NCBI RefSeq assembly: GCF_002723995.1
Contig: NZ_BEWP01000002.1
Coordinates: forward strand, 248,001-312,000
DNA: 64,000 bases
DNA from: Gluconobacter kondonii
GTDB lineage: Bacteria > Pseudomonadota > Alphaproteobacteria > Acetobacterales > Acetobacteraceae
Direction of reading: 5' to 3'
The translations under genes were made by a program, and so were the position numbers. The stretch's first letter is position 1. The number at the start of each line of letters is the position of its first letter. The notes under the pieces were generated by a model. It was not told the DNA's origin. It saw nothing but the letters and a program-made list of their open reading frames with translations, and made no database searches. Below, one piece after another: positions 1-64,000 of this stretch.

Positions 1-1629
1 GAACGCGAAGAAATGGAATTCGATGTCGTGGTGGTCGGTGGCGGTCCCGCCGGTCTGTCCGCCGCGATCCGCCTGAAACAGCTGATGCCGGATGCGGGCG
101 TCTGTCTGATCGAAAAAGGCAGTGAGATCGGCGCCCATATCGTTTCGGGCGCCGTCATCGAGCCGCGCACGCTTGATGAACTTCTGCCGAACTGGCGCGA
201 TCTGGACGCCCCGCTGCGGACGCAGGTGACGGAAGAGCGGATGCTGTTCCTGACCGAAACGCGCTCCTTTGCCGTTCCGTATCTGGATCGCGTGATGCCG
301 CAGATGGCCAATCACGGAAATTACGTCGTCTCGCTCGGCGAAGTCTGCCGCTGGCTCGGTGAACAGGCCGAGGCTCTGGGCGTTGAAATCTATCCGGGCT
401 TCTCGGGTGCGGAACTATTCATCGAAAATGACCACGTCGCTGGCGTCATCACGGGCGACATGGGCATCGAGCGTAACGGCGAGCACGGACCGAACTTCAC
501 GCCTGGTATGATCCTCCGCGCCAAGCAGACTATCCTGACCGAAGGCGCGCGCGGCTCCCTCACCGGCCACGCCATGAAGCGTTTCGGCCTGCGCAAGGGC
601 GTCGAACCACAGACCTATGGCCTCGGCATCAAGGAAGTTTGGGAAATTCCGGCCGAAAAGCACCGCCCCGGCCTCGTGCAGCACAGCTTTGGCTGGCCGC
701 TCGACGACAACACTTATGGCGGGGCGTGGCTCTATCATTTCGGGGAAAATCTGGTCAGCTTCGGCTTCGTGACCGGCCTCGATTACGCCAACACCTATCT
801 GTCACCATTCGAAGAAATGCAGCGCACCAAGCTGCACCCGGCCTTCCGGGAGCATTTCGAGGGCGGCAAGCGCCTGATCTACGGCGCACGCGCCCTGTCC
901 GAAGGCGGATTCCAGTCCATTCCGCGCCTGATCTTCCCCGGAGGCGTTCTGGCTGGCGATTCGGCAGGCTTCCTGAACGTGCCCAAGATCAAGGGCACGC
1001 ATACGGCCATGAAGTCCGGCATGATCGCGGCTGAGGCCGTGGCTGAGGCTCTGGAAAAGGACAAGAAGGAAGCCGCCAGCATGACAGCGCGCGTCCAGCA
1101 GTCCTGGCTGTGGTCCGAACTGCGCGACGTCCGCAACATCCGCCCGGCCTTTGCAAAATGGGGCATGAAGCTCGGCGCGCTCTATTCCGGGATCGACAGC
1201 ATGATCCTGCGGGGTCGTGCGCCCTGGACGCTGCATCACCCACATGCCGATAACGAGACGCTGCGTCCCGCCTCGGTGTGCACGAAGATCGACTATCCCA
1301 AGCCCGACGGGAAGATCACCTTCGATCGCGTCAGTTCGGTCTTCCTGAGCAGCACAAATCACGAGGAGAATCAGCCGGTTCACCTCAAACTCCGTAACGA
1401 GACCGTCTGGCAGACCGTCAATCACGATGTGTTCGATTCGCCCGAAAGCCGTTATTGCCCGGCAGGCGTTTATGAACAGGAACAGACGGGCGAAAACGCC
1501 TGGCAACTCCGGATCAACGCCCAGAACTGCGTGCACTGCAAGACCTGCGACATCAAGGACCCGACGCAGAATATCGACTGGTGCACGCCCGAAGGCGGTG
1601 GCGGTCCGAACTATCCGGTCGGGATGTAA
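1..1629 (+). CDS. Electron transfer flavoprotein-ubiquinone oxidoreductase (5' end outside window)
   Basis: Membrane-associated flavoprotein that passes electrons from reduced ETF to ubiquinone. The reading frame is open from base 1: codons for E-R-E-E precede the first ATG (base 13), and this family usually has such residues before its FAD loop, so the true start probably lies left of the window. Seen: GGGPAG FAD motif at visible residues 13-18, and a C-terminal 4Fe-4S set with C486 (in CPAGVYE), C510, C513 and C516, spaced as in the human enzyme. The 542 visible residues are near full family length. etfB and etfA follow on the same strand, placing donor and acceptor together. In an acetic acid bacterium this probably feeds acyl-CoA or amine dehydrogenase electrons into the respiratory chain (inference). 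Confidence 0.95.
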   Translation, partial: EREEMEFDVVVVGGGPAGLSAAIRLKQLMPDAGVCLIEKGSEIGAHIVSGAVIEPRTLDELLPNWRDLDAPLRTQVTEERMLFLTETRSFAVPYLDRVMPQMANHGNYVVSLGEVCRWLGEQAEALGVEIYPGFSGAELFIENDHVAGVITGDMGIERNGEHGPNFTPGMILRAKQTILTEGARGSLTGHAMKRFGLRKGVEPQTYGLGIKEVWEIPAEKHRPGLVQHSFGWPLDDNTYGGAWLYHFGENLVSFGFVTGLDYANTYLSPFEEMQRTKLHPAFREHFEGGKRLIYGARALSEGGFQSIPRLIFPGGVLAGDSAGFLNVPKIKGTHTAMKSGMIAAEAVAEALEKDKKEAASMTARVQQSWLWSELRDVRNIRPAFAKWGMKLGALYSGIDSMILRGRAPWTLHHPHADNETLRPASVCTKIDYPKPDGKITFDRVSSVFLSSTNHEENQPVHLKLRNETVWQTVNHDVFDSPESRYCPAGVYEQEQTGENAWQLRINAQNCVHCKTCDIKDPTQNIDWCTPEGGGGPNYPVGM

Positions 1630-1735
1630 TTTTCTTCCCGCAAAAGGGCACGGCCAGAGCGGAATGTGACTTTTCCGGTCAGTCCCGCTACGGTGGCGCC
1701 CGTTTTTGTGGCGGCGACAGCAGCGAAAGATGACG

Positions 1736-2485
1736 ATGAAAGTTCTGGTCCCAGTCAAACGGGTGGTCGATTACAACGTCAAGGTACGTGTAGCGGCCGA
1801 TGGCAGCGGTGTCGAAACGCAGGGCGTGAAAATGTCCATGAATCCGTTCGACGAAATCGCAGTCGAAGAAGCAGTGCGCCTGCGTGAAAAAGGTGCGGCT
1901 AAAGAAGTCGTGGTCGTGACCGTCGGCGCACAGGCTGCGCAGGACGTGCTGCGCACGGCCATGGCGATGGGCGCGGACCGCGCCATCCTCGTCCGCACGG
2001 ACGACACGCTTGAGCCGCGCGCCGTGGCCAACGTGCTCAAGGCAATCGCGACGCGCGAAGAAGCCGGTCTGATCTGCATGGGCAAGCAGGCGATCGACGA
2101 CGACATGAACGCTACGGGCCAGATCCTGGCTGCGAAGCTCGGCTGGCCGCAGGGCACATTCGCCAGCGCTGTGACGGTTGCCGATGGTCGTATCGAAGTT
2201 GCCCGCGAGATCGATGGCGGCACGGAAGTCGTGTCCCTCACGCTCCCGGCGGTGGTGACGGCGGATCTGCGCCTCAACGAGCCGCGCTATGCCTCCCTGC
2301 CGAACATTATGAAGGCGCGCAAGAAGCCGCTTGAGACGGTCGAAATCGACAGTCTCGGCGTCGATACGGCATCGCGCCTGACGGTGGTCTCTGTGGCCGA
2401 GCCCGCCGAGCGCAAGGAAGGCGTGAAGGTAAACAGCGCGGCCGAACTGGTCGAGAAGCTCAAGACAGAAGCGAAGGTGATCTGA
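1736..2485 (+). CDS. etfB: Electron transfer flavoprotein beta subunit
   Basis: Small AMP-binding subunit of the soluble ETF heterodimer that collects electrons from dehydrogenases. It starts with the classical [16 protein letters not shown] and is 249 aa, the normal length. An in-frame ATG six bases earlier (1730) would add Met-Thr; neither start has a strong ribosome-binding site, so the conserved N-terminus decided. The stop codon overlaps the etfA start by one base (TGATG), a sign of translational coupling. It sits about 105 bases after the ETF-QO gene and is probably in the same transcript. Confidence 0.94.
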
Positions 2486-3390
2486 TGACCGCTCTTGTTC
2501 TGGTTGAAGTCGAAAACGGCGCAGTCCGCCAGGCTTCCCGTTCGGCCGTTGCCGCTGCCTCCCGCTTTGGTGCGGTCGATGCCATCGTATTCGGAGACGG
2601 CGCACAGGCCGCTGCTGCCCTGCCGGGCGTAACGCGCGTTCTCAGCGTACCGGGTCTGGTCAACGATCTGGCCGAGCCCGCCGCCGACCTGCTGGCTGCC
2701 CGCGCGAAGGACTACAGCCACATCGTGGCCGCCGCCTCCGCTACCGGCAAGAACATCCTGCCGCGTCTGGCAGGCCTGCTGGACGTGCAGCCCATCCCCG
2801 ATGTGGTCGAGATTAAGGACGTCGACACGTTCGTGCGCCCCATCTATGCCGGTAACGCGCTGGCAACGGTTCGCTCCGCCGACAGCATCAAGGTGCTGAC
2901 GGTCCGCGGCTCCAATTTCGATCCGGTTGCTGCCGAAGGTGGGTCCGCCACGGTTGAGACAATCGAAGCTCCGGCTAGCGAAAAGTCCGTTTTCGTGAAG
3001 GTCGAGCTTTCGGCATCCGACCGTCCGGAACTGGAATCTGCCCGTGTGGTGATTTCCGGCGGCAAGGGCCTGAAGGACGCTGCAAACTTCAAGCTGCTCG
3101 AACCCATTGCCGACAAGCTGAACGCCGCCATCGGCGCGTCCCGTGCGGCCGTGGATTCCGGTTTTGCTCCGAACGAAATGCAGGTTGGCCAGACCGGTAA
3201 GATCGTAGCACCGGAACTCTACATCGCCGTCGGCCTGTCCGGTGCGATCCAGCATCTGGCTGGCATGAAAGACAGCCGCGTCATCGTGGCCATCAACACC
3301 GATCCAGAAGCGCCGATTTTCAAGGTCGCCGATTACGGCATCGTGGGTGATCTGTTCGAGGTCCTCCCGACGCTCGAAAAAGCCCTCTAA
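2485..3390 (+). CDS. etfA: Electron transfer flavoprotein alpha subunit
   Basis: FAD-carrying subunit of ETF, 301 aa, full length. The C-terminal FAD domain has the family motif [15 protein letters not shown] followed by [10 protein letters not shown], typical of the flavin loop. It begins on the last base of the etfB stop codon and ends just before a strong hairpin with a T-run, so ETF-QO, etfB and etfA form one transcription unit closed at about 3449. Confidence 0.95.
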
Positions 3391-3412
3391 AACGGCTCGT
3401 ACCTGAAACGAC

Positions 3413-3449
3413 AAAAAAGGGGCGCCCCATGACGGGACGCCCCTTTTTT
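3413..3449 (+). terminator. Intrinsic terminator after etfA
   Basis: An A-run and GGGGCG arm pair with CGCCCC and six T residues, with CCC/GGG extending the stem past one C/A mismatch; loop ATGAC. A and T runs on both sides would let it act in either direction, but only the plus strand has a gene entering it. Confidence 0.9.
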
Positions 3450-3526
3450 CATGACAGGATCTGACGCAGGTTTAACTGGCACTCCGGTCCCCATGAGGCA
3501 CTCTGTCGGGCACGGAGACCCTCATC

Positions 3527-4246
3527 ATGACCCGCATCCCAACCCTGCGCCAGCTTACCCGCGACATCCTGTCCTGCCTGCCCGTTCTTCTGGGCTTCCT
3601 GACCATTCACAGCGCCCTCGCCGCCGCTTACATCGTGCCGTCGGCATCCATGGAGCCGACACTGCGGATCGGCGACCAGATCGGCGTCATCGTCCCGTCC
3701 TATGGTCTCAGCACGGCCAATCTGCCGTTCGGCGATGCCCTGAAGCCTTCTTCCGAAACGAACAGCCGCCTGTTCGGGCATCTGCCCCATCGCGGCGATG
3801 TGGTCGTGTTCCGCGCACCCGCCAACCTGCACCAGACCTGGATCAAGCGCGTGATCGGCCTGCCGGGCGACACAGTGGCCCTGGTGCATGGTCGGGTCAT
3901 CCTGAACGGAACGGTGCTTCCATGGAAAGACATGGGGCCAACACGCGAGGAAAGCCGAAAGAACGTCTGGCGTGCGGCAGAACGCTATGAAGAAACCCTG
4001 CCGGGAAACATCCACCACGACATTCTCAAAATGTCGCAGGATGGGGAGTTAGACAACATCGCCCCCTTCACCGTTCCCGCCAGCCATCTGTTCGTTATGG
4101 GGGACAACCGTGACAACTCCGCCGACTCGCGCGTCAGCGTAGCGGACGGGGGCGTCGGGCTCCTTCCCGTCTGGAACCTTCAGGGGCAGGCCCGCGCCGT
4201 CCTATGGTCATGGCGGGATATCGGCAGAACGGCGCTCGTTCTCTGA
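3527..4246 (+). CDS. lepB: Signal peptidase I
   Basis: Membrane serine protease that removes signal peptides from exported proteins, 239 aa. Seen: one N-terminal hydrophobic segment (about residues 14-34), catalytic Ser41 in PSASMEPTL, catalytic Lys107 in WIKRVIGLPGD, and the conserved GDNRDNSADSR box near residue 190. The insert between the catalytic residues (about 60-85) is somewhat long. The gene stands alone, with its own start 78 bases past the etfA terminator. The symbol follows function; whether this is the main housekeeping peptidase or a second copy cannot be told from the window. Confidence 0.9.
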   Translation: MTRIPTLRQLTRDILSCLPVLLGFLTIHSALAAAYIVPSASMEPTLRIGDQIGVIVPSYGLSTANLPFGDALKPSSETNSRLFGHLPHRGDVVVFRAPANLHQTWIKRVIGLPGDTVALVHGRVILNGTVLPWKDMGPTREESRKNVWRAAERYEETLPGNIHHDILKMSQDGELDNIAPFTVPASHLFVMGDNRDNSADSRVSVADGGVGLLPVWNLQGQARAVLWSWRDIGRTALVL

Positions 4247-4306
4247 TTTTTCGTCCGTGCCCTCTTGCAGGAAAGCGTTAACCCCTGTAGGAGAAGCGCC
4301 GTCGGC

Positions 4307-4383
4307 CGGAGTGTAGCTCAGCCTGGTAGAGCACTGTGTTCGGGACGCAGGGGCCGGAGGTTCGAATCCTCTCACTCCGACCA
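4307..4383 (+). tRNA. tRNA-Pro (anticodon CGG)
   Basis: Complete 77-nt cloverleaf. Acceptor CGGAGTG pairs with CACTCCG (4373-4379), discriminator A, and CCA encoded at 4381-4383. Anticodon stem CTGTG/CGCAG encloses loop TTCGGGA, giving anticodon CGG for codon CCG. The T-arm contains GGTTCGAATCC. No integrase or attachment-site duplication is visible next to it. Confidence 0.96.
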
Positions 4384-4471
4384 GCCGATAATTTTTCCAG
4401 AAATCGCCAAAACTGTTTCAGGCCCACAGACCAGCGCGTTCCTGCGTCTGAAATTCAGAACCTGAAACGCA

Positions 4472-4505
4472 AAAAAATGCCCTCCCCCTTTCGGGAGAGG
4501 GCAAA
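4472..4505 (-). terminator. Terminator of the levansucrase gene
   Basis: GCCCTCTCCC / GGGGGAGGGC hairpin with one mismatch, read on the minus strand, followed by a seven-T run (A-run at 4471-4477 on plus). It lies just past the levansucrase stop codon. Confidence 0.85.
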
Positions 4506-4511
4506 ACGGCT

Positions 4512-5822
4512 TCAGGAACGCTTGTCAAAGGCCGAAGAGGTCGGCCAGACGCCCTGGGCATAAACCTGCCCGTAAGCGTGGACTTCCGTCAGATAGGTCC
4601 GCTCACCTTCGAGGACGATCTTCACGGTCGGTGCGAGCGTACCACCGATGCGATAGGTCGCCGGGTCCTGCGGGTCAGCCGAACCGGGCTGCGGCAGGGT
4701 ATCAATGAAGGACTGCACGTAACCGGCAGGATCGACAAAGTGCGAATAGGTTTCGTACGGCGCAGAGGACGGGTTACCGAGCACGAGGCCCGAACCGTTC
4801 AGCGGCGCATACGGACCGAAAATACCGTTCCGGGACACGAAACCATACACACCGTCCGGACCCGTGCTGTTGCCGGTGAAGGTGGAGTGATGAGAGATCG
4901 TGAACAGATAGGTCAGACCATCCTGGAAGACGACATGGGGGCGCTCCGTCTGGTCATTGACGCCAAGCGCCGTGACGAGGGCCGGCAGCATTTCCCATTT
5001 GGAGAAATCACCCCGCGTAGAGTCGGATGTCAGACGGGCAATGCCGATGGCAGCAGCGCCATACTGCGCGCCAGCCGGAACGGTCGTGGCGGGCGGAACC
5101 GGACCCATCTCGTCGGAACCGATGGTGAAGTTCCCGCGCATGCCCGGAACATTGCCTTCAAACAGGGCATAGATCTGGTTGTCGTCAGGATTGCGGAAGA
5201 TATGCGGATCGCGGAAATCCCAGTAAGCGTCTTCGACGATGTTGGCATAGTTCACGCCGTCTGCCTGGAACATGTCCGTGCAGACATCGAAGCCCTCGAA
5301 CCAGACGCCGGTGGCATCTGCCAGAATGCGGCCCGTCGTGTAGGACGGAACAGACTCGGACGGCGTATCGTTGACGGAAGTATAGAACAGATCGACCGTA
5401 TTGGCGCTGTTCTCTCGCATGACGGCACAACCGGACCATTCCCAACTGCGGGAGTTGGCACCTTCCTTGATGACGCGGCCACCGAACTTCCAGTCCGCGC
5501 CATTGCCGGTGCGGCTGTAGTAGTAGCCGATATAGGAATAGTTGTTGCGGCTGTGCCAGCCCTCGGTCGTATCGCCCGTGGCGGCACGATCGGCAACGAG
5601 GGCGAACATGACGTACCAGCCCTTGAAGGTGACGGTTTTGCCGTGAATATCGCGCAGCAGCCAGGTGTCCCACTGCCACACATCGGAATCGATGACGGGG
5701 AACGCATAGTCGATGACCGGCATGGTTGTGGTCGGATCATCGGTACGGATCTTCATCGCATCAGCGATCGTCCAGCGCGAACCGGAATGGACTGCGCTCT
5801 GCGTGCTGGAAACAGCGTTCAT
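4512..5822 (-). CDS. Levansucrase (glycoside hydrolase family 68)
   Basis: Splits sucrose and transfers fructosyl units to make levan and fructo-oligosaccharides. Length 436 aa from ATG 5822, chosen because ACAGGA lies six bases before it; an upstream in-frame start at 5861 would begin inside a leader hairpin. Catalytic residues are visible: nucleophile D52 in WQWDTW, transition-state stabiliser D205 in WDFRDPHIF, and acid/base E293 in DQTERPHVVF. The sequence closely resembles the Zymomonas levansucrase. There is no signal peptide, as in the group of acetic-acid-bacterial levansucrases released without Sec export. It is a single gene with no levanase or secretion genes nearby, its own terminator and a complex leader. 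Expression is probably controlled at the RNA level (inference). Confidence 0.95.
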   Translation of the reverse strand: MNAVSSTQSAVHSGSRWTIADAMKIRTDDPTTTMPVIDYAFPVIDSDVWQWDTWLLRDIHGKTVTFKGWYVMFALVADRAATGDTTEGWHSRNNYSYIGYYYSRTGNGADWKFGGRVIKEGANSRSWEWSGCAVMRENSANTVDLFYTSVNDTPSESVPSYTTGRILADATGVWFEGFDVCTDMFQADGVNYANIVEDAYWDFRDPHIFRNPDDNQIYALFEGNVPGMRGNFTIGSDEMGPVPPATTVPAGAQYGAAAIGIARLTSDSTRGDFSKWEMLPALVTALGVNDQTERPHVVFQDGLTYLFTISHHSTFTGNSTGPDGVYGFVSRNGIFGPYAPLNGSGLVLGNPSSAPYETYSHFVDPAGYVQSFIDTLPQPGSADPQDPATYRIGGTLAPTVKIVLEGERTYLTEVHAYGQVYAQGVWPTSSAFDKRS

Positions 5823-5859
5823 GAGTTTTCCTGTAGCTGAAAAAGAAAAAACCAGACGC

Positions 5860-5902
5860 ACGTCAGCATCCGAGACCCTGTTTCAGGTCCGGATGCTGAC
5901 GT
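5860..5902 (-). promoter_or_regulatory. Leader hairpin before levansucrase
   Basis: ACGTCAGCATCCG and GACC on one side pair with GGTC and CGGATGCTGACGT on the other: a 17-bp stem with a single bulged base and an 8-nt loop. In mRNA sense it is followed after 8 nt by a T-rich run, then by ACAGGA and the start codon. The gap before the T-run is long for a classical terminator, so it may instead be an attenuator, a protein-binding hairpin or an mRNA stabiliser. Confidence 0.7.
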
Positions 5903-5984
5903 ACAATCTGAATAAAGAAATCAGGTCCCGTACTGAGCCGTAATTTTTACAAAGAAAAAATATCTTACTTCTGAAATTCGCAAC

Positions 5985-6019
5985 AAAAAAAGACCGCTTC
6001 TTTTGGAAGCAGCCTTTTT
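5985..6019 (-). terminator. Intrinsic terminator upstream of levansucrase
   Basis: On the minus strand AAAAAGGCTGCTTC pairs with GAAGCGGTCTTTTT over 14 positions including two G-U wobbles, loop CAAAA, followed by two more T residues. Because the wobbles become mismatches on the plus strand, it should act only in the minus direction, towards levansucrase. No gene ends in front of it. Confidence 0.8.
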
Positions 6020-6086
6020 GAAATTATTTGACCTGAAATTATTTTTTGAACCAGTAATCAATAACGTTTAATGGCTCAGTGCCACA

Positions 6087-6115
6087 GTTATAGGAAAAAG
6101 CTGCGCGCGATGCAA
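6087..6115 (-). promoter_or_regulatory. Strong sigma-70-like promoter
   Basis: Minus-strand -35 TTGCAT (6110-6115), 17-bp spacer and -10 TATAAC (6087-6092). Expected transcription start is near 6080, about 95 nt before the terminator at 5985-6019. It lies downstream of the ferrochelatase terminator, so it does not serve that gene. Confidence 0.6.
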
Positions 6116-6152
6116 GCAAAAAATTGCCACCTGCCTTTCCGGGCTTCAACGC

Positions 6153-6184
6153 ATAAAAAAAACCCACCCGTCATCGGGTGGGTT
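6153..6184 (-). terminator. Terminator of ferrochelatase
   Basis: Perfect 10-bp stem AACCCACCCG / CGGGTGGGTT with loop TCAT, followed on the minus strand by an eight-T run. It lies 28 bases after the ferrochelatase stop. Confidence 0.9.
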
Positions 6185-6212
6185 CTCCAGAAGGATCAGA
6201 AGACTACAAGCC

Positions 6213-7244
6213 TCAGCGGCGCTGAAAACCGGCCAGCGCGGATCGCGAAAGCTCTTCCAGAAGATCAATCGCGCCTTTCGAGTCGTTCAGGCAGGGCACG
6301 AGAGCAAACTCTTCACCCCCTGCTTCCATGAATTCTTCCCGAAGCTCGTTCCCGATTTCATCCAGCGTTTCAATGCAGTCCGTCATGAAGCCAGGCATGA
6401 TGACCGCAATCTTCGTAATACCCTGTGACGGAAGAGCTTTGACGAAGGGCGCCGTATAGGGCTGGATCCATTCCAGCGGCCCAAAGCGGGACTGGAACGT
6501 CAGAGGCATCTGCGCCTCACTCAGCCCAAGAGCCGTCCGCAGTCCGGCAATCGTCCGCTCACATTCGTCGCGGTACGTATCGCCTTTTTCGATGCAGGTT
6601 TTGGGAAGACCATGAAACGACGCAACAATCTGCTGCGGCTTGAAAGACAGTTCCGCCAGCGTATCCTGAACGGACGTTTCAAGCGCGCGGATGAAAGCCG
6701 GATGATCCGGAAAGGATGGAACCGTCAGAACGGCCGGTTGGCGTCGTAGACGCATGAGGGCACGAAAAAGCTGATCATTGGCCGTGGCGGTCGTGGTTGC
6801 GGAATACTGCGGATAAAGCGCAATGCTGACGATCCGGTCGCAGCCCTGATCCATCAGGCTTTCCAGCGCCTTTGCAACGGAAGGGCGGCCATAACGCATG
6901 CCCCATTCCACTGGCACACCCTCAGCCTTCAGCCGTTCAGCAAGCCCCTCGGCCTGTCGACGGGTATAAACACGCAAGGGAGAGGCATTTTCGTCCCGAT
7001 CCCAGATCCGCGCATAATTCGCGCCGCTGGCGAAAGGACGTTTTGTCAGGATGATGCCTTGAAGAATGGGCTGCCAGATCAGAGGAGGACTCTCGATGAC
7101 GCGACGGTCAGAGAGAAACTCGCTGAGATATCTTCTGACTGAGAAATAGCCTGTATCGTCAGGCGTACCCAGATTGATCAGAAGAACACCCGTCCTGCCT
7201 TCTGGCGGAGGGGTAATTCGGGGGGTTTTATGTAAGAAAGCCAT
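6213..7244 (-). CDS. hemH: Ferrochelatase
   Basis: Inserts ferrous iron into protoporphyrin IX, the last step of heme synthesis; 343 aa. Seen: family N-terminus GVLLINLGTPD, active-site His in SFHGLPK, and the conserved acidic ETLDEIGNELREEF segment near residue 295. Start ATG 7244 was chosen because GAGGG lies four bases upstream and the next in-frame ATG (7271) adds residues without conservation. A 43-aa membrane protein gene lies 79 bases upstream on the same strand and may share the transcript. Followed by its own terminator. Confidence 0.95.
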   Translation of the reverse strand: MAFLHKTPRITPPPEGRTGVLLINLGTPDDTGYFSVRRYLSEFLSDRRVIESPPLIWQPILQGIILTKRPFASGANYARIWDRDENASPLRVYTRRQAEGLAERLKAEGVPVEWGMRYGRPSVAKALESLMDQGCDRIVSIALYPQYSATTTATANDQLFRALMRLRRQPAVLTVPSFPDHPAFIRALETSVQDTLAELSFKPQQIVASFHGLPKTCIEKGDTYRDECERTIAGLRTALGLSEAQMPLTFQSRFGPLEWIQPYTAPFVKALPSQGITKIAVIMPGFMTDCIETLDEIGNELREEFMEAGGEEFALVPCLNDSKGAIDLLEELSRSALAGFQRR

Positions 7245-7323
7245 GGTGCCCTCTACTGTGGAACCGGGCACGCATTCAGGTAAAGAGGGAAAACGTCTGG
7301 AGATACGCGTCCCTTACGGGACG

Positions 7324-7455
7324 CTATCGTCGGTGCCGTACTTTGGCATAGGAAACATCCGGTTTCCGAACCCCTTGCAGGATAGTATAGGCAAATACCG
7401 CAACAGCGGCAGCCATCGGACCAACATACGGCAGAAGAGTATTCGTCAGAGCCAT
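7324..7455 (-). CDS. Small single-span membrane protein, 43 aa
   Basis: Short gene found by reading the minus strand: ATG at 7455, TAG at 7324-7326. It has a near-perfect ribosome-binding site (AAAGGAGG, 5 bases before the ATG). The product starts MALTNTLLPYVGPMAAAVAV, has one hydrophobic helix (about residues 8-27) and a basic tail ending KVRHRR, which suggests an inner-membrane anchor with a cytoplasmic C-terminus. The family is not recognised. Its position 79 bases before hemH suggests a link to heme or respiratory complexes, such as a small oxidase subunit, but that is speculation. Confidence 0.6.
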   Translation of the reverse strand: MALTNTLLPYVGPMAAAVAVFAYTILQGVRKPDVSYAKVRHRR

Positions 7456-7476
7456 ACTTGCCTCCTTTGAGCCTTT

Positions 7477-7515
7477 GGAAAAGATTTTCCGGTAAGCTCA
7501 ATTCAGAGATTGAGC
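7477..7515 (-). repeat. Two dyads in the leader of the 43-aa gene
   Basis: A perfect palindrome GGAAAAGATTTTCC (7477-7490) and a hairpin GCTCAAT/ATTGAGC with a 6-nt loop (7496-7515) lie just upstream of the ribosome-binding site of the small membrane protein gene. The rest of 7456-7703 is AT-rich and shows no other gene; it must hold the divergent promoters of this gene and of the gene at 7704. Confidence 0.5.
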
Positions 7516-7703
7516 ATATCTCTTCCGCATTTCAAGAAAAAAATCGGAATTCTTCAAAAAACATTCAAAAAAATGAAATAATCTCCTTTTTTCAATACCT
7601 TAGACGAATACGACTCTGCATCACCTTGGCAGCTACAGGCAACCATCCCATCTCAGAGCGGTTACAGACGCACCATCCAATTTTGCATTAAGGATTTTCA
7701 GAC

Positions 7704-8126
7704 ATGGCTACACAGGACCCCGTCATTTACGTTGTCGCTGACGGCGAAAAAGCCCGTTTTCTGCGCCTTGAAGGTTCACAGCTCCGCACCATCGAAACCT
7801 TTGACCTGCACAAAGGCTCCAGCGCGGAAAAGGACGTCGCGTCCATCAAAGCGCCTCACGAAAACCCGCGGGATCAGCTCAAGGTGCATTTCACGCGCGA
7901 TCTGGCGGCCCATATCAACAAGGCCGCACAGGACCACAACGTCGAAGGCATTCTGCTTGTCGCGCCGCCGCAGGCTTCACACGAGATCCGTGAACATCTC
8001 GACAAGCCGACCACCAAGAAGCTTTTCAAGACGCTGGTCAAGGATCTCGTCAATACGCCGGATCACGACCTGCTGAAGCATCTCGACCGCCCGGAAACAG
8101 GCTGGCCCGAACTCGCTTCCGTCTGA
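7704..8126 (+). CDS. Host-attachment (baeRF-like) family protein
   Basis: Small cytoplasmic protein of 140 aa. The opening VIYVVADGEKARFLRLEG, the central LLVAPPQASHEIREHLDK and the C-terminal KDLVNTPDHDLLKHL match the pattern of the 'protein required for attachment to host cells' family, related to archaeo-eukaryotic release-factor folds. The biochemical role is unknown; the family name comes from one Agrobacterium study. The ribosome-binding site AAGGA lies 9 bases before the ATG. Single gene, facing the anmK operon. Confidence 0.8.
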   Translation: MATQDPVIYVVADGEKARFLRLEGSQLRTIETFDLHKGSSAEKDVASIKAPHENPRDQLKVHFTRDLAAHINKAAQDHNVEGILLVAPPQASHEIREHLDKPTTKKLFKTLVKDLVNTPDHDLLKHLDRPETGWPELASV

Positions 8127-8152
8127 TTGCCATCAGACCGTGGGAAGGGCCG

Positions 8153-9238
8153 TCAGACAGTCCTTCCCGCAAGACAGGGCTGCCTCACCCCGGTCGTCCC
8201 CGGCCAGGAGGACGGCAGCCCGCGCAGATAGCGCACGGCCAGAAGCCCGAAACATTGCGCTTCCAGAGCGTCCCCGTCCCACCCCAAATTGTCTACGGAT
8301 GCCACAGACCCTAGCCGTCGGGTCAGTCCATCCATCAGGACCGGATTGTGACGCCCGCCTCCCGCCACAAACCACAGTTCCGGCCGCACCGGAAACACCG
8401 TTCGGGCCACGGATTCAACCGTAAAAGCCGCCAGAGTCGCTGCACCATCTTCCGCAGACAAATCCCGCACAAGCGCCATGGCTTCAGGATGGAAACTCAG
8501 CCTATCGAGTGATTTGGGCATAGGACGTGCAAAATACGGCATCGCCAGAAGCGCCTCCAGAACATCCTGACAGACCGTTCCCGCAGATGCCAGTGCGCCA
8601 CCGAAATCACAGGGTTGGCCCGTATGCTGGAGCGCCCAGTCATCCAGAAGCGCGTTTCCCGGCCCGGTATCACAGGCCCACACGCCGCGCTCCCCGGCCG
8701 GGTCCTGCGCTCCCAGAACCGTCACATTGGCGACGCCACCAATGTTGAGAACCGCAACAGGACGCCGTTCCTGCTCAAGCAGAGCGGCGTGAAACACTGG
8801 AACCAGCGGCGCGCCTTCCCCGCCATTTTCCAGATCCCGCGTCCGGAAATCATGCACAACCGGAACGTCGCACCGTTCCTGAAGGAGCCGGGCGTCCCCA
8901 ATCTGCCAGCTTCGGCCCAGTTCCGGCTGATGCAGGATCGTCTGACCATGAAACCCGATCACCGCAGGTTCCAGATCCGGTGCCTGCTCCCGCAACAAAC
9001 GCACCGCCTCCACATGCTGCAAAGTAAGATCCCGGGCGATCGCGAGAACGTCGGAATCATCCTCCGCCAGACCCGCCGCACGATCCAGCAGAGCCCGCGT
9101 TTTGGCCCGGAGTTCCGGACTGTAGGGCAGCGTCAAGGACGGCCCGGTACGCCCGATTCGCACACCATCCGTTTCGATCAGGGCGGCATCCACCCCGTCT
9201 AGAGACGTCCCGCTCATCAGTCCAAGCGCCCAGAGCAT
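8153..9238 (-). CDS. anmK: 1,6-anhydro-N-acetylmuramic acid kinase
   Basis: Phosphorylates anhydroMurNAc, released during peptidoglycan turnover, to MurNAc-6-phosphate. Start ATG 9238 gives MLWALGLMSGTSLDGVDAAL, the standard family N-terminus, and 361 aa. A longer start (9307) would overlap murQ and lacks conservation. ATP-binding and catalytic features include LMSGTSLDGVDA and DTGPGNALLDDW. It follows murQ by 29 bases, so kinase and etherase of the same recycling route are expressed together. Confidence 0.93.
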   Translation of the reverse strand: MLWALGLMSGTSLDGVDAALIETDGVRIGRTGPSLTLPYSPELRAKTRALLDRAAGLAEDDSDVLAIARDLTLQHVEAVRLLREQAPDLEPAVIGFHGQTILHQPELGRSWQIGDARLLQERCDVPVVHDFRTRDLENGGEGAPLVPVFHAALLEQERRPVAVLNIGGVANVTVLGAQDPAGERGVWACDTGPGNALLDDWALQHTGQPCDFGGALASAGTVCQDVLEALLAMPYFARPMPKSLDRLSFHPEAMALVRDLSAEDGAATLAAFTVESVARTVFPVRPELWFVAGGGRHNPVLMDGLTRRLGSVASVDNLGWDGDALEAQCFGLLAVRYLRGLPSSWPGTTGVRQPCLAGRTV

Positions 9239-9267
9239 CCCGGTCGCGCCCGCGTTGGCCGCAGCGT

Positions 9268-10155
9268 TCAAAGCCCGGCGAGCGCCAGATGCAGATTGCC
9301 CTGGCACCGCTCCAGAAGCGGCTCGATCTCCACCAGAGCCACACCGTGCCGCAGCAGAACGGCCCGTTTCGTATTCCCCTGCACAAGCTTCAGAGCCTCA
9401 CGCGCCTCTTCGACTGTCCCTCCGGCCAGCTCCATGACCATACGTTCCGCGCGCACCTGAAGCTTCTCGTTGCTGATGCGCATATCCACCATGCGCCCAC
9501 GATAGACATGCCCCAGACGCGTCATCAGCGCGGTGGAAAACAGGTTCAGCGTGACTTTCTGAGCAGTGCCAGCGGCCATCCGTGTCGAACCGGCCAGAAC
9601 CTCAGCCCCGGTCGGAATGCAGATCCCGAACTCCGCTTCCTGCAACAGACGCGACTCCGAATTGCCACTCACGCCAATCGTCAGGGCTCCGACTTCCCGT
9701 CCGAGCTGGACAACCGCACAGGTGTAGGGCGTGTTGCCGCTGGCCGCGACGCCGATCACCACATCACGTTCGGTCGGATGATAATCAAGCAGATCAAGCC
9801 GCGCCTGATCCTCTCGGTCTTCCGCACCTTCCGCTGCCTGCGTCGTCGCCCCGGCGCCACCAGCCAGCAGCAGAACCAGCTTTTCGGGCGCGACACCAAA
9901 GGTCGGCGTCAGCTCCACACCATCCTGCAAGCCAATCCGTCCCGACGTCCCGGCCCCCGCATAGACCAGCCGCCCCCCGGCCTGAAGCCGGGGCACAGCC
10001 GCCTCGACGGCGCGTTCGATGGACGGCAACGCCTCACCAACCCGATCCAGCGCCGCCTTCTGCGATGTCAGAAGCCGCTCCAGAAGAGCATCGAGCGGCA
10101 GGCGCTCGATATCTTCATTGATCGCAAGAACCGTCTCCGTGCGGGAGTTTGTCAT
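9268..10155 (-). CDS. murQ: N-acetylmuramic acid 6-phosphate etherase
   Basis: Cleaves the lactyl ether of MurNAc-6-phosphate to give GlcNAc-6-phosphate, downstream of AnmK. 295 aa, full length. SIS-fold phosphosugar motifs are visible: GAGTSGRIGLQDG and GVAASGNTPYT, with the STRMAAGTAQK segment. Its start overlaps the asd stop by four bases (ATGA), showing translational coupling to the aspartate pathway gene. Confidence 0.95.
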   Translation of the reverse strand: MTNSRTETVLAINEDIERLPLDALLERLLTSQKAALDRVGEALPSIERAVEAAVPRLQAGGRLVYAGAGTSGRIGLQDGVELTPTFGVAPEKLVLLLAGGAGATTQAAEGAEDREDQARLDLLDYHPTERDVVIGVAASGNTPYTCAVVQLGREVGALTIGVSGNSESRLLQEAEFGICIPTGAEVLAGSTRMAAGTAQKVTLNLFSTALMTRLGHVYRGRMVDMRISNEKLQVRAERMVMELAGGTVEEAREALKLVQGNTKRAVLLRHGVALVEIEPLLERCQGNLHLALAGL

Positions 10156-11219
10156 TCAGCCTCGTCTTCGTCCGGCACTTCGTTGCGACGGAAAAGCTGC
10201 CCGTCCTTCAGAAGTCCCTGCTCCACGATACTTTCCGCAATCTGGACGGCATTGAGAGCCGCGCCCTTGCGCAGATTGTCGGACACACACCACAGCGCCA
10301 GACCGTTCTCGACCGACGGATCAATCCGCAGGCGGGACACATACGTCGCATCCTCGCCCACACATTCGATCGGCGTGACGTAACCACCATCCTCGCGCTC
10401 ATCGCGCAGAATCACACCCGGCGCCTTACGCAGCGCCTCACGCGCCTTCTTCAGATCGACCGGCTTTTCGCACTCGATGCTGATGGCTTCCGAATGTCCG
10501 ATGAACACCGGAACGCGCACGCAGGTCGCCAGAACCTGGATGTCCGGGTCCATGATCTTGCGGGTTTCGACGGCCATCTTCCATTCTTCCTTGGTCGCAC
10601 CGTCGTCCATGAAACGGTCGATATGGGGAATGACATTGAAGGCAATCTGCTTGGTGAACTGAGCAACCGTTGGCGGATCGTTGACGAACGTGCCCTTGGT
10701 CTGGGCGAACAGCTCGTCCATCCCGTCCTTGCCCGCGCCTGAAACGGCCTGATAGGTCGAGACCACGATCCGCTTGATGCGGAACAGGTCATGCAGCGGC
10801 TTGAGCGCCACGAGCATCTGTGCGGTTGAGCAGTTCGGATTGGCGATGATGCCCCGGCTCGCCTTGCCGATGGCGGCGGCGTTCACTTCCGGCACGATCA
10901 ACGGGATTCCCGGCTCCATACGGAAATGGGACGTGTTGTCGATCACCACGCATCCGGCAGCCGCAGCCTTGGGCGCATAAACGGCCGAAACCGAACCGCC
11001 CGGCGAGAACAGCGCAATATCCCAGCCCTTAAAATCGAACGTCTCAAGGTTCTGAACCTTCAGGACCGTCTTGTCCCCAAAGGAAATCTCGCGCCCTGCC
11101 GAACGCGGCGAGGCCAGCGCCACAACCTCATCGACCGGAAACTCCCGCTCCGCCAGAATTCGCAGCAGTTCGCGCCCGACCGCACCCGTGGCGCCAACAA
11201 CCGCAACCCGATAACCCAT
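10152..11219 (-). CDS. asd: Aspartate-semialdehyde dehydrogenase
   Basis: NADPH-dependent reduction of aspartyl phosphate to aspartate semialdehyde, the branch point to lysine/diaminopimelate, threonine and methionine. 355 aa. Seen: nucleotide-binding GATGAVGRELLRIL at the N-terminus, active-site Cys in NPNCSTAQM near residue 130, and the GAGKDGMDEL substrate loop. The C-terminal acidic tail (DEDEAE) is outside the conserved domain. The gene lies between a 2OG oxygenase (23 bases upstream) and murQ (4-base overlap), so cell-wall precursor supply and muropeptide recycling share an operon. Confidence 0.95.
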   Translation of the reverse strand: MGYRVAVVGATGAVGRELLRILAEREFPVDEVVALASPRSAGREISFGDKTVLKVQNLETFDFKGWDIALFSPGGSVSAVYAPKAAAAGCVVIDNTSHFRMEPGIPLIVPEVNAAAIGKASRGIIANPNCSTAQMLVALKPLHDLFRIKRIVVSTYQAVSGAGKDGMDELFAQTKGTFVNDPPTVAQFTKQIAFNVIPHIDRFMDDGATKEEWKMAVETRKIMDPDIQVLATCVRVPVFIGHSEAISIECEKPVDLKKAREALRKAPGVILRDEREDGGYVTPIECVGEDATYVSRLRIDPSVENGLALWCVSDNLRKGAALNAVQIAESIVEQGLLKDGQLFRRNEVPDEDEAE

Positions 11220-11242
11220 GATCTTTTCCCGTTCCCTGAAAA

Positions 11243-11881
11243 TCAGCCCGAAAAGGGCAGACGCTTTAAAAGCGCCGACAGACGGTGCCGCCGCAGTTCG
11301 TAGCGGGCCTTGCGCCCCGTCGCCATATAGTTGAGCTGGATCGCATAGCGCGTTCCGACAAACTGCCGGTGTCCGTGCCAGGTGGCCGGACCGTTCGGAA
11401 ACACCAGAAGCGTTCCTTCGGCGGGCGTCACCTCAACATCGAAATCTTCGACATCATCCGGCCCGTTCAACAGGCGCAGGCAGCCATCGCGTGAGGCCCA
11501 GTCCTCGCCGCGCGGATTGAGATACAGCAGGATCGTGACCAGCTTGGCCTCCGAATCCCGATGGATCCGCCCGTCCTTTTCCCGCGTGCGCCCGCGCATC
11601 GTCAGCATGGTCGGCGCATCCGCCAGATCCAGCCCGAATTTCTCCGCCACCAGCGCCTTGAGCTTCGGCCCCTGCAACTCCGCAATCATACCCGCAACAC
11701 GTGGCGTCAGCTTCAGCGCCTGTGGCGGAAAGGAGCCACCGGACTTCATTTCCGGCAGATCGGAGACAACCGCCTTCAGGTCATCGTTACCGATGAAATG
11801 CGGCACCACCAGATGCGGAAACGGTTTTTCCGCAACGGGCGCACTCTCGAACGCATCATAATCAAGGGAAATCCTGCTCAT
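11243..11881 (-). CDS. 2-oxoglutarate/Fe(II)-dependent oxygenase
   Basis: 212 aa from ATG 11881. The double-stranded beta-helix metal site is visible: H107-R-D109, a distal His in WHGH (H169 or H171) and R178 in GTRYAI for binding 2-oxoglutarate. This matches the prolyl-4-hydroxylase-like 2OG-Fe(II) family, but the substrate cannot be predicted. First gene of the asd-murQ-anmK operon. An in-frame start at 11932 would add a 17-residue Arg-rich stretch that looks non-coding. Confidence 0.8.
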   Translation of the reverse strand: MSRISLDYDAFESAPVAEKPFPHLVVPHFIGNDDLKAVVSDLPEMKSGGSFPPQALKLTPRVAGMIAELQGPKLKALVAEKFGLDLADAPTMLTMRGRTREKDGRIHRDSEAKLVTILLYLNPRGEDWASRDGCLRLLNGPDDVEDFDVEVTPAEGTLLVFPNGPATWHGHRQFVGTRYAIQLNYMATGRKARYELRRHRLSALLKRLPFSG

Positions 11882-11961
11882 GGCGCGGAAGGCTAGACGC
11901 GGCCCACGTCGGCGACAAGGCCTATTCCACACATGTGAGATCTGCCTTTTACGAAAGAATA

Positions 11962-12285
11962 TTACCCCCGCAGCGGCTTATGCGTCCTGACCATCCGGCT
12001 CGTCGCCAGATAGCGGACATATCCTGCCCCCAGACGGTTCGCACCCTTCGTACAGACATGCGGCACCGGTAGGGACGAGATCCGCCCGTCCCACACGGTA
12101 TGAAGCAGGCGCGGATCTGTCCGACATTCCAGCGTCCGATGATCCACTCCAGATTGTCCGACATCATCCGCCAGAACGGAACGTGCAGACAGATCAACCC
12201 GGCGCGGCTCCTGCGCGCCAGCCGATAAACCCGTCAACACAAGACCACTTCCCGTCAGAACTGCAAGAAACAGCAGAGCACGCAT
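11962..12285 (-). CDS. Small secreted protein, function unknown
   Basis: 107 aa from ATG 12285, supported by GGGAG eight bases upstream. It opens with a clear signal peptide (MRALLFLAVLTGSGLVLTGL, cleavage probably after AGA). The mature part carries two Cys residues (TLEC, PHVC) that could form one disulfide in the periplasm. No family is recognised. Single gene, divergent from the esterase at 12461. Confidence 0.55.
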   Translation of the reverse strand: MRALLFLAVLTGSGLVLTGLSAGAQEPRRVDLSARSVLADDVGQSGVDHRTLECRTDPRLLHTVWDGRISSLPVPHVCTKGANRLGAGYVRYLATSRMVRTHKPLRG

Positions 12286-12460
12286 GAGCGAAACTCCCAT
12301 CCCAACAAGGCCGGCTCAGGACCGGTCAGTCACCAAGACGACGTCGGACGTTAAAAGTTGCGGCATCTTTGTGGCGGAACGAACAGATTTTTGCCTTCAA
12401 GCCGCCCGACCATCAGGCGTACACATGGTCCTCCTGCCTCCCCGGTGCAAGGTGACACCT

Positions 12461-13423
12461 ATGAACACCCGCCCTCTCGTCCTCCCCGAACTGCTCCCGC
12501 TTCTTGAAGAAGTACCGATCGTCGATCTCTCACCCGATGCCCTTCCCGCTTTCCGCAGAGGGCTGGAATATGCCGCCGGACAGTCCTTCCTTCAGGCCGA
12601 AGACTATCCCGTCATTCTTGAACGACTGACCATCCCCGCCACAGACACCGCGCCCGACCTCCGCCTCCTCACCGTCCGCCCGCGCAAAGACGCAACATCC
12701 CCGCGTCCGGTCCTTCTGCATCTGCATGGCGGCGGCTATTTCGCCGGCCAGCCCGAACTCACAGCCACCCAGCTCTGCCAGTTCGCTCAGGATCTGGACT
12801 GCGTGGTCATTTCCCCGGATTACCGCCTCACGCCGGAACATCCCTTCCCGGCAGCGATCGAGGATGCCTACACGACACTCTGCTGGATCACGCGCAACGC
12901 CGACACACTCGGAATCGACGCCTCCCGCATCGGCCTGACCGGCGAAAGCGCGGGCGGCGGCCTTGCTGCGGGGCTGGCCCTTCTGACCCGGGACCGCGAG
13001 GGACCGACGCTCCTGTTCCAGAACCTCGTCTATCCCGTTCTCGACGACCGCACGACGACGGGTCAGCCCGACGCCTCCCCAGTTGGGGGCGAGTTCATAT
13101 GGACCCGCGCCAGCAACACCTTCATGTGGACGGCTCTCCTCAATCCCATAACGCCCGGCTCGGCTGACGTCTCGCCCTACGCCGCGCCCGCCCGCGCCAC
13201 CGACCTATCGGATCTGCCCCCGACCTATCTGTCCGTGGGCGCGCTGGACCTGTTTCTGGACGAAGACCTCGCCTACGCGCAGCGCCTGATCCATCAGGGC
13301 GTTTCGGTAGAACTGGAAATCGTGCCCGGCGCCTGCCATATCTTCGACCAGACAGACACCCCGGTCGCCACCCGCTCCATCGCACGCCGCATCGACGCCA
13401 TGAAACGCGGATTCGGTCTCTGA
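12461..13423 (+). CDS. Alpha/beta hydrolase, hormone-sensitive-lipase (HSL) type esterase
   Basis: 320 aa from ATG 12461, which has AAGGTG nine bases upstream; earlier in-frame ATGs (12425, 12284) add unconserved sequence. Oxyanion-hole HGGGY is at 89-93, nucleophile Ser163 in GESAGGG, with acid D263 or D267 (LDLFLDED) and His293 (GACHIF). These define a carboxylesterase/lipase of the hormone-sensitive lipase group. No signal peptide, so cytoplasmic. It ends 68 bases before sucA on the same strand; the natural substrate is unknown. Confidence 0.88.
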   Translation: MNTRPLVLPELLPLLEEVPIVDLSPDALPAFRRGLEYAAGQSFLQAEDYPVILERLTIPATDTAPDLRLLTVRPRKDATSPRPVLLHLHGGGYFAGQPELTATQLCQFAQDLDCVVISPDYRLTPEHPFPAAIEDAYTTLCWITRNADTLGIDASRIGLTGESAGGGLAAGLALLTRDREGPTLLFQNLVYPVLDDRTTTGQPDASPVGGEFIWTRASNTFMWTALLNPITPGSADVSPYAAPARATDLSDLPPTYLSVGALDLFLDEDLAYAQRLIHQGVSVELEIVPGACHIFDQTDTPVATRSIARRIDAMKRGFGL

Positions 13424-13491
13424 AGAGTGCGCGGCCAAAAGACAGGCCCCGGTTCACGTCACAGGAGCCGGGGAGACAGGAGAACGAGTTC

Positions 13492-16146
13492 ATGGGCGAC
13501 CATCGCGATGACCGGGACGCCATCAACGGCGAAAACACCGTCTATCTGGCGGAACTGCACACACGCTGGCAGCACGACCCGTCATCCGTGGACACGGCTT
13601 TCGCCGCCCTGTTCGAAACCCTCGGCTCCGACCGCCTGCCCACAGATGCCGCCGAACAGACCGACGCCAGCACCGAGAGCCTGAAATTCGCCTATCGCCT
13701 GCGCGGACATGCCATCGCCAAGCTGGACCCGCTCGGTCTGGCACCCGTCCCCGATATTGCCGAACTAAACCCGCCCGGTGCCGACCGGGACCTGATCGCC
13801 CGCCTGCGCCGTGCCTACTGCGGCACCACGGCCGCCGAGTTCATGCATCTTCAGGACCCCGCCCAACGCCAGTGGTGGATCGACCGTCTTGAAAACCCTG
13901 TTCCCGGCCCGTCGCTGGACCAGAAGCGCCTCCTCCTCGCCCTCACCCGCGCCGAAGCCTTCGAGCAGTTCTGCCAGAAGCGCTTCATGGGCATGCGCCG
14001 CTTTGGCCTTGAAGGCGGCGAGAGCGTCATTGTCGCCCTGCGCACCCTGATCGATGCCGCCGCACAGGACGACGTGCGCTCCGTCTCGCTCGGCATGCCC
14101 CATCGCGGCCGTCTGAACGTAATGGCCAACATCCTGCGCAAGCCGTTTGCCGCCATTTTCAGCGAATTCGCAGGCACCGCCTTCAAGCCCGACACCATTC
14201 AGGGCTCGGGCGATGTCAAATACCATCTCGGCACCGCCACGACGCTCGAACATGCGGGCCATACCGTCCGTATTTCGCTCCTGCCCAACCCCTCGCATCT
14301 GGAAGCGGTGGACCCTGTTGTGCTGGGCCGCGTCCGCGCCGATCAGGACCGCGAAAAGGACCACGACCGCCAGCATCATCTGGGCATTCTCGTCCACGGC
14401 GACGCCGCCTTCGCCGGTCAGGGCGTCGTGTACGAAACCCTGAGCCTGTCCAAGCTGGAAGGCTACCGGACAGGCGGCACGGTTCACGTCATCATCAACA
14501 ACCAGATCGGCTTCACTACCGTCCAGTCCGACGCCCATTCCGGCATCCACAATACCGACATCGCCAAATCCGTTCAGGCCCCGATTTTGCACGTCAATGG
14601 CGATGACCCCGAAGCCGTCTCCCGCTGCGCTTTTCTGGCGCATGAATGGCGCCGCACCTTCCAGTCGGACATCGTGCTGGATGTGGTCTGCTATCGCCGT
14701 CACGGCCATAACGAAGCCGACGAACCCGCCTTCACACAGCCAGCGATGGTCCACGCCATCCAGTCCCGCGCCACGACACGAAGCCTCTACGCCCAGCACC
14801 TGATCCGCACGGGCGTCATGACCGAAGCCGAAGTCGAGGAGATGTGGAACCACTTCCAGAACCGTCTGGAAGAACAGTTCGAAAAATCCAAGACCTATCA
14901 CCCCGACGGCACGGACTGGCTGGACGGCCCCGAAGACCCCACCCGTCTGCAGGACGAGCAGGACCGCATCCAGCCCATGACCGGCGTACCGCTCCGCCGC
15001 CTGCGGGATGTTGGAGAGGCCATCGGCACGATTCCGGAAGGCTTGGCGGTTCATCCGCGTCTGGCCCGTCAGATCACGGCACGCGGCAAGGCGGTGGCCG
15101 ATGGCGGCCCGCTCGACTGGGCGACCGCCGAGGCCCTCGCTTTCGGCACCCTGTCCATGGATGGCCACCCCGTCCGCCTGTCCGGTCAGGACAGCCGTCG
15201 CGGCACATTCAGCCAGCGCCACGCCGTGCTGTTCGATCAGGACACAGGCCGCGAAGACACGCCCCTGACCCATATCGCGCCCCATCAGGCCCCGCTGAAC
15301 ATTTGGAATTCCCCGCTCTCGGAATATGCTGTTCTCGGCTTCGAATACGGCTATTCCCTCGGCGATCCGGAAGCGCTGGTTCTGTGGGAAGCGCAGTTCG
15401 GCGATTTCACCAACGGCGCGCAGATCATCCTCGACCAGTTCATTGCCTCAGGCGAAACCAAATGGCTGCGGACCTCCGGCCTGACCCTGCTTCTGCCGCA
15501 CGGCTATGAAGGCGGCGGCCCGGAACATTCTTCCGCCCGTCCCGAGCGCATTCTTCAGCTCTGCGCCGAAAACAACATGCGCGTGTGCAACATCACCACA
15601 CCCGCCAACTACTTCCACGCCCTGCGCCGCCAGATCGCGCGACGCTGCCGCAAGCCGCTGGTCGTTTTCACACCCAAATCCCTGCTTCGTAACAAGGATG
15701 CGGTATCCATGCTGGACGAAATGGGCCCGCACACCCGGTTTCAGCCCGTCATCGCGGACCCGGCCAAGGAAGAAGGCGCACGTCGCGTCATTCTGTGCAC
15801 TGGCAAGGTCTATTACGATCTGGTTGCCGAGCGCGAGCGCCAGAACCGCAACGACGTCGCCATCATCCGCATGGAACAGCTCTATCCCTTCCCGCACCAT
15901 GCACTCATGGAGCAGCTCGCCCGCCACCCGGACGCAGAACAGGTCGTGTGGTGTCAGGAAGAGCCCCTCAATAACGGGGCATGGATTTTCGTAGACCGTC
16001 GCATCGAACGCGCCCTGCGCGCCTGCGAGCATCGGGTCCAGCGCCCGGACTATGCAGGCCGCGACAGTGCCGCCTCTCCCGCAACCGGACTACCGGGCGT
16101 TCACGCCGCCCAGCAGGAAAAACTGGTTCAGGACGCTCTGTCCTGA
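13492..16146 (+). CDS. sucA: 2-oxoglutarate dehydrogenase E1 component
   Basis: Thiamine-diphosphate enzyme that decarboxylates 2-oxoglutarate and hands succinyl to E2. 884 aa, slightly shorter than the usual 930 or so but complete. Seen: N-terminal YLAELHTRWQHDPSSVD, GMPHRGRLNVMANI, HGDAAFAGQGVVYET and INNQIGFTT for cofactor binding, and C-terminal WCQEEPLNNGAW. AGGAGA lies seven bases before the ATG. sucB and lpd, which normally follow, are absent; the next genes are a lipoprotein on the other strand and a tRNA. This fits acetic acid bacteria with a reorganised or incomplete TCA cycle. Confidence 0.95.
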   Translation: MGDHRDDRDAINGENTVYLAELHTRWQHDPSSVDTAFAALFETLGSDRLPTDAAEQTDASTESLKFAYRLRGHAIAKLDPLGLAPVPDIAELNPPGADRDLIARLRRAYCGTTAAEFMHLQDPAQRQWWIDRLENPVPGPSLDQKRLLLALTRAEAFEQFCQKRFMGMRRFGLEGGESVIVALRTLIDAAAQDDVRSVSLGMPHRGRLNVMANILRKPFAAIFSEFAGTAFKPDTIQGSGDVKYHLGTATTLEHAGHTVRISLLPNPSHLEAVDPVVLGRVRADQDREKDHDRQHHLGILVHGDAAFAGQGVVYETLSLSKLEGYRTGGTVHVIINNQIGFTTVQSDAHSGIHNTDIAKSVQAPILHVNGDDPEAVSRCAFLAHEWRRTFQSDIVLDVVCYRRHGHNEADEPAFTQPAMVHAIQSRATTRSLYAQHLIRTGVMTEAEVEEMWNHFQNRLEEQFEKSKTYHPDGTDWLDGPEDPTRLQDEQDRIQPMTGVPLRRLRDVGEAIGTIPEGLAVHPRLARQITARGKAVADGGPLDWATAEALAFGTLSMDGHPVRLSGQDSRRGTFSQRHAVLFDQDTGREDTPLTHIAPHQAPLNIWNSPLSEYAVLGFEYGYSLGDPEALVLWEAQFGDFTNGAQIILDQFIASGETKWLRTSGLTLLLPHGYEGGGPEHSSARPERILQLCAENNMRVCNITTPANYFHALRRQIARRCRKPLVVFTPKSLLRNKDAVSMLDEMGPHTRFQPVIADPAKEEGARRVILCTGKVYYDLVAERERQNRNDVAIIRMEQLYPFPHHALMEQLARHPDAEQVVWCQEEPLNNGAWIFVDRRIERALRACEHRVQRPDYAGRDSAASPATGLPGVHAAQQEKLVQDALS

Positions 16147-16168
16147 ACCACCCCGAACAGGAAAAACC

Positions 16169-16330
16169 TCAGGTCGGGCCGCCCTGATAGCCATAGCTGC
16201 TGCGGCCCGCGCCCACATTGCCATAATCATCGCCCCGAAATTGCCGAGACCCCTGACCGCCATAATCCGGCCCGCACGCCGCCAGCGCCGCCAGAAGTCC
16301 AAGCGCTATCCCAATCCGAACCCGCGTCAT
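16169..16330 (-). CDS. Small Gly-rich lipoprotein, 53 aa
   Basis: Found by reading the minus strand: ATG 16330, TGA at 16169-16171, with AAGGA nine bases before the ATG. It has a short lipoprotein signal peptide (MTRVRIGIALGLLAALAAC) with lipobox LAAC at residues 16-19, then a short tail rich in Gly, Tyr and Arg. It would be a lipid-anchored envelope peptide. No family is recognised. It is convergent with sucA (22 bases apart) and lies downstream of tRNA-Lys. Confidence 0.6.
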   Translation of the reverse strand: MTRVRIGIALGLLAALAACGPDYGGQGSRQFRGDDYGNVGAGRSSYGYQGGPT

Positions 16331-16441
16331 CAGTATTTTCCTTGCGTATCAGCCTGTTGCGACATCATAAGCCGCAAAACCCCGGCAGACCACCAGCGGA
16401 TCGCTGTTGGATGTAGGGACATCTGCTCTTTTCAGGGAAAA

Positions 16442-16517
16442 TGGTGAACCGGCTGGGACTCGAACCCAGGACCATTCGATTAAAAGTCGAATGCTCTACC
16501 AACTGAGCTACCGGTTC
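16442..16517 (-). tRNA. tRNA-Lys (anticodon UUU)
   Basis: 76-nt cloverleaf on the minus strand. Acceptor GAACCGG pairs with CCGGTTC, discriminator A, CCA encoded (16442-16444). Anticodon loop CTTTTAA gives TTT. D-arm TAGCTCAGTTGGTAGAGC and T-arm GGTTCGAGTCC are canonical. Confidence 0.97.
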
Positions 16518-16527
16518 ATCCGCACGC

Positions 16528-16557
16528 TGGCTACCCCACAACCTATAAGGGCGTCAA
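16528..16557 (-). promoter_or_regulatory. Promoter of tRNA-Lys
   Basis: Minus-strand TTGACG (16552-16557), 18-bp spacer and TAGCCA (16528-16533), ending 10 bases before the mature tRNA. The -35 is near consensus; the -10 is weak. Confidence 0.45.
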
Positions 16558-16668
16558 CCTCACAACCGCGAAAAACAGGCCCAGTGCCTCTCCAGACATG
16601 GTCTCTCCTCGCAAAAGAGGCTATGGGCGCCCCACGCTTCGTCTCTTAGCCCCGAAAGGAAGAAACAG

Positions 16669-17091
16669 ATGCCCATCCAGATTCTTCCCGGCCTTGCACT
16701 CGAAGACGACGAACTGAAAGTGACCTATATTCTGGCGTCAGGCCCCGGCGGTCAAAACGTCAACAAGGTGGCGACGGCCGCACAGCTCCGCTTCGACGCC
16801 GCACGATCTCCCGCCCTGCCAGACCGGATCAGAACCCGCCTGATCGAACTGGCGGGCAGCCGGGCCACGCAGAATGGCGAAATCATCATCACCGCCCGTC
16901 GCTTCCGGACGCAGCAGCGCAACCGCGAAGACGCCATAGAGCGTCTGGCGGAACTGATCCGGAAAGCGGCCCATCGCCCTGCGTTCCGCGTCGCCACACG
17001 CCCCGGGAAAGCCGCCAGACAGCGGCGTCTGGATGGAAAATCCCACCGGGCAGGGATCAAGCGCAATCGGACCGTGCGTCTGGACGACTGA
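16669..17091 (+). CDS. arfB: Alternative ribosome-rescue factor / peptidyl-tRNA hydrolase
   Basis: 140-aa RF-1-like domain protein that frees stalled ribosomes by hydrolysing peptidyl-tRNA. The catalytic GGQ is in GPGGQNVNK (about residues 24-32). The C-terminal tail is strongly basic (KAARQRRLDGK, then KRNRTVRLDD), as needed to enter the empty mRNA channel. AAAGGAAG lies 7 bases before the ATG. Single gene, codon use like its neighbours. Confidence 0.93.
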   Translation: MPIQILPGLALEDDELKVTYILASGPGGQNVNKVATAAQLRFDAARSPALPDRIRTRLIELAGSRATQNGEIIITARRFRTQQRNREDAIERLAELIRKAAHRPAFRVATRPGKAARQRRLDGKSHRAGIKRNRTVRLDD

Positions 17092-17435
17092 CCGGGGCCA
17101 TCAACGACACCCATTCCGAACAGGACCAGCCGCAGCTTTTTCCTTTCACCACGATCTCATCCGATACGATCAAATAACATAAATCCGAACCCAAAGCTGG
17201 ATCACATAAACACCACCGAAACGAACAACTCTATATTTCTCAAAAAATTATCAATGTGGAATTTAATTTCCCCAAACCGAACCGTAAAATCTTTTTGTTG
17301 CCAACCTGCAACAGGGAGAAAAACTGTTTTCAGAAATCGTTTTTGCTACTTTCGCGTAACGAGTTTTTATCATTACTCTTCTGAACCCCCCTCTGAACCC
17401 AAGGGCGGTGTCTTATGGAGGTACAAAGAGTAATA
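17092..17435 (+). promoter_or_regulatory. AT-rich upstream region of TonB receptor 1
   Basis: About 340 bases without a gene and clearly richer in A/T than its surroundings. It contains several A/T tracts, a short dyad GTTGC/GCAAC (about 17297-17312) and a direct repeat of TCTGAACCC just before 17400. No Fur, Irr or other known operator was recognised. The promoter of the receptor must lie here. Confidence 0.4.
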
Positions 17436-20078
17436 ATGAAATCCCGGCACCGCATCTCCCTGCTCGTGACAACAGCCTTTTCTGTCATGCCCTGTCTGTC
17501 CGCGCTCGCCGCGACGACAACCAGTCATCCTGTCCGTCACCACAGCATCCGGACCGGCAGCAGCACGCACGCAACGGCACATCCCGCCAGCGCTCCAGTC
17601 GCGAAGACTGCGACGGCCGCGCCACGCAAGAAAAAGACCGACATCAACTTCGCGGGTGAAGCCGAGACGATCAACGTCACCACCGGCACCCATGCGACCA
17701 ACCGCAAGGCCCGCGAAAGCACGTCCCCCGTCACCGTGGTCTCCGCTGCGACGCTCCGCCGTTCGGGCATGCTGAACCTCTCGGACGCCCTGACCCGGAC
17801 CTATGCTTCCATCAACGTGGTGGCGATGGGTGCGGATTCCGCAGCTCTGACGTCCTCCATCCAGATGCGCGGCCTCGGCCCGAACGAAGTGCTGGTTCTG
17901 GTGGACGGCAAGCGCCGCCACAACACGGCGAACATCACCGCCGATGCAGGCCCGCAGTTCGGTTCCACAGGCGCCGATCTGAACACAATCCCCGCGAACG
18001 CCATCGACCATATCGAAGTGCTCGAAGACGGCGCGGCTGCGATGTACGGCTCAGATGCGATTGCCGGTGTGGTGAACATCATCACCAAAAAACAGGCTCA
18101 CGGCATGCAGACCTCCGTACAGACCGGCGCAAACGCCTATAACGGCGATGGCTGGCAGTACAAGGTCGGCGCTGATGGCGGCGTAAAATGGGGCAGCGAC
18201 GGCTACCTGCATCTCAGCGGCGAAGTCTATCACACGGATCACATGGTCGTCGGCGCGCATGATCACCGTCTGCTCGGAAGCTGGCCCACCAACGCCACCA
18301 CGACGGGCTACTATAACGGTATCGTTCCGAATGCGATGAACGTGCCGACCAATTCCAACAAGATCATGAGCACGCCCGAAGAAACCCGCGAAAGCCTCGC
18401 CATCGACTTCGGCAAAACCATTACCGAAGGCGTGAATTTCTACGGCCTCATCACCTATATGCACCGCCACGGCGAAGCGTATGAAAACTACCGCACGCCC
18501 GTCATCGCGCCCACCATGTATCCGGCTGGCTTCTCCCCGCTCGAAACCTCGGAAGAGAACGACTATGCCGCCACGCTGGGCCTCAAGGGCGACAACTTCC
18601 TGGGCTTCGATTGGGATCTGAGCACCACATACGGCGCCGATGGCAACAAAATCGGCAACAAAAACACCGTCAATACCGGTATGCTGGCCAGCACATGCTC
18701 CACAGTTCCGGGCTCGGCCTATTATTCCACCGATGGTTGCGGCTGGTCCCCCACCACGACGCGTGCTGAAACCTATCGTATGGCGCAGTGGACCAACAAT
18801 CTGGACTTCCGCCGCCACTTCAATATCGCCAACGTCGTGCCCATGACGCTGGCCTTCGGCGGCGAACACCGCCTCGAAACCTATGAGATCAAGGCAGGCA
18901 CCCCGCCCTCCTATGAACTAGGCGGCACGCAGGGCTATGCCGGTCTCGGCCCCAACAGTGCTGGCAACTGGAGCCGTGACATCTGGGCTGCCTATGTCGA
19001 TGGCGACTTCCATCCGCTCCCGCACTGGGATCTCGATTTCGCAGGTCGCTTCGAGCACTACACGGATGTCGGCAACACGGAAAACGGCAAGGTCTCGACC
19101 CGCTATGACGTGAGCAAACGCATCGCGATCCGTGGGACAATCAGCACCGGCTTCCGCGCGCCGACGCTGGCCGAACAGCACTACAGCGCCATGAACGTGG
19201 ACCCAACCGGCGCCTCCGGCCTGCTGCCCGTCAACTCAACAGCCGCCCGTATTCTGGGTGCGAGCGCCCTGAAGCCGGAACGTTCCGTTAGCGCCAGCGG
19301 CGGCATCGTCCTGGAGCCCGTGAAGAACTTCCACGTCGAGACGGATGTCTATCAGATCAATCTGCGTGACCGCATCGTGGGCGGTGGTACCGTCAACGGT
19401 CAGCCCGCCGTCGATGCCATCGAAGCTATGGGATACTCCCTGCCTCTGAACAGCATCACCCTCGACAACGTCTCCGCCTATTACATGACCAATGGCGCCA
19501 GCACCCGCACGCAGGGGCTCGACATCAAGGCGGACTACACGTTCCGCTTCCATAATGCTGGCAACCTGAACCTCAGCATGGCATTGGACCTGAACCGGAC
19601 ACGTCTGCACCACAACGGAACGGACACCAACGGCAATGTGCTGCTGAACGCACAGAACATCGGCTACATCACGACCGCCTATCCGCGCAGCAAAATCATC
19701 CTGAACGCGTTTTATACGATCGGAAAATGGGACCTGAACGTGCGTCAGACCCGCTACGGCGAGACCACGGACATGCTGACCTACTATGACTGGACGGATA
19801 AGACGCTCACATGCCCGAGCGGCGGCAAGCTGGCCTATTCCAACAGCTGCTTTGCGCAGTTCAAGAATACGCCGCGCTGGCTGACCGATATCGAAGTCGG
19901 CTACCGCTTCAACAGCCACTGGCATCTGGCGATCGGTGCGAACAACGTCTTCAACGTCCGCCCCCGTCGTGTTCCGCAGATCAACAACTCCCGCGGCGCC
20001 CAGATCTACGACCAGTTCTCTCTGCAGGTTCCCATCACCGGCGGCTACTATTACGGCCGTATCAACGCCAGCTTCTGA
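17436..20078 (+). CDS. TonB-dependent outer-membrane receptor 1
   Basis: 880 aa from ATG 17436, which gives a clean signal peptide (MKSRHRISLLVTTAFSVMPC and on, cleavage after LSALA); an ATG at 17415 adds seven residues. After cleavage there is an unusual linker of about 50 residues rich in His, Thr, Ala and Pro, then a TonB-box-like ETINVT, a plug domain (VVSAATLRRSGMLNLSDAL, VLEDGAAAMYGSDAIAGVVN) and a 22-strand barrel ending in a terminal Phe (RINASF). Substrate unknown; the plug resembles receptors for siderophores or other large ligands. Single gene closed by its own terminator. Confidence 0.92.
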   Translation: MKSRHRISLLVTTAFSVMPCLSALAATTTSHPVRHHSIRTGSSTHATAHPASAPVAKTATAAPRKKKTDINFAGEAETINVTTGTHATNRKARESTSPVTVVSAATLRRSGMLNLSDALTRTYASINVVAMGADSAALTSSIQMRGLGPNEVLVLVDGKRRHNTANITADAGPQFGSTGADLNTIPANAIDHIEVLEDGAAAMYGSDAIAGVVNIITKKQAHGMQTSVQTGANAYNGDGWQYKVGADGGVKWGSDGYLHLSGEVYHTDHMVVGAHDHRLLGSWPTNATTTGYYNGIVPNAMNVPTNSNKIMSTPEETRESLAIDFGKTITEGVNFYGLITYMHRHGEAYENYRTPVIAPTMYPAGFSPLETSEENDYAATLGLKGDNFLGFDWDLSTTYGADGNKIGNKNTVNTGMLASTCSTVPGSAYYSTDGCGWSPTTTRAETYRMAQWTNNLDFRRHFNIANVVPMTLAFGGEHRLETYEIKAGTPPSYELGGTQGYAGLGPNSAGNWSRDIWAAYVDGDFHPLPHWDLDFAGRFEHYTDVGNTENGKVSTRYDVSKRIAIRGTISTGFRAPTLAEQHYSAMNVDPTGASGLLPVNSTAARILGASALKPERSVSASGGIVLEPVKNFHVETDVYQINLRDRIVGGGTVNGQPAVDAIEAMGYSLPLNSITLDNVSAYYMTNGASTRTQGLDIKADYTFRFHNAGNLNLSMALDLNRTRLHHNGTDTNGNVLLNAQNIGYITTAYPRSKIILNAFYTIGKWDLNVRQTRYGETTDMLTYYDWTDKTLTCPSGGKLAYSNSCFAQFKNTPRWLTDIEVGYRFNSHWHLAIGANNVFNVRPRRVPQINNSRGAQIYDQFSLQVPITGGYYYGRINASF

Positions 20079-20104
20079 AATCCACTTTCAGACCGTTTCA
20101 TAAG

Positions 20105-20133
20105 AAAGGCGCCCCGCTACAGGGCGCCTTTTT
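20105..20133 (+). terminator. Terminator of TonB receptor 1
   Basis: Perfect 10-bp stem AAAGGCGCCC/GGGCGCCTTT with a 7-nt loop, running into TTTTT. It lies 27 bases after the receptor stop. Confidence 0.92.
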
Positions 20134-20135
20134 CT

Positions 20136-20312
20136 TTAGAAAATAGCCCGATCCGGAATACTTGCAACATCCGGTGTCGTGATCGCGACAGTATTGGCGA
20201 AATGACTGCGCGCATCCTCTCCATGCACCACGCCACTCGAACAGGCAGACAAAGCCAGCGCACAGGATAGAACCATCACGTCCAATACCAGCGTTGATTT
20301 CCTGATCATCAT
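20136..20312 (-). CDS. Small lipoprotein, 58 aa
   Basis: Read on the minus strand: ATG 20312 (a second ATG follows directly), TAA at 20136-20138, with AAGGAAG seven bases upstream. Basic start (MMIRK), hydrophobic segment and lipobox LSAC (Cys24), then SSGVVHGEDARSHF and a short tail ending DRAIF. Size and layout resemble entericidin-like peptides, but sequence identity to them is not evident. Probably lipid-anchored in the envelope; function unknown. It converges with TonB receptor 1. Confidence 0.58.
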   Translation of the reverse strand: MMIRKSTLVLDVMVLSCALALSACSSGVVHGEDARSHFANTVAITTPDVASIPDRAIF

Positions 20313-20441
20313 TTTATTCTTCCTTTTCTGATCCTGACGACCATACGATCAGAAAAAATATCCGTGAAATCTTATGTTTCTATCCGTTCATAAGAACGAT
20401 TTATAAAAAACCTTGCCTATCACGCGACATAAATCAGCAAC

Positions 20442-20474
20442 AAAAAAAAGCCGGCGCATCACTGCACCGGCTTT
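20442..20474 (-). terminator. Terminator of the gyrA-coaD-cyclophilin operon
   Basis: Minus-strand stem AAAGCCGG/CCGGCTTT with an inner GCA/TGC extension past one mismatch, followed by an eight-T run (A-run 20442-20449 on plus). It lies 26 bases after the cyclophilin stop. Confidence 0.9.
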
Positions 20475-20499
20475 CGTAAAATCCGCTTTTACGCAGGAT

Positions 20500-20985
20500 T
20501 CAGGCTTCGACATAGGCCTTGACGATGATGTCGGGGTCCTTGACCACACCACCCGCGCCGGAACCACGCTTGAGCTGGTCCACATATTCCATGCCTTCCG
20601 TGACCTGACCGACGATCGTGTACTGACCGTTCAGATGCGGGCTGGCAGCGAACATGATGAAGAACTGGCTGTTGGCGGAGTTCGGTGCCATCGTGCGGGC
20701 CATGCCGACCGTGCCACGCTCGAACTTGGCAGCATTCGTGAACTCGGCCTTGAGGTCCGGATAGGAGCTGCCGCTCGTGCCGGTTCCCGTCGGATCGCCA
20801 CCCTGTGCCATGAAGCCTTCAATCACGCGATGGAACTTCACGCCATCATAGAAGCCTTCGCTGGCCAGCAGCTTGAGGCGCTCGGCCGCCAGAGGCGCCA
20901 GATCGGGGCGCAGCTCGATGACCACCTTGCCAGTCTTGAGCTCGAAAACCAGCTTGTTGCCGTCGGGCACTGCAGTATCGGACAT
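20500..20985 (-). CDS. Peptidyl-prolyl cis-trans isomerase, cyclophilin type
   Basis: 161 aa, cytoplasmic (no signal peptide). It catalyses proline isomerisation. Typical cyclophilin signatures: FYDGVKFHRVIEGFMAQGGD with the catalytic Arg after FH, ANSQFFIMF, and HLNGQYTIVGQV. Start ATG 20985 has GGAAGG six bases upstream. Third gene of a unit with gyrA and coaD, 31 bases after coaD. Confidence 0.95.
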   Translation of the reverse strand: MSDTAVPDGNKLVFELKTGKVVIELRPDLAPLAAERLKLLASEGFYDGVKFHRVIEGFMAQGGDPTGTGTSGSSYPDLKAEFTNAAKFERGTVGMARTMAPNSANSQFFIMFAASPHLNGQYTIVGQVTEGMEYVDQLKRGSGAGGVVKDPDIIVKAYVEA

Positions 20986-21016
20986 CTTGGAACCTTCCAG
21001 AATTCGTTGAAGGTTC

Positions 21017-21547
21017 CTATGTCGGCCCTCGGCCCAGTTTCGACAAGACGATATGTGCAACATCTTCGCTGACGAAGGGTGAAATATCGCCTCCCAGCCG
21101 CGCGATTTCCTTCACGATGCGACTGGCCGTACTGCGATGTTCTTCAGACGACAGCAGGAAAACCGTCTCGATTTCCGGGGCCAAACGACGCAAAGCGCCG
21201 GAAAGCTGGCTTTCGTAATCGAAATCGCCCCCCGAACGTAGCCCGCGCACAACCGTGCCCGCCCCGGCCTGACGCACGGCATCCACCAGAAGCGTATCGA
21301 AGCCAACGACCTCGACCCGCTCCCCATGCGGCAGCTTGTCCACCTCATGCCGCAGAGCCGAGAGCCGCGCCTCCAGATCCAGAAGCGGCTGCTTGCCTTC
21401 ATTGACCGCCACCCCGACCAGCAGCCGGTCGAACAGCGCGGAGGCCCTGTGGATGATGTCCAGATGCCCAAACGTGACCGGATCAAACGTGCCGGGATAA
21501 AACCCGACACGCGGATCCGTCCGCGCCTCAGGCGTCAGGTGCAGCAT
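21017..21547 (-). CDS. coaD: Phosphopantetheine adenylyltransferase
   Basis: Penultimate step of coenzyme A synthesis, 4'-phosphopantetheine to dephospho-CoA; 176 aa from ATG 21547. Nucleotidyltransferase motif [16 protein letters not shown] at the N-terminus, and [17 protein letters not shown] with ATP-binding residues near the C-terminus. The start lies 20 bases inside the gyrA reading frame, so the two genes overlap and translation is probably coupled. No separate ribosome-binding site stands out. Confidence 0.94.
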
Positions 21548-24326
21548 CGTCACCAGCGGCAGGAGCTTCGGAGGCCACAGTCTCGTCGGCATCGCCCTCT
21601 TCCGTGTCATCTTCCAGAACCGGGAAGACACAGATGACGGTTTCGCTGTCATTCAGGCGGAACAGTGTCACGCCGCTGGCCTGACGCGCCATGACGCGGA
21701 CCTGCGACACCGGAAGACGGATCAGACGCCCCGTATCCGTGACCAGCATGACGTCCGTGCCATCAAGCGTCGGCAGCGTGCCCACCACTTCCTTGCCGCG
21801 ACGGTTCGCAGAGAAGGTCATGTTGGTAATACCCTGACCGCCACGGCCCGACACACGGTAATCATAGGCCGAAGAGCGACGGCCAAAGCCGCCATCCGTT
21901 ACGGTCAGGAGGATTTCTTCCTGCTGTTCCAGTTCCTCGAAGCGCTCCTGCGTCAGATCGCCCGCGATCTCGACGATTTCCTCGTCGCCGGACACGGTTT
22001 CGTCTTCGGCACTGTCCTCCAGAGCCGCATTTTCAGCACGGCGCTTGGCATTGGCCATCCGCAGATAGGCCGAGCGTTCCTCGACGCTGGCATCCACATG
22101 ATTGAGGATACACAGCGAAATCACCGCATCGCCATCCCCCAGACGGATGCCCCGCACGCCCGTGCTGCCACGACCGGCAAACACGCGCAGCGTCTCATCC
22201 GTGATCTGGAAGCGGATGCAACGCGCGTTCTTCGTTGCGAGGAACACATCCTGACCTTCACGGCAGGTCGCCACACCGATGAGGGAATCCCCCTCGTCGA
22301 GCTTCATGGCGATCAGGCCAGACGCACGGATATTGCGGAAATCGCTCAGACGGTTACGGCGCACATTGCCGCTGGCTGTCGCGAAGGCAAGGTGCAGATC
22401 GTCCCACAGTTCCTCATCCTGCGGCAGCGGCAGAACGGCCGTAATGGAATCCGTTCCCAGTTCCGGCAGCAGGTTGACCAGCGCACGGCCCTTGGCGGTC
22501 GGCGCGGCTTCCGGCAAGTGCCAGACCTTCATCCGGTAAGCCTTGCCGCCCGAAGAGAAGAACATCACCCACTGATGCGTGTGTGCGTTGAAGCTGCGGA
22601 TAATCACGTCATCGCCACGACGACCCGAGGCCGTACGACCACGACCACCCCGGTTCTGGGACCGGAAAACCTCCAGCGGCGTACGCTTGATGAAGCCGTC
22701 GCGCGTGATGGTCACAACCATCTGTCCCGGCTCGATCAGGCTTTCATCGGTCTGGTCACCAAGTGAATCGGAAATTTCCGTCGCACGCGGGGTCGCGACT
22801 TCCGCACGGGCCGCCAGAAGCTCCTCGCGCATGACTTCCATCCGGCGCGGACGGCTCTCGATGATCTGAAGCAGCTCACCGATCTTGACGGCCACCTCAC
22901 CCAGTTCGCCCTGGATCTTCTCGCGCTCCAGACCCGTCAGGCGTTGCAGACGCAGCTCAAGAATACCGCGCGCCTGCGCTTCCGTCAGACGAACCTTGCC
23001 ATCGATGATGACATTGCCTTCGTCGTGGATCAGTTCCAGAAGCGGAATAACTTCCGAAGCATCCCACTCACGCGCCATCAGCGATTCACGCGCTGTCGCA
23101 GCATCCGGGGCCGCACGGATCAGCGCGATGACCTCGTCGATATTCGCGACAGCCAGAACGAGACCGACCAGCAGATGCCCACGATCCCGTGCCTTGTTCA
23201 GATCGAACCGGGCGCGACGGAGAATGACTTCCTCACGGAAACGCAGGAAAGCTTCCAGAATGTCCTTCAGCCCCATCGTCCGCGGCTTGCCGTCATCGAG
23301 CGCCAGCATATTAGCGCTGAAGGACGTCTGAAGCTGCGTGAAACGGTAGAGCTGGTTCAGCACCACATCCGGCGTTGCATCGCGCTTGAGCTCGATGACA
23401 ACACGCATTCCGGAGCGGTCGGACTCGTCGCGGATGTCGGAAATGCCTTCGATTTCCTTGGCCCGAACAAGATCGGCGATCTTTTCCTGCAACGTGGCCT
23501 TGTTCACCTGATACGGGATCTCGGTGATAATGATGGCCTGACGGTCCTTGCGGATTTCCTCGATCTCGGCACGTGCCCGCACCGGAATGGACCCGCGACC
23601 CGTCTCATAGGCACGACGGATACCGCTGCGCCCCATGATGATGCTGCCCGTCGGGAAATCCGGCCCCGGGATGATCTGCATCAGCTCGTCGAGTTCGATG
23701 TCCGGATTGGCAATCATCGCCAGTGTGGCATCAATGACTTCGCCCGGATTGTGCGGCGGAATATTGGTCGCCATACCAACGGCAATACCAGCCGCACCAT
23801 TGACGAGCAGGTTCGGGAAGACCGCCGGCAGAACCTTCGGCTCGTTCTCGCTTTCGTCGTAGTTCGGCTGGAAATCAACGGTATCACGGTCGATATCGTC
23901 CAGCAGGAAGGACGACGCCTTGGCCAGACGCGCTTCGGTATAACGCATGGCTGCCGGGCTATCGCCATCGACCGACCCGAAATTACCCTGACCATCGATC
24001 AGCTTGACGCGCATCGACCAGTGCTGCGCCATCCGGACCATGGCGTCATAAATCGAGCTGTCACCATGTGGATGGTATTTACCCATCACATCACCGACAG
24101 CACGTGCAGATTTGCGATAGGGCTTATCAGCCGTAAAGCCGCTTTCACGCATGGCGTAGAGGATACGGCGATGAACCGGCTTCAGACCGTCCCGCACATC
24201 CGGCAGCGCGCGCGATACGATCACGGACATCGCATAGGCCAGATAGGAGGAGCGCATTTCCTCCTCGATCGTCACAGGAAGACGGCCGGAAGAGGGCAGA
24301 TCAGTCGGCTCGGTCAGCTCGGTCAA
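21528..24326 (-). CDS. gyrA: DNA gyrase subunit A
   Basis: Breakage-reunion subunit of gyrase, 932 aa. Seen: [38 protein letters not shown], catalytic Tyr in [10 protein letters not shown], and the C-terminal beta-pinwheel repeats with the gyrase-box-like QNRGGRGRT. The quinolone-determining positions carry Ser and Asp, the susceptible form. The reading frame begins with TTG at 24326; no better ATG keeps the conserved N-terminus. The acidic C-terminal tail is typical. Confidence 0.95.
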
Positions 24327-24512
24327 GACAGGTCACCACGCTAGAATTCAGTTTTTCCAGCATACCGCATGCGTCGCCATCACGCCACACCCGGCCCACA
24401 CCCGACACTGTGACGCACATTCTCCTTCAGTCGAAATTCAGGCTCGTAAGCATTCGACAAGTAAAGGCGACGAACGAAAGATTAACGAAGTTCTCCAAAA
24501 TATAGCTCAGCG

Positions 24513-24528
24513 TTAACATCTTATTAAC
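24513..24528 (+). promoter_or_regulatory. CtrA-type binding site upstream of the Hint protein
   Basis: TTAA, seven bases, then TTAAC: an exact match to the full alphaproteobacterial CtrA consensus TTAA-N7-TTAAC. It lies 85 bases before the start of the Hint protein; a further half-site TTAAC lies near 24482. The remaining bases of the 24327-24612 gap are AT-rich and hold no gene. Confidence 0.55.
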
Positions 24529-24612
24529 TTGCGAGCACCAATTGAGCACGTTAGCAATTCCCAAACACACTCCGGCGAGTCCGTGCCGGAACTTTTTCGG
24601 AAAGATCTCATC

Positions 24613-27600
24613 ATGGCCGACACAAACACCGACGACATCACGCCCGCCGGCAGTGACAACGCAAGCTATAACACCACCGAAACAAGCTACCATCAGCAAG
24701 ATTATTCCTGGCGCTGGGTCGGCCCCGCAACGGGCGGCGACTGGACCGATCCCAGCAACTGGGTTCTGACCGATGCCGGCAATCCGGTTGATACGTCCTC
24801 CAGTGCTTTCAGCGGCTATCCCATCCCCCAGAGCGAGCAGAATGCTGACGTCAACGTGGGATACTACGGAAACGAGACACCGAATGTCGTCGTGTCCAAT
24901 GCCGTTCTCTACAACCAGATCCGCAGCCTCAGCATCTGGCAAAACAGCACCCTGAAAATCACCGCACAGGGTGGAAACGGAAACGTTTTCGCAACAGCCG
25001 GTTTTGAGAACTACGGCACCCTCATCATCGACACCCCATCAAAAGTCGAACTTGGCGGCGTGACAGCGGGTAACGGCACCCTGACAATCCTGAACAACGA
25101 TGGCAATGTGACGTTTGACGACGGGCAGCTGAATAACGGCACACTCAACCTCGTCAACTCAACCCTCGGCACTCTTGCAACGCCCATTAACGTTTCAGGC
25201 GGAACGATCAACCTTCAGCAGAACAGCACGCTCATTGCGAACCTGTACGGCGAAGGCGCCACGGTCAACATCGACCCAGCAACCGTCAACACGCTGTATG
25301 TCAACGACCGCTTCTCCAATAGCAGCGGCTCCATTCAGAACACCGTCATTAACGGCGTTTCCGAAAACACGCATTTCGGCATCCTGAGCGGCTCCTCTAA
25401 GCCGGTCTCCGCCACATATGAAGCCAATACAAACGGCTCCTATACGCTAACGATCACCCTTGATGACGGCCGCGCCATTACGTACCCGACGGTCAATGTC
25501 GCCAGCGGCTACACACCGGCTACACAGGCCACAATCGTACAGGACGGCTCGAACGGCTGGCTCATCGAAGACGCTGGCACATCAACGGCTCCTGCCTCCT
25601 ATGTCACCAGCGACCTGCACCAGCATCTTGCCTCCACCGCAGCCGCAGCGGCTGCAGCCGGTGGCGATACCTCGCAGTACAGCAGCAATGCCGTCAGCTA
25701 CCACAACCATGACAACGTCTGGCGTTGGACCGGTTCTGCTACGGGTGGCGATTGGTACGATCCGAAAAACTGGACGCTATACGACGGCCAAGGCAACGTC
25801 ATTAACACATCCAACAGTTCCTTCGGCGGCGACGCGGTTCCGCAGAGCGAGCAGAATGCTGACGTTAATGTCGGCTATGTCGGCAACACCACGCCCAACG
25901 TCGTCGTCGCCGACGCACCGTCCTACAACCAAATCCGCAGCCTCAACGTCTGGCAGAACAGCACACTAGAGATTACCGCGCAGGGTAGCAGCACTTATAG
26001 CGGCTACGTTTTCGCAACGTCCGGTTTCGAAAACAACGGTACAATTCTCATTAACACCGCAGCAAAGGTCGAACTTGGCGGCGTCACAGAGAACCGTGAC
26101 GGCGGCACTATTACGATCATGAATAACGACAACAACGTCGTGTTCGATACAAACAGCGTCAATAATGGCGGCACGATCAACCTGATCAACGCAACGCTGG
26201 GCGCTGCCACCAACCCAATCTCCGTTTCCGGCGGTACACTCAACCTCTCGCAAGACAGCAGCCTGTTTCTGTCTCCGGGCGAAAACATCAATACCATCAA
26301 TGTTGATCCGAACACGATCAACACGGTGTATGTTCAGGCTAACGGCCTGCTGCACACAGACTCATCGAACACCCAAAGCGTCGTGATCAACGGCGTCTCC
26401 GCCAACACGCATTTCGGCATCTCCGGTGTGTCTTCCGCTCCGACGGCTGCCACCTACACGCCGAACGCTGATGGCTCCTACACGCTTCAGATCACGCTGG
26501 CTGACGGTCGCCTGCTGACATTCGGCGACCTGCATATGGCAAACGGCTTTGTTCCAAGAACCAACGCCACCATCGTCCAAGACGGCAGCACTGGCTTTCT
26601 TGCGGAAGATTCAGAGGCAGGCTTTTTTATTATCGAAGCCATAGCTGAAGGCCCCTGCTTCCTCGCAGGCAGCATGATCCGCACGCCGGAAGGCGATGTG
26701 GCCGTTGAGACCCTGCGCCTCGGCAGCACGGTTCTGGCTTTCGTGAACGGCGAAACCGTCGAGCGCAAAGTCACCTGGGCCGGCCGTTCCCACATGATCG
26801 CCAAGGCCGGTCTGGCCGACGCGGAAGCCGGTTATCCGGTCCGCATCATGCAGGGCGCACTCGCCGAAGGCGTGCCTTACAAGGACATGCTGGTCACTCC
26901 GGAACACTGCCTGTTCATCAATGGCGGTTTCATCCCGGCCCGTATGCTCGTGAATGGTCGTTCGGTGGTCTATGATCGCACGATCGCCGTTTATGACTAC
27001 TTCCATGTGGAAACGGCTGAACACTCGGTCATCATGGCAGACGGCATGCTGACGGAAAGCTACCTCGACACCGGCAACCGCCAGTCCTTCCGTCAGGACG
27101 GCAGCGTTGTTTCTCTGGGTGGCCGCGAGCGCAACTGGAATGACGACGCAGCAGCTCCGCTGTCCGTCAGCCGGGACGTGGTCGAGCCGATATTCCGTGA
27201 GATCGAAGCCCGCGCCATCGCAGCAGGCCTTGAGAACACGGTTGCCGCTCCGGCTCTGACCGAAGACGCCAACCTGTACCTCGTCGCCAGCACGGGCCAG
27301 ACCATCCATCAGGTCCGCACCGCCAATGGCCGCGCGATGTTCATGATCCCGTCCGACGTGACAGGCGTTCGCATCGTGTCCCGTACCTCCAGCCCGAGCG
27401 AAACGGTCGGACCGTTCGTGGATGACCGTCGCGAACTCGGCGTTCTGGTCGGTGAAATCACGCTGTTCGACTCGGGTAACACGATCCGCATCGACCAGCA
27501 CCTGACGGACGCAGACCTGTCCGGCTGGGACGTTCAGGAGAACACCGCAGTCCGCTGGACGAACGGCAACGCCATGCTGCCACTGACGGCCCGTCAGCCG

Positions 27601-27687
27601 AACAGCCTCGGCATGCTCGCCATCCAGATCCTGGCCGCTGGCCCCTATCTGGTGACGTCGGAAGAAAACGCAGCCCTGACCGCCTGA
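24613..27687 (+). CDS. Two-repeat beta-rich protein with C-terminal Hint domain
   Basis: 1024 aa from ATG 24613. Residues of about 30-365 and 368-670 are two copies of one unit (W-R-W-x-G-x-A-T-G-G-D-W opening, SEQNADVNVGY, YNQIRSL, WQNSTL), offset by 338 residues and also similar at DNA level. Then comes a Hint domain starting at Cys682 in GPCFLAGSMIRTPEGDV, with TPEHCLFINGGF and ETAEHSVIMADG, and a tail of about 190 residues. No signal peptide is seen. Similar Hint-terminated repeat proteins occur in acetic acid bacteria and look like surface adhesins. Autoprocessing is possible, but this Hint class is not always self-cleaving. Single gene with its own terminator. Confidence 0.85.
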   Translation: MADTNTDDITPAGSDNASYNTTETSYHQQDYSWRWVGPATGGDWTDPSNWVLTDAGNPVDTSSSAFSGYPIPQSEQNADVNVGYYGNETPNVVVSNAVLYNQIRSLSIWQNSTLKITAQGGNGNVFATAGFENYGTLIIDTPSKVELGGVTAGNGTLTILNNDGNVTFDDGQLNNGTLNLVNSTLGTLATPINVSGGTINLQQNSTLIANLYGEGATVNIDPATVNTLYVNDRFSNSSGSIQNTVINGVSENTHFGILSGSSKPVSATYEANTNGSYTLTITLDDGRAITYPTVNVASGYTPATQATIVQDGSNGWLIEDAGTSTAPASYVTSDLHQHLASTAAAAAAAGGDTSQYSSNAVSYHNHDNVWRWTGSATGGDWYDPKNWTLYDGQGNVINTSNSSFGGDAVPQSEQNADVNVGYVGNTTPNVVVADAPSYNQIRSLNVWQNSTLEITAQGSSTYSGYVFATSGFENNGTILINTAAKVELGGVTENRDGGTITIMNNDNNVVFDTNSVNNGGTINLINATLGAATNPISVSGGTLNLSQDSSLFLSPGENINTINVDPNTINTVYVQANGLLHTDSSNTQSVVINGVSANTHFGISGVSSAPTAATYTPNADGSYTLQITLADGRLLTFGDLHMANGFVPRTNATIVQDGSTGFLAEDSEAGFFIIEAIAEGPCFLAGSMIRTPEGDVAVETLRLGSTVLAFVNGETVERKVTWAGRSHMIAKAGLADAEAGYPVRIMQGALAEGVPYKDMLVTPEHCLFINGGFIPARMLVNGRSVVYDRTIAVYDYFHVETAEHSVIMADGMLTESYLDTGNRQSFRQDGSVVSLGGRERNWNDDAAAPLSVSRDVVEPIFREIEARAIAAGLENTVAAPALTEDANLYLVASTGQTIHQVRTANGRAMFMIPSDVTGVRIVSRTSSPSETVGPFVDDRRELGVLVGEITLFDSGNTIRIDQHLTDADLSGWDVQENTAVRWTNGNAMLPLTARQPNSLGMLAIQILAAGPYLVTSEENAALTA
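24705..26625 (+). repeat. Internal tandem duplication in the Hint protein gene
   Basis: The N-terminal coding part consists of two direct copies with a period of 1014 bp. For example, GAGCGAGCAGAATGCTGACG occurs at 24831 and again at 25845. Divergence is mainly at third codon positions and in linkers, so the duplication is old enough to have drifted but stays in frame. Confidence 0.85.
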
Positions 27688-27710
27688 AGCCAGCCGGTCT
27701 GAAATGAAAA

Positions 27711-27741
27711 AGCCTCACCCTTTCGGGGGTGAGGTTTTTTT
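27711..27741 (+). terminator. Terminator of the Hint protein gene
   Basis: CCTCACCC/GGGTGAGG 8-bp stem with a 6-nt loop followed by seven T residues, 23 bases after the stop. Confidence 0.92.
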
Positions 27742-27758
27742 GGGTCTGCACCACAGTC

Positions 27759-27797
27759 AAAAAAACCCCGGAGGCCTAAGCCTCCGGGGTTTTTCAG
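27759..27797 (-). terminator. Terminator of ssb
   Basis: Perfect 15-bp inverted repeat: A-run, CCCCGGAGGC, loop CTAA, GCCTCCGGGG, T-run. It is symmetric and bidirectional; on the minus strand it follows the ssb stop by about 30 bases. Confidence 0.92.
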
Positions 27798-27825
27798 TCT
27801 TCAGAAGCCGTATGCGGCTATGAAC

Positions 27826-28410
27826 TCAGAACGGAATTTCGTCGTCCAGATCGTTGTCCGGCGGGGCATCCCAGCCGCCATTGCTGCCACCCGAACGACC
27901 GCCGCCAGAAGCTCCGCCGGAATTCCCACGGGAACCACCAAAGCCACCGCCCGCACCGCCAGCGGAGCCACCACGGCTCCCACCGCCGAAGCCGCCGCTA
28001 TTGCCACCGCCATAGCCGCCACCGTTGTCAAAGCCACCATCATCGCCGCCACCGCTGCGATTGCTGTCGATCAGCACCAGATCCCCACGGAACCGGTCGA
28101 TCACGACTTCAGTCGTGTATTTTTCCTGGCCGGACTGGTCGGTCCACTTCCGCGTGCGCAGTTCACCTTCGATATAGACCTTGCGGCCCTTGCGCAGATA
28201 ACGCTCGGCGACGTCGGCCGTCCGCTCGTTGAAAATCACCACGCGATGCCACTCGGTGCGCTCCTTGCGCTCCCCGGACTGGCGATCGTTCCAAGTGTCC
28301 GACGTCGCAACGGTCAGATTGACGATTTTGCCACCCGACTGCGTGTTGCGGACTTCCGGATCCTTGCCCAGATTTCCGACCAGAATCACCTTGTTGACGC
28401 TACCTGCCAT
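27826..28410 (-). CDS. ssb: Single-stranded DNA-binding protein
   Basis: 194 aa from ATG 28410. The OB-fold domain (MAGSVNKVILVGNLGKDPEV to about residue 112) is followed by a long Gly/Ser-rich flexible linker and the acidic tip DDEIPF that binds partner proteins. It is divergent from uvrA, with a LexA-like site in the gap, which suggests shared SOS control. Normal length for alphaproteobacteria. Confidence 0.95.
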   Translation of the reverse strand: MAGSVNKVILVGNLGKDPEVRNTQSGGKIVNLTVATSDTWNDRQSGERKERTEWHRVVIFNERTADVAERYLRKGRKVYIEGELRTRKWTDQSGQEKYTTEVVIDRFRGDLVLIDSNRSGGGDDGGFDNGGGYGGGNSGGFGGGSRGGSAGGAGGGFGGSRGNSGGASGGGRSGGSNGGWDAPPDNDLDDEIPF

Positions 28411-28426
28411 TCCCGTCCCAACCAAT

Positions 28427-28441
28427 TTTCTCGAATTGTTC
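28427..28441. promoter_or_regulatory. Candidate LexA (SOS) operator between ssb and uvrA
   Basis: TTTC-N7-GTTC on plus (GAAC-N7-GAAA on minus), seven of eight matches to the alphaproteobacterial LexA box GTTC-N7-GTTC. It sits in the divergent ssb/uvrA promoter region, a classical SOS location. Confidence 0.4.
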
Positions 28442-28542
28442 TTTTCATATGGATCGCAAGACCCATTTATAAAGTGATCTAGCATCCCTTGCCGCCAGTT
28501 GCCCAATCTCACATCCGTTTTTCTGCACATTCCGGGGTTTCC

Positions 28543-31587
<3,045 letters not shown>

Positions 31588-31619
31588 ACCGACTCACATC
31601 CTGAAAGGCCAAATGCCTT

Positions 31620-32138
31620 TCAGGACACGAACCCCAGAATATACGCCACGCCAAACGCAGTCAGAACCGTGCCATTGAATATCGCGTGGCACAGTGCCGT
31701 CGTCCAGAACGGGTTAAGTCCCGCCTCCTTTTCCGCTGTCAGAAAACAGAAATAGAAGCAGCTCCCGCCCACCAGACCGGTACAAAGCGCCGTCAAGGCA
31801 CTGCGTCCCAGACTGCCGCCGTAATGCGTGAATGAAAACGGCCCCACACAGGCAAGCCACGTTACAAACGGGGTCAGGGGTCGATATCCCAACACCTTCC
31901 GCACCAACACGATCGGCAACCAGAAATAAAGCGCCGTTTCTATAATTGGCGCCAGCAAAACAGCCAGCACGACTGACGCTCCGAACCCAGGCTGCCATTT
32001 CCCAGTCGCCCCGAATCCCGCTGCACCAATCAAAAGATGCAAAAGGATGGCGATCAGGGCATTGAGCAACGCATAAAGCCCAGCAATCCGAAACGCCCGC
32101 CACACTACGACATCACGCAGCGGCGGCTCGACAGTCAC
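31620..32138 (-). CDS. CPBP-like intramembrane protein
   Basis: 172 aa with about five hydrophobic helices. Two of the three CPBP/CAAX-protease motifs are visible: FxxxH (F101-H105, FSFTH) and HxxxN (H151-N155, HAIFN). The first motif (EExxxR) is reduced to a single Glu67 in IIETALYFW, so protease activity is uncertain. It starts with GTG overlapping the trhO stop by four bases (GTGA), so it is co-translated with trhO. Confidence 0.6.
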
Positions 32139-33076
32139 TTCTGCCGAACACCCAGATGCCCAGCCTTCCGCGCCTGAGCCAGCGCTTCCTGCCGCTCACG
32201 CTCGGCATAACGATGGCGCTGCTCTTCCGTCCGTTCATTGTGGCAATGCGGGCACGACACACCCTGCACGAACAGCGGCGAGGCCTTGTCATGCGCGTTC
32301 AGTGGCCGACGACAGGCATGGCACACATCATGCGTCCCGATCTCCAGACCATGCTTCACCGAAACACGCTGGTCGAACACGAAACACTCACCTTCCCACA
32401 GGCTCTCTTCCTCGGGCACGGTCTCCAGATATTTCAGGATGCCGCCCTTAAGATGATAGACCTCGTCCACACCTTCCGCCCGCGCAAAGGACGTTGATTT
32501 CTCGCAGCGGATACCGCCCGTGCAGAACATGGCAATCTTCGGCAAACGACCTTTCGCTTCCAGTTCCTGCCGCCGTTTGCGAAACCACTCCGGAAATTCA
32601 CGGAAGGATTTCGTTTTGGGGTCTTCCGCGCCTTTGAACGTGCCGATCGCCACTTCATAATCGTTTCGCGTATCAATCAGGATCGTATCCGGATCGGAAA
32701 TCAGCGCGTTCCAGTCTTCCGGCGCCACATACCGCCCTACGCCCTGAAGCGGGTCGATATCCGGCTCGCCCATCGTGACGATTTCCTTTTTCAGCCGCAC
32801 CTTCATCCGGCGGAACGGCAGTTCAGGCGCGCAGGACTCCTTGCTTTCCAGATCCGTACAGCCCGGAAGTGCACGGATATGCGCCATCACGCGCTCCATG
32901 CCCTCATCCGTCCCGGCAATCGTGCCGTTGATCCCTTCGCGCGCCAGAAGCAGAATCCCCCTGATCCCCTCACGCTCGCACAGCTCCAGCAACGGTCCGC
33001 GCAATGCGGCAGGATCAGCGAACGGCGTGAAATGATACAGCGCGACAATGCGGATCGGTTCGAGAATATCGGACAT
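32135..33076 (-). CDS. trhO: tRNA uridine-34 hydroxylase (rhodanese-like)
   Basis: 313 aa from ATG 33076. TrhO hydroxylates U34 of certain tRNAs in an oxygen-dependent way. Family features: N-terminal [17 protein letters not shown], and a rhodanese domain with catalytic Cys185 in [10 protein letters not shown]. The C-terminus has CHAC and CPHC pairs that may bind zinc, as in part of the family. An in-frame start at 33196 was rejected because it adds an unconserved stretch overlapping the divergent promoter region. Confidence 0.92.
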
Positions 33077-33219
33077 GAGGCAGGCATCCGGCAACCGGGA
33101 CCGCAGACACAGCCGCGATCGGATGAAAAAAGACAGCCCCGGAAATATCAGGGCCAAAGCGGGGATGCCAGACCCATATGACGCAGACACAGGCATGATC
33201 CCTGCGGTAAAGTGCTCCC

Positions 33220-34536
33220 ATGACCCAGATCAGCGCCATCCGCGGCCCCTTCCTGACCTTCCATGCCGATCCCTTCACCACCGATCCGATGGACGCCCTG
33301 CATCACGAGTCCGACGGCCTGATCCTGATCGAAAACGGCCGCATCACCGCTGCCGGTCCCTGGGACAGTCTGCGCGACACCATCCCCACAGGCACACCCA
33401 TCGACCACTACCCCGACATGCTGATTTCCGCAGGCATGATCGACACGCACGTCCATTACCCGCAGCTCCCAGTCATCGCCTCCTATGGCGAGCAGCTTCT
33501 GGAATGGCTGGAAAGCTACGTCTTCCCCGCCGAAGCCCGCTACGCCGATCTGACTTATGCACGCACCGTCGCCCGGCAATTCCTGAACGAACTCCTGCGC
33601 GTCGGAACCACGACAGCCGCCGTGTTCTGCACGGTCCACCCCCAGTCCGTGGACGCCTTCTTCGAGGAGTCCGAACGCCTCAACACCTGCATGATTGCAG
33701 GCAAGGTCCTCATGGACCGCAACGCCCCGGAAAACCTGCGCGATACCGCCCAAAGCGGCTACGATCAGTCCGCAGACCTCATCGCACGCTGGCACAATCG
33801 CGGACGCCAGCTTTACGCCGTCACCCCCCGCTTCGCCCCCACCAGCACCCCCGAACAGCTCGATCTCGCAGGCGCACTTCTCGCCACGAAACCCGACCTG
33901 TTCATGCAGACACATCTGCTCGAAAACCGCTCCGAAATCGCCTGGGTCCGCGAACTTTTCCCCGACCGCAACTCCTATCTGGACGTGTACGACAAGGCCG
34001 GTCTCCTGCGTCCCCGCGCCATTCTCGCCCATGCCGTTCACGCCGAAGAAACCGACTTCCAGCGCTGCCACGACACAGGCTGCTCCATCGCGCACTGCCC
34101 CGGTTCAAACCAGTTCCTCGGCAGCGGCTCTTTCCCGCTCTTTGAAGCCCTCAAACCCGACCGCCGCGTGCCCGTTGGGATCGGCAGCGACATCGGCGCC
34201 GGGCCTTCCCTGTCGCTGCTTCAGGTTCTCTCCGACGCCTACAAGGTCGCACAGGGCCTCCAGACCAAACTCCACCCCGCGCAGGGACTCTGGCTTACCA
34301 CGGCAGGAGGCGCACAGTCCCTCGGTCTTCAGGACAGGATCGGCAGCATCCAACCCGGCCTCTACGCCGATCTCTGCGTCTTCGATCCTGCCGCCACGCC
34401 TCTGGGCCGCATCCGCGCGCAGACGGCAGAAACCCTCGCCGACCGCCTGTTTGCCCTGACCATGCTGGGCGACGACCGCAGCGTCGCCGCCACCTATGTC
34501 GCCGGAGAACTCCGTCATCAGCGCAAAACAGTCTGA
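33220..34536 (+). CDS. guaD: Guanine deaminase
   Basis: Amidohydrolase that turns guanine into xanthine, the entry to purine catabolism; 438 aa. Metal and substrate motifs: [10 protein letters not shown] near residue 75, [43 protein letters not shown] and [14 protein letters not shown]. It lies beside the urate-degradation operon but on the other strand, separated from it by a DUF3034 gene. Xanthine dehydrogenase is not in the window. Confidence 0.94.
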
Positions 34537-34700
34537 AGCCTGTGACACCAAGTGCTATTTTTATTTTGACTCTGAATTTTCAAAAATCGTAGGGTCATCT
34601 TAATTATTTGTCAGCATTTCAGAAACTATACTGGAAAGAGTATTTAACCTGCGAGAATACTTCAGCTCCCCCTCGGGCTCGCGACCTAAAAGCAGGACCC

Positions 34701-35684
34701 ATGAACCACTCCCTCTCTTCCGCGCAGACTTTCCGCTCCCTGTTCTCCCTGACGGCGGCGCTGTCCTTCGGCATCCTTCTTCCAGACCGCATCGCACACG
34801 CCGCAGACAATACAGCGAACGCACCACAGGTCACTCTGGGCAACGACGGAAACAGCAACGGGCAATCCCTGTTCCGCACCCTCTTTGACGGACAGCGCGC
34901 AATCGGCACCGGTGGCATGACGTCTCTTGAAGGCTCAAGCGGCGGTGGCCTCGCAACCTGGGCCACCATCAGCGGCTATGGCAGCGACAAGAGCGCAGGC
35001 ATGGCCTTTCACTACAGCTATGTGAACGTCACCAATTACTGGGACCAGAACGTCGGCGCCTCAATCGGTCTTTTTGACCGCGTCGAGCTTTCCTACACCC
35101 ATAATTTCTTCCAGACCCGGGCCACAGGCGCCAAGCTCGGCATTGGCAACGGCTACCAGTTCGATCTCGACGTCGCAGGCGCGAAAGTCCGCCTTTTCGG
35201 CCATGTCGCTGACAATACCCTGATCCCCCAGGTCGCCATCGGCGCCATGTACAAGCATGACAGCGACGGCCGCATCATTCACATGGTCGGCTCAAAACAT
35301 ACCGATGGCGCAGACGCCTATCTCGCCGTCACCAAGCTGTTTCCGAAAGTCGGCATCCTGATCGACACCACCGTCCGCTTCACCAAGGCCAACCAGTGGG
35401 GCATCATCGGTTTCGGTGGCGACCTCGATAACAATTACCACGCGCAGTTCGAAGGCTCCCTCGGCTATCTGCCGCCCTTTCTGCCCGGCCTCATTGTCGG
35501 CGTGGAATACCGCACCAAACCCCGCAACCAGCGCTTCACCGACGAAAGCAACTGGTTCGATGTCTATACCAGCTATTTCATCAACAAGCATCTGAACATC
35601 ACGCTCGCCTATGTGTCACTTGGCACGATTGCGACATTCAAAAACCAGACGGGTTTCTATTTTTCCGCTCAGACAGGATTCTGA
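34701..35684 (+). CDS. DUF3034 family outer-membrane protein
   Basis: 327 aa from ATG 34701, chosen because AGGA precedes it and it opens a signal peptide (MNHSLSSAQTFRSLFSLTAA and on, cleavage after IAHA). The mature part shows GTGGMTSLEGSSGGGLATW and alternating beta-strand patterns ending with an aromatic residue (AQTGF), as in the DUF3034 family of predicted barrel proteins. Function is unknown. Its place inside the purine island, between guanine deaminase and the permease operon, makes an outer-membrane pore for purines a reasonable guess. Confidence 0.8.
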   Translation: MNHSLSSAQTFRSLFSLTAALSFGILLPDRIAHAADNTANAPQVTLGNDGNSNGQSLFRTLFDGQRAIGTGGMTSLEGSSGGGLATWATISGYGSDKSAGMAFHYSYVNVTNYWDQNVGASIGLFDRVELSYTHNFFQTRATGAKLGIGNGYQFDLDVAGAKVRLFGHVADNTLIPQVAIGAMYKHDSDGRIIHMVGSKHTDGADAYLAVTKLFPKVGILIDTTVRFTKANQWGIIGFGGDLDNNYHAQFEGSLGYLPPFLPGLIVGVEYRTKPRNQRFTDESNWFDVYTSYFINKHLNITLAYVSLGTIATFKNQTGFYFSAQTGF

Positions 35685-35693
35685 GGTGACAAT

Positions 35694-35799
35694 CCGGGCT
35701 CTGCCCGGACCCGGCAGGGATCTCGATCCCTGCACCCTGATTACATGAATCGGTGTCCAGAGGCCTCCGGCCTTTGGCGGGTTTCAGGGCAGAGCCCTG
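35694..35799. repeat. Cluster of four short palindromes (REP-like element)
   Basis: In 106 bases between convergent genes: CCGGGC-TCT-GCCCGG (35694-35708), GCAGGGAT-CTCG-ATCCCTGC (35714-35733), CCAGAGGCC-TCC-GGCCTTTGG (35757-35777) and CAGGGC-AGA-GCCCTG (35785-35799). No T-run follows any of them. This kind of GC-rich palindrome chain between convergent genes looks like a repetitive extragenic element of acetic acid bacteria. Confidence 0.65.
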
Positions 35800-35804
35800 A
35801 TCCC

Positions 35805-37208
35805 TCACCCCTCCCGGATACGCTCGTCGATCAAAGACTCACGCGGAACATCCGTCGCGTGCGTCGCCTCATGAATCGTTCGCTTCACGTTGAAGATCAG
35901 ATGCAGCGAAATCGCCGACAGCGATCCCAGCGTAATGCCGCTTCCAAACACGATCTTCGCCCACATCGGAAACGTGTCGGAAATATGCGGCTGAGCCGTC
36001 GCCAGCATACTCAGCCCGATGCTAGTGCCCACGATGATCACATTGCTCTGCCGGTTGAAATCCACCCGCGAGAGCGTCTGCACACCGACCACAGCCACGG
36101 TTGCGAACATCGCCAGCGCCGCCCCGCCCAGAACCGGCAGCGGCACCGCAGCCACCAACGCCCCCAGACGCGGCAGACACCCCAGCATCATCATGATGAC
36201 CGCAGCAGCAGCCACGACCCAGCGGCTCTTTACCGCCGTCATCCGCACCAGACCAACATTTTCAGCAAAACACGTATAGGGAAACGAGTTGAGCACGCCA
36301 CCCAGCATGGTCGCGATCCCATCGGCCCGAAGCGTGCGGGCAATGTCTTCGGACGTGATCGGCTTGTCCACGATTTCACCGGTCGCATAGACGTTGCCGA
36401 TCGTCTCGATCATGGAAATCGTCATGACGATCACCATCGACAGGATTGAGACCGGATGAAACGTCGGCATCCCGAAATAGAACGGATGCGTGATGGACAG
36501 AAGCGGCGCGGACGACACCTCCCCGAAATTCGCATCGCCCAGTATCCAGGCCACCACCGTCCCAAGCACCAGTCCGATCAGCACCGCAATCGTAGCGATG
36601 AACCCACGAAACAGCCGCTGGATCACCAGAATGGACGCCAGCGTCCCCAACCCGTACCAGATACTCCGCAACGGAACATGGTCCTGCATCACGGACGGAC
36701 TGACCCCCGAGACAATATCATTCGCCGCCACCGGCAACAGCGCCAGACCGATGATGAGAATGATGGACCCGGTCACGACCGGCGGGAAAAACCGCACCAG
36801 CCCGGCGAAATGCCGCGCCATCAGCAACGTCACGAACCCCGCCACGATGACGGACCCGTAAATGGACAACAACCCCGGCGTCCCGCCCCCCACGGCAGAG
36901 CCAATAGCGATCATCGGCCCCACGGCAGTAAACGTCACGCCCTGCAACAGCGGCAGCCGAACCCCGACCGGCCCGAACCCTACTGCCTGAAGCAGCGAGG
37001 CAATCCCGCAGGTGAACAGATCTGCATCAATCAGATGGATCAGCGTCTCGCGCGGCAGATGCAGCGCTCCCGCCACAAGGATCGGGACAATAACCGCCGC
37101 CGAATAGAACGCCAGCACATGCTGCAACCCGTAGGCCCCAAGCCGCCAGACCGGCAGTTTCTCGTCAACGGGATGCAGACCGGTCATCGCGGCATTCTCG
37201 GCAGTCAT
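35805..37208 (-). CDS. NCS2-family nucleobase (urate/xanthine) permease
   Basis: 467 aa, about 12 to 14 membrane segments. The family pattern is visible in LQHVLAFYSAAVIVPILVAG, LLQGVTFTAVGPM and NSFPYTCFAENVGLV. NCS2 members take up xanthine, urate or uracil by proton symport. It is the last gene of the operon, nine bases after uraH, so a urate or xanthine carrier is most likely. A second in-frame ATG lies seven codons in. Confidence 0.9.
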   Translation of the reverse strand: MTAENAAMTGLHPVDEKLPVWRLGAYGLQHVLAFYSAAVIVPILVAGALHLPRETLIHLIDADLFTCGIASLLQAVGFGPVGVRLPLLQGVTFTAVGPMIAIGSAVGGGTPGLLSIYGSVIVAGFVTLLMARHFAGLVRFFPPVVTGSIILIIGLALLPVAANDIVSGVSPSVMQDHVPLRSIWYGLGTLASILVIQRLFRGFIATIAVLIGLVLGTVVAWILGDANFGEVSSAPLLSITHPFYFGMPTFHPVSILSMVIVMTISMIETIGNVYATGEIVDKPITSEDIARTLRADGIATMLGGVLNSFPYTCFAENVGLVRMTAVKSRWVVAAAAVIMMMLGCLPRLGALVAAVPLPVLGGAALAMFATVAVVGVQTLSRVDFNRQSNVIIVGTSIGLSMLATAQPHISDTFPMWAKIVFGSGITLGSLSAISLHLIFNVKRTIHEATHATDVPRESLIDERIREG

Positions 37209-37217
37209 GAAAAGCCC

Positions 37218-37550
37218 TCAGCTTCCGCGATAGGTGGAATATCCGAACGGCGCCGCCAGCAGGGGCACATGGGCATGAGCCCCTGCCGCCAGCCCGAACA
37301 CGATCGGCACCACATCCAGAAACGGCGGATCAGACAGAACCTGCCCGCCTTTGCGGAAGTAATCGCCGATCCGGAATTCCAGACAATACATCCCTTTCGA
37401 AACGGCAACATCCCGCAGTTCCGGGCAACGCCCGTCCGCATTCGTCTGGCCTTCAAACAGAACCCGATCCCCCTGCAACAAACGCAGGCTCACACCCGCA
37501 GCAGGCTTTCCGGACACCGTGTCGAGAACATGCGTGGACAGAGAACTCAT
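37218..37550 (-). CDS. uraH: 5-hydroxyisourate hydrolase
   Basis: Transthyretin-like enzyme, 110 aa, that opens 5-hydroxyisourate to OHCU, the second step of urate breakdown. Diagnostic features: THVLDTVSGKPAAG at the N-terminus, and the C-terminal YSTYRGS whose YRGS tetrapeptide is the family mark. The start overlaps the uraD stop by four bases (ATGA). Confidence 0.96.
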   Translation of the reverse strand: MSSLSTHVLDTVSGKPAAGVSLRLLQGDRVLFEGQTNADGRCPELRDVAVSKGMYCLEFRIGDYFRKGGQVLSDPPFLDVVPIVFGLAAGAHAHVPLLAAPFGYSTYRGS

Positions 37551-38071
37551 GCCGTCACCAGATCTTTCAGACGAAGCCCTGCAATCGCATCAATCTGCGT
37601 CAGCGCCTCGGTCAGTTCCTGTTCGGGAGTGCCAGCCAGACGGCGCTCCATTTCATCCATAATCACGGTCTTCGCCGCTTTTCCGGGTGCAGCGACCTTG
37701 CGCACGCAAATCACGAACGGCATGGAAAACCGCGCGCGATACGCGTCATTCAGCCCCCGGAACCGCTCATATTCCGCAGGCGTCAGACGATCCAGCCCGG
37801 CCGAAGCCTGTTCCGAGGCGGAATGTTCCGTCAGATCCGGATCAATCCCGGCCCGATGCCCAAGCTCCGGATGCGCCCGCACCAATGCAAGCTGCGCCCT
37901 CAGCCCAACAGACCGCACAATCTGCGCAAACGCGAGCAGCATCGCATCCACATCCGCGAAAGGCCGCGCCTGGAGCGCCCCTTCCGCCACCCAGGGCGAA
38001 TGTTCGTAAAGCCCACCGAACTGCGCAACAAACGCCTCGGCCGGCAGTGCATTGACGTCTGAAATCTTCAT
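37547..38071 (-). CDS. uraD: OHCU decarboxylase
   Basis: Converts OHCU to (S)-allantoin; 174 aa from ATG 38071. Typical features: YEHSPWVAEGA near the N-terminus, catalytic His in AHPELG, and the SASEQASAGLDRL segment. Its start overlaps the puuE stop by four bases. Together with uraH it shows that urate, rather than allantoin alone, is degraded here. Confidence 0.95.
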   Translation of the reverse strand: MKISDVNALPAEAFVAQFGGLYEHSPWVAEGALQARPFADVDAMLLAFAQIVRSVGLRAQLALVRAHPELGHRAGIDPDLTEHSASEQASAGLDRLTPAEYERFRGLNDAYRARFSMPFVICVRKVAAPGKAAKTVIMDEMERRLAGTPEQELTEALTQIDAIAGLRLKDLVTA

Positions 38072-38967
38072 GCCGGATGCACAGACTGCCAGTGCCGCGC
38101 GATGTCCAACCGCGTCGCCACCCACACGCCTTCGCGCTTCTGGATATGCTCCAGAAATTTCAGCAGCCCCAGCGCCCGCGCCGGCTTGCCCGCCAGACGG
38201 CAATGCAGGCCGATCGACATCATCCGTCCGCCCTCGCGATACAGCATATCGAACGCATCGCGCAGATAAGTGAAGAACTGCTCGCCTTCCGTAAAACCGT
38301 TCAGCGCTGCGAACTTCATGTCATTCGCGTCCAGCGTATAGGGCACGATCAACTGCGCCCGGCCATTAGTCCGATCGTAATACGGCAGGTCATCCGCATA
38401 GGAATCGGCGTCATAAACAAACCCACCTTCCTCCGCGACCAGACGCGCCGTGTTCGGGCTCGTGCGCCCCTGATACCAGCCCAGAGGCCGCTCCCCCGTG
38501 ACTTCGGTGTGCAGCACAATGGCCTCGTGGATATGCGCCCGCTCCACATCCTCGGGGAAATCCTGATAATCAATCCAGCGCAGACCGTGAGACGCAATTT
38601 CCCAGCCGCTCTCCTTCATGGCCGCCACCGCATCCGGATTGCGGGCCAGAGCCTTCGCCACACCAAACACCGTCACCGGCATCCCGGCTTCATCGAACAG
38701 CCGCCGCAGCCGCCAGAACCCGGCCCGGCTGCCATATTCGTACAGGCTCTCCATCTGCGCACAGCGCGCGCCAATGATGGATTTCGTGCCCACCATTTCG
38801 GACAGAAACGCTTCGGACCCCGCATCCCCATGCAGAACCGAATTCTCCGCCCCTTCTTCGTAATTGATAACGAACTGCACGGCGATACGCGCGCCATTCG
38901 GCCATTTCGGATCAGGCGGCGTGCGGCCATAACCGATCATGTCCCGCGGATAGCTGTCCTGCGTCAT
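38068..38967 (-). CDS. puuE: Allantoinase, polysaccharide-deacetylase fold
   Basis: 299 aa from ATG 38967, supported by AAGGA nine bases upstream. PuuE hydrolyses allantoin to allantoate without the amidohydrolase-type metal site. Seen: RDMIGYGRTPPDPKWP, VQFVINYEEGAENS, EIASHGLRWIDYQ and YQGRTSPNTARLV, all typical of the urate-catabolism branch of NodB-like deacetylases. It starts 14 bases after the flavin monooxygenase stop. No allantoicase or ureidoglycolate enzyme is in the window. Confidence 0.92.
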   Translation of the reverse strand: MTQDSYPRDMIGYGRTPPDPKWPNGARIAVQFVINYEEGAENSVLHGDAGSEAFLSEMVGTKSIIGARCAQMESLYEYGSRAGFWRLRRLFDEAGMPVTVFGVAKALARNPDAVAAMKESGWEIASHGLRWIDYQDFPEDVERAHIHEAIVLHTEVTGERPLGWYQGRTSPNTARLVAEEGGFVYDADSYADDLPYYDRTNGRAQLIVPYTLDANDMKFAALNGFTEGEQFFTYLRDAFDMLYREGGRMMSIGLHCRLAGKPARALGLLKFLEHIQKREGVWVATRLDIARHWQSVHPA

Positions 38968-38981
38968 GAACGTTTTCCTTT

Positions 38982-40442
38982 TCAAAGAACCGGCGGATCG
39001 AGACTGACGAGTTCTTCCGTGTCATAAGCCAATAGGCTCGCCAGATGCCTGTCGCCATCCTCCACGAACAGATCGCGCGCAATGCCCCGCGCCAGCTTCT
39101 CCACACCGAAACGCATCCCGCTGATGGACGCCCCCGAAAGCCCCATGCTCGGCATGGCCCCGAACGTGAAATTGTAAATTGCCGCCAGCATCGGCGCCTT
39201 CGGATCGGCCTTGTCTTTCGACAGGAACTGGAACCGCGCACCCAGATACGGATGGCTCCCCAGAAGCGCACTGTCTTCCCCGGCAGGGGGCGTGAAATGA
39301 TCCCGCCACAGCAGAACAGACGACGCGAAATCCCGCGTTTCCGGACGCTGCGACAGGTCGATCGTGAACCCCGTCCCGATAATCAGGAAATCGAAGCGCA
39401 TCTCGCCCTGCGGCGTCGTCACCACGATCTCGTCGCCGTCCATCCGCGTCGCCGTCCAAGGCGTTCCAGGATGGAAAGCGAAGTTCTCATGACGGCGGCA
39501 GCGCCAGAACGTATCCTGCGGCGGCGGCTGGTTCAGGCTGTAGATCTGACGCATGAAACGCCAGCGCGTCAGGTCCGGCAGTTCCGAGAAATGCGCGAGA
39601 AAGCCCGCATTTTCCATCCAGCGATACGGATTAATGGCCGGAATCTTCGCCCGACGCAGACACAGATCCACCCGCCCCGCACCCTTTTCCAGCGCCGTCG
39701 CCGCATTGTCAAACGCGGATGCCCCGGCCCCCAGAACACCGATCCGCTTGCCCTTCAGCGCTTCAAAATCAATGTCTTCGTGCGTATGGGCATAAACGGA
39801 TTTCGGCAACGTCTCGGAAATAAAGGACGGCACATGCCACGTCCCCCCGCCGTCGATGCCCGTCGCCAGAACCATCCGCCGTGCCAGACGCACCGTTTCC
39901 TGACCGGCCGCATTGCGGAATGTCAGCCGCAGCAGCCCCTCGTCCCAGCCAACATGCACCAGTTCCTGATCGTTCACGACCGGAATGTCGAGCGTCTGCC
40001 GCACCCAGTCCAGATAGGCCTGCCAGTCATGACGGGAAATCTTGTCCAAATCCTCCCACGCCTGCGCGCCGTAACGCGCCTCGAACCAAGATTGCGGCGT
40101 GAGGCTCGGGATTCCCAGATCCGGCCCCGTCACATGCCGGGGCGTACGCAGCGTGATCATGCGCGCAAACGTCGCCCACGGGCCTTCGCCGCCTTTCGCT
40201 GCTTTTTCAAAGACCTGCACATTGGTCACACCCTGTCGGCGCAACCCGAAGCACGACGTAATGCCCCCCTGCCCCGCGCCGATGATCGCCACATCCAGAA
40301 CCGCTTCCCCGTCCCGATCCTGCGTCAGGCTCCAGTTGCCCGTCGCATAGCGGATTTTCGCCAGATCCTCCCGCACGCGCTCTGAAAGCGCGGCCAAAGC
40401 CTCCATAGCCGGAGTTTCGACGGGAAAAACGGTGGATATCAT
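38982..40442 (-). CDS. Flavin-dependent monooxygenase, candidate urate hydroxylase
   Basis: 486 aa, cytoplasmic. Two dinucleotide folds: FAD loop GAGQGG at residues 55-60, and an NAD(P)H loop GVLGAGASAFDNAA near 235-248, with IIGTGFTIDL late in the chain. This layout is the class B flavoprotein monooxygenase type (FMO/BVMO-like), unlike known urate hydroxylases such as HpxO, which are class A. It is the first gene of the urate operon, which has no recognisable urate oxidase, so it may fill that step. A shorter start (ATG 40406) is possible. Confidence 0.75.
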   Translation of the reverse strand: MISTVFPVETPAMEALAALSERVREDLAKIRYATGNWSLTQDRDGEAVLDVAIIGAGQGGITSCFGLRRQGVTNVQVFEKAAKGGEGPWATFARMITLRTPRHVTGPDLGIPSLTPQSWFEARYGAQAWEDLDKISRHDWQAYLDWVRQTLDIPVVNDQELVHVGWDEGLLRLTFRNAAGQETVRLARRMVLATGIDGGGTWHVPSFISETLPKSVYAHTHEDIDFEALKGKRIGVLGAGASAFDNAATALEKGAGRVDLCLRRAKIPAINPYRWMENAGFLAHFSELPDLTRWRFMRQIYSLNQPPPQDTFWRCRRHENFAFHPGTPWTATRMDGDEIVVTTPQGEMRFDFLIIGTGFTIDLSQRPETRDFASSVLLWRDHFTPPAGEDSALLGSHPYLGARFQFLSKDKADPKAPMLAAIYNFTFGAMPSMGLSGASISGMRFGVEKLARGIARDLFVEDGDRHLASLLAYDTEELVSLDPPVL

Positions 40443-40517
40443 GTGTCAAACCCCAAAGAACCGGCACGGACAGGGCAGTCTCCGGAGGGCGCCGGAGTGT
40501 CTTTCCGCATCAAAAAC

Positions 40518-40532
40518 GACAGGTCACCTGTC
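40518..40532. promoter_or_regulatory. Palindrome in the divergent LysR/urate-operon promoter region
   Basis: GACAGGT-C-ACCTGTC, a perfect 7+1+7 dyad midway between the two divergent starts (40442 and 40616). The location fits an operator for the LysR regulator, though it does not show an exact T-N11-A core. Confidence 0.5.
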
Positions 40533-40615
40533 GGGCGGGATAGTTTCACACCGCCTCAAGGTCGTATACTCCATAAAAACGCTCCTCCCGTTCGCAAAAA
40601 GAGAGCAGTTCTTCC

Positions 40616-41539
40616 ATGCCTGTCTTCTCACGCTTCCTGCGCTACTTCCTCGCCGTCGCCCAGCACGGTTCCATCCGCCGCGCCTCCGAACATCTGCGCA
40701 TCGCCGCCTCCGCCATCGACCGGCAGATCCTTCAGGGCGAGGAATCCCTCGGCACCCCCCTGTTCGAGCGCCTGCCCACCGGCCTGCGCCTGACCGCCAC
40801 GGGCGAACTGCTTTATGCGCACGGCAAGCAGTGGTCGCGGGACCTGACCAATATGTGCGTCCAGATCGAAGACATGCGCGGCCTGCGCCGTGGACAGGTG
40901 GATATCGCCGTCCCCGACGCCCTGACCCGCGGCTTCCTGCCCCGCCTGCTCCGCGCCATGCGCACGACCCATCCCGGCATCACCATCTGCACCCATGTCC
41001 TCGACAACAGCCGCATTCAGAACACTCTGATCGACGGTTCGGTCGATCTCGCTCTACTGCTCAACCCGACCCATGCCCGCGGTCTTCTGGTCCGCGCGCA
41101 CAAGGATTTTCCGCTCGGCTTCGTCTGCCTGCCGAACCATCCCGTCGCCGAACGCAAAAGCGCCCGTTTCAGTCTGGCGATGAATTATCCCATGATTATG
41201 CCCGAGCCCCCGCTCGCCCTGCACCGCCAGATCGACATTCTACAAATCGACAGCAATCTTCACATCCATGCCGCTGCGTCCTCCGACAATATCCAGATGA
41301 TCAAGTCTCTGGTTCGCGAGGGCATCGGCCTCGGCATTCTCAGCGCGCTCGACGTCATGGAAGAGGTCACACGCGGCGAACTGGCTTTCATTCCGATTTC
41401 CAACCACGACCTCGCCCCTCTGACGCTCGCCCTGTGCGTGGACCACTCCCGGCAGCTGTCCGGCGCCGCCCGACTGGTGATTTCCGAACTCGAAAAAGAG
41501 TTCCTCTCCCCCACCACACAGCCCCATCCTACGGCCTGA
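40616..41539 (+). CDS. LysR-type transcriptional regulator of the urate operon
   Basis: 307 aa. The N-terminal winged helix (YFLAVAQHGSIRRASEHL, then PLFERLPTGLRLTATGELL) is followed by a periplasmic-binding-like effector domain with VREGIGLGILSALD. It is transcribed divergently from the flavin monooxygenase-puuE-uraD-uraH-permease operon across 173 bases containing a perfect palindrome, the usual arrangement for a LysR activator of its neighbours. Effector unknown; urate or a breakdown product is likely. Confidence 0.9.
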   Translation: MPVFSRFLRYFLAVAQHGSIRRASEHLRIAASAIDRQILQGEESLGTPLFERLPTGLRLTATGELLYAHGKQWSRDLTNMCVQIEDMRGLRRGQVDIAVPDALTRGFLPRLLRAMRTTHPGITICTHVLDNSRIQNTLIDGSVDLALLLNPTHARGLLVRAHKDFPLGFVCLPNHPVAERKSARFSLAMNYPMIMPEPPLALHRQIDILQIDSNLHIHAAASSDNIQMIKSLVREGIGLGILSALDVMEEVTRGELAFIPISNHDLAPLTLALCVDHSRQLSGAARLVISELEKEFLSPTTQPHPTA

Positions 41540-41732
41540 TTTCCCGCCCCGAAAAACTGCGTCATACAGGAGACACGGACTGTCACATTTTTGCACCACC
41601 CTAAAAACGGCAATGCCCCGGCCTGCATTTTATCTTTGATGGAGATAGGCCATCCGTTTTACATCCACGTTTCGAATAAATACCGTTTCCAAAGTGAACC
41701 TTTTGGTGCGACAGACGCAGGAGCCCGGCAGC

Positions 41733-44090
41733 ATGAAAGACAACCATCAGTCCCGCGGCTCCGGATCACGCTCCGGCTCACTGGGCTACAGGCGTCAGCT
41801 TCTCGCCGTCACCTGTCTCGCCGGCAGCGTGCTCGCCGCTTTCGCAACGCCAGCCCGTGCCGCACAGCCCGCGAAACACCACACCCCGCGCCATCAGACC
41901 TCCAGCCGCAACGCTCCGAAAGCGGCCCGGACACCCTCACGCGCAGCCGCTGCGCCGCGCGTACCCCATGCGCTTGATGCGTCTGCTGCCGAAACGGTTT
42001 CTGTCACGTCCTCGCGCCGCGCGCTGAACGGCGGCGGCGGCATGATGCGCGTCGAAACCGCCCCCCATGCCGTGCAGACCGTCACCAAGGAATTCATCGA
42101 CATGCGCGCGCCGACCAGCACGGCGCTCGACCTGATCCAGAACCTGCCAAGCCTCAACGTTACGACGCCGGATTCGTCGGGCATGCAAGGCGGGCAGATC
42201 CAGTCCCGCGGCCTGACGGATCTTGATATGGGTCTTCTGGTGGACGGTGCTCCGGCAGCGGCGGCGAAATATCTGAGCGAGAATGTCGACTCCGAAAACG
42301 TCGAGAGTGTCAGCGTCACGCCCGGTTCCTCGGCGACCGATCTTCCAGTCATGTCCGCCGCCGGTGGCGTCATGAACGAGGAAACACGCACCCCGTCGCA
42401 AAAACGCGGCGGCCTGATCGACTTTTCCTACGGCACCAACAACCTGTCGCGCGAGTTCCTGCGCCTCGAATCCGGCGAAATCGGCCATAGCGGCGTGCGC
42501 GGTTATTTCTCATTCTCCAACACCCATGCCCGCTCCTGGATGGGTGCTGGCACCAACCAGCGCAAACACATCGATTTCGGCCTCCAGAAAGACTGGCATA
42601 ACGGCTCCAACGCCAAGTTCTTCCTGTCCTGGAACTCCGCCGACTTCGTCATCGACAACTACCCCACCTCTGACCAGTTCTTCCGCTACAAGCACACCGG
42701 ACTGGGCTATGGTCGGACGGACGATCGCAAGAGCAACAACTACTGGGGCAACAACAACGACCACTGGAACCAGATTTTCATCTCGGCCCCGGTTCATATC
42801 GTTCTCCCCTCGCACCTGTCGTTCGACATCCACCCCTATTTCAGCTTCGGGCAGGGCTGGGACGCCTCTCCGGGCGGCACGACGACCGATGACGCAGGTG
42901 TAACGCGCGGCCTGACGAACTACTTCCTGCAGAACGAATACCGTTCGGTCGGAACGATCACGAAACTCAACTGGGAAATCGACCGGCACAACACGTTCTC
43001 GGTCGGCTACTGGTATGAAAACACCCAGACGATCCAGTCCTACCCCAGCAGCTACCAGATGGCGGACGGCAATGCGCCAAGCCCCAACTGGGCCGCGTAC
43101 CAGATTTCCGCTGGCGACAAACAGACGGCCGGTTACGAAATCCAGTCCCTGTTCGTGCATGACACGGCCAAGTATTTCAACGATCACCTGACGGTGGACG
43201 CCGGATTCAAGTTCGTCATGACGAACATCTGGAACAAGGATTATTACGGCCGTCAGGAAGCCAACCGCACCGCCCCCCTGCCGCAGCTTTCAATCGGCTA
43301 CCGCATCAACAACCACCATCAGGTCTACCTGAACGTGGAAGGCGACTACCGCCAGCCCAGCGCGGTCGATCTCGGCTGGCTCTACACCAGCGTCGCCATC
43401 CCCAAGAACCAGTATTCCATCAAAGAAGAACTCGGCTACCGCTACCATGACGATTACATCGTCGCCGATGTCGCGTTCTTCAACTACAACCTCACCAACC
43501 GCATCGTGGACCAGTATGTCGGCATGAACAGCTACAAGCCGTTCAATATCGGCAGCCAGCAGATGCGCGGCTTTGACGTCATGGTCGCCGGACGCCCGAT
43601 CCACGGCTTCAGCCCCTACGCCTCCGTCGAATATCTACATGCCTCACAGGACAGCAACGTCTTCGATCCGTATCTGAACACGATGCTGCATTCCAAGGGC
43701 ACGCAGGCCGTCATGGCCCCGCATGTCATCGCGAATTTTGGTCTGACCTATACCTATAAAGGCTTCTTCGCGAACGGCACCGTCCACTATACCGGCCCGC
43801 AATCCGTCAGCATCGCAGGTGACCAGCGCATTCCGGGCTACGTCACCGACACGCTCTCGATGGGCTATCACTTCAAGCCCTTCATGTTCGCGCAGTCCCC
43901 GACCTTCCGCCTGAACTTCACCAACCTCACCGGCTCGATCGTCCGCACCGGCGCCATGGGCGCGGTCTATAGCGCCAAGGACCCGAGCACGGTCCATAGC
44001 GGCAATCTGGCGCCCTATACCGGCTACGGAAACTCTTTCATGGTTTCCCCACGCTTTTCCATGACCGGAACAATCTCCACCGCGTTCTGA
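41733..44090 (+). CDS. TonB-dependent outer-membrane receptor 2
   Basis: 785 aa from ATG 41733 (AGGAG nine bases upstream). A long signal peptide ends at ATPARA. A linker of about 60 residues rich in His, Ala, Pro and Arg follows, then a TonB-box-like ETVSVTSSR, a plug (AVQTVTKEFIDMRAPTS, LDLIQNLPSLNV) and a barrel with a C-terminal Phe (GTISTAF). It lies between the LysR regulator and a cupin, so it may serve the purine island, but the ligand is unknown. Codon use matches neighbours. Confidence 0.9.
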   Translation: MKDNHQSRGSGSRSGSLGYRRQLLAVTCLAGSVLAAFATPARAAQPAKHHTPRHQTSSRNAPKAARTPSRAAAAPRVPHALDASAAETVSVTSSRRALNGGGGMMRVETAPHAVQTVTKEFIDMRAPTSTALDLIQNLPSLNVTTPDSSGMQGGQIQSRGLTDLDMGLLVDGAPAAAAKYLSENVDSENVESVSVTPGSSATDLPVMSAAGGVMNEETRTPSQKRGGLIDFSYGTNNLSREFLRLESGEIGHSGVRGYFSFSNTHARSWMGAGTNQRKHIDFGLQKDWHNGSNAKFFLSWNSADFVIDNYPTSDQFFRYKHTGLGYGRTDDRKSNNYWGNNNDHWNQIFISAPVHIVLPSHLSFDIHPYFSFGQGWDASPGGTTTDDAGVTRGLTNYFLQNEYRSVGTITKLNWEIDRHNTFSVGYWYENTQTIQSYPSSYQMADGNAPSPNWAAYQISAGDKQTAGYEIQSLFVHDTAKYFNDHLTVDAGFKFVMTNIWNKDYYGRQEANRTAPLPQLSIGYRINNHHQVYLNVEGDYRQPSAVDLGWLYTSVAIPKNQYSIKEELGYRYHDDYIVADVAFFNYNLTNRIVDQYVGMNSYKPFNIGSQQMRGFDVMVAGRPIHGFSPYASVEYLHASQDSNVFDPYLNTMLHSKGTQAVMAPHVIANFGLTYTYKGFFANGTVHYTGPQSVSIAGDQRIPGYVTDTLSMGYHFKPFMFAQSPTFRLNFTNLTGSIVRTGAMGAVYSAKDPSTVHSGNLAPYTGYGNSFMVSPRFSMTGTISTAF

Positions 44091-44096
44091 CCGGAA

Positions 44097-44120
44097 GGGA
44101 CGGGGCACGCGCCTCGTCCC
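44097..44120 (+). repeat. Hairpin after TonB receptor 2
   Basis: GGGACGGGGC-ACGC-GCCTCGTCCC, a 10-bp stem with one G-U pair, beginning seven bases after the receptor stop. No T-run follows, so it may be a weak terminator or an mRNA 3' protector, leaving some read-through into the cupin gene. Confidence 0.6.
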
Positions 44121-44190
44121 AAAACCACGTCTCCTTCGCTGCGTTCCTGCAACACGCCCCCACATCTCTGTGGAACGGAGGAGACCCCCA

Positions 44191-44712
44191 ATGCCCTTCG
44201 GCATGATTTCCAGAAAACAGTCCGCCAGCTCAGCCCTGCTTCTCGGCACAGCGCTTACGCTCTTTTCAGTCGCACACGCCGCCGCCATTCCGACCGAAAC
44301 CCCGCCCGGCGTTACGATCATCGAAGGTTCAGATGCCGTGGCATGGCAGCCCGCGCCTGCCATGTTCCCTCACGGAACGAAAATCGCCATCCTGACAGGC
44401 GACACCACCAAACCCGGCCCCTTCACCCTGCGCGTCATGATGCCAGCCGGATCGTTCATCCCGCCCCATACCCATAATCTGGACGAAATGCTGACGGTCA
44501 TCAGCGGCAACATCCAGCATTTCGTGGGACACAACATCGACACAACACAGCAGCGCGCGCTCGGCCCGGGCGGCTTCGTTCACCTGCCGGTCAACGTCCC
44601 ACACGCCATCAAGGCCGGACGTCAGGGCGCCGTTCTTCAGGTTTCGGGAACGGGCCCATTCAACATGGTCTATGTCAGCCCGCAGGATGATCCGCGCAAT
44701 ACGGGCCGCTGA
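44191..44712 (+). CDS. Periplasmic cupin-domain protein
   Basis: 173 aa from ATG 44191, with GGAGGAG seven bases upstream. Signal peptide (MPFGMISRKQSASSALLLGT and on, cleavage after AHAAA). A single cupin domain with metal-binding PPHTHNLDEM and a second His in VPHAIKAG. Enzymatic role unknown: a sensor, isomerase or dioxygenase are all possible. It follows TonB receptor 2 by 100 bases and may be co-transcribed, suggesting a role with the imported ligand. Confidence 0.82.
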   Translation: MPFGMISRKQSASSALLLGTALTLFSVAHAAAIPTETPPGVTIIEGSDAVAWQPAPAMFPHGTKIAILTGDTTKPGPFTLRVMMPAGSFIPPHTHNLDEMLTVISGNIQHFVGHNIDTTQQRALGPGGFVHLPVNVPHAIKAGRQGAVLQVSGTGPFNMVYVSPQDDPRNTGR

Positions 44713-44742
44713 GTCCTTCCAGACGGCCCGAATATCGCAACA

Positions 44743-46857
44743 TCATTTCCCGATCGTCGAGAGCACGATGCCCGGCGTCAGGATCTGCGGTAACACGACG
44801 CCATCCTGATGCGGCGCATAATAGATATAGAACGGCACACCATCGCGCCCATGCGCCTTGAGGAACGCGCCGATCGCCGCATTACGGTTCGTCCAATCGC
44901 CCTTGAGGAACACGATCTTGTGGTCCCGGAACGCCTGCTGAACGGATGGCACATCCAGCGCCACACGCTCATTGACCATGCAGGTGATGCACCATGACGC
45001 CGTCATGTCGATGAACACCGGCTTGCCCTGCGCCCGAAGCTCGGCCAGACGCGCCTCCGAAAACGGCTCGATCCCGGAGTCCGATGCGCCCACAACCACA
45101 GGAACCGGCGCGGCCCGCAGCCCCTGCGCCAGCGCGCCCCCACACACCACAACACACAGCACAGCCACGATCCGGCAGAACGCCACCGTCCTACGGCCGC
45201 CTTCCAGCATGGACCGACGCTGCCCGACGCCATAGATCCAGCCCGCAAACCCCAGAAGCACAACGCCCCCGGCCGTCAGCGCCACAAACGTCACGCCCCG
45301 CTGGATTGCCGCCACCCAAAGCAGCCATACGCAGGTCGCAAACAGCGGAAACGCCAGAACCTGCTTGAGAATGCCCATCCAGGCCCCCGGCTTCGGCATC
45401 CGGGACGCCACACCCGGAACCCCGGCCACAAGAATATACGGAAACGCCAGCCCCAGCCCCATCGAGAGGAACACCAGAACTCCCATCACCGGCGGCCCAC
45501 CCAGAGCCCCGGCAATGGCGACCCCCATAAACGGCGCCGTGCACGGCGTCGCCACAATAACCGCCAGCAGACCCGTCATCATGTCCCCGCTCCGACCGCT
45601 GCCCGTCTGGACCTGACCCAGACGCCCGGCGCTGACTTCAAACACACCCAGCAGGTTCAGCCCCATCAGGAACAACAGCCAGCACACGCCGACCACAAAT
45701 CCCGGCGACTGGAACTGAAAGCCCCATCCCGCCGCAGACCCGGCCAGACGCAGCCCGATCATGACGATGCCCAGCGCCGCAAAAGCCCCGGTCACGCCCA
45801 GCGTATAGAACAGCGCGCTCTGAAGCTGCGCGCCCCGTCCGGCACCGCCCATCTTCGCCAGAGACAGCGCCTTCATCGCCAGAACCGGAAACACGCAGGG
45901 CATCAGGTTCAGAATCAGCCCGCCCACAAAAGCAAACAGCAGAACCCGCAGCCAGCCAGCTCCCGTTGGTACATCCGAAGCCGGTGCCGCATTCGCCTGC
46001 ACCGGAGCCGCAGCAGACGCCCCACCGACCGGGCGCGCCTCAATCTGCAATGGACTTTCCTGCCCCGCCGCATCCTTGAGCACGACCACACCCAGCAGCG
46101 GCTTGTCCCGATGCGCCGATTTCAGGAATTTTAGCCCAAGCGTCAGCTGGCCGTCCGAAACATGCAGCGGCTGTTCTGCGACCTGATCGATCACGCCCCC
46201 GTCCTGCGGCAGGAACCATGCCTGCGACACGGACGCCGCAGACAGCCCCTTGCCTGAAAGCGTCAACACACCATCGCCCGACACACTGGCCGCAAACGGC
46301 GACGCCACTGGCGTGGCAGCCTCGGCCTTGCGGAACAGATCCGCCTGCGCCCCGCCTTCCGGCACCTCAGTCGCCGAAGCCGGAAGCGTCAGCGTGAAAT
46401 CACCGCTCTCAGGAATGCAGACCTGCGCGCAAACAAGCCATTCCGCATGGGCGTGAAGCGTCGTCCCGCCGGCCCCCTTGAGAACCAGATCCTCCGGCAG
46501 CGTCACCTCATTGATATAAGCGTAGGACATGAGGCCGCCCTCGCTGATCCGCACCGGCACCGGCCAGCGGATCGGCCCGCCCTTGCCCGTCGCCCCACCA
46601 TCAGCCGTCACATCCAGCGTCGGCGTGTCTCCGGCATCGCCCGGATTGATCCAGTAAGTATGCCAGCCCGGCTTGAGCTGAAGCCGCAGCCCAACCCGAA
46701 GATGCTGATCCGGCCCGACCGCATCGCGATCCGTGACAAGAGTCGCGGTGTCGTTCGCAGACGCAACCGGCGCACTTTCGGCCGCCCGTGCGGACACGGA
46801 ACCCAGACCCAGAACCCCTGCCAGAAGCAGGGCCGACATGCTGAACATTCGATGCAA
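44743..46857 (-). CDS. ScsB/DsbD-like thiol:disulfide interchange protein
   Basis: 704 aa. Signal peptide, then a periplasmic alpha domain with the ScsB-type C143-x3-C147 pair (WLVCAQVCIPE), a membrane domain of eight or more helices with the redox Cys motifs LMPCVFPV and ATPCTAPF, and a C-terminal thioredoxin domain with WCITC about 80 residues from the end. It moves reducing power from the cytoplasm to the periplasm, for disulfide isomerisation, cytochrome c maturation or peroxide defence. Single gene convergent with the cupin. Confidence 0.92.
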   Translation of the reverse strand: MHRMFSMSALLLAGVLGLGSVSARAAESAPVASANDTATLVTDRDAVGPDQHLRVGLRLQLKPGWHTYWINPGDAGDTPTLDVTADGGATGKGGPIRWPVPVRISEGGLMSYAYINEVTLPEDLVLKGAGGTTLHAHAEWLVCAQVCIPESGDFTLTLPASATEVPEGGAQADLFRKAEAATPVASPFAASVSGDGVLTLSGKGLSAASVSQAWFLPQDGGVIDQVAEQPLHVSDGQLTLGLKFLKSAHRDKPLLGVVVLKDAAGQESPLQIEARPVGGASAAAPVQANAAPASDVPTGAGWLRVLLFAFVGGLILNLMPCVFPVLAMKALSLAKMGGAGRGAQLQSALFYTLGVTGAFAALGIVMIGLRLAGSAAGWGFQFQSPGFVVGVCWLLFLMGLNLLGVFEVSAGRLGQVQTGSGRSGDMMTGLLAVIVATPCTAPFMGVAIAGALGGPPVMGVLVFLSMGLGLAFPYILVAGVPGVASRMPKPGAWMGILKQVLAFPLFATCVWLLWVAAIQRGVTFVALTAGGVVLLGFAGWIYGVGQRRSMLEGGRRTVAFCRIVAVLCVVVCGGALAQGLRAAPVPVVVGASDSGIEPFSEARLAELRAQGKPVFIDMTASWCITCMVNERVALDVPSVQQAFRDHKIVFLKGDWTNRNAAIGAFLKAHGRDGVPFYIYYAPHQDGVVLPQILTPGIVLSTIGK

Positions 46858-46965
46858 GACAGGCTCATTCCACGTTTTCAGAAAACAGCCCTCACCATAT
46901 CACTGACTGAAACGAAAAGCAGGACCCTTCCGGTCGTGAAACCGAAAGGCCCTACAAACCCCGTG

Positions 46966-48057
46966 TTACGGGATCAGCTTCTCAGCCCGCAGCCGCGTGA
47001 ACAGATCGGTGAAAGAGTCCGGCGTGTACTGATATCCCGCAAACCCCGCGAGGCGGCTTTTGCTGATATCCGTCACACATTCGACCGGCCGCCCCAGATC
47101 AGCATCCGTATGCCAGGCCGAAGCCAGCCGTTCGATCCGGCTCTCCGCAAGCCCGTATTTCGTGGCAATCCGTTCCCAGAGCTCCGCATCCCCCGCAAGC
47201 GTCTCTTCAAGGGATGTCGCATGGCCGGGATATGGTGCAGCCTCAATTCCGAACCATTCCGCCAGACGCGGCCACAGCCATTTCCAGCGAAACACATCCC
47301 CGTTCACGATATTGAACGCCTGATTGCGGCACCCCGCCTCGGTCGAAGCCCAGAAAAGCTGCCGCGCCAGTTGCCGCGCATCAGTCAGATCCGTCAGGGC
47401 GTTCCACTGCACGGGAGATCCCGGAAAGACGAAAGGCCGTCCCGTCTCGCGACAGATCGTCGCATAAACAGCCAGCGTGCTCCCCATGTTCATCGCATTG
47501 CCAACCGCATAGCCGATCACGGTATGCGGACGATGCACACTCCACGAAAACCCGTGCTGGGCAGCGGCTTCATAAAGCGCGTCTTCCTGATCGTAATAAA
47601 AATTCGGCAGATCCAGTCGGGGCGCATCTTCGCGGAACGGCGTCACCGGCGGCTCACCGGACGCATAGGATTCGAACGGACCAAGATAATGCTTCATGCC
47701 CGTCGTCAGCGCCGCATGAACCAGAAGCCCCGGCTCCGGCAGAGCGGCGAACACATTGCGGATCATCGCGGAATTGACGCGGCAGTTCTCTTCCTCCGTC
47801 TCCTGACGCAGCCAAGAGCAGAAAAACACATGGCTCGGCCGCAGTTCCCGCAGCGCATGGGTCAGCGCCGGCAGATCCAGCAGATCGGCTTCAACCGGCA
47901 GCACGCCCGCCATGTCATGACGCGGCCTGCGCGCCAGACCATGCACGGTCCAGCCTTCGGCCACGAGACGCGCCGCAATGTTCTGGCCAACAATCCCGGT
48001 CGCCCCGACGACCAGCGCGGTCCGAGCTGAAACCATGGCAGGAACAGAAGATGTCAT
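46966..48057 (-). CDS. PRISE-type SDR reductase (progesterone 5-beta-reductase-like)
   Basis: 363 aa from ATG 48057 (AAGGA eight bases upstream). Atypical short-chain dehydrogenase with nucleotide loop VVGATGIVGQNIA. The PRISE marks are present: Lys in TTGMKHYLGPF and Tyr in NFYYDQED, instead of the usual YxxxK. Such enzymes reduce activated C=C bonds of enones with NADPH. The physiological substrate here is unknown. It is divergent from an HxlR regulator, probably its controller. Confidence 0.85.
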   Translation of the reverse strand: MTSSVPAMVSARTALVVGATGIVGQNIAARLVAEGWTVHGLARRPRHDMAGVLPVEADLLDLPALTHALRELRPSHVFFCSWLRQETEEENCRVNSAMIRNVFAALPEPGLLVHAALTTGMKHYLGPFESYASGEPPVTPFREDAPRLDLPNFYYDQEDALYEAAAQHGFSWSVHRPHTVIGYAVGNAMNMGSTLAVYATICRETGRPFVFPGSPVQWNALTDLTDARQLARQLFWASTEAGCRNQAFNIVNGDVFRWKWLWPRLAEWFGIEAAPYPGHATSLEETLAGDAELWERIATKYGLAESRIERLASAWHTDADLGRPVECVTDISKSRLAGFAGYQYTPDSFTDLFTRLRAEKLIP

Positions 48058-48125
48058 GGGATTTTTCCTTTGCAGAAAACAGGGTCTGCTCCACATCTTG
48101 GAGACGATCAGCATTTCCACCAGAC

Positions 48126-48141
48126 GGCACCTTTTCGTGCC
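48126..48141. promoter_or_regulatory. Dyad between PRISE reductase and HxlR genes
   Basis: GGCAC-N6-GTGCC in the 109-base divergent region, 26 bases before the HxlR start. Plausible operator for the HxlR regulator. Confidence 0.35.
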
Positions 48142-48166
48142 CTGGTGACCAAAAGGTTCCCACTTC

Positions 48167-48556
48167 ATGACCCCGCCGCTGCCCGAACAGTACCGTCAGG
48201 CACCTTTTGCCGAAGACTGCGCACCCCGGCGGATTCTGAGGCTTTTCAGCGGAAAATGGACCACCATGATCCTGCACACGCTGCATCTTCTGGGCGGCAC
48301 GGCACGTCCCGGAAAGCTCCAGCGCAGCATCCCCGGCCTGTCGAAAAAAATGATGACCCAGACCCTGCGCGAGCTCGAAACGCAGGGCCTCATCCGCCGC
48401 AACGTCCGCCAGATCATGCCGCCCCATGTCGATTACAGCCTGACGGATCTGGGGCAGACCTTCGTGGAACCCGTAGAACTTCTCTACCACTGGGCCATCA
48501 GAAACGCCGAGGCCCTCGACCGGCTGATGCCCGACGATAGATCCCTTTCCGAATAA
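48167..48556 (+). CDS. HxlR-family transcriptional regulator
   Basis: 129-aa winged-helix protein with the family pattern: Cys18 in EDCAPRRIL, FSGKWTTMILHTL, SIPGLSKKMMTQTLRELE and VDYSLTDLGQTF. Members often sense electrophiles or quinones through the N-terminal Cys. It is divergent from the PRISE enone reductase, a common pairing of HxlR regulators with a reductase that removes the inducer. Confidence 0.92.
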   Translation: MTPPLPEQYRQAPFAEDCAPRRILRLFSGKWTTMILHTLHLLGGTARPGKLQRSIPGLSKKMMTQTLRELETQGLIRRNVRQIMPPHVDYSLTDLGQTFVEPVELLYHWAIRNAEALDRLMPDDRSLSE

Positions 48557-48694
48557 AACACCCACAGGAAGAGGGGTAGGACAGAGGCACCCCCCTGTGC
48601 CATGTTCGCACCTAACAACCGCCCTCGGCGGACCACCCGGCGCGGATATCAGACCGCAGCCCAGAACGCGTAATCTCAAGGACCCAACAGACCG

Positions 48695-51103
48695 ATGCCG
48701 TCGATCCCCCGTCCCGATCCGTCCGCCCCACCCCGCCCGCGAACCGGACGCGCCGTCCTCGGCCTCTTCCTTTTTCTGCTCCTCGGTTTTCTGGTGCCCG
48801 CTCTCCCGGCAAAAGCCGCCGACAGCACCCATCCCCTCAGCCAGCAGGAAGCCCAGCAGCTCCTCAATGTCCTGAACAACCCCAAGGAACGGGACGCCTT
48901 CACCCACACCCTCGACCTGATGGCCCGCGGCCTTCCAGTCGCTGCCTCAACCCCTGCCGCAGCCCCCGCAAAAGCCGCACCCGCCAAAACCGTCGCCGAT
49001 GTGCCGCCCGACATCCATACCGGCCTGAGCAGCATCCGCCTTCAGGCCCTTGGCTATCTGCATAATTTCCTCGATCTGTTCAGCGACCTCGGAATCGTTG
49101 GCCGTTGGGCCCACACGACCCTTGCCTCCCCCGATACCCGCAGCACGATCCTGCATGCCTTCGCAGGCGGCATCGTGGTCATGCTCTGCGGTGTGGCTCT
49201 GGAGCGGATCGTCGCCCTGAGCCTGCACAAACCGCTGGTTCAACTCACGCAGAACGCCGAAAACCGGGAACAGCGCAACACCGTCGCGAACGAAGACGCC
49301 GCAGCGCATGACCCCATCGTCGATGGCTCCAGCGAAACCCGCGCCGCCGACCAGCGGCGTCAGGTCGAAACCCTGCGCTTCCTGTCCCGCGTCCCCTATG
49401 CGCTCGGACATTTCGCCCTGAAAGCGATTCCGGTCCTCGTTTTTCTGGCCGTCGCCTATCTGGCCGTTCTGGTCCTCCCCTGGAGCACCAAGACCGACAA
49501 CGTCATCATGACGCTCGCCAACTGCTACGCCGCCGCCCGGATTCTCTATCTTTTCGTCGAAACCGGATTCGCGCCCCGCTCCCCCACGATCCGCCTCCTG
49601 CCCGCCACGGACGCAACCGCTTTCCTGCTGACCCGCTGGTGGAACGTGCTGGTCGCAGCCCCCGCGATCGTCTTCTGCCTGTCCACGCTGGGCAGCCAGT
49701 TCAATCTCTCGCCGCGCGGTACGGATGCGATGATCCGCGGCATTATCCTGATCGAACACATCCTGATCGCCGTCTTCATCTGGCGCGTCCGACACCTCGT
49801 CAGCAGCGCGCTCCAGCCGCGCGCCGTCCCCAACACCGCGATGTGGACCATCATTGTCGCCATCACGCGCCTGTGGTGGGTCCCGGCCATGTTCCTCGAC
49901 GCCTCCCTCTGGATCGTCTGGGCCGCCCATCTTCCGGGGGGCTATCGCTGGATTCTCGACACCACCGGCATCACGATCGGCATTCTCGTCGCATCCCGTC
50001 TGATCGCCGTGCTTGCCTACGGGCTGCAGGACCGCTTCTTCCGCATCAATCCCGTCCTGACCGAACGCTTCCCCGACATCCAGAAGCGCGCCGACCGCTA
50101 TTACCCCTTCGCCCGGCGTATCCTGACTGGCGCCATCCTGTTCCTGACCCTGATCGCCATGACCGAAGCCTGGGGTCTGCCCACGTTCGGCTTCTTCATC
50201 AAAAACGCCGTCGGCCGCCATTTGCTCGACGCCGTCCTGACCATGCTGGTCGCCCTGAGCATCGCGGTCACGATCTGGGAAATTATCAACGCCTTCCTCA
50301 GCCAGCAGCTCACCCGTTTCGAGAATTCGGACCAGTTCGCCCGCGCCACCCGCCTGCGCACGGTGCTGCCCATCATCCGCACCGTCCTGCTGGCCATCAT
50401 CATCATCATCGTCGCCGTCACAACACTCTCCCAGATCGGCATCAACGTCACCCCGCTGCTCACCGGTGCGGGTATCATGGGTGCGGCCATCGCCTTCGGC
50501 TCGCAAAGCCTGGTCAAGGACTTCATTACGGGCTTCTTCATGCTCGTCGAGGACGCCATCCAGGTCGGCGATTGGGTGACGACCAGTGGCGTCGCGGGAA
50601 CAGTGGAAAACCTGTCCATTCGCACGGTAAAGGTCCGAGACTTCGATGGCGACCTGCATATTATCCCGTTCTCATCCGTGTCCTCCATTGCCAACACGGC
50701 CCGCGGCTACAACCAGATTGTCATCCGCCAGCAGGTCGACAATTCCGAGGATCTGCCCCGCGTTGTCGGTCTGATGACCGCTACCATCAAGGAAATGCAG
50801 CAGGACGCGGTGTTCGGACCACTGCTGCTGACGGGCTATAACGATCTCGGTGTGGATACTAGCGACAGCAACGGCGCAGTCCTGATCGGAACGGTTCGCA
50901 CGGCGCCCATGATGAAATGGAAGGTCAAACGCGAATTTTACCGTCGTGTTGCCAACCGCTTCGCGAAGGCCGGCGTCAAGTTCTACACACCTACGTCCTA
51001 CTCCACGACGCCACCCGGCAACGCCATGCGCATCACCACAGATGCCCCTCTGCCCATCCCGGCCAATGACGCCCCCGGGAACAACGCCCCCGGTCAGACC
51101 TGA
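48695..51103 (+). CDS. Large mechanosensitive channel, MscS family
   Basis: 802 aa. N-terminal signal-like segment, a periplasmic region of about 150 residues, roughly ten membrane helices, then the MscS pore helix and beta domain: ITPLLTGAG-like segment (INVTPLLTGAGIMGAAIAFG), GSQSLVKDFITGFFMLVEDA and QVGDWV. Opens under membrane tension to relieve osmotic downshock. First gene of a plus-strand group, but a terminator follows it, so the three small genes after it have their own promoter. Confidence 0.92.
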   Translation: MPSIPRPDPSAPPRPRTGRAVLGLFLFLLLGFLVPALPAKAADSTHPLSQQEAQQLLNVLNNPKERDAFTHTLDLMARGLPVAASTPAAAPAKAAPAKTVADVPPDIHTGLSSIRLQALGYLHNFLDLFSDLGIVGRWAHTTLASPDTRSTILHAFAGGIVVMLCGVALERIVALSLHKPLVQLTQNAENREQRNTVANEDAAAHDPIVDGSSETRAADQRRQVETLRFLSRVPYALGHFALKAIPVLVFLAVAYLAVLVLPWSTKTDNVIMTLANCYAAARILYLFVETGFAPRSPTIRLLPATDATAFLLTRWWNVLVAAPAIVFCLSTLGSQFNLSPRGTDAMIRGIILIEHILIAVFIWRVRHLVSSALQPRAVPNTAMWTIIVAITRLWWVPAMFLDASLWIVWAAHLPGGYRWILDTTGITIGILVASRLIAVLAYGLQDRFFRINPVLTERFPDIQKRADRYYPFARRILTGAILFLTLIAMTEAWGLPTFGFFIKNAVGRHLLDAVLTMLVALSIAVTIWEIINAFLSQQLTRFENSDQFARATRLRTVLPIIRTVLLAIIIIIVAVTTLSQIGINVTPLLTGAGIMGAAIAFGSQSLVKDFITGFFMLVEDAIQVGDWVTTSGVAGTVENLSIRTVKVRDFDGDLHIIPFSSVSSIANTARGYNQIVIRQQVDNSEDLPRVVGLMTATIKEMQQDAVFGPLLLTGYNDLGVDTSDSNGAVLIGTVRTAPMMKWKVKREFYRRVANRFAKAGVKFYTPTSYSTTPPGNAMRITTDAPLPIPANDAPGNNAPGQT

Positions 51104-51108
51104 CCTCC

Positions 51109-51137
51109 AACCGGCTCCTCTCAGGAGCCGGTTTTTT
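51109..51137 (+). terminator. Terminator of the MscS gene
   Basis: Perfect 11-bp stem AACCGGCTCCT/AGGAGCCGGTT with a 3-nt loop running into six T residues. Confidence 0.93.
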
Positions 51138-51323
51138 ATTGCCGGGAAGCCTAACCCTTAATCATTTAAATAAAGTCTTGCATTGCCATGCGGACAGGCT
51201 CATTCTGCCCACACATTATCGAGAACCCTCCTCCCGGTTCCCCGCAGACGATTTCCCGGCCCGATCTTCCCGTGGCCCCGCATCGCCCGCCGATCGGCGA
51301 GGATCATGCCAAGGAATTCAGCG

Positions 51324-51632
51324 ATGTCTCTTGTCCTGGTCTCACCAGAGCCGTCAGCCCCCGATCAAACCACCGCCCCGGCCACCACCGAAACACCGCT
51401 GGCCCGCCCCGATCCCGCCGCTCTCGCCGAAAAAAACCGTCAGGAAGAACAGGTTCTGAAAAAGCGCTTCATCGGCATGGTCATCGGTCTCGTCCTGGCC
51501 CATGCCTATGTCGCGCTCGCGCTGGCCTATTCCTACATGGACAGCCACAACCACCTGCACACCTGCTGGCTGCCGCTGTTCGGCGCCTTCATCTGCGGAA
51601 TGATCTTCGTCTTCCACGTTTCGATCTCGTAA
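51324..51632 (+). CDS. Small membrane protein, two helices (unknown)
   Basis: 102 aa from ATG 51324, with AAGGA eight bases upstream. A Pro/Ala/Thr-rich N-terminus and a short charged segment (EKNRQEEQVLKKRF) precede two membrane helices (about 50-70 and 80-100), the second following SHNHLHTCWLP. No family recognised. The next gene starts 15 bases later; three unknown genes form a run. Confidence 0.6.
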   Translation: MSLVLVSPEPSAPDQTTAPATTETPLARPDPAALAEKNRQEEQVLKKRFIGMVIGLVLAHAYVALALAYSYMDSHNHLHTCWLPLFGAFICGMIFVFHVSIS

Positions 51633-51647
51633 GCCGGAGCACCCCTT

Positions 51648-51872
51648 ATGTCCCGCACAGTCCGCCACGCCTGGCTCCAGCCTTTCCTATCCACGACATT
51701 GTGGACCCTCGTCCTGATCGACATCGCCGTCATGACCTATCTGGAAAATCAGGATTTCTTCAAGGATTACGCTGGCTGGGCCTGGCCCTCCGTCCTGATC
51801 ACAGGAATCATCGGCTACTTCATCGGCCCTGCAATCGACCGCATGTTCACTAAAAAATCCCCAAGCCCATAA
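51648..51872 (+). CDS. Small membrane protein, two helices (unknown)
   Basis: 74 aa with two hydrophobic segments (about 14-31 and 46-62) separated by ENQDFFKDYAGWAW, and a basic C-terminus. It follows the preceding small membrane protein by 15 bases and is followed by the next gene after two bases, so the three are very likely one transcript. Family not recognised. Confidence 0.65.
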   Translation: MSRTVRHAWLQPFLSTTLWTLVLIDIAVMTYLENQDFFKDYAGWAWPSVLITGIIGYFIGPAIDRMFTKKSPSP

Positions 51873-51874
51873 AA

Positions 51875-52387
51875 ATGACCATCCCATCAGACCTGCCGGA
51901 TCAGGAATACCGCCGCCTCTTTCCACAACTGGCCAGCTACGGTGCCGGTCCGTTCGGAGAGGATGTCGACACATTCGGCGAAACCCTGATGGACGTCATT
52001 CAGGACGTGACGGAAACCCGGACGTTCCTCACCCGGGCCGCCGCCATCCGCGAACTCGAAACCCTGCTGGCCTGCAACGAGACCGATCTGGCCCGGATCA
52101 CATGGGCCCTGATCGCTTTCGATCCGGTTGCGCGGTTCAATGACCAGACTGTCTGGCTCCCGAAACACTCAGCTCCGTTTCCCAGCCTCCGCGACTTCTG
52201 GACAGCCCTGTTAAAGAGCCTCGAAATCGGACCTCCTCCCTGGCCAGACACGTCAGCCCGCCAGCTCGGAGGCTCCGTTATGGATCGGCATATCGCCCTG
52301 ACAGATTCGGATATCGAAGAACGGTTTACCTCCGAAAAACTCCGCGGAATGGCCTATTACATCGAGACCATCAGGATCTACGCCTGA
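51875..52387 (+). CDS. Cytoplasmic protein of unknown function
   Basis: 170 aa, acidic, without signal or membrane segments. It starts two bases after the previous stop. Features include a helical N-terminal half (FGETLMDVIQDVTETRTFLT, REL-rich) and a Pro-rich stretch (GPPPWPDTSARQL). No known domain. The combination of two tiny membrane proteins and a soluble partner could be an envelope-linked module or an immunity-type unit; there is no evidence to choose. Confidence 0.6.
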   Translation: MTIPSDLPDQEYRRLFPQLASYGAGPFGEDVDTFGETLMDVIQDVTETRTFLTRAAAIRELETLLACNETDLARITWALIAFDPVARFNDQTVWLPKHSAPFPSLRDFWTALLKSLEIGPPPWPDTSARQLGGSVMDRHIALTDSDIEERFTSEKLRGMAYYIETIRIYA

Positions 52388-52388
52388 C

Positions 52389-52425
52389 AAAAAAAGGGGG
52401 AGAGCAGAACGCTCCCCCCCCTTTT
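52389..52425. terminator. Bidirectional terminator between convergent genes
   Basis: A-run, GGGGGAG, 9-nt loop, CTCCCCC and C/T-run. It serves the small-gene run on plus and the beta-propeller gene on minus. Confidence 0.85.
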
Positions 52426-52431
52426 CAGACC

Positions 52432-53655
52432 TTACCGCAAAATCCCCGTATGCCCGACGCTGTAGCGTCCCGGCTGCGGCCAGACCGTCAGGCCATGCGG
52501 CTCCGCGCCAACCGGAATCTTGCGCATCGCCCCCGTATCGGTGTCGATCGCATAGACCACATCGTCGAACCGGCCCGACAGCCAGAGCAGCTTGCCGTCC
52601 GCGCTGACATTGCCCATGTCCGGGCTGCCGCCACCGGGGATCATCCAGGTCTTGACGACCTTGTCCGTCGCAAAATCGATGACCGAAACGCCACCCGGCC
52701 CATGTTTCGGACCATGAATGCGATGTGACCCGCGATTGGCCACATACATCATCTTGCCATCACGGCTCGGATACAGGCCATGCGTGCCGATACCCGTCGG
52801 GATAAAGCCGGTTTCCTTGAAGGAATCCCCGTCCACGACGAACACACCATCCGCCATCATGTCCGCGACATAGAACTTGTGACCATCCGGCGCCGTCAGA
52901 ATGTCCTGCGGCATCCCGCCCTTGGACAGCTTCAGCATCCCGATCATCTTCAGGTTCACCGTATCGACCTTGGCGACATAACCGCCGAACTCGCAGGTGA
53001 AGATCGCGTACTTGCCGTCAATGGAGAAATCGGCGTGATTGACACCCTTGCATTCCGGCGTTTCGACCGAGCCCTTCAGCTCCATCGTATGCGGATCGCG
53101 GAAGTCCAGACGCTTGTGCGCCTCGGCCACCGTGATCGCGTATTGCCCGTCCGGCGTGAAATACATGTTGTACGGATCATCAACGGCAATGGACGGGCCC
53201 GGCTTGGCCGTCGCCGGATTGATCGGCGTGAGCGACCCGTCCGGACGGCCTTCGCTATTATTCGTCACCCAAAGCGTCCGCAGATCCCAGGACGGCACAA
53301 CATGCTGCGGCGAATGCCCGACCGGGAACGTGTCCACAACCTGAAAAGACGCCGGATCAATCACCGAAACGCTGTCTCCGCGCAGGTTCGGCACATAAAC
53401 ACGCGCCGGGTCCTGCGCGATCGCGGGCGAGATATGGGACGGGGTCGTCTCGCTATAGATGTTCTTCGGATCAATCACCGGCGGCATACCCGGAATCGTC
53501 TGGATGCCGGACGCCGCAACCGGGGCGGCCGCAGCGTCAGCTGGAACCGGGACCATCGGCGCGCTCGGAGAATAGTCCTGCGCATGGGCCGCGGCAGCTC
53601 CCAAGGTAGTTCCCAGCAGCGTCATCGCCACCAGAAGAGGAGTCTTGAAGGTCAT
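52432..53655 (-). CDS. Periplasmic YncE-like beta-propeller protein
   Basis: 407 aa with a signal peptide (cleavage after AAHA). The rest is a chain of YVTN-type blades, for example RVYVPNLRGDSVSVIDPASF, KFYVADMMADGVFVVDGD and MMYVANRGSHRIHG. These propellers bind other proteins or small ligands in the periplasm. Its start overlaps the stop of the creatininase-family gene by four bases, so the two are translated together and probably act together. Confidence 0.85.
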   Translation of the reverse strand: MTFKTPLLVAMTLLGTTLGAAAAHAQDYSPSAPMVPVPADAAAAPVAASGIQTIPGMPPVIDPKNIYSETTPSHISPAIAQDPARVYVPNLRGDSVSVIDPASFQVVDTFPVGHSPQHVVPSWDLRTLWVTNNSEGRPDGSLTPINPATAKPGPSIAVDDPYNMYFTPDGQYAITVAEAHKRLDFRDPHTMELKGSVETPECKGVNHADFSIDGKYAIFTCEFGGYVAKVDTVNLKMIGMLKLSKGGMPQDILTAPDGHKFYVADMMADGVFVVDGDSFKETGFIPTGIGTHGLYPSRDGKMMYVANRGSHRIHGPKHGPGGVSVIDFATDKVVKTWMIPGGGSPDMGNVSADGKLLWLSGRFDDVVYAIDTDTGAMRKIPVGAEPHGLTVWPQPGRYSVGHTGILR

Positions 53656-54509
53656 GGATGGCTCCTTTGGAAAGACTGGATTGCCGCAACCGCGGTCCGG
53701 ATCTGCATGTCCGTGCCGATCCGGCCGAGTCCGGCCGATGCCCGCCGCGGATCGCCACCATAGACGCCCTCGGCCACACCCGGTTTCGGAGCCTTGCGCA
53801 ACGCGTCCTGACGCACAAGCGACGGATCAACCGCCAGCATCAGCGACGTATCACTCAGCTCCGCATGAAGCCCCACTTCCGCGCCATAACCCTGCGCACG
53901 CAGGGCATCGGCATACTGATGGGGCACGACTTCATAATAATCCCGCACATAAAGCACGGCGGCCTGACCCTTCCAGGCCCGGTTCAGCTCCTGCGTCACC
54001 TGCGCCATGAAAGACTGGTATCCCCCATGATCGCCCAGCAGCACGATGCGCCGGAAACCCTGAACGCGGAAACTCTCCGCCGCGCCCTTGAGCAGCCCCT
54101 CGAACACGGCAGGCGGCACGGAAATCGTGCCCGGAAACTTCATGTGAGACGTGCGCGGGCTGGTCGAGCCCTCCGGCACATAGGCCACAACAGGCGCCAC
54201 CAGCGTATGCCCGGCCTGAACCGCAATCATATCGGCCAGAACCTGAGCCCGCACATTATGCTTGCCGACCGCAATATAAGGCCCGCTCTGCTCGGTCCCG
54301 CCGACAGGAATAATGACGGTATCGGTCCCCGCCTTCACATCCTGCGCCACCTCGGTCCAGCTCCGGCACGCAAACTCGGCCTGAAGCGCAAGCCCGGTGC
54401 AATGTGCGCCGCCCTCGTACAACCCCTGCGCCTGCGCGAAACCCGCAGACAGCCCGATCCCCGCACAGAACAGGGCAGAACGACACGACAGACGAAGCAG
54501 ATTGAACAT
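53652..54509 (-). CDS. Secreted creatininase-superfamily amidohydrolase
   Basis: 285 aa with a signal peptide (cleavage near AQAQ). The creatininase fold is shown by PVGGTEQSGPYIAVGKHN, VLLGDHGGYQ and GLHAELSDTSLM. Compared with classical creatininase the second metal ligand is changed (EQxG has Ser in place of His) and the following Asp is His or Asn, so metal binding differs. Function unknown. Upstream partner of the YncE-like propeller in a two-gene operon. Confidence 0.82.
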   Translation of the reverse strand: MFNLLRLSCRSALFCAGIGLSAGFAQAQGLYEGGAHCTGLALQAEFACRSWTEVAQDVKAGTDTVIIPVGGTEQSGPYIAVGKHNVRAQVLADMIAVQAGHTLVAPVVAYVPEGSTSPRTSHMKFPGTISVPPAVFEGLLKGAAESFRVQGFRRIVLLGDHGGYQSFMAQVTQELNRAWKGQAAVLYVRDYYEVVPHQYADALRAQGYGAEVGLHAELSDTSLMLAVDPSLVRQDALRKAPKPGVAEGVYGGDPRRASAGLGRIGTDMQIRTAVAAIQSFQRSHP

Positions 54510-54647
54510 CAGGGCCGGAACACCTCTGGCAATGGCTGCCCTTCCCTACCCCATCTTCCCCTTCCTGTTCCAGAGGCCGCGTCTCCAAAGCGGCCCTTTC
54601 AGAAGACGCCGGTCTTTTCGCAAACGCATCATGCAGTATAAGACATC

Positions 54648-55145
54648 ATGCCTTTTCCGATTTCCTACGATCCCGATCCTGTCGACAGCGCCGCCCACCT
54701 GATTCAGGTCGCGCTTACGCCGGTTTTCATGCTCTCCGGCATCGGCACCCTCATCAATGTCTTCAACACCCGTCTGGCCCGCGTCACGGACCATCTTGAA
54801 GACGTCCGCAAGAAACTCGGCACCCCGAAAACGGACGACACCCCTGTCGATCCTATCGACACGCCCGCCCGCCTGCGCAACCAGCAGGCCCGGCTGCATC
54901 GCCGCGTCTTCGTTCTGGACGCCGCGATTCTCCTGAACGGGATCGGCGGCGCCTCAACCTGCGGCGCGGCCATGGCGCTGTTCGTAGGCTCTCTGCGCGA
55001 TGCTTCGACCTCGGCATGGCTGCTGGCGTTTTTTGGCATAGCTCTCGCCTGCACCGTCGGATCGCTCATGTTCTTCCTCGCCGACACCCTCCTGAGCTGG
55101 CACGGCCTGCGCCATGACAGCGATCTGAACCTCAACGCAGAATAA
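54648..55145 (+). CDS. DUF2721 family membrane protein
   Basis: 165 aa. The family motif HLIQVALTPVFMLSGIGT and NVFNTRLARVTDHLEDV is clear, with three membrane helices (about 18-38, 90-112 and 122-145) and a charged loop between the first two. Function unknown across bacteria. Single gene, divergent from the creatininase operon. Confidence 0.85.
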   Translation: MPFPISYDPDPVDSAAHLIQVALTPVFMLSGIGTLINVFNTRLARVTDHLEDVRKKLGTPKTDDTPVDPIDTPARLRNQQARLHRRVFVLDAAILLNGIGGASTCGAAMALFVGSLRDASTSAWLLAFFGIALACTVGSLMFFLADTLLSWHGLRHDSDLNLNAE

Positions 55146-55428
55146 GCCGCCGCGCAATTTTATTTCAAAAACCACCGGGAACGGTACTGTTTTCCGAAAG
55201 AAATCCGGGCAATTCCCCGGATCGCGCTTTACTTCATCCTTGATGAAATAATCGCATCTTCGTAACGGAAACTTCCGTTCCACAAAGACGGCGAAAGTTT
55301 AAAAAGCATTTATGCAGGAAATGCAGGTCTGACCCTGCATCTGTATTTGTTGCTTCGGACATCGATTCTGGAGTTTCTCCCGCTGCACGCCGCAAAACGG
55401 CACACAGATCCACACGGAGATTTTCCAG
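55146..55428 (+). promoter_or_regulatory. Intergenic region with four dyads before the 45-aa gene
   Basis: Contains four perfect inverted repeats: ATCCGGG/CCCGGAT (near 55205), TTCATC/GATGAA (near 55232), AACGGAA-AC-TTCCGTT (near 55261) and ATGCAGG/CCTGCAT (near 55325). The spacing suggests a structured leader RNA or several protein sites, but no known riboswitch was recognised. Confidence 0.4.
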
Positions 55429-55566
55429 ATGACGTCCATGACCCTGATCCACCTGATCGGCCTTCCCACCAGCCTTCTCGCACAGTTCTCGATGGTTGCC
55501 TTCGTTCCGATGATCGGCGCCCTGATGATCGCTACGGTTGCTGCTGACCGCGTTTCCGAGAGCTGA
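55429..55566 (+). CDS. Small hydrophobic membrane protein, 45 aa
   Basis: ATG 55429, TGA at 55564-55566, with CGGAGA eight bases upstream. The product is almost entirely hydrophobic (LIHLIGLPTSLLAQFSMV, then AFVPMIGALMIATVAADR) and ends in a short charged tail. It would cross the inner membrane once or twice. No family recognised. A strong 7+5-bp hairpin lies 14 bases after the stop (55580-55610). Confidence 0.55.
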   Translation: MTSMTLIHLIGLPTSLLAQFSMVAFVPMIGALMIATVAADRVSES

Positions 55567-55579
55567 TCACAGTCTTCTC

Positions 55580-55610
55580 GGGACAAGCCCGGCCTCGCGC
55601 CGGGCGTCCC
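55580..55610. repeat. Two-part hairpin between the 45-aa gene and the exporter gene
   Basis: GCCCGGC-N5-GCCGGGC closed by an outer GGGAC/GTCCC with two unpaired A residues. It lacks a T-run in either direction; perhaps a rho-assisted stop or 3'-end protector for the convergent genes. Confidence 0.65.
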
Positions 55611-55620
55611 GCTCCGGCCC

Positions 55621-56868
55621 TTATTGCCGGACAGACAGATAGGATTGCGGATCCAGCCGGCGGCGCCACAGATCGCACAGCCAGCAGAAACTGATCCCCA
55701 CCAGCATTCCGACCGATGTCGACCCGACCCAGTCCGTCGGCAGAAACGACATCAGCACCCCCGCCAGACCGGCAATCGTCCAGTTCAACGTCCCCATCAA
55801 CGCCGCAGCCGCGCCCGCCTGATGCCCGTGATGCGTCAGCGCCAGAATGCCCGCATTCGGCCCAATGAAGCCCAGCGAAAATGTGGTGCACCAGATCAGC
55901 GCGCACAGGATCCACGGATTCTGCGGCCCCGCAAATCCGCTCAGACACACCACCACCGCCAGCGCACAGAACAGCAGAACCGCCAGCATCGCAGTCTCCA
56001 TCACCCGCGTGAACAGGAAACGGTTTGCCAGTTTGGCATTCACCTGCGAACCGATGATGAAGCCAATCCCGTTCAGCCCGAAGAAAATGGCGAACAGATG
56101 CGGCGAGAAGTGCAGAATATTCTCAAACAGCGCCGGTGCATTCGACAGATAGGCAAACATCGTGAAGGTCGCAAAACTCACGACCATGACCGCAGAACAG
56201 AACAGCGGCTCACGCACCAGGTCCCGGTAACGCGCCACCATCCCGCTAACCGGCAGTGCAAAACGCCGGTCCAGGGGCAGCGTCTCGGGCAGCAGAAACA
56301 GCGTGCAGAAAAACGTCACAACGCCGAAAACAACATTCGCCCAGAAAATCAGCCGCCAGCTTCCCCAGTCCAGCAGAAAACTCCCGATCGACGGCGCCAG
56401 CAAAGGCCCCAGACCGAAAATCAGCATCAGCTGCGACATCAGCTTCACGCCCGCCGACCCGGTCGCCACATCCCGCACCATCGCCCGCGGCGCCACGGAA
56501 CTGATCGCCCCGCCCAGAGCCGCCACAAAGCGCAGCGTGCAGAACATGTGAAAACTGGTCGTCAGCGCCAGCCCGACCGAGGCAAGGGCATACACCACCA
56601 GCCCGAACAGGAGCGGCAGCTTGCGCCCATACCGATCGCAGAGCGGCCCCAGCGTAAACTGCCCGATTGCCAGCCCCGCCAGCCACGCCGTCAGCGTGAG
56701 CTGCGCCGAACCGGCCCCATGCCCCAGATCGTGCTCCAGTTCCGGAAAGGCCGGAAGATACATGTCCGTCGAAACAGGCCCCAGAATGAAGATCACACCG
56801 ATCAGCACACGGGTCAGGCCATTCATCCCCTGTGGGGATGTCTGTTCGGAAAGCGACGTAACGGACAC
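55621..56868 (-). CDS. Bcr/CflA-type multidrug exporter (MFS)
   Basis: Twelve-helix drug:proton antiporter, 415 aa from GTG 56868. Family signs: PVSTDMYLPAFPELE in helix 1, LCDRYGRKLPLL, and LGGAISSVAPRAMVRD. GTG was preferred because ATG 56826 has its only purine-rich stretch directly touching the codon, and the still earlier GTG (56919) lies inside the pstS terminator. Known homologues export bicyclomycin, chloramphenicol or sulfonamides; the substrate here is unknown. Confidence 0.88.
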   Translation of the reverse strand: MSVTSLSEQTSPQGMNGLTRVLIGVIFILGPVSTDMYLPAFPELEHDLGHGAGSAQLTLTAWLAGLAIGQFTLGPLCDRYGRKLPLLFGLVVYALASVGLALTTSFHMFCTLRFVAALGGAISSVAPRAMVRDVATGSAGVKLMSQLMLIFGLGPLLAPSIGSFLLDWGSWRLIFWANVVFGVVTFFCTLFLLPETLPLDRRFALPVSGMVARYRDLVREPLFCSAVMVVSFATFTMFAYLSNAPALFENILHFSPHLFAIFFGLNGIGFIIGSQVNAKLANRFLFTRVMETAMLAVLLFCALAVVVCLSGFAGPQNPWILCALIWCTTFSLGFIGPNAGILALTHHGHQAGAAAALMGTLNWTIAGLAGVLMSFLPTDWVGSTSVGMLVGISFCWLCDLWRRRLDPQSYLSVRQ

Positions 56869-56889
56869 GCGGGCACCACGACTCAACAA

Positions 56890-56937
56890 AGCAAAAAACA
56901 GAAAACGGGCTTCTCCCACACAGGAGAAGCCCGTTCC
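56890..56937 (-). terminator. Terminator of pstS
   Basis: Perfect 13-bp stem AACGGGCTTCTCC/GGAGAAGCCCGTT (56904-56935) with a 6-nt loop, followed on the minus strand by a T-rich tract. Confidence 0.9.
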
Positions 56938-57016
56938 ATACTCAACGCCTTTTTATCCTGACTGACCAGCCCTGAAATTCAGGTCCGGCCCGTCATTGCG
57001 GAGACAGACGCAGGAC

Positions 57017-58045
57017 TTACTTCGGCCAGTTGGCCAGAATGTCCGTGCGCACGCTCTGCGGCAGGCCGACATAGTCGAGGCGGGCATTGTCCGCATCGCC
57101 GTGCTGGAAACCCCAGGTAAAGAAGTCACGAACAGCCTTGCCGGACTCCTTCTGCGCCGCATCGACCGGCACCAGAACGAACGTCGCCGTCACGATCGGC
57201 CAGGAAGACGCACCATCCGTGTCCAGCAGGTTCACGGCATAATGATCGGCATGAACCCAGTCAGCAGCCTTGGCGGCTTCCGTGAAGCTGGCCAGCGTCG
57301 GAGCCACGAAAGCACCGCTATGGTTCTTCATCTGGGCAATGTTCAGGTGGTTCTGGGCGGCATAGGCGTATTCGACATACCCCAGACCACCTTCCGTCTG
57401 ACGCACCAGAGCGGCCACGCCATCATTGCCACGCGCACCCGCACCGCCCGGCCAGGCGATGGACGTACCGGCACCGAGCTTCTGCTTCCAGGTCGGGGAA
57501 ACCTGAGACAGATAGGACGTGAACACAAAGCTCGTGCCCGAGCCATCGGCGCGGTGGATCGGAGCCACATCCGTATCCGGCAGCTTCAGACCCGGGTTCA
57601 GGGCCTTGATGCGGTCATCGTCCCAGGTCGTGATTTCGCCGTCATACAGCGCAGCCAGCGTCGGACCATCGAGACGGAGCTGGCCCGGAGCCAGACCCGG
57701 CACATTCGCCACAACCACGATGCCACTCATGACGGTCGGGAACTGATACAGCTTTTCCTTGGCCAGACGCTCGCCATTCATCGGCTTGTCGGACGCACCG
57801 AAATCAACCGTACGGGCGATAACCTGATCCTGACCGGCGCTGGAGCCCACGCTCTGGTAGTTCACGGAAATACCGGCCTGGCTCTTGGCACCCGTGCCCC
57901 ATGCACCATAGATCGGTGCGGCGAAGCTGGATCCTGCGCCAGTGATGTCCGCAGCCTGCGCCGACGACACGAACGGGGTCATGGCAACAGTGCCAAGGGC
58001 CGTGGCGACGAGAAGACCGAATAGCGGAGCTCTGCTCTTGATCAT
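57017..58045 (-). CDS. pstS: Phosphate ABC-transporter substrate-binding protein
   Basis: 342 aa periplasmic phosphate-binding protein. Signal peptide with cleavage after AQA; phosphate ligands in GAGSSFAAPIY, SVGSSAGQDQ, DFGASDKPM and HRADGSGTSF. The pstCAB-phoU genes that normally follow are absent, and a terminator closes the gene, so it is a separated pstS. A Pho box lies upstream and a porin with its own Pho boxes is divergent, indicating control by PhoB. Confidence 0.95.
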   Translation of the reverse strand: MIKSRAPLFGLLVATALGTVAMTPFVSSAQAADITGAGSSFAAPIYGAWGTGAKSQAGISVNYQSVGSSAGQDQVIARTVDFGASDKPMNGERLAKEKLYQFPTVMSGIVVVANVPGLAPGQLRLDGPTLAALYDGEITTWDDDRIKALNPGLKLPDTDVAPIHRADGSGTSFVFTSYLSQVSPTWKQKLGAGTSIAWPGGAGARGNDGVAALVRQTEGGLGYVEYAYAAQNHLNIAQMKNHSGAFVAPTLASFTEAAKAADWVHADHYAVNLLDTDGASSWPIVTATFVLVPVDAAQKESGKAVRDFFTWGFQHGDADNARLDYVGLPQSVRTDILANWPK

Positions 58046-58117
58046 GGGAATCCCTTATGGGGCGTGAAAACTGCCCCTTAGTAACGCTGGCAAGGACACA
58101 GAAACAGTAGGACCTGC

Positions 58118-58135
58118 GTGATAGTTTCATGACAG
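58118..58135 (-). promoter_or_regulatory. Pho box upstream of pstS
   Basis: On the minus strand CTGTCAT-GAAA-CTATCAC, two 7-bp half-sites with an 11-bp period, matching the PhoB consensus. It is 73 bases before the pstS start. Confidence 0.7.
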
Positions 58136-58264
58136 CCCCCGCACACCCCTAAGTGCCGAAATGTCACACCCCTCCCGCCCCAACCCGCCGGTCAGCGCCC
58201 CTTTCGCAACAAAACTGACATATGAAATCCGGAACTCCCTGTTTTCCGGGGCTTTTCGCGCCTT

Positions 58265-58293
58265 CTGTCATGGAACTGTCATGTTCCCGTCAT
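58265..58293 (+). promoter_or_regulatory. Triple Pho box upstream of the porin
   Basis: CTGTCAT, GGAA, CTGTCAT, GTTC, CCGTCAT: three PhoB half-sites in register at 11-bp spacing, starting 112 bases before the porin start. A further looser half-site CTGACAT lies near 58215. The 58046-58376 gap has no gene and consists of these two opposing promoters. Confidence 0.75.
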
Positions 58294-58376
58294 GAAACCT
58301 TCCCATTATTTCAAAAAGCGAATCAGATACCTGAACTGCGGAACACACGCCCTCCCCAGAAGGACGCACCGCAGCA

Positions 58377-60098
58377 ATGGCTTTCTCTTTCCGTCGGACC
58401 ACAGGTCTCCCCAAGGCCCTTTTGGCCACAACGACTCTGGTTTCCCTCCTCCCGCTTTGTGGCCACGCCCTGGCCGCCGACCAGATGCAGATCATGGAAC
58501 GGCAGATCCAGGCCATGCAGGCCCAGCTCAGCAGCATGAAGAAAGAACATGCTGAAGAAGTGAAACGCGCCCGCGCCGTTCTCGCCCATCAGCGGGAAGA
58601 AGCCGAAAACAATCCGTATGGCCAGCGCAGTAAAATGATTGGCCGTCCCCAGTCAGATTCCAAGATCCACACGGGCGGCATAACCATCGCCTCAATGCTG
58701 GCTCCGCCACAGACGGCCAGCACACCATACGGCCAAATCACCGGTACCCCACCAGCCCATTCCAGCCTGTATGGCCCCCTGCGCCGCGGTCAAATTCAGG
58801 TTGGCGGTGTACGCATCACTCTGGGTGGCTTCGCTGAGGCCGCAACGATGTTCCGCTCGCGCAACACAGCCTCCGATATCTCCACAGGCTTCAATGCGAT
58901 CCCATGGGGCAACAACGCAGCCTATCACATGAACGAATTCCACCAGAGCGAGCGTCAGAGCCGTCTGGCAGCATTGGTAGAAGGTAAAATCACCTCCAAA
59001 CTCGAAGCCGATGCCTACGTCGAAACCGACTTCCAGGGCGCCGGCTCTGCTTCCAATTCACGCCAGTCGAACTCGTACGTCCTGCGCGCGCGCCTGTTTT
59101 ATGGCGAGCTGAAAGATCAGGCTGACGATCTGCAGATTCTGGGCGGCCAGAACTGGTCCCTCATTACCATGTTTAACAAAGGCATGTCCGCTCGCGACGA
59201 GCAAATCCCACTTTCGATTGAAGCCCAGTACGTTCCTGGCTTTAACTGGACACGAAACAGTCAGGTCCGCATCGTCAAAGGATTTGATAACAGCCGCTAC
59301 CATGTCGGTCTTTCTATCGAAAACCCTTCCGCAGTTCCCACAGGAACGCCTTATGAGCCGACCGGAACAACTGTGACTTACAAAGAGTCCGGCGCTAATG
59401 TGAATAATCCAGACACCTACTACGCAACCGATGTTGCCCCAGACATTGTCACCAAATTTGCTGCCGATCCTGGCTGGGGTCACTACGAAGTAACGGGCGT
59501 CATGCGCTTCCTTCATGACCGCACCAGCGTTCTTGGCGGTGGACAAAGCCACACTTCAGTTGCCGGCGGTGGCGGTGGCGCTCTGCTACTCCCACTCATC
59601 AAAGATAAACTCTACTTCCAGGCATCAGGGCTGGTTGGGATCGGGATCGGCCGATACGGCACCAGCAACATCCCTGATTACAGCTTTAACCAGAACGGGT
59701 CGCCTCACCCGCTGCCAGAAGCAAATGTTCTGCTCGGTCTCTACGGAAACCCAGTCAAAGCTCTTACACTCTATGGCTATGTCGGTGCCGAAACCGTCAG
59801 ATCACGCGCAGCCTATAACGTAAATGGCAAAGCGTATGGCTATGGCAACCCACTGTACAACATGTCGGGCTGCAATACAGAACTCTCATCACTCTGCGCC
59901 GCAAGTGGAAACGTCCGAACCGTCGCACAGGCCACAACCGGCTTCTGGTATAATGCTTTCAAGGGGAATTATGGTACCGTCCGTGTAGGAGCCCAATACT
60001 CTTACACTTATGTCGAGGCATTCTCCGGCGTTGGTGGAACGCCACATACCGACGACAACATGGTCTTCCTCTCATTCCGATACATGCCTTTTAACTAA
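58377..60098 (+). CDS. Outer-membrane porin with coiled-coil N-terminus
   Basis: 573 aa. Signal peptide (cleavage after ALAA), an N-terminal coiled coil (MQIMERQIQAMQAQLSSMKK and on, about residues 36-80), a linker, then a barrel starting at LGGFAEAATMFRSRN and ending in an aromatic residue region (RYMPFN). The layout resembles DcaP or OprO/OprP trimeric anion porins. Divergent from pstS with three Pho half-sites upstream, so probably a phosphate or polyphosphate uptake pore under PhoB. The second half is visibly lower in GC than flanking genes. Confidence 0.82.
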   Translation: MAFSFRRTTGLPKALLATTTLVSLLPLCGHALAADQMQIMERQIQAMQAQLSSMKKEHAEEVKRARAVLAHQREEAENNPYGQRSKMIGRPQSDSKIHTGGITIASMLAPPQTASTPYGQITGTPPAHSSLYGPLRRGQIQVGGVRITLGGFAEAATMFRSRNTASDISTGFNAIPWGNNAAYHMNEFHQSERQSRLAALVEGKITSKLEADAYVETDFQGAGSASNSRQSNSYVLRARLFYGELKDQADDLQILGGQNWSLITMFNKGMSARDEQIPLSIEAQYVPGFNWTRNSQVRIVKGFDNSRYHVGLSIENPSAVPTGTPYEPTGTTVTYKESGANVNNPDTYYATDVAPDIVTKFAADPGWGHYEVTGVMRFLHDRTSVLGGGQSHTSVAGGGGGALLLPLIKDKLYFQASGLVGIGIGRYGTSNIPDYSFNQNGSPHPLPEANVLLGLYGNPVKALTLYGYVGAETVRSRAAYNVNGKAYGYGNPLYNMSGCNTELSSLCAASGNVRTVAQATTGFWYNAFKGNYGTVRVGAQYSYTYVEAFSGVGGTPHTDDNMVFLSFRYMPFN

Positions 60099-60108
60099 AC
60101 TGCCTTTC

Positions 60109-60141
60109 GAGGATCATCCGCTTTTACATAGGATGATCCTC
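60109..60141 (+). repeat. Hairpin after the porin gene
   Basis: Perfect 11-bp inverted repeat GAGGATCATCC/GGATGATCCTC with an 11-nt loop, beginning 11 bases after the porin stop. No T-run follows. The rest of the gap to 60336 is AT-rich and contains a second small dyad GTTTCG/CGAAAC (60270-60287). Confidence 0.7.
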
Positions 60142-60336
60142 ATTCCTGCCGCAGAAACACAGAGTGATGAAAACTGCCATTTAATCTCTGGATTATCTTC
60201 CAAAAAATCCCAGCACAATTTTCATTATCTTTTGAATATTTTTTGATCACCGCAGCCTCTTTGTGAGACGTTTCGTTTTCACGAAACTTCCCGGTATTGT
60301 CCGGCCTCATTGAATACCTCCTGAAAGACTATCCTC

Positions 60337-62256
60337 TTGCTGCGCTGGTTTCTGGTTTCTCTCCTGTCCCTTACCGTCCTCCTTCTGGCTCTGTTCGGCG
60401 CAGGATGGATCTGGATCGACCACCGGGACCTTGCCGCTTTCGCCACGCCACGGCTGGAGAAAAAGCTCGGCCGCACCGTCCATATCGGCGCCCTTCACGT
60501 TCATCCGGGCACATGGCTGACCATCGACGCCGACAACGTCTCCGTCGCCAATATCGCCAGCGGCACCCGACCGCAGATGATGACGCTCGGCCATTTCGCC
60601 GCCCAGATCCGCCTGACCTCCCTGATCTGGGGTCCGCCTGAAGCGCGCAATATCGTTATTTCAAAGTTCTCCGGCCTGTTCGAGCGCACACCCGCGCATC
60701 TGCCCAACTGGCGCTTCGGCCCCCACCAGAACGAGCCCCGCGCGCCCCTCACTCCCGAGGAACAGGCCAAAGCAGACACGCCGCCCGATCTGAGCAGCGC
60801 ACCGGGCCTCCGCAACGCCACGATCCTCGACAGCGACGTCACCTACCGTTCAGCCAATGGCGCGTCCTACAGAACCACGCTTGAAAAGGTCACATTCGCC
60901 TCCACCAGCGACAACAGCCCGTTCACCATGACCCTGACCGGGGCCTATAACGACACCCCCGTCAGCATTTCCGCCGAAATGGAGCCCATCAACGACCTTC
61001 GCAAAACACCGGCCCGCCCCTACGCCACCACAGCCCATGTGACCTCCGGCGACATGACCTCGGACTTCACCGGAACCCTGACGGACCCGATGAATTTCGA
61101 AGGCGTGGAAGGCCACACCACCGTCACGACCCCCACCTCCGATACCTTATTCAGCGTTGCGGGGATCACGGACGACCACGCCCCCGTCAAACTGGCTCTG
61201 TCCGGCGATTTCAGCCATTCCGGCGATGACTGGCATTTCACCAAAGCACAGGGCACCATCCAGACCAGCACGATGGAAAGCGGCGACTTCACCCTGATCG
61301 AAGGCAGCCACGGCAAACCCGATGACGTCATGGCCAAAACCGGCTTCGGGCGCCTCGACATCAACGGCCTGATGCCCATCCTCGCCCCGCCAGGCGCAAA
61401 GGGCACCAAAAAAGGCCCCTCCACCCTGCACGCCGACCTTCTGCTCATCACGCCCCCCGATCCGGACCCGCTGGTCCATTTCGAACTGACCGCCCGCCAG
61501 TTGATCTACAACGCGCTCAATTTTACCAACCTCCGGATTCAGGCCGCCCAGACCCCCAACCGGATTGAAGTTCCCCTTCTGCGCCTGGACTATATCGGCG
61601 CTTCCCTCAGCGCCGATGGCCAGATCGAAGCCGATGGAAAATCATCCCGTGTCACAGCCGACGTGGTCCTGACGCATGGGGACATCGATCGCCTGCGCCG
61701 CGTCGCCGGTCTGGCGCCCGTTCCGGTCAAGGGCAGCCTGAACTTCCGCATCACCGCCAGTTCCAAGAACGTCCATACCCTCAACGAAGCCATCAGCCGC
61801 GCCGACATGACCGCCGCCGTCAGTATGGAAAAAGGCGAAATTGCAAAGGAAATTGTCGAGACCGCCTCGATGGATTTGCGCCTGCTGTTCCGCCACGCCA
61901 AGGGCGTGACCCCCATCACCTGCCTGCTCGGCGTCCTTCAGATGCATCAGGGCATCGGCACCGTCATCCCGCTCCGCCTGCGAACAGGTGCCGGGACGAT
62001 CGCCGCCAAGGCGAATTTCGACCTCCGCCGCAAATGGCTCGATCTCGTCTTCGCCAGCCGCCCCTTCTCGACAAGCTTCTTTGCGCTCGATGTTCCCGTG
62101 CGCGTCAGCGGCCCCTTCGATGCCCCGACCCTCTCCCTCGCCACATGGTCGAAGGTCGGGCGCAACATGCTTGCGGATTCAAACGCGGTCACGAACCTCC
62201 CTCCCGCCCTTCAGGGTTTCGCGGCCTCAAACGCCTGCGCCCGCCCCACGCGTTAA
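60337..62256 (+). CDS. AsmA family protein
   Basis: 639 aa starting with TTG at 60337. One N-terminal membrane helix (WFLVSLLSLTVLLLALFG), then a large periplasmic beta-rich body with repeated short strands, and the AsmA-like C-terminal part (LRTGAGTIAAKANFDLRRKW, DVPVRVSGPFDAPTLSL). AsmA-like proteins bridge the periplasm and carry or regulate phospholipid traffic to the outer membrane. UDP-glucose dehydrogenase follows 66 bases later on the same strand. Confidence 0.88.
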   Translation: MLRWFLVSLLSLTVLLLALFGAGWIWIDHRDLAAFATPRLEKKLGRTVHIGALHVHPGTWLTIDADNVSVANIASGTRPQMMTLGHFAAQIRLTSLIWGPPEARNIVISKFSGLFERTPAHLPNWRFGPHQNEPRAPLTPEEQAKADTPPDLSSAPGLRNATILDSDVTYRSANGASYRTTLEKVTFASTSDNSPFTMTLTGAYNDTPVSISAEMEPINDLRKTPARPYATTAHVTSGDMTSDFTGTLTDPMNFEGVEGHTTVTTPTSDTLFSVAGITDDHAPVKLALSGDFSHSGDDWHFTKAQGTIQTSTMESGDFTLIEGSHGKPDDVMAKTGFGRLDINGLMPILAPPGAKGTKKGPSTLHADLLLITPPDPDPLVHFELTARQLIYNALNFTNLRIQAAQTPNRIEVPLLRLDYIGASLSADGQIEADGKSSRVTADVVLTHGDIDRLRRVAGLAPVPVKGSLNFRITASSKNVHTLNEAISRADMTAAVSMEKGEIAKEIVETASMDLRLLFRHAKGVTPITCLLGVLQMHQGIGTVIPLRLRTGAGTIAAKANFDLRRKWLDLVFASRPFSTSFFALDVPVRVSGPFDAPTLSLATWSKVGRNMLADSNAVTNLPPALQGFAASNACARPTR

Positions 62257-62322
62257 GGCCCGATTTGCACCCTATCCTGCCCCCGGCTATGCACGTCGGA
62301 CCGTAAAAGAGAGGGTCCAGAG

Positions 62323-63648
62323 ATGCGTATTGCAATGGTCGGTGGCGGATATGTCGGTCTCGTCTCGGGCGCCTGCTTCGCCGAGTTCGGAGCAGACGTC
62401 GCCATCGTGGAGCGGGACCCGAAAAAGCTCGCGGCCCTCCATGACGGCCGCATCCCCATCTACGAACCCGGACTGGACGCGCTCGTCAGCAGCAATGTCG
62501 CCGCAGGCCGCCTGACCTTCGGAGACGACCTCGGCGCGGCCATGGAAAACGCCGATGCCGTGTTCATTGCGGTCGGCACCCCCACCCGACGCGGCGACGG
62601 CCATGCGGACCTCACCTATGTCTATGCAGCCGCCGAAGAAATCGCGCGCGCCGCCCGGACGGACCTTCTGGTCGTCACCAAATCGACCGTTCCCGTCGGC
62701 ACGGGTCGCGAAGTCGCCCGCATCCTGCGCCAGACCCGCCCGGACCTGACCTTCGACGTGGCCTCAAACCCCGAATTCCTGCGCGAAGGCAACGCGATCG
62801 ACGATTTCATGCGCCCGGACCGGGTCATCGTCGGCATCGACCGCTCCGGCCCGGATGGCGGCAGCCGCGCGCAGAGCCTGATCGAACAGCTCTACCGCCC
62901 CCTCACAGCCATTCAGGCCCCCATCGTCCTGACGGATCTGGAAACGGCGGAACTGACCAAATACGCCGCCAACGCCTTCCTCGCGATGAAAGTCACTTTC
63001 ATCAACGAAATGGCCGATCTGTGCGAAAAAGTCGGCGGCAATATCCATGACGTCGCCCGCGGCATGGGCCTCGACCAGCGGATCGGCAGCCGTTTCCTCA
63101 GCCCCGGACCCGGCTATGGCGGCTCCTGCTTCCCCAAGGACACCCGCGCCCTGACCGCCATCGCCCAGGATGCCGGCGCCCCCACACAACTGGTAGAAGC
63201 CACGGTCGCGATCAACGAAGCCCGCAAGACCGGGATGGCCGAGCGCATCATCACACAGGCGGGCGGAACCCTTGAAGGCAAAACGGTCGGTATTCTCGGC
63301 CTGACCTTCAAACCCGATACGGACGACATGCGCGAAGCCGCGTCCCTGCCCATCCTCGCCCGCCTGCACGACGCGGGGGCAACCCTTCAGGTTTTCGACC
63401 CCGAAGGCATGGATGCCGCCCGCCCGCTCCTGCCGGATGGCGTGCGCTACTGCGAAGACGCCCTGTCAGCCGCGCAGGATGCAGATGTCGTGGTCGTCCT
63501 GACGGAATGGAACATGTTCCGCGCCCTCGACCCTCTCCGCCTGCGTGACGCGATGCGCGGCAACGCCATCGCGGATCTACGGAATATCTGGAGCCCCGAC
63601 CTCATGCGCGAGGCCGGGTTCAATTACCAGTCCATCGGCCGTCCCTGA
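62323..63648 (+). CDS. ugd: UDP-glucose 6-dehydrogenase
   Basis: Oxidises UDP-glucose twice to UDP-glucuronate, a precursor of exopolysaccharides and lipid A sugars. 441 aa. NAD loop GGGYVGLVSGACFAEFG, catalytic Cys in GPGYGGSCFPKDTRAL, and LTFKPDTDDMREA. GAGAGGG lies seven bases before the ATG. The stop codon sits inside a terminator-like hairpin. Confidence 0.96.
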   Translation: MRIAMVGGGYVGLVSGACFAEFGADVAIVERDPKKLAALHDGRIPIYEPGLDALVSSNVAAGRLTFGDDLGAAMENADAVFIAVGTPTRRGDGHADLTYVYAAAEEIARAARTDLLVVTKSTVPVGTGREVARILRQTRPDLTFDVASNPEFLREGNAIDDFMRPDRVIVGIDRSGPDGGSRAQSLIEQLYRPLTAIQAPIVLTDLETAELTKYAANAFLAMKVTFINEMADLCEKVGGNIHDVARGMGLDQRIGSRFLSPGPGYGGSCFPKDTRALTAIAQDAGAPTQLVEATVAINEARKTGMAERIITQAGGTLEGKTVGILGLTFKPDTDDMREAASLPILARLHDAGATLQVFDPEGMDAARPLLPDGVRYCEDALSAAQDADVVVVLTEWNMFRALDPLRLRDAMRGNAIADLRNIWSPDLMREAGFNYQSIGRP

Positions 63649-63658
63649 AGGGACGGCC
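63637..63658. terminator. Hairpin over the ugd stop codon
   Basis: GGCCGTCCC-TGAA-GGGACGGCC, 9-bp perfect stem whose loop contains the TGA of ugd. Short T-run only (two bases); the convergent sugar porter ends 14 bases later, so it may stop both. Confidence 0.6.
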
Positions 63659-63671
63659 TTAGGAATCTGCC

Positions 63672-64000
63672 TTAGCGGGCCTGAGCTTCAGCCCGGGCCG
63701 CAGCACGATCCACCGGTGCAAACGTCCCGTTCTTCAGACGCCGCTCGAGTTCCTCAAGCGACTGCCCCTTGGTCTCGGGCACATAGCGCAGCACGAACCA
63801 GAACGCGAAGGCATTGACGGCAGCAAACAGCCAGAACGTCCATCCCGCACCCAGAACCTGCACCAGAGACAGCGTCGTCAGCGAAATCACCAGATCCGCG
63901 CCCCAGTGTCCCCCAGCCACGAGGCTCATGCCCTTGCTGCGGCACGACAGCGGATAGACTTCCGCACCCACCAGCCAGATCGCAACCGACAGACTGCCCG
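63672..64000 (-). CDS. Sugar porter (MFS), C-terminal part
   Basis: 109 codons visible, cut by the window edge. Frame reads through GSLSVAIWLVGAEVYPL to SCRSKGMSLV, then the last helices and the diagnostic PETKGQSLEELE. These are the helix 10-12 and tail signatures of the sugar porter family (GLUT/GalP type). Convergent with ugd. Confidence 0.9.
   Translation of the reverse strand, partial: GSLSVAIWLVGAEVYPLSCRSKGMSLVAGGHWGADLVISLTTLSLVQVLGAGWTFWLFAAVNAFAFWFVLRYVPETKGQSLEELERRLKNGTFAPVDRAAARAEAQAR

Follow-up and report, generated by a model that had tools for sequence, protein, structure and literature searches.

A probable terminator-locked promoter of a domesticated-phage regulon upstream of levansucrase in Gluconobacter

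In phage lambda the late promoter pR' is combined with the terminator tR' and the antiterminator Q, and the leader comprises ~194 nt. The Gluconobacter unit described here resembles it in having a promoter, a short terminated RNA and then a holin-like gene, but the leader is of 96 nt (~40 nt at a second locus) as against ~194, and the regulator belongs to HTH_3 in place of Q. The leader of Bacillus sacB is controlled by antitermination by SacY. It shares with the present unit a terminator ahead of levansucrase; here, however, no conserved antiterminator is seen, and in other species another gene follows the unit. In Zymomonas, zliE and zliS are secretion genes for levansucrase, and the likeness is one of description: a levansucrase that lacks a signal peptide and lies close to lysis-like genes.

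The gene transfer agent (GTA) of Caulobacter is run by a repressor together with an antiterminator loading at a promoter inverted repeat, as described in PMC11150451. Its control in C. crescentus (RogA, GafY, GafZ; PMC11150451) has in common with Gluconobacter a chromosomal phage-like cluster, a repressor and scattered accessory loci. A promoter inverted repeat is found in both, and terminators are bypassed by antitermination in Caulobacter (PMC11150451) as they probably would be here. The two differ in the position of the repeat, which lies between -35 and -10 in Caulobacter and on the start site in Gluconobacter, and in that of the terminator, which follows the first gene in the former and stands in the leader in the latter (PMC11150451). 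The GTA_TIM profile PF13547 matched in Caulobacter and not in the genome studied here. By this comparison, Caulobacter GTA control is a parallel and not a case of membership.

The window analysed is a stretch of 64,000 nucleotides from Gluconobacter kondonii (contig NZ_BEWP01000002.1). Its sequence and those of related genomes suggest, with a probability of roughly 0.6, that the unit belongs to a domesticated-phage (gene-transfer-agent-like) regulon, as a terminator-locked promoter that today lies upstream of levansucrase.

The promoter, the predicted RNA and its terminator

The unit is located on the minus strand (6115–5985) and consists of the following parts, given with the upstream neighbour:

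6213–7244, minus strand: hemH, ferrochelatase, upstream neighbour (terminator-like site at 6179–6162)
6110–6115, minus strand: -35 element TTGCAT (read from the sequence; strong promoter score there in 14/14 intergenic regions)
6087–6092, minus strand: -10 element TATAAC, spacer 17 nt (sequence and promoter score across 14 aligned regions)
6072–6084, no strand: operator-like dyad TGGC-N5-GCCA over the start site (present there in 25/26 genomes)
5985–6080, minus strand: predicted RNA of 96 nt, start 6080 (sequence, length conservation, fold and model)
6071–6080, minus strand: 5' arm of hairpin P1, nt 1–10 (per-sequence pairing test)
6045–6054, minus strand: 3' arm of hairpin P1 (per-sequence pairing test)
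5987–6019, minus strand: intrinsic terminator stem-loop of 14 pairs, U-run 5991–5985 (fold and per-sequence pairing)

The likely +1 is the A at 6080. Among 14 aligned hemH–levansucrase intergenic regions, no column but TTGCAT/TATAAC scores as a strong promoter in all rows (mean 8.2, minimum 7.1; the next best column has a mean of 3.1), as scored with a sigma-70 matrix. The predicted RNA contains no ATG. An earlier note on this DNA had described a near-consensus minus-strand promoter (TTGCAT-17-TATAAC, 6115–6087), about 95 nt without an open reading frame and a 14-bp terminator with a T-run, and had read the layout as that of a short RNA ending at the terminator, or else of an attenuated leader; each of these points is borne out. 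The note also stated that the terminator works in that direction only. The minus-strand stem is indeed present, but "only" is a matter of degree, for a generic promoter and terminator scan shows a weaker plus-strand stem at 5996–6010. The same scan listed neither the TTGCAT/TATAAC promoter nor the minus-strand terminator, the former being missed because the scan demands T at the last position of the -10 element. That the putative promoter and terminator stand above chance rests on their conservation and not on the generic scan.

The fold of the region 5960–6090 is more stable than those of its shuffles (z -2.65; equalled by 1 of 200). The distance from the -10 element to the end of the U-run is 104–111 nt in 19/19 loci. 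Terminator stems of 10–15 pairs are found in all 24 sequences possessing a terminator, while their sequence turns over (the 16 pairs printed for L007 include a separate 4-pair helix). In 20 of 25 sequences P1 pairs better than shuffles do (P<0.05; P 0.01 in the window); L002, L005, L009, L015 and L046 fall short of this level. Changes on both sides of P1 occur at position 2 (C-G, U-A) and position 4 (G-C, A-U). In the plain 19-row alignment, P1 covariation shows no excess over shuffles, its score being reached in 241 of 500. With regard to the covarying stem bases anticipated by the earlier note, the terminator shows a stem kept and a sequence changed. Support for the P1 hairpin is moderate and comes from the per-sequence test. 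The linker of the RNA contains a partly conserved AATTTCA motif. No Rfam family reaches its gathering threshold over the RNA (the best, Thr_leader, has 25.5 bits against 55), and the families listed at relaxed E-values were discarded, none being credible.

The RNAalifold consensus of 19 rows, which picked a TGGC/GCCA inverted repeat over P1, was not retained. Since the repeat reaches from -4 to +9, an RNA starting at +1 cannot form all of it, and it is taken here for a DNA dyad.

The intergenic region was recovered by DNA search in 19 of 60 genomes, the window's own included, all of one genus. Model R1, built from those 19 rows, matches 24 of the 26 genus genomes, 19 of them by construction; the further matches are G013 (strong, E 7e-13) and four weak ones (E 0.001–0.01), all four beside hemH. 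A 25th genome with the unit, G022, was read by synteny, and the unit adjoins hemH in 25/26 Gluconobacter genomes. G005 has no match for the RNA or for the holin-like gene, though the repressor and head genes are present. A family-wide RNA search, whose stricter filters may miss weak relatives, matched 5/299 genomes, all of the genus. Among 84,980 species genomes the motif was matched exactly in 18 stretches, all titled Gluconobacter. Titles and abstracts of the open-licence literature on phage elements, small RNAs, start sites and levansucrase expression in Gluconobacter or Acetobacteraceae gave no account of the unit. RNA-seq of G. oxydans 621H reported 18 novel intergenic transcripts and 24 intergenic start sites (PMC5756330), and the 96-nt RNA might be among these transcripts.

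The start-site dyad, the XRE gene and the phage-type loci

The start-site dyad, TGGCANTNAGCCA, extends from -4 to +9 and is kept in 25 aligned rows except L009, which has a changed centre. Its count of 25/26 genomes is composed of 19 loci and L040, L043–L046 and L077. In 26 genomes the pattern TGGCANTRAGCCA gave 72 matches vs 15 for the reversed control; in the 64-kb window TGGC-N5-GCCA was seen twice, with 1.76 expected in shuffles. The putative significance of the dyad is in its position and in its recurrence around the repressor gene; its count in the window is not by itself above chance. A stricter promoter-plus-dyad pattern matched the window's genome 7 times vs 0 in the control. Four of these matches look like chance and were rejected (three inside ORFs, one at tRNA-Glu); the remaining three are the start-site dyad, a second locus and a site by an XRE repressor-like gene. 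Also dropped, by eye, was the idea of a lambda-like binding site in the -35/-10 spacer, which is well conserved in the window's group only.

The XRE gene has one match per genome in 26/26 genomes (identity 84–100%). Dyads are found around it at about -29 in 26/26 genomes, at -74 in 24, at +580 in 26 and at +612 in 25. Across the family, the gene occurs in 20/299 genomes and 9/102 genera. At least two dyads, with the N5 changed, are present at 13/13 loci of other genera that were read (for L182 and L189 the start codon taken is not the first one), and the reading frame is broken by a stop in 2/13 of the genomes (G033, G329). The protein matches HTH_3 and HTH_31 only and not the Q-type family. 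One dyad is common to the regulator's own gene and to other promoters, which is the mark of a phage XRE repressor regulon.

The second locus is orthologous in 25/25 genomes (G005 was not read) and consists of the dyad directly followed by a terminator of 9–13 pairs; by eye, a -10-like hexamer stands two nt before the dyad. The order -10, dyad, terminator is therefore common to the hemH unit and the second locus, which favours the regulon reading. An ORF of the same kind begins at the first ATG past the U-run in 21/25 genomes (the other four are G004, G006, G013 and G020), with shorter frames in G008 and G021. This first ORF (G012) has 54% identity over 91 aa to an ORF near a Phage_lysozyme gene of a prophage in the window's genome. 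The second gene of the locus matches phrog_3108 (no known function) in both genomes scanned, and a lysozyme-like Pfam match was seen in one genome, below the cut-off. What is new in the present analysis is that this start-site dyad, putatively an operator, recurs both at a repressor gene of phage type and at a second locus of phage type.

In two genomes the same dyad also stands between genes that by eye are peptide-transporter-like and porin-like (L132 1536–1600, with three copies, and L122 1501). It is possible that these are further regulon members.

The cluster beside the XRE gene encodes both terminase subunits, portal, scaffold, major head protein, tail sheath, baseplate and tail fibre. 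The neighbouring gene names dnaB, ispA and dxs were assigned by eye. The head protein has one match in each of the 26 genomes, with one internal stop in G006 and G008. Its dN/dS has a median of 0.05 and a maximum of 0.093 (155 usable of 190 pairs, from 20/26 genomes, G006 and G008 left out). A vertically kept cluster under purifying selection, the general mark of gene transfer agents, was thereby found, and we read the head-and-tail cluster as a tamed phage kept by selection. Among 22 cluster ORFs of the window's genome compared with PHROGs no integrase was matched, and the ends of the element are not fixed. PF13547 gave 0 matches in the window's genome, the sole genus genome searched, while Caulobacter matched among 14 control genomes; kinship of the RcGTA/CcGTA type was rejected on this ground. 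The portal and phage proteins GOX1212, GOX1215, GOX1222 and GOX1224 of G. oxydans 621H, listed as Acetobacteraceae-specific in PMC2241609, presumably belong to the same cluster.

Between the repressor and the terminase lie two small genes (L148 1814–2685), of which the product of 101 aa has no match and that of 189 aa matches phrog_16492. They are candidates for the missing activator or antiterminator.

The holin-like gene and levansucrase behind the unit

Two arrangements follow the unit: levansucrase in 14 genomes (the window's group) and a small protein gene in 11. The start codon of the latter, termed holin-like, lies 20–25 nt past the U-run in 10/10 genomes that have both, and this gap is too short for another promoter. 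The name was given because of the resemblance of the protein to an ORF adjoining a prophage Phage_lysozyme gene (profile match, probability 93.5%, E 2e-7); a membrane segment was judged by eye, and for the members scanned Pfam gave no match and PHROG none of significance. Levansucrase stands behind the holin-like gene in 7 of the 11 genomes. It does not adjoin it in G001, G009, G012 and G022, where distant GH68 genes are found elsewhere. A tRNA-Pro(CGG) is located downstream in G001, G012 and G022, and also behind levansucrase in the window. Given the arrangement in species outside the window's group, the unit is by origin probably the terminator-locked leader of the holin-like gene.

In species lacking levansucrase here, the stretch from the unit to tRNA-Pro carries the holin-like gene, one gene of unknown kind and what looks by eye like a spanin-like membrane protein (L091 244–1834, L092, L093). 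A divergent gene for a small, secreted-looking protein is found between hemH and the unit where the holin-like gene is kept (L014, L016, L043, L045); Pfam gave no match for the single copy scanned.

The leader in G022 has no terminator and continues straight into the holin-like gene. This speaks against a free-standing trans-acting small RNA, built of a 5' hairpin, an A/U-rich linker and a terminator and acting on other mRNAs regardless of the downstream gene. We hold such an RNA to be unlikely, even if it has in its favour the tight length (104–111 nt from the -10 element), the AATTTCA motif of the linker, which is conserved in part, and a terminator retained by the 14 genomes that lack the holin-like gene at this place. 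Its conserved 5' sequence is accounted for by the dyad and P1, and the sole GGCTCAG complement noted lies in cis. That heptamer (5933–5939, in the levansucrase leader region) is the complement of nt 2–8 of the predicted RNA, and GGCTC is kept in 14/14 genomes. TTAYGGCTCA was tried as a motif of trans target sites and abandoned after 10 matches in the window's genome vs 6 in the reversed control (9 were viewed in context).

In the hemH tree of 25 genomes, a split with support 0.995 sets the 14 genomes of the window's group apart from the rest; the tree is unrooted, and "loss" of the holin-like arrangement in this group is inferred. Here the interval from hemH to levansucrase contains neither the holin-like gene nor the divergent neighbour gene, and the best matches of the holin-like protein elsewhere in these genomes are weak (43.5 bits in G007, at most 25 bits in the others). 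Both facts would suit a vestige, in which the promoter, dyad and terminator merely linger after the holin-like gene was lost. Conservation makes this distinctly improbable: in the 14 genomes the block 6122–5988 has 15-nt window means of 0.54–0.95, compared with 0.38–0.42 in the 30 nt upstream, and the terminator stem still pairs. The 60 nt past the terminator, however, are conserved to the same degree as the RNA itself (0.67–0.79), which weakens this argument.

Between the terminator and levansucrase the window contains:

5957–5986, minus strand: TTGTTG-N18-TATTTT, a weak candidate for a second promoter directly past the terminator (possibly that of levansucrase itself)
5860–5902, minus strand: second long, very stable stem-loop, then a U-rich tract, before levansucrase (folds compared by eye)
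4512–5822, minus strand: levansucrase, GH68 (Pfam PF02435 from residue 12, E 6e-141)

The distance from the U-run to levansucrase is ~160 nt in the window's group. The TTGTTG-N18-TATTTT column ranks fifth among the 14 regions (mean 1.4, minimum -9.1; 7.1 in the window itself) and fits the lax G. oxydans promoter motifs given in PMC5756330 (section 21). Given this weak candidate and the 60 conserved nt, levansucrase may be transcribed either from 6080 or from a start of its own at 5986–5957. The 5860–5902 stem, changed in sequence, is present by eye in most of the 14 genomes.

The earlier note had raised antitermination of the sacB kind for levansucrase. A sucrose-responsive attenuated leader of this type would agree with a promoter and terminator ahead of levansucrase and with the lack of another strong conserved promoter in the intergenic region. 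The proposal is not supported and is very improbable: the unit also precedes the holin-like gene, in four genomes with no levansucrase adjoining; by eye, no complementarity between the leader and the terminator arm is kept across species, hence no classical antiterminator and no overlap of the sacB type; and the levansucrase of G. albidus, whose genome falls in the window's group, is reported in PMC7272483 as constitutive, made and released without sucrose.

The levansucrase seems to be without a signal peptide, as the PF02435 domain begins too early for one. Signal-peptide-independent release has been described for LevS1417, as cited in PMC10819292 and PMC10384002. G. japonicus LsrA, likely the counterpart of the window levansucrase by size and missing signal, could not be detected according to PMC10819292, which argues against strong expression in that strain. 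We tentatively consider, as a rather doubtful extension, that levansucrase is a passenger of the domesticated-phage regulon, made by a switched-on subpopulation and released via holin action or lysis.

A domesticated-phage regulon in Gluconobacter

For the preferred reading, a terminator-locked promoter of a domesticated-phage regulon, position and conservation suggest that the XRE protein would bind the dyads and hold the promoters off. Transcripts that do start would be cut at the terminator as the 96-nt RNA, unless antitermination lets the polymerase pass it. Most likely, escape from the XRE protein and passage of the terminator together turn on the genes behind; in the ancestral arrangement such read-through would have switched on the holin-like gene. 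The window's group no longer has the holin-like gene at this place; levansucrase comes next, and the unit would act as its attenuated leader or persist as a retained short RNA. The present function is uncertain in this group because the gene served by the lock is missing, and a constitutive G. albidus levansucrase, as reported in PMC7272483, fits poorly with a tight lock. Also to be set against the preferred reading are the weak promoter candidate past the terminator, the HTH_3 instead of Q-type match of the XRE protein, the genome G005 with its repressor and head genes but neither the RNA nor the holin-like gene, and the stops in the repressor gene (G033, G329) and in the head-protein match (G006, G008).

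The finding links the industrial genus Gluconobacter to a probable genus-wide phage-derived regulon with scattered parts and gives its likely operator motif. The exit of levansucrase without a signal peptide becomes a testable question; if levansucrase is indeed a passenger of the regulon, this would account for the reported release of the enzyme from Gluconobacter independently of a signal. If the dyads and leader terminators cooperate, Gluconobacter would provide a further case, after Caulobacter as described in PMC11150451, of tamed-phage parts controlled by repression and antitermination.
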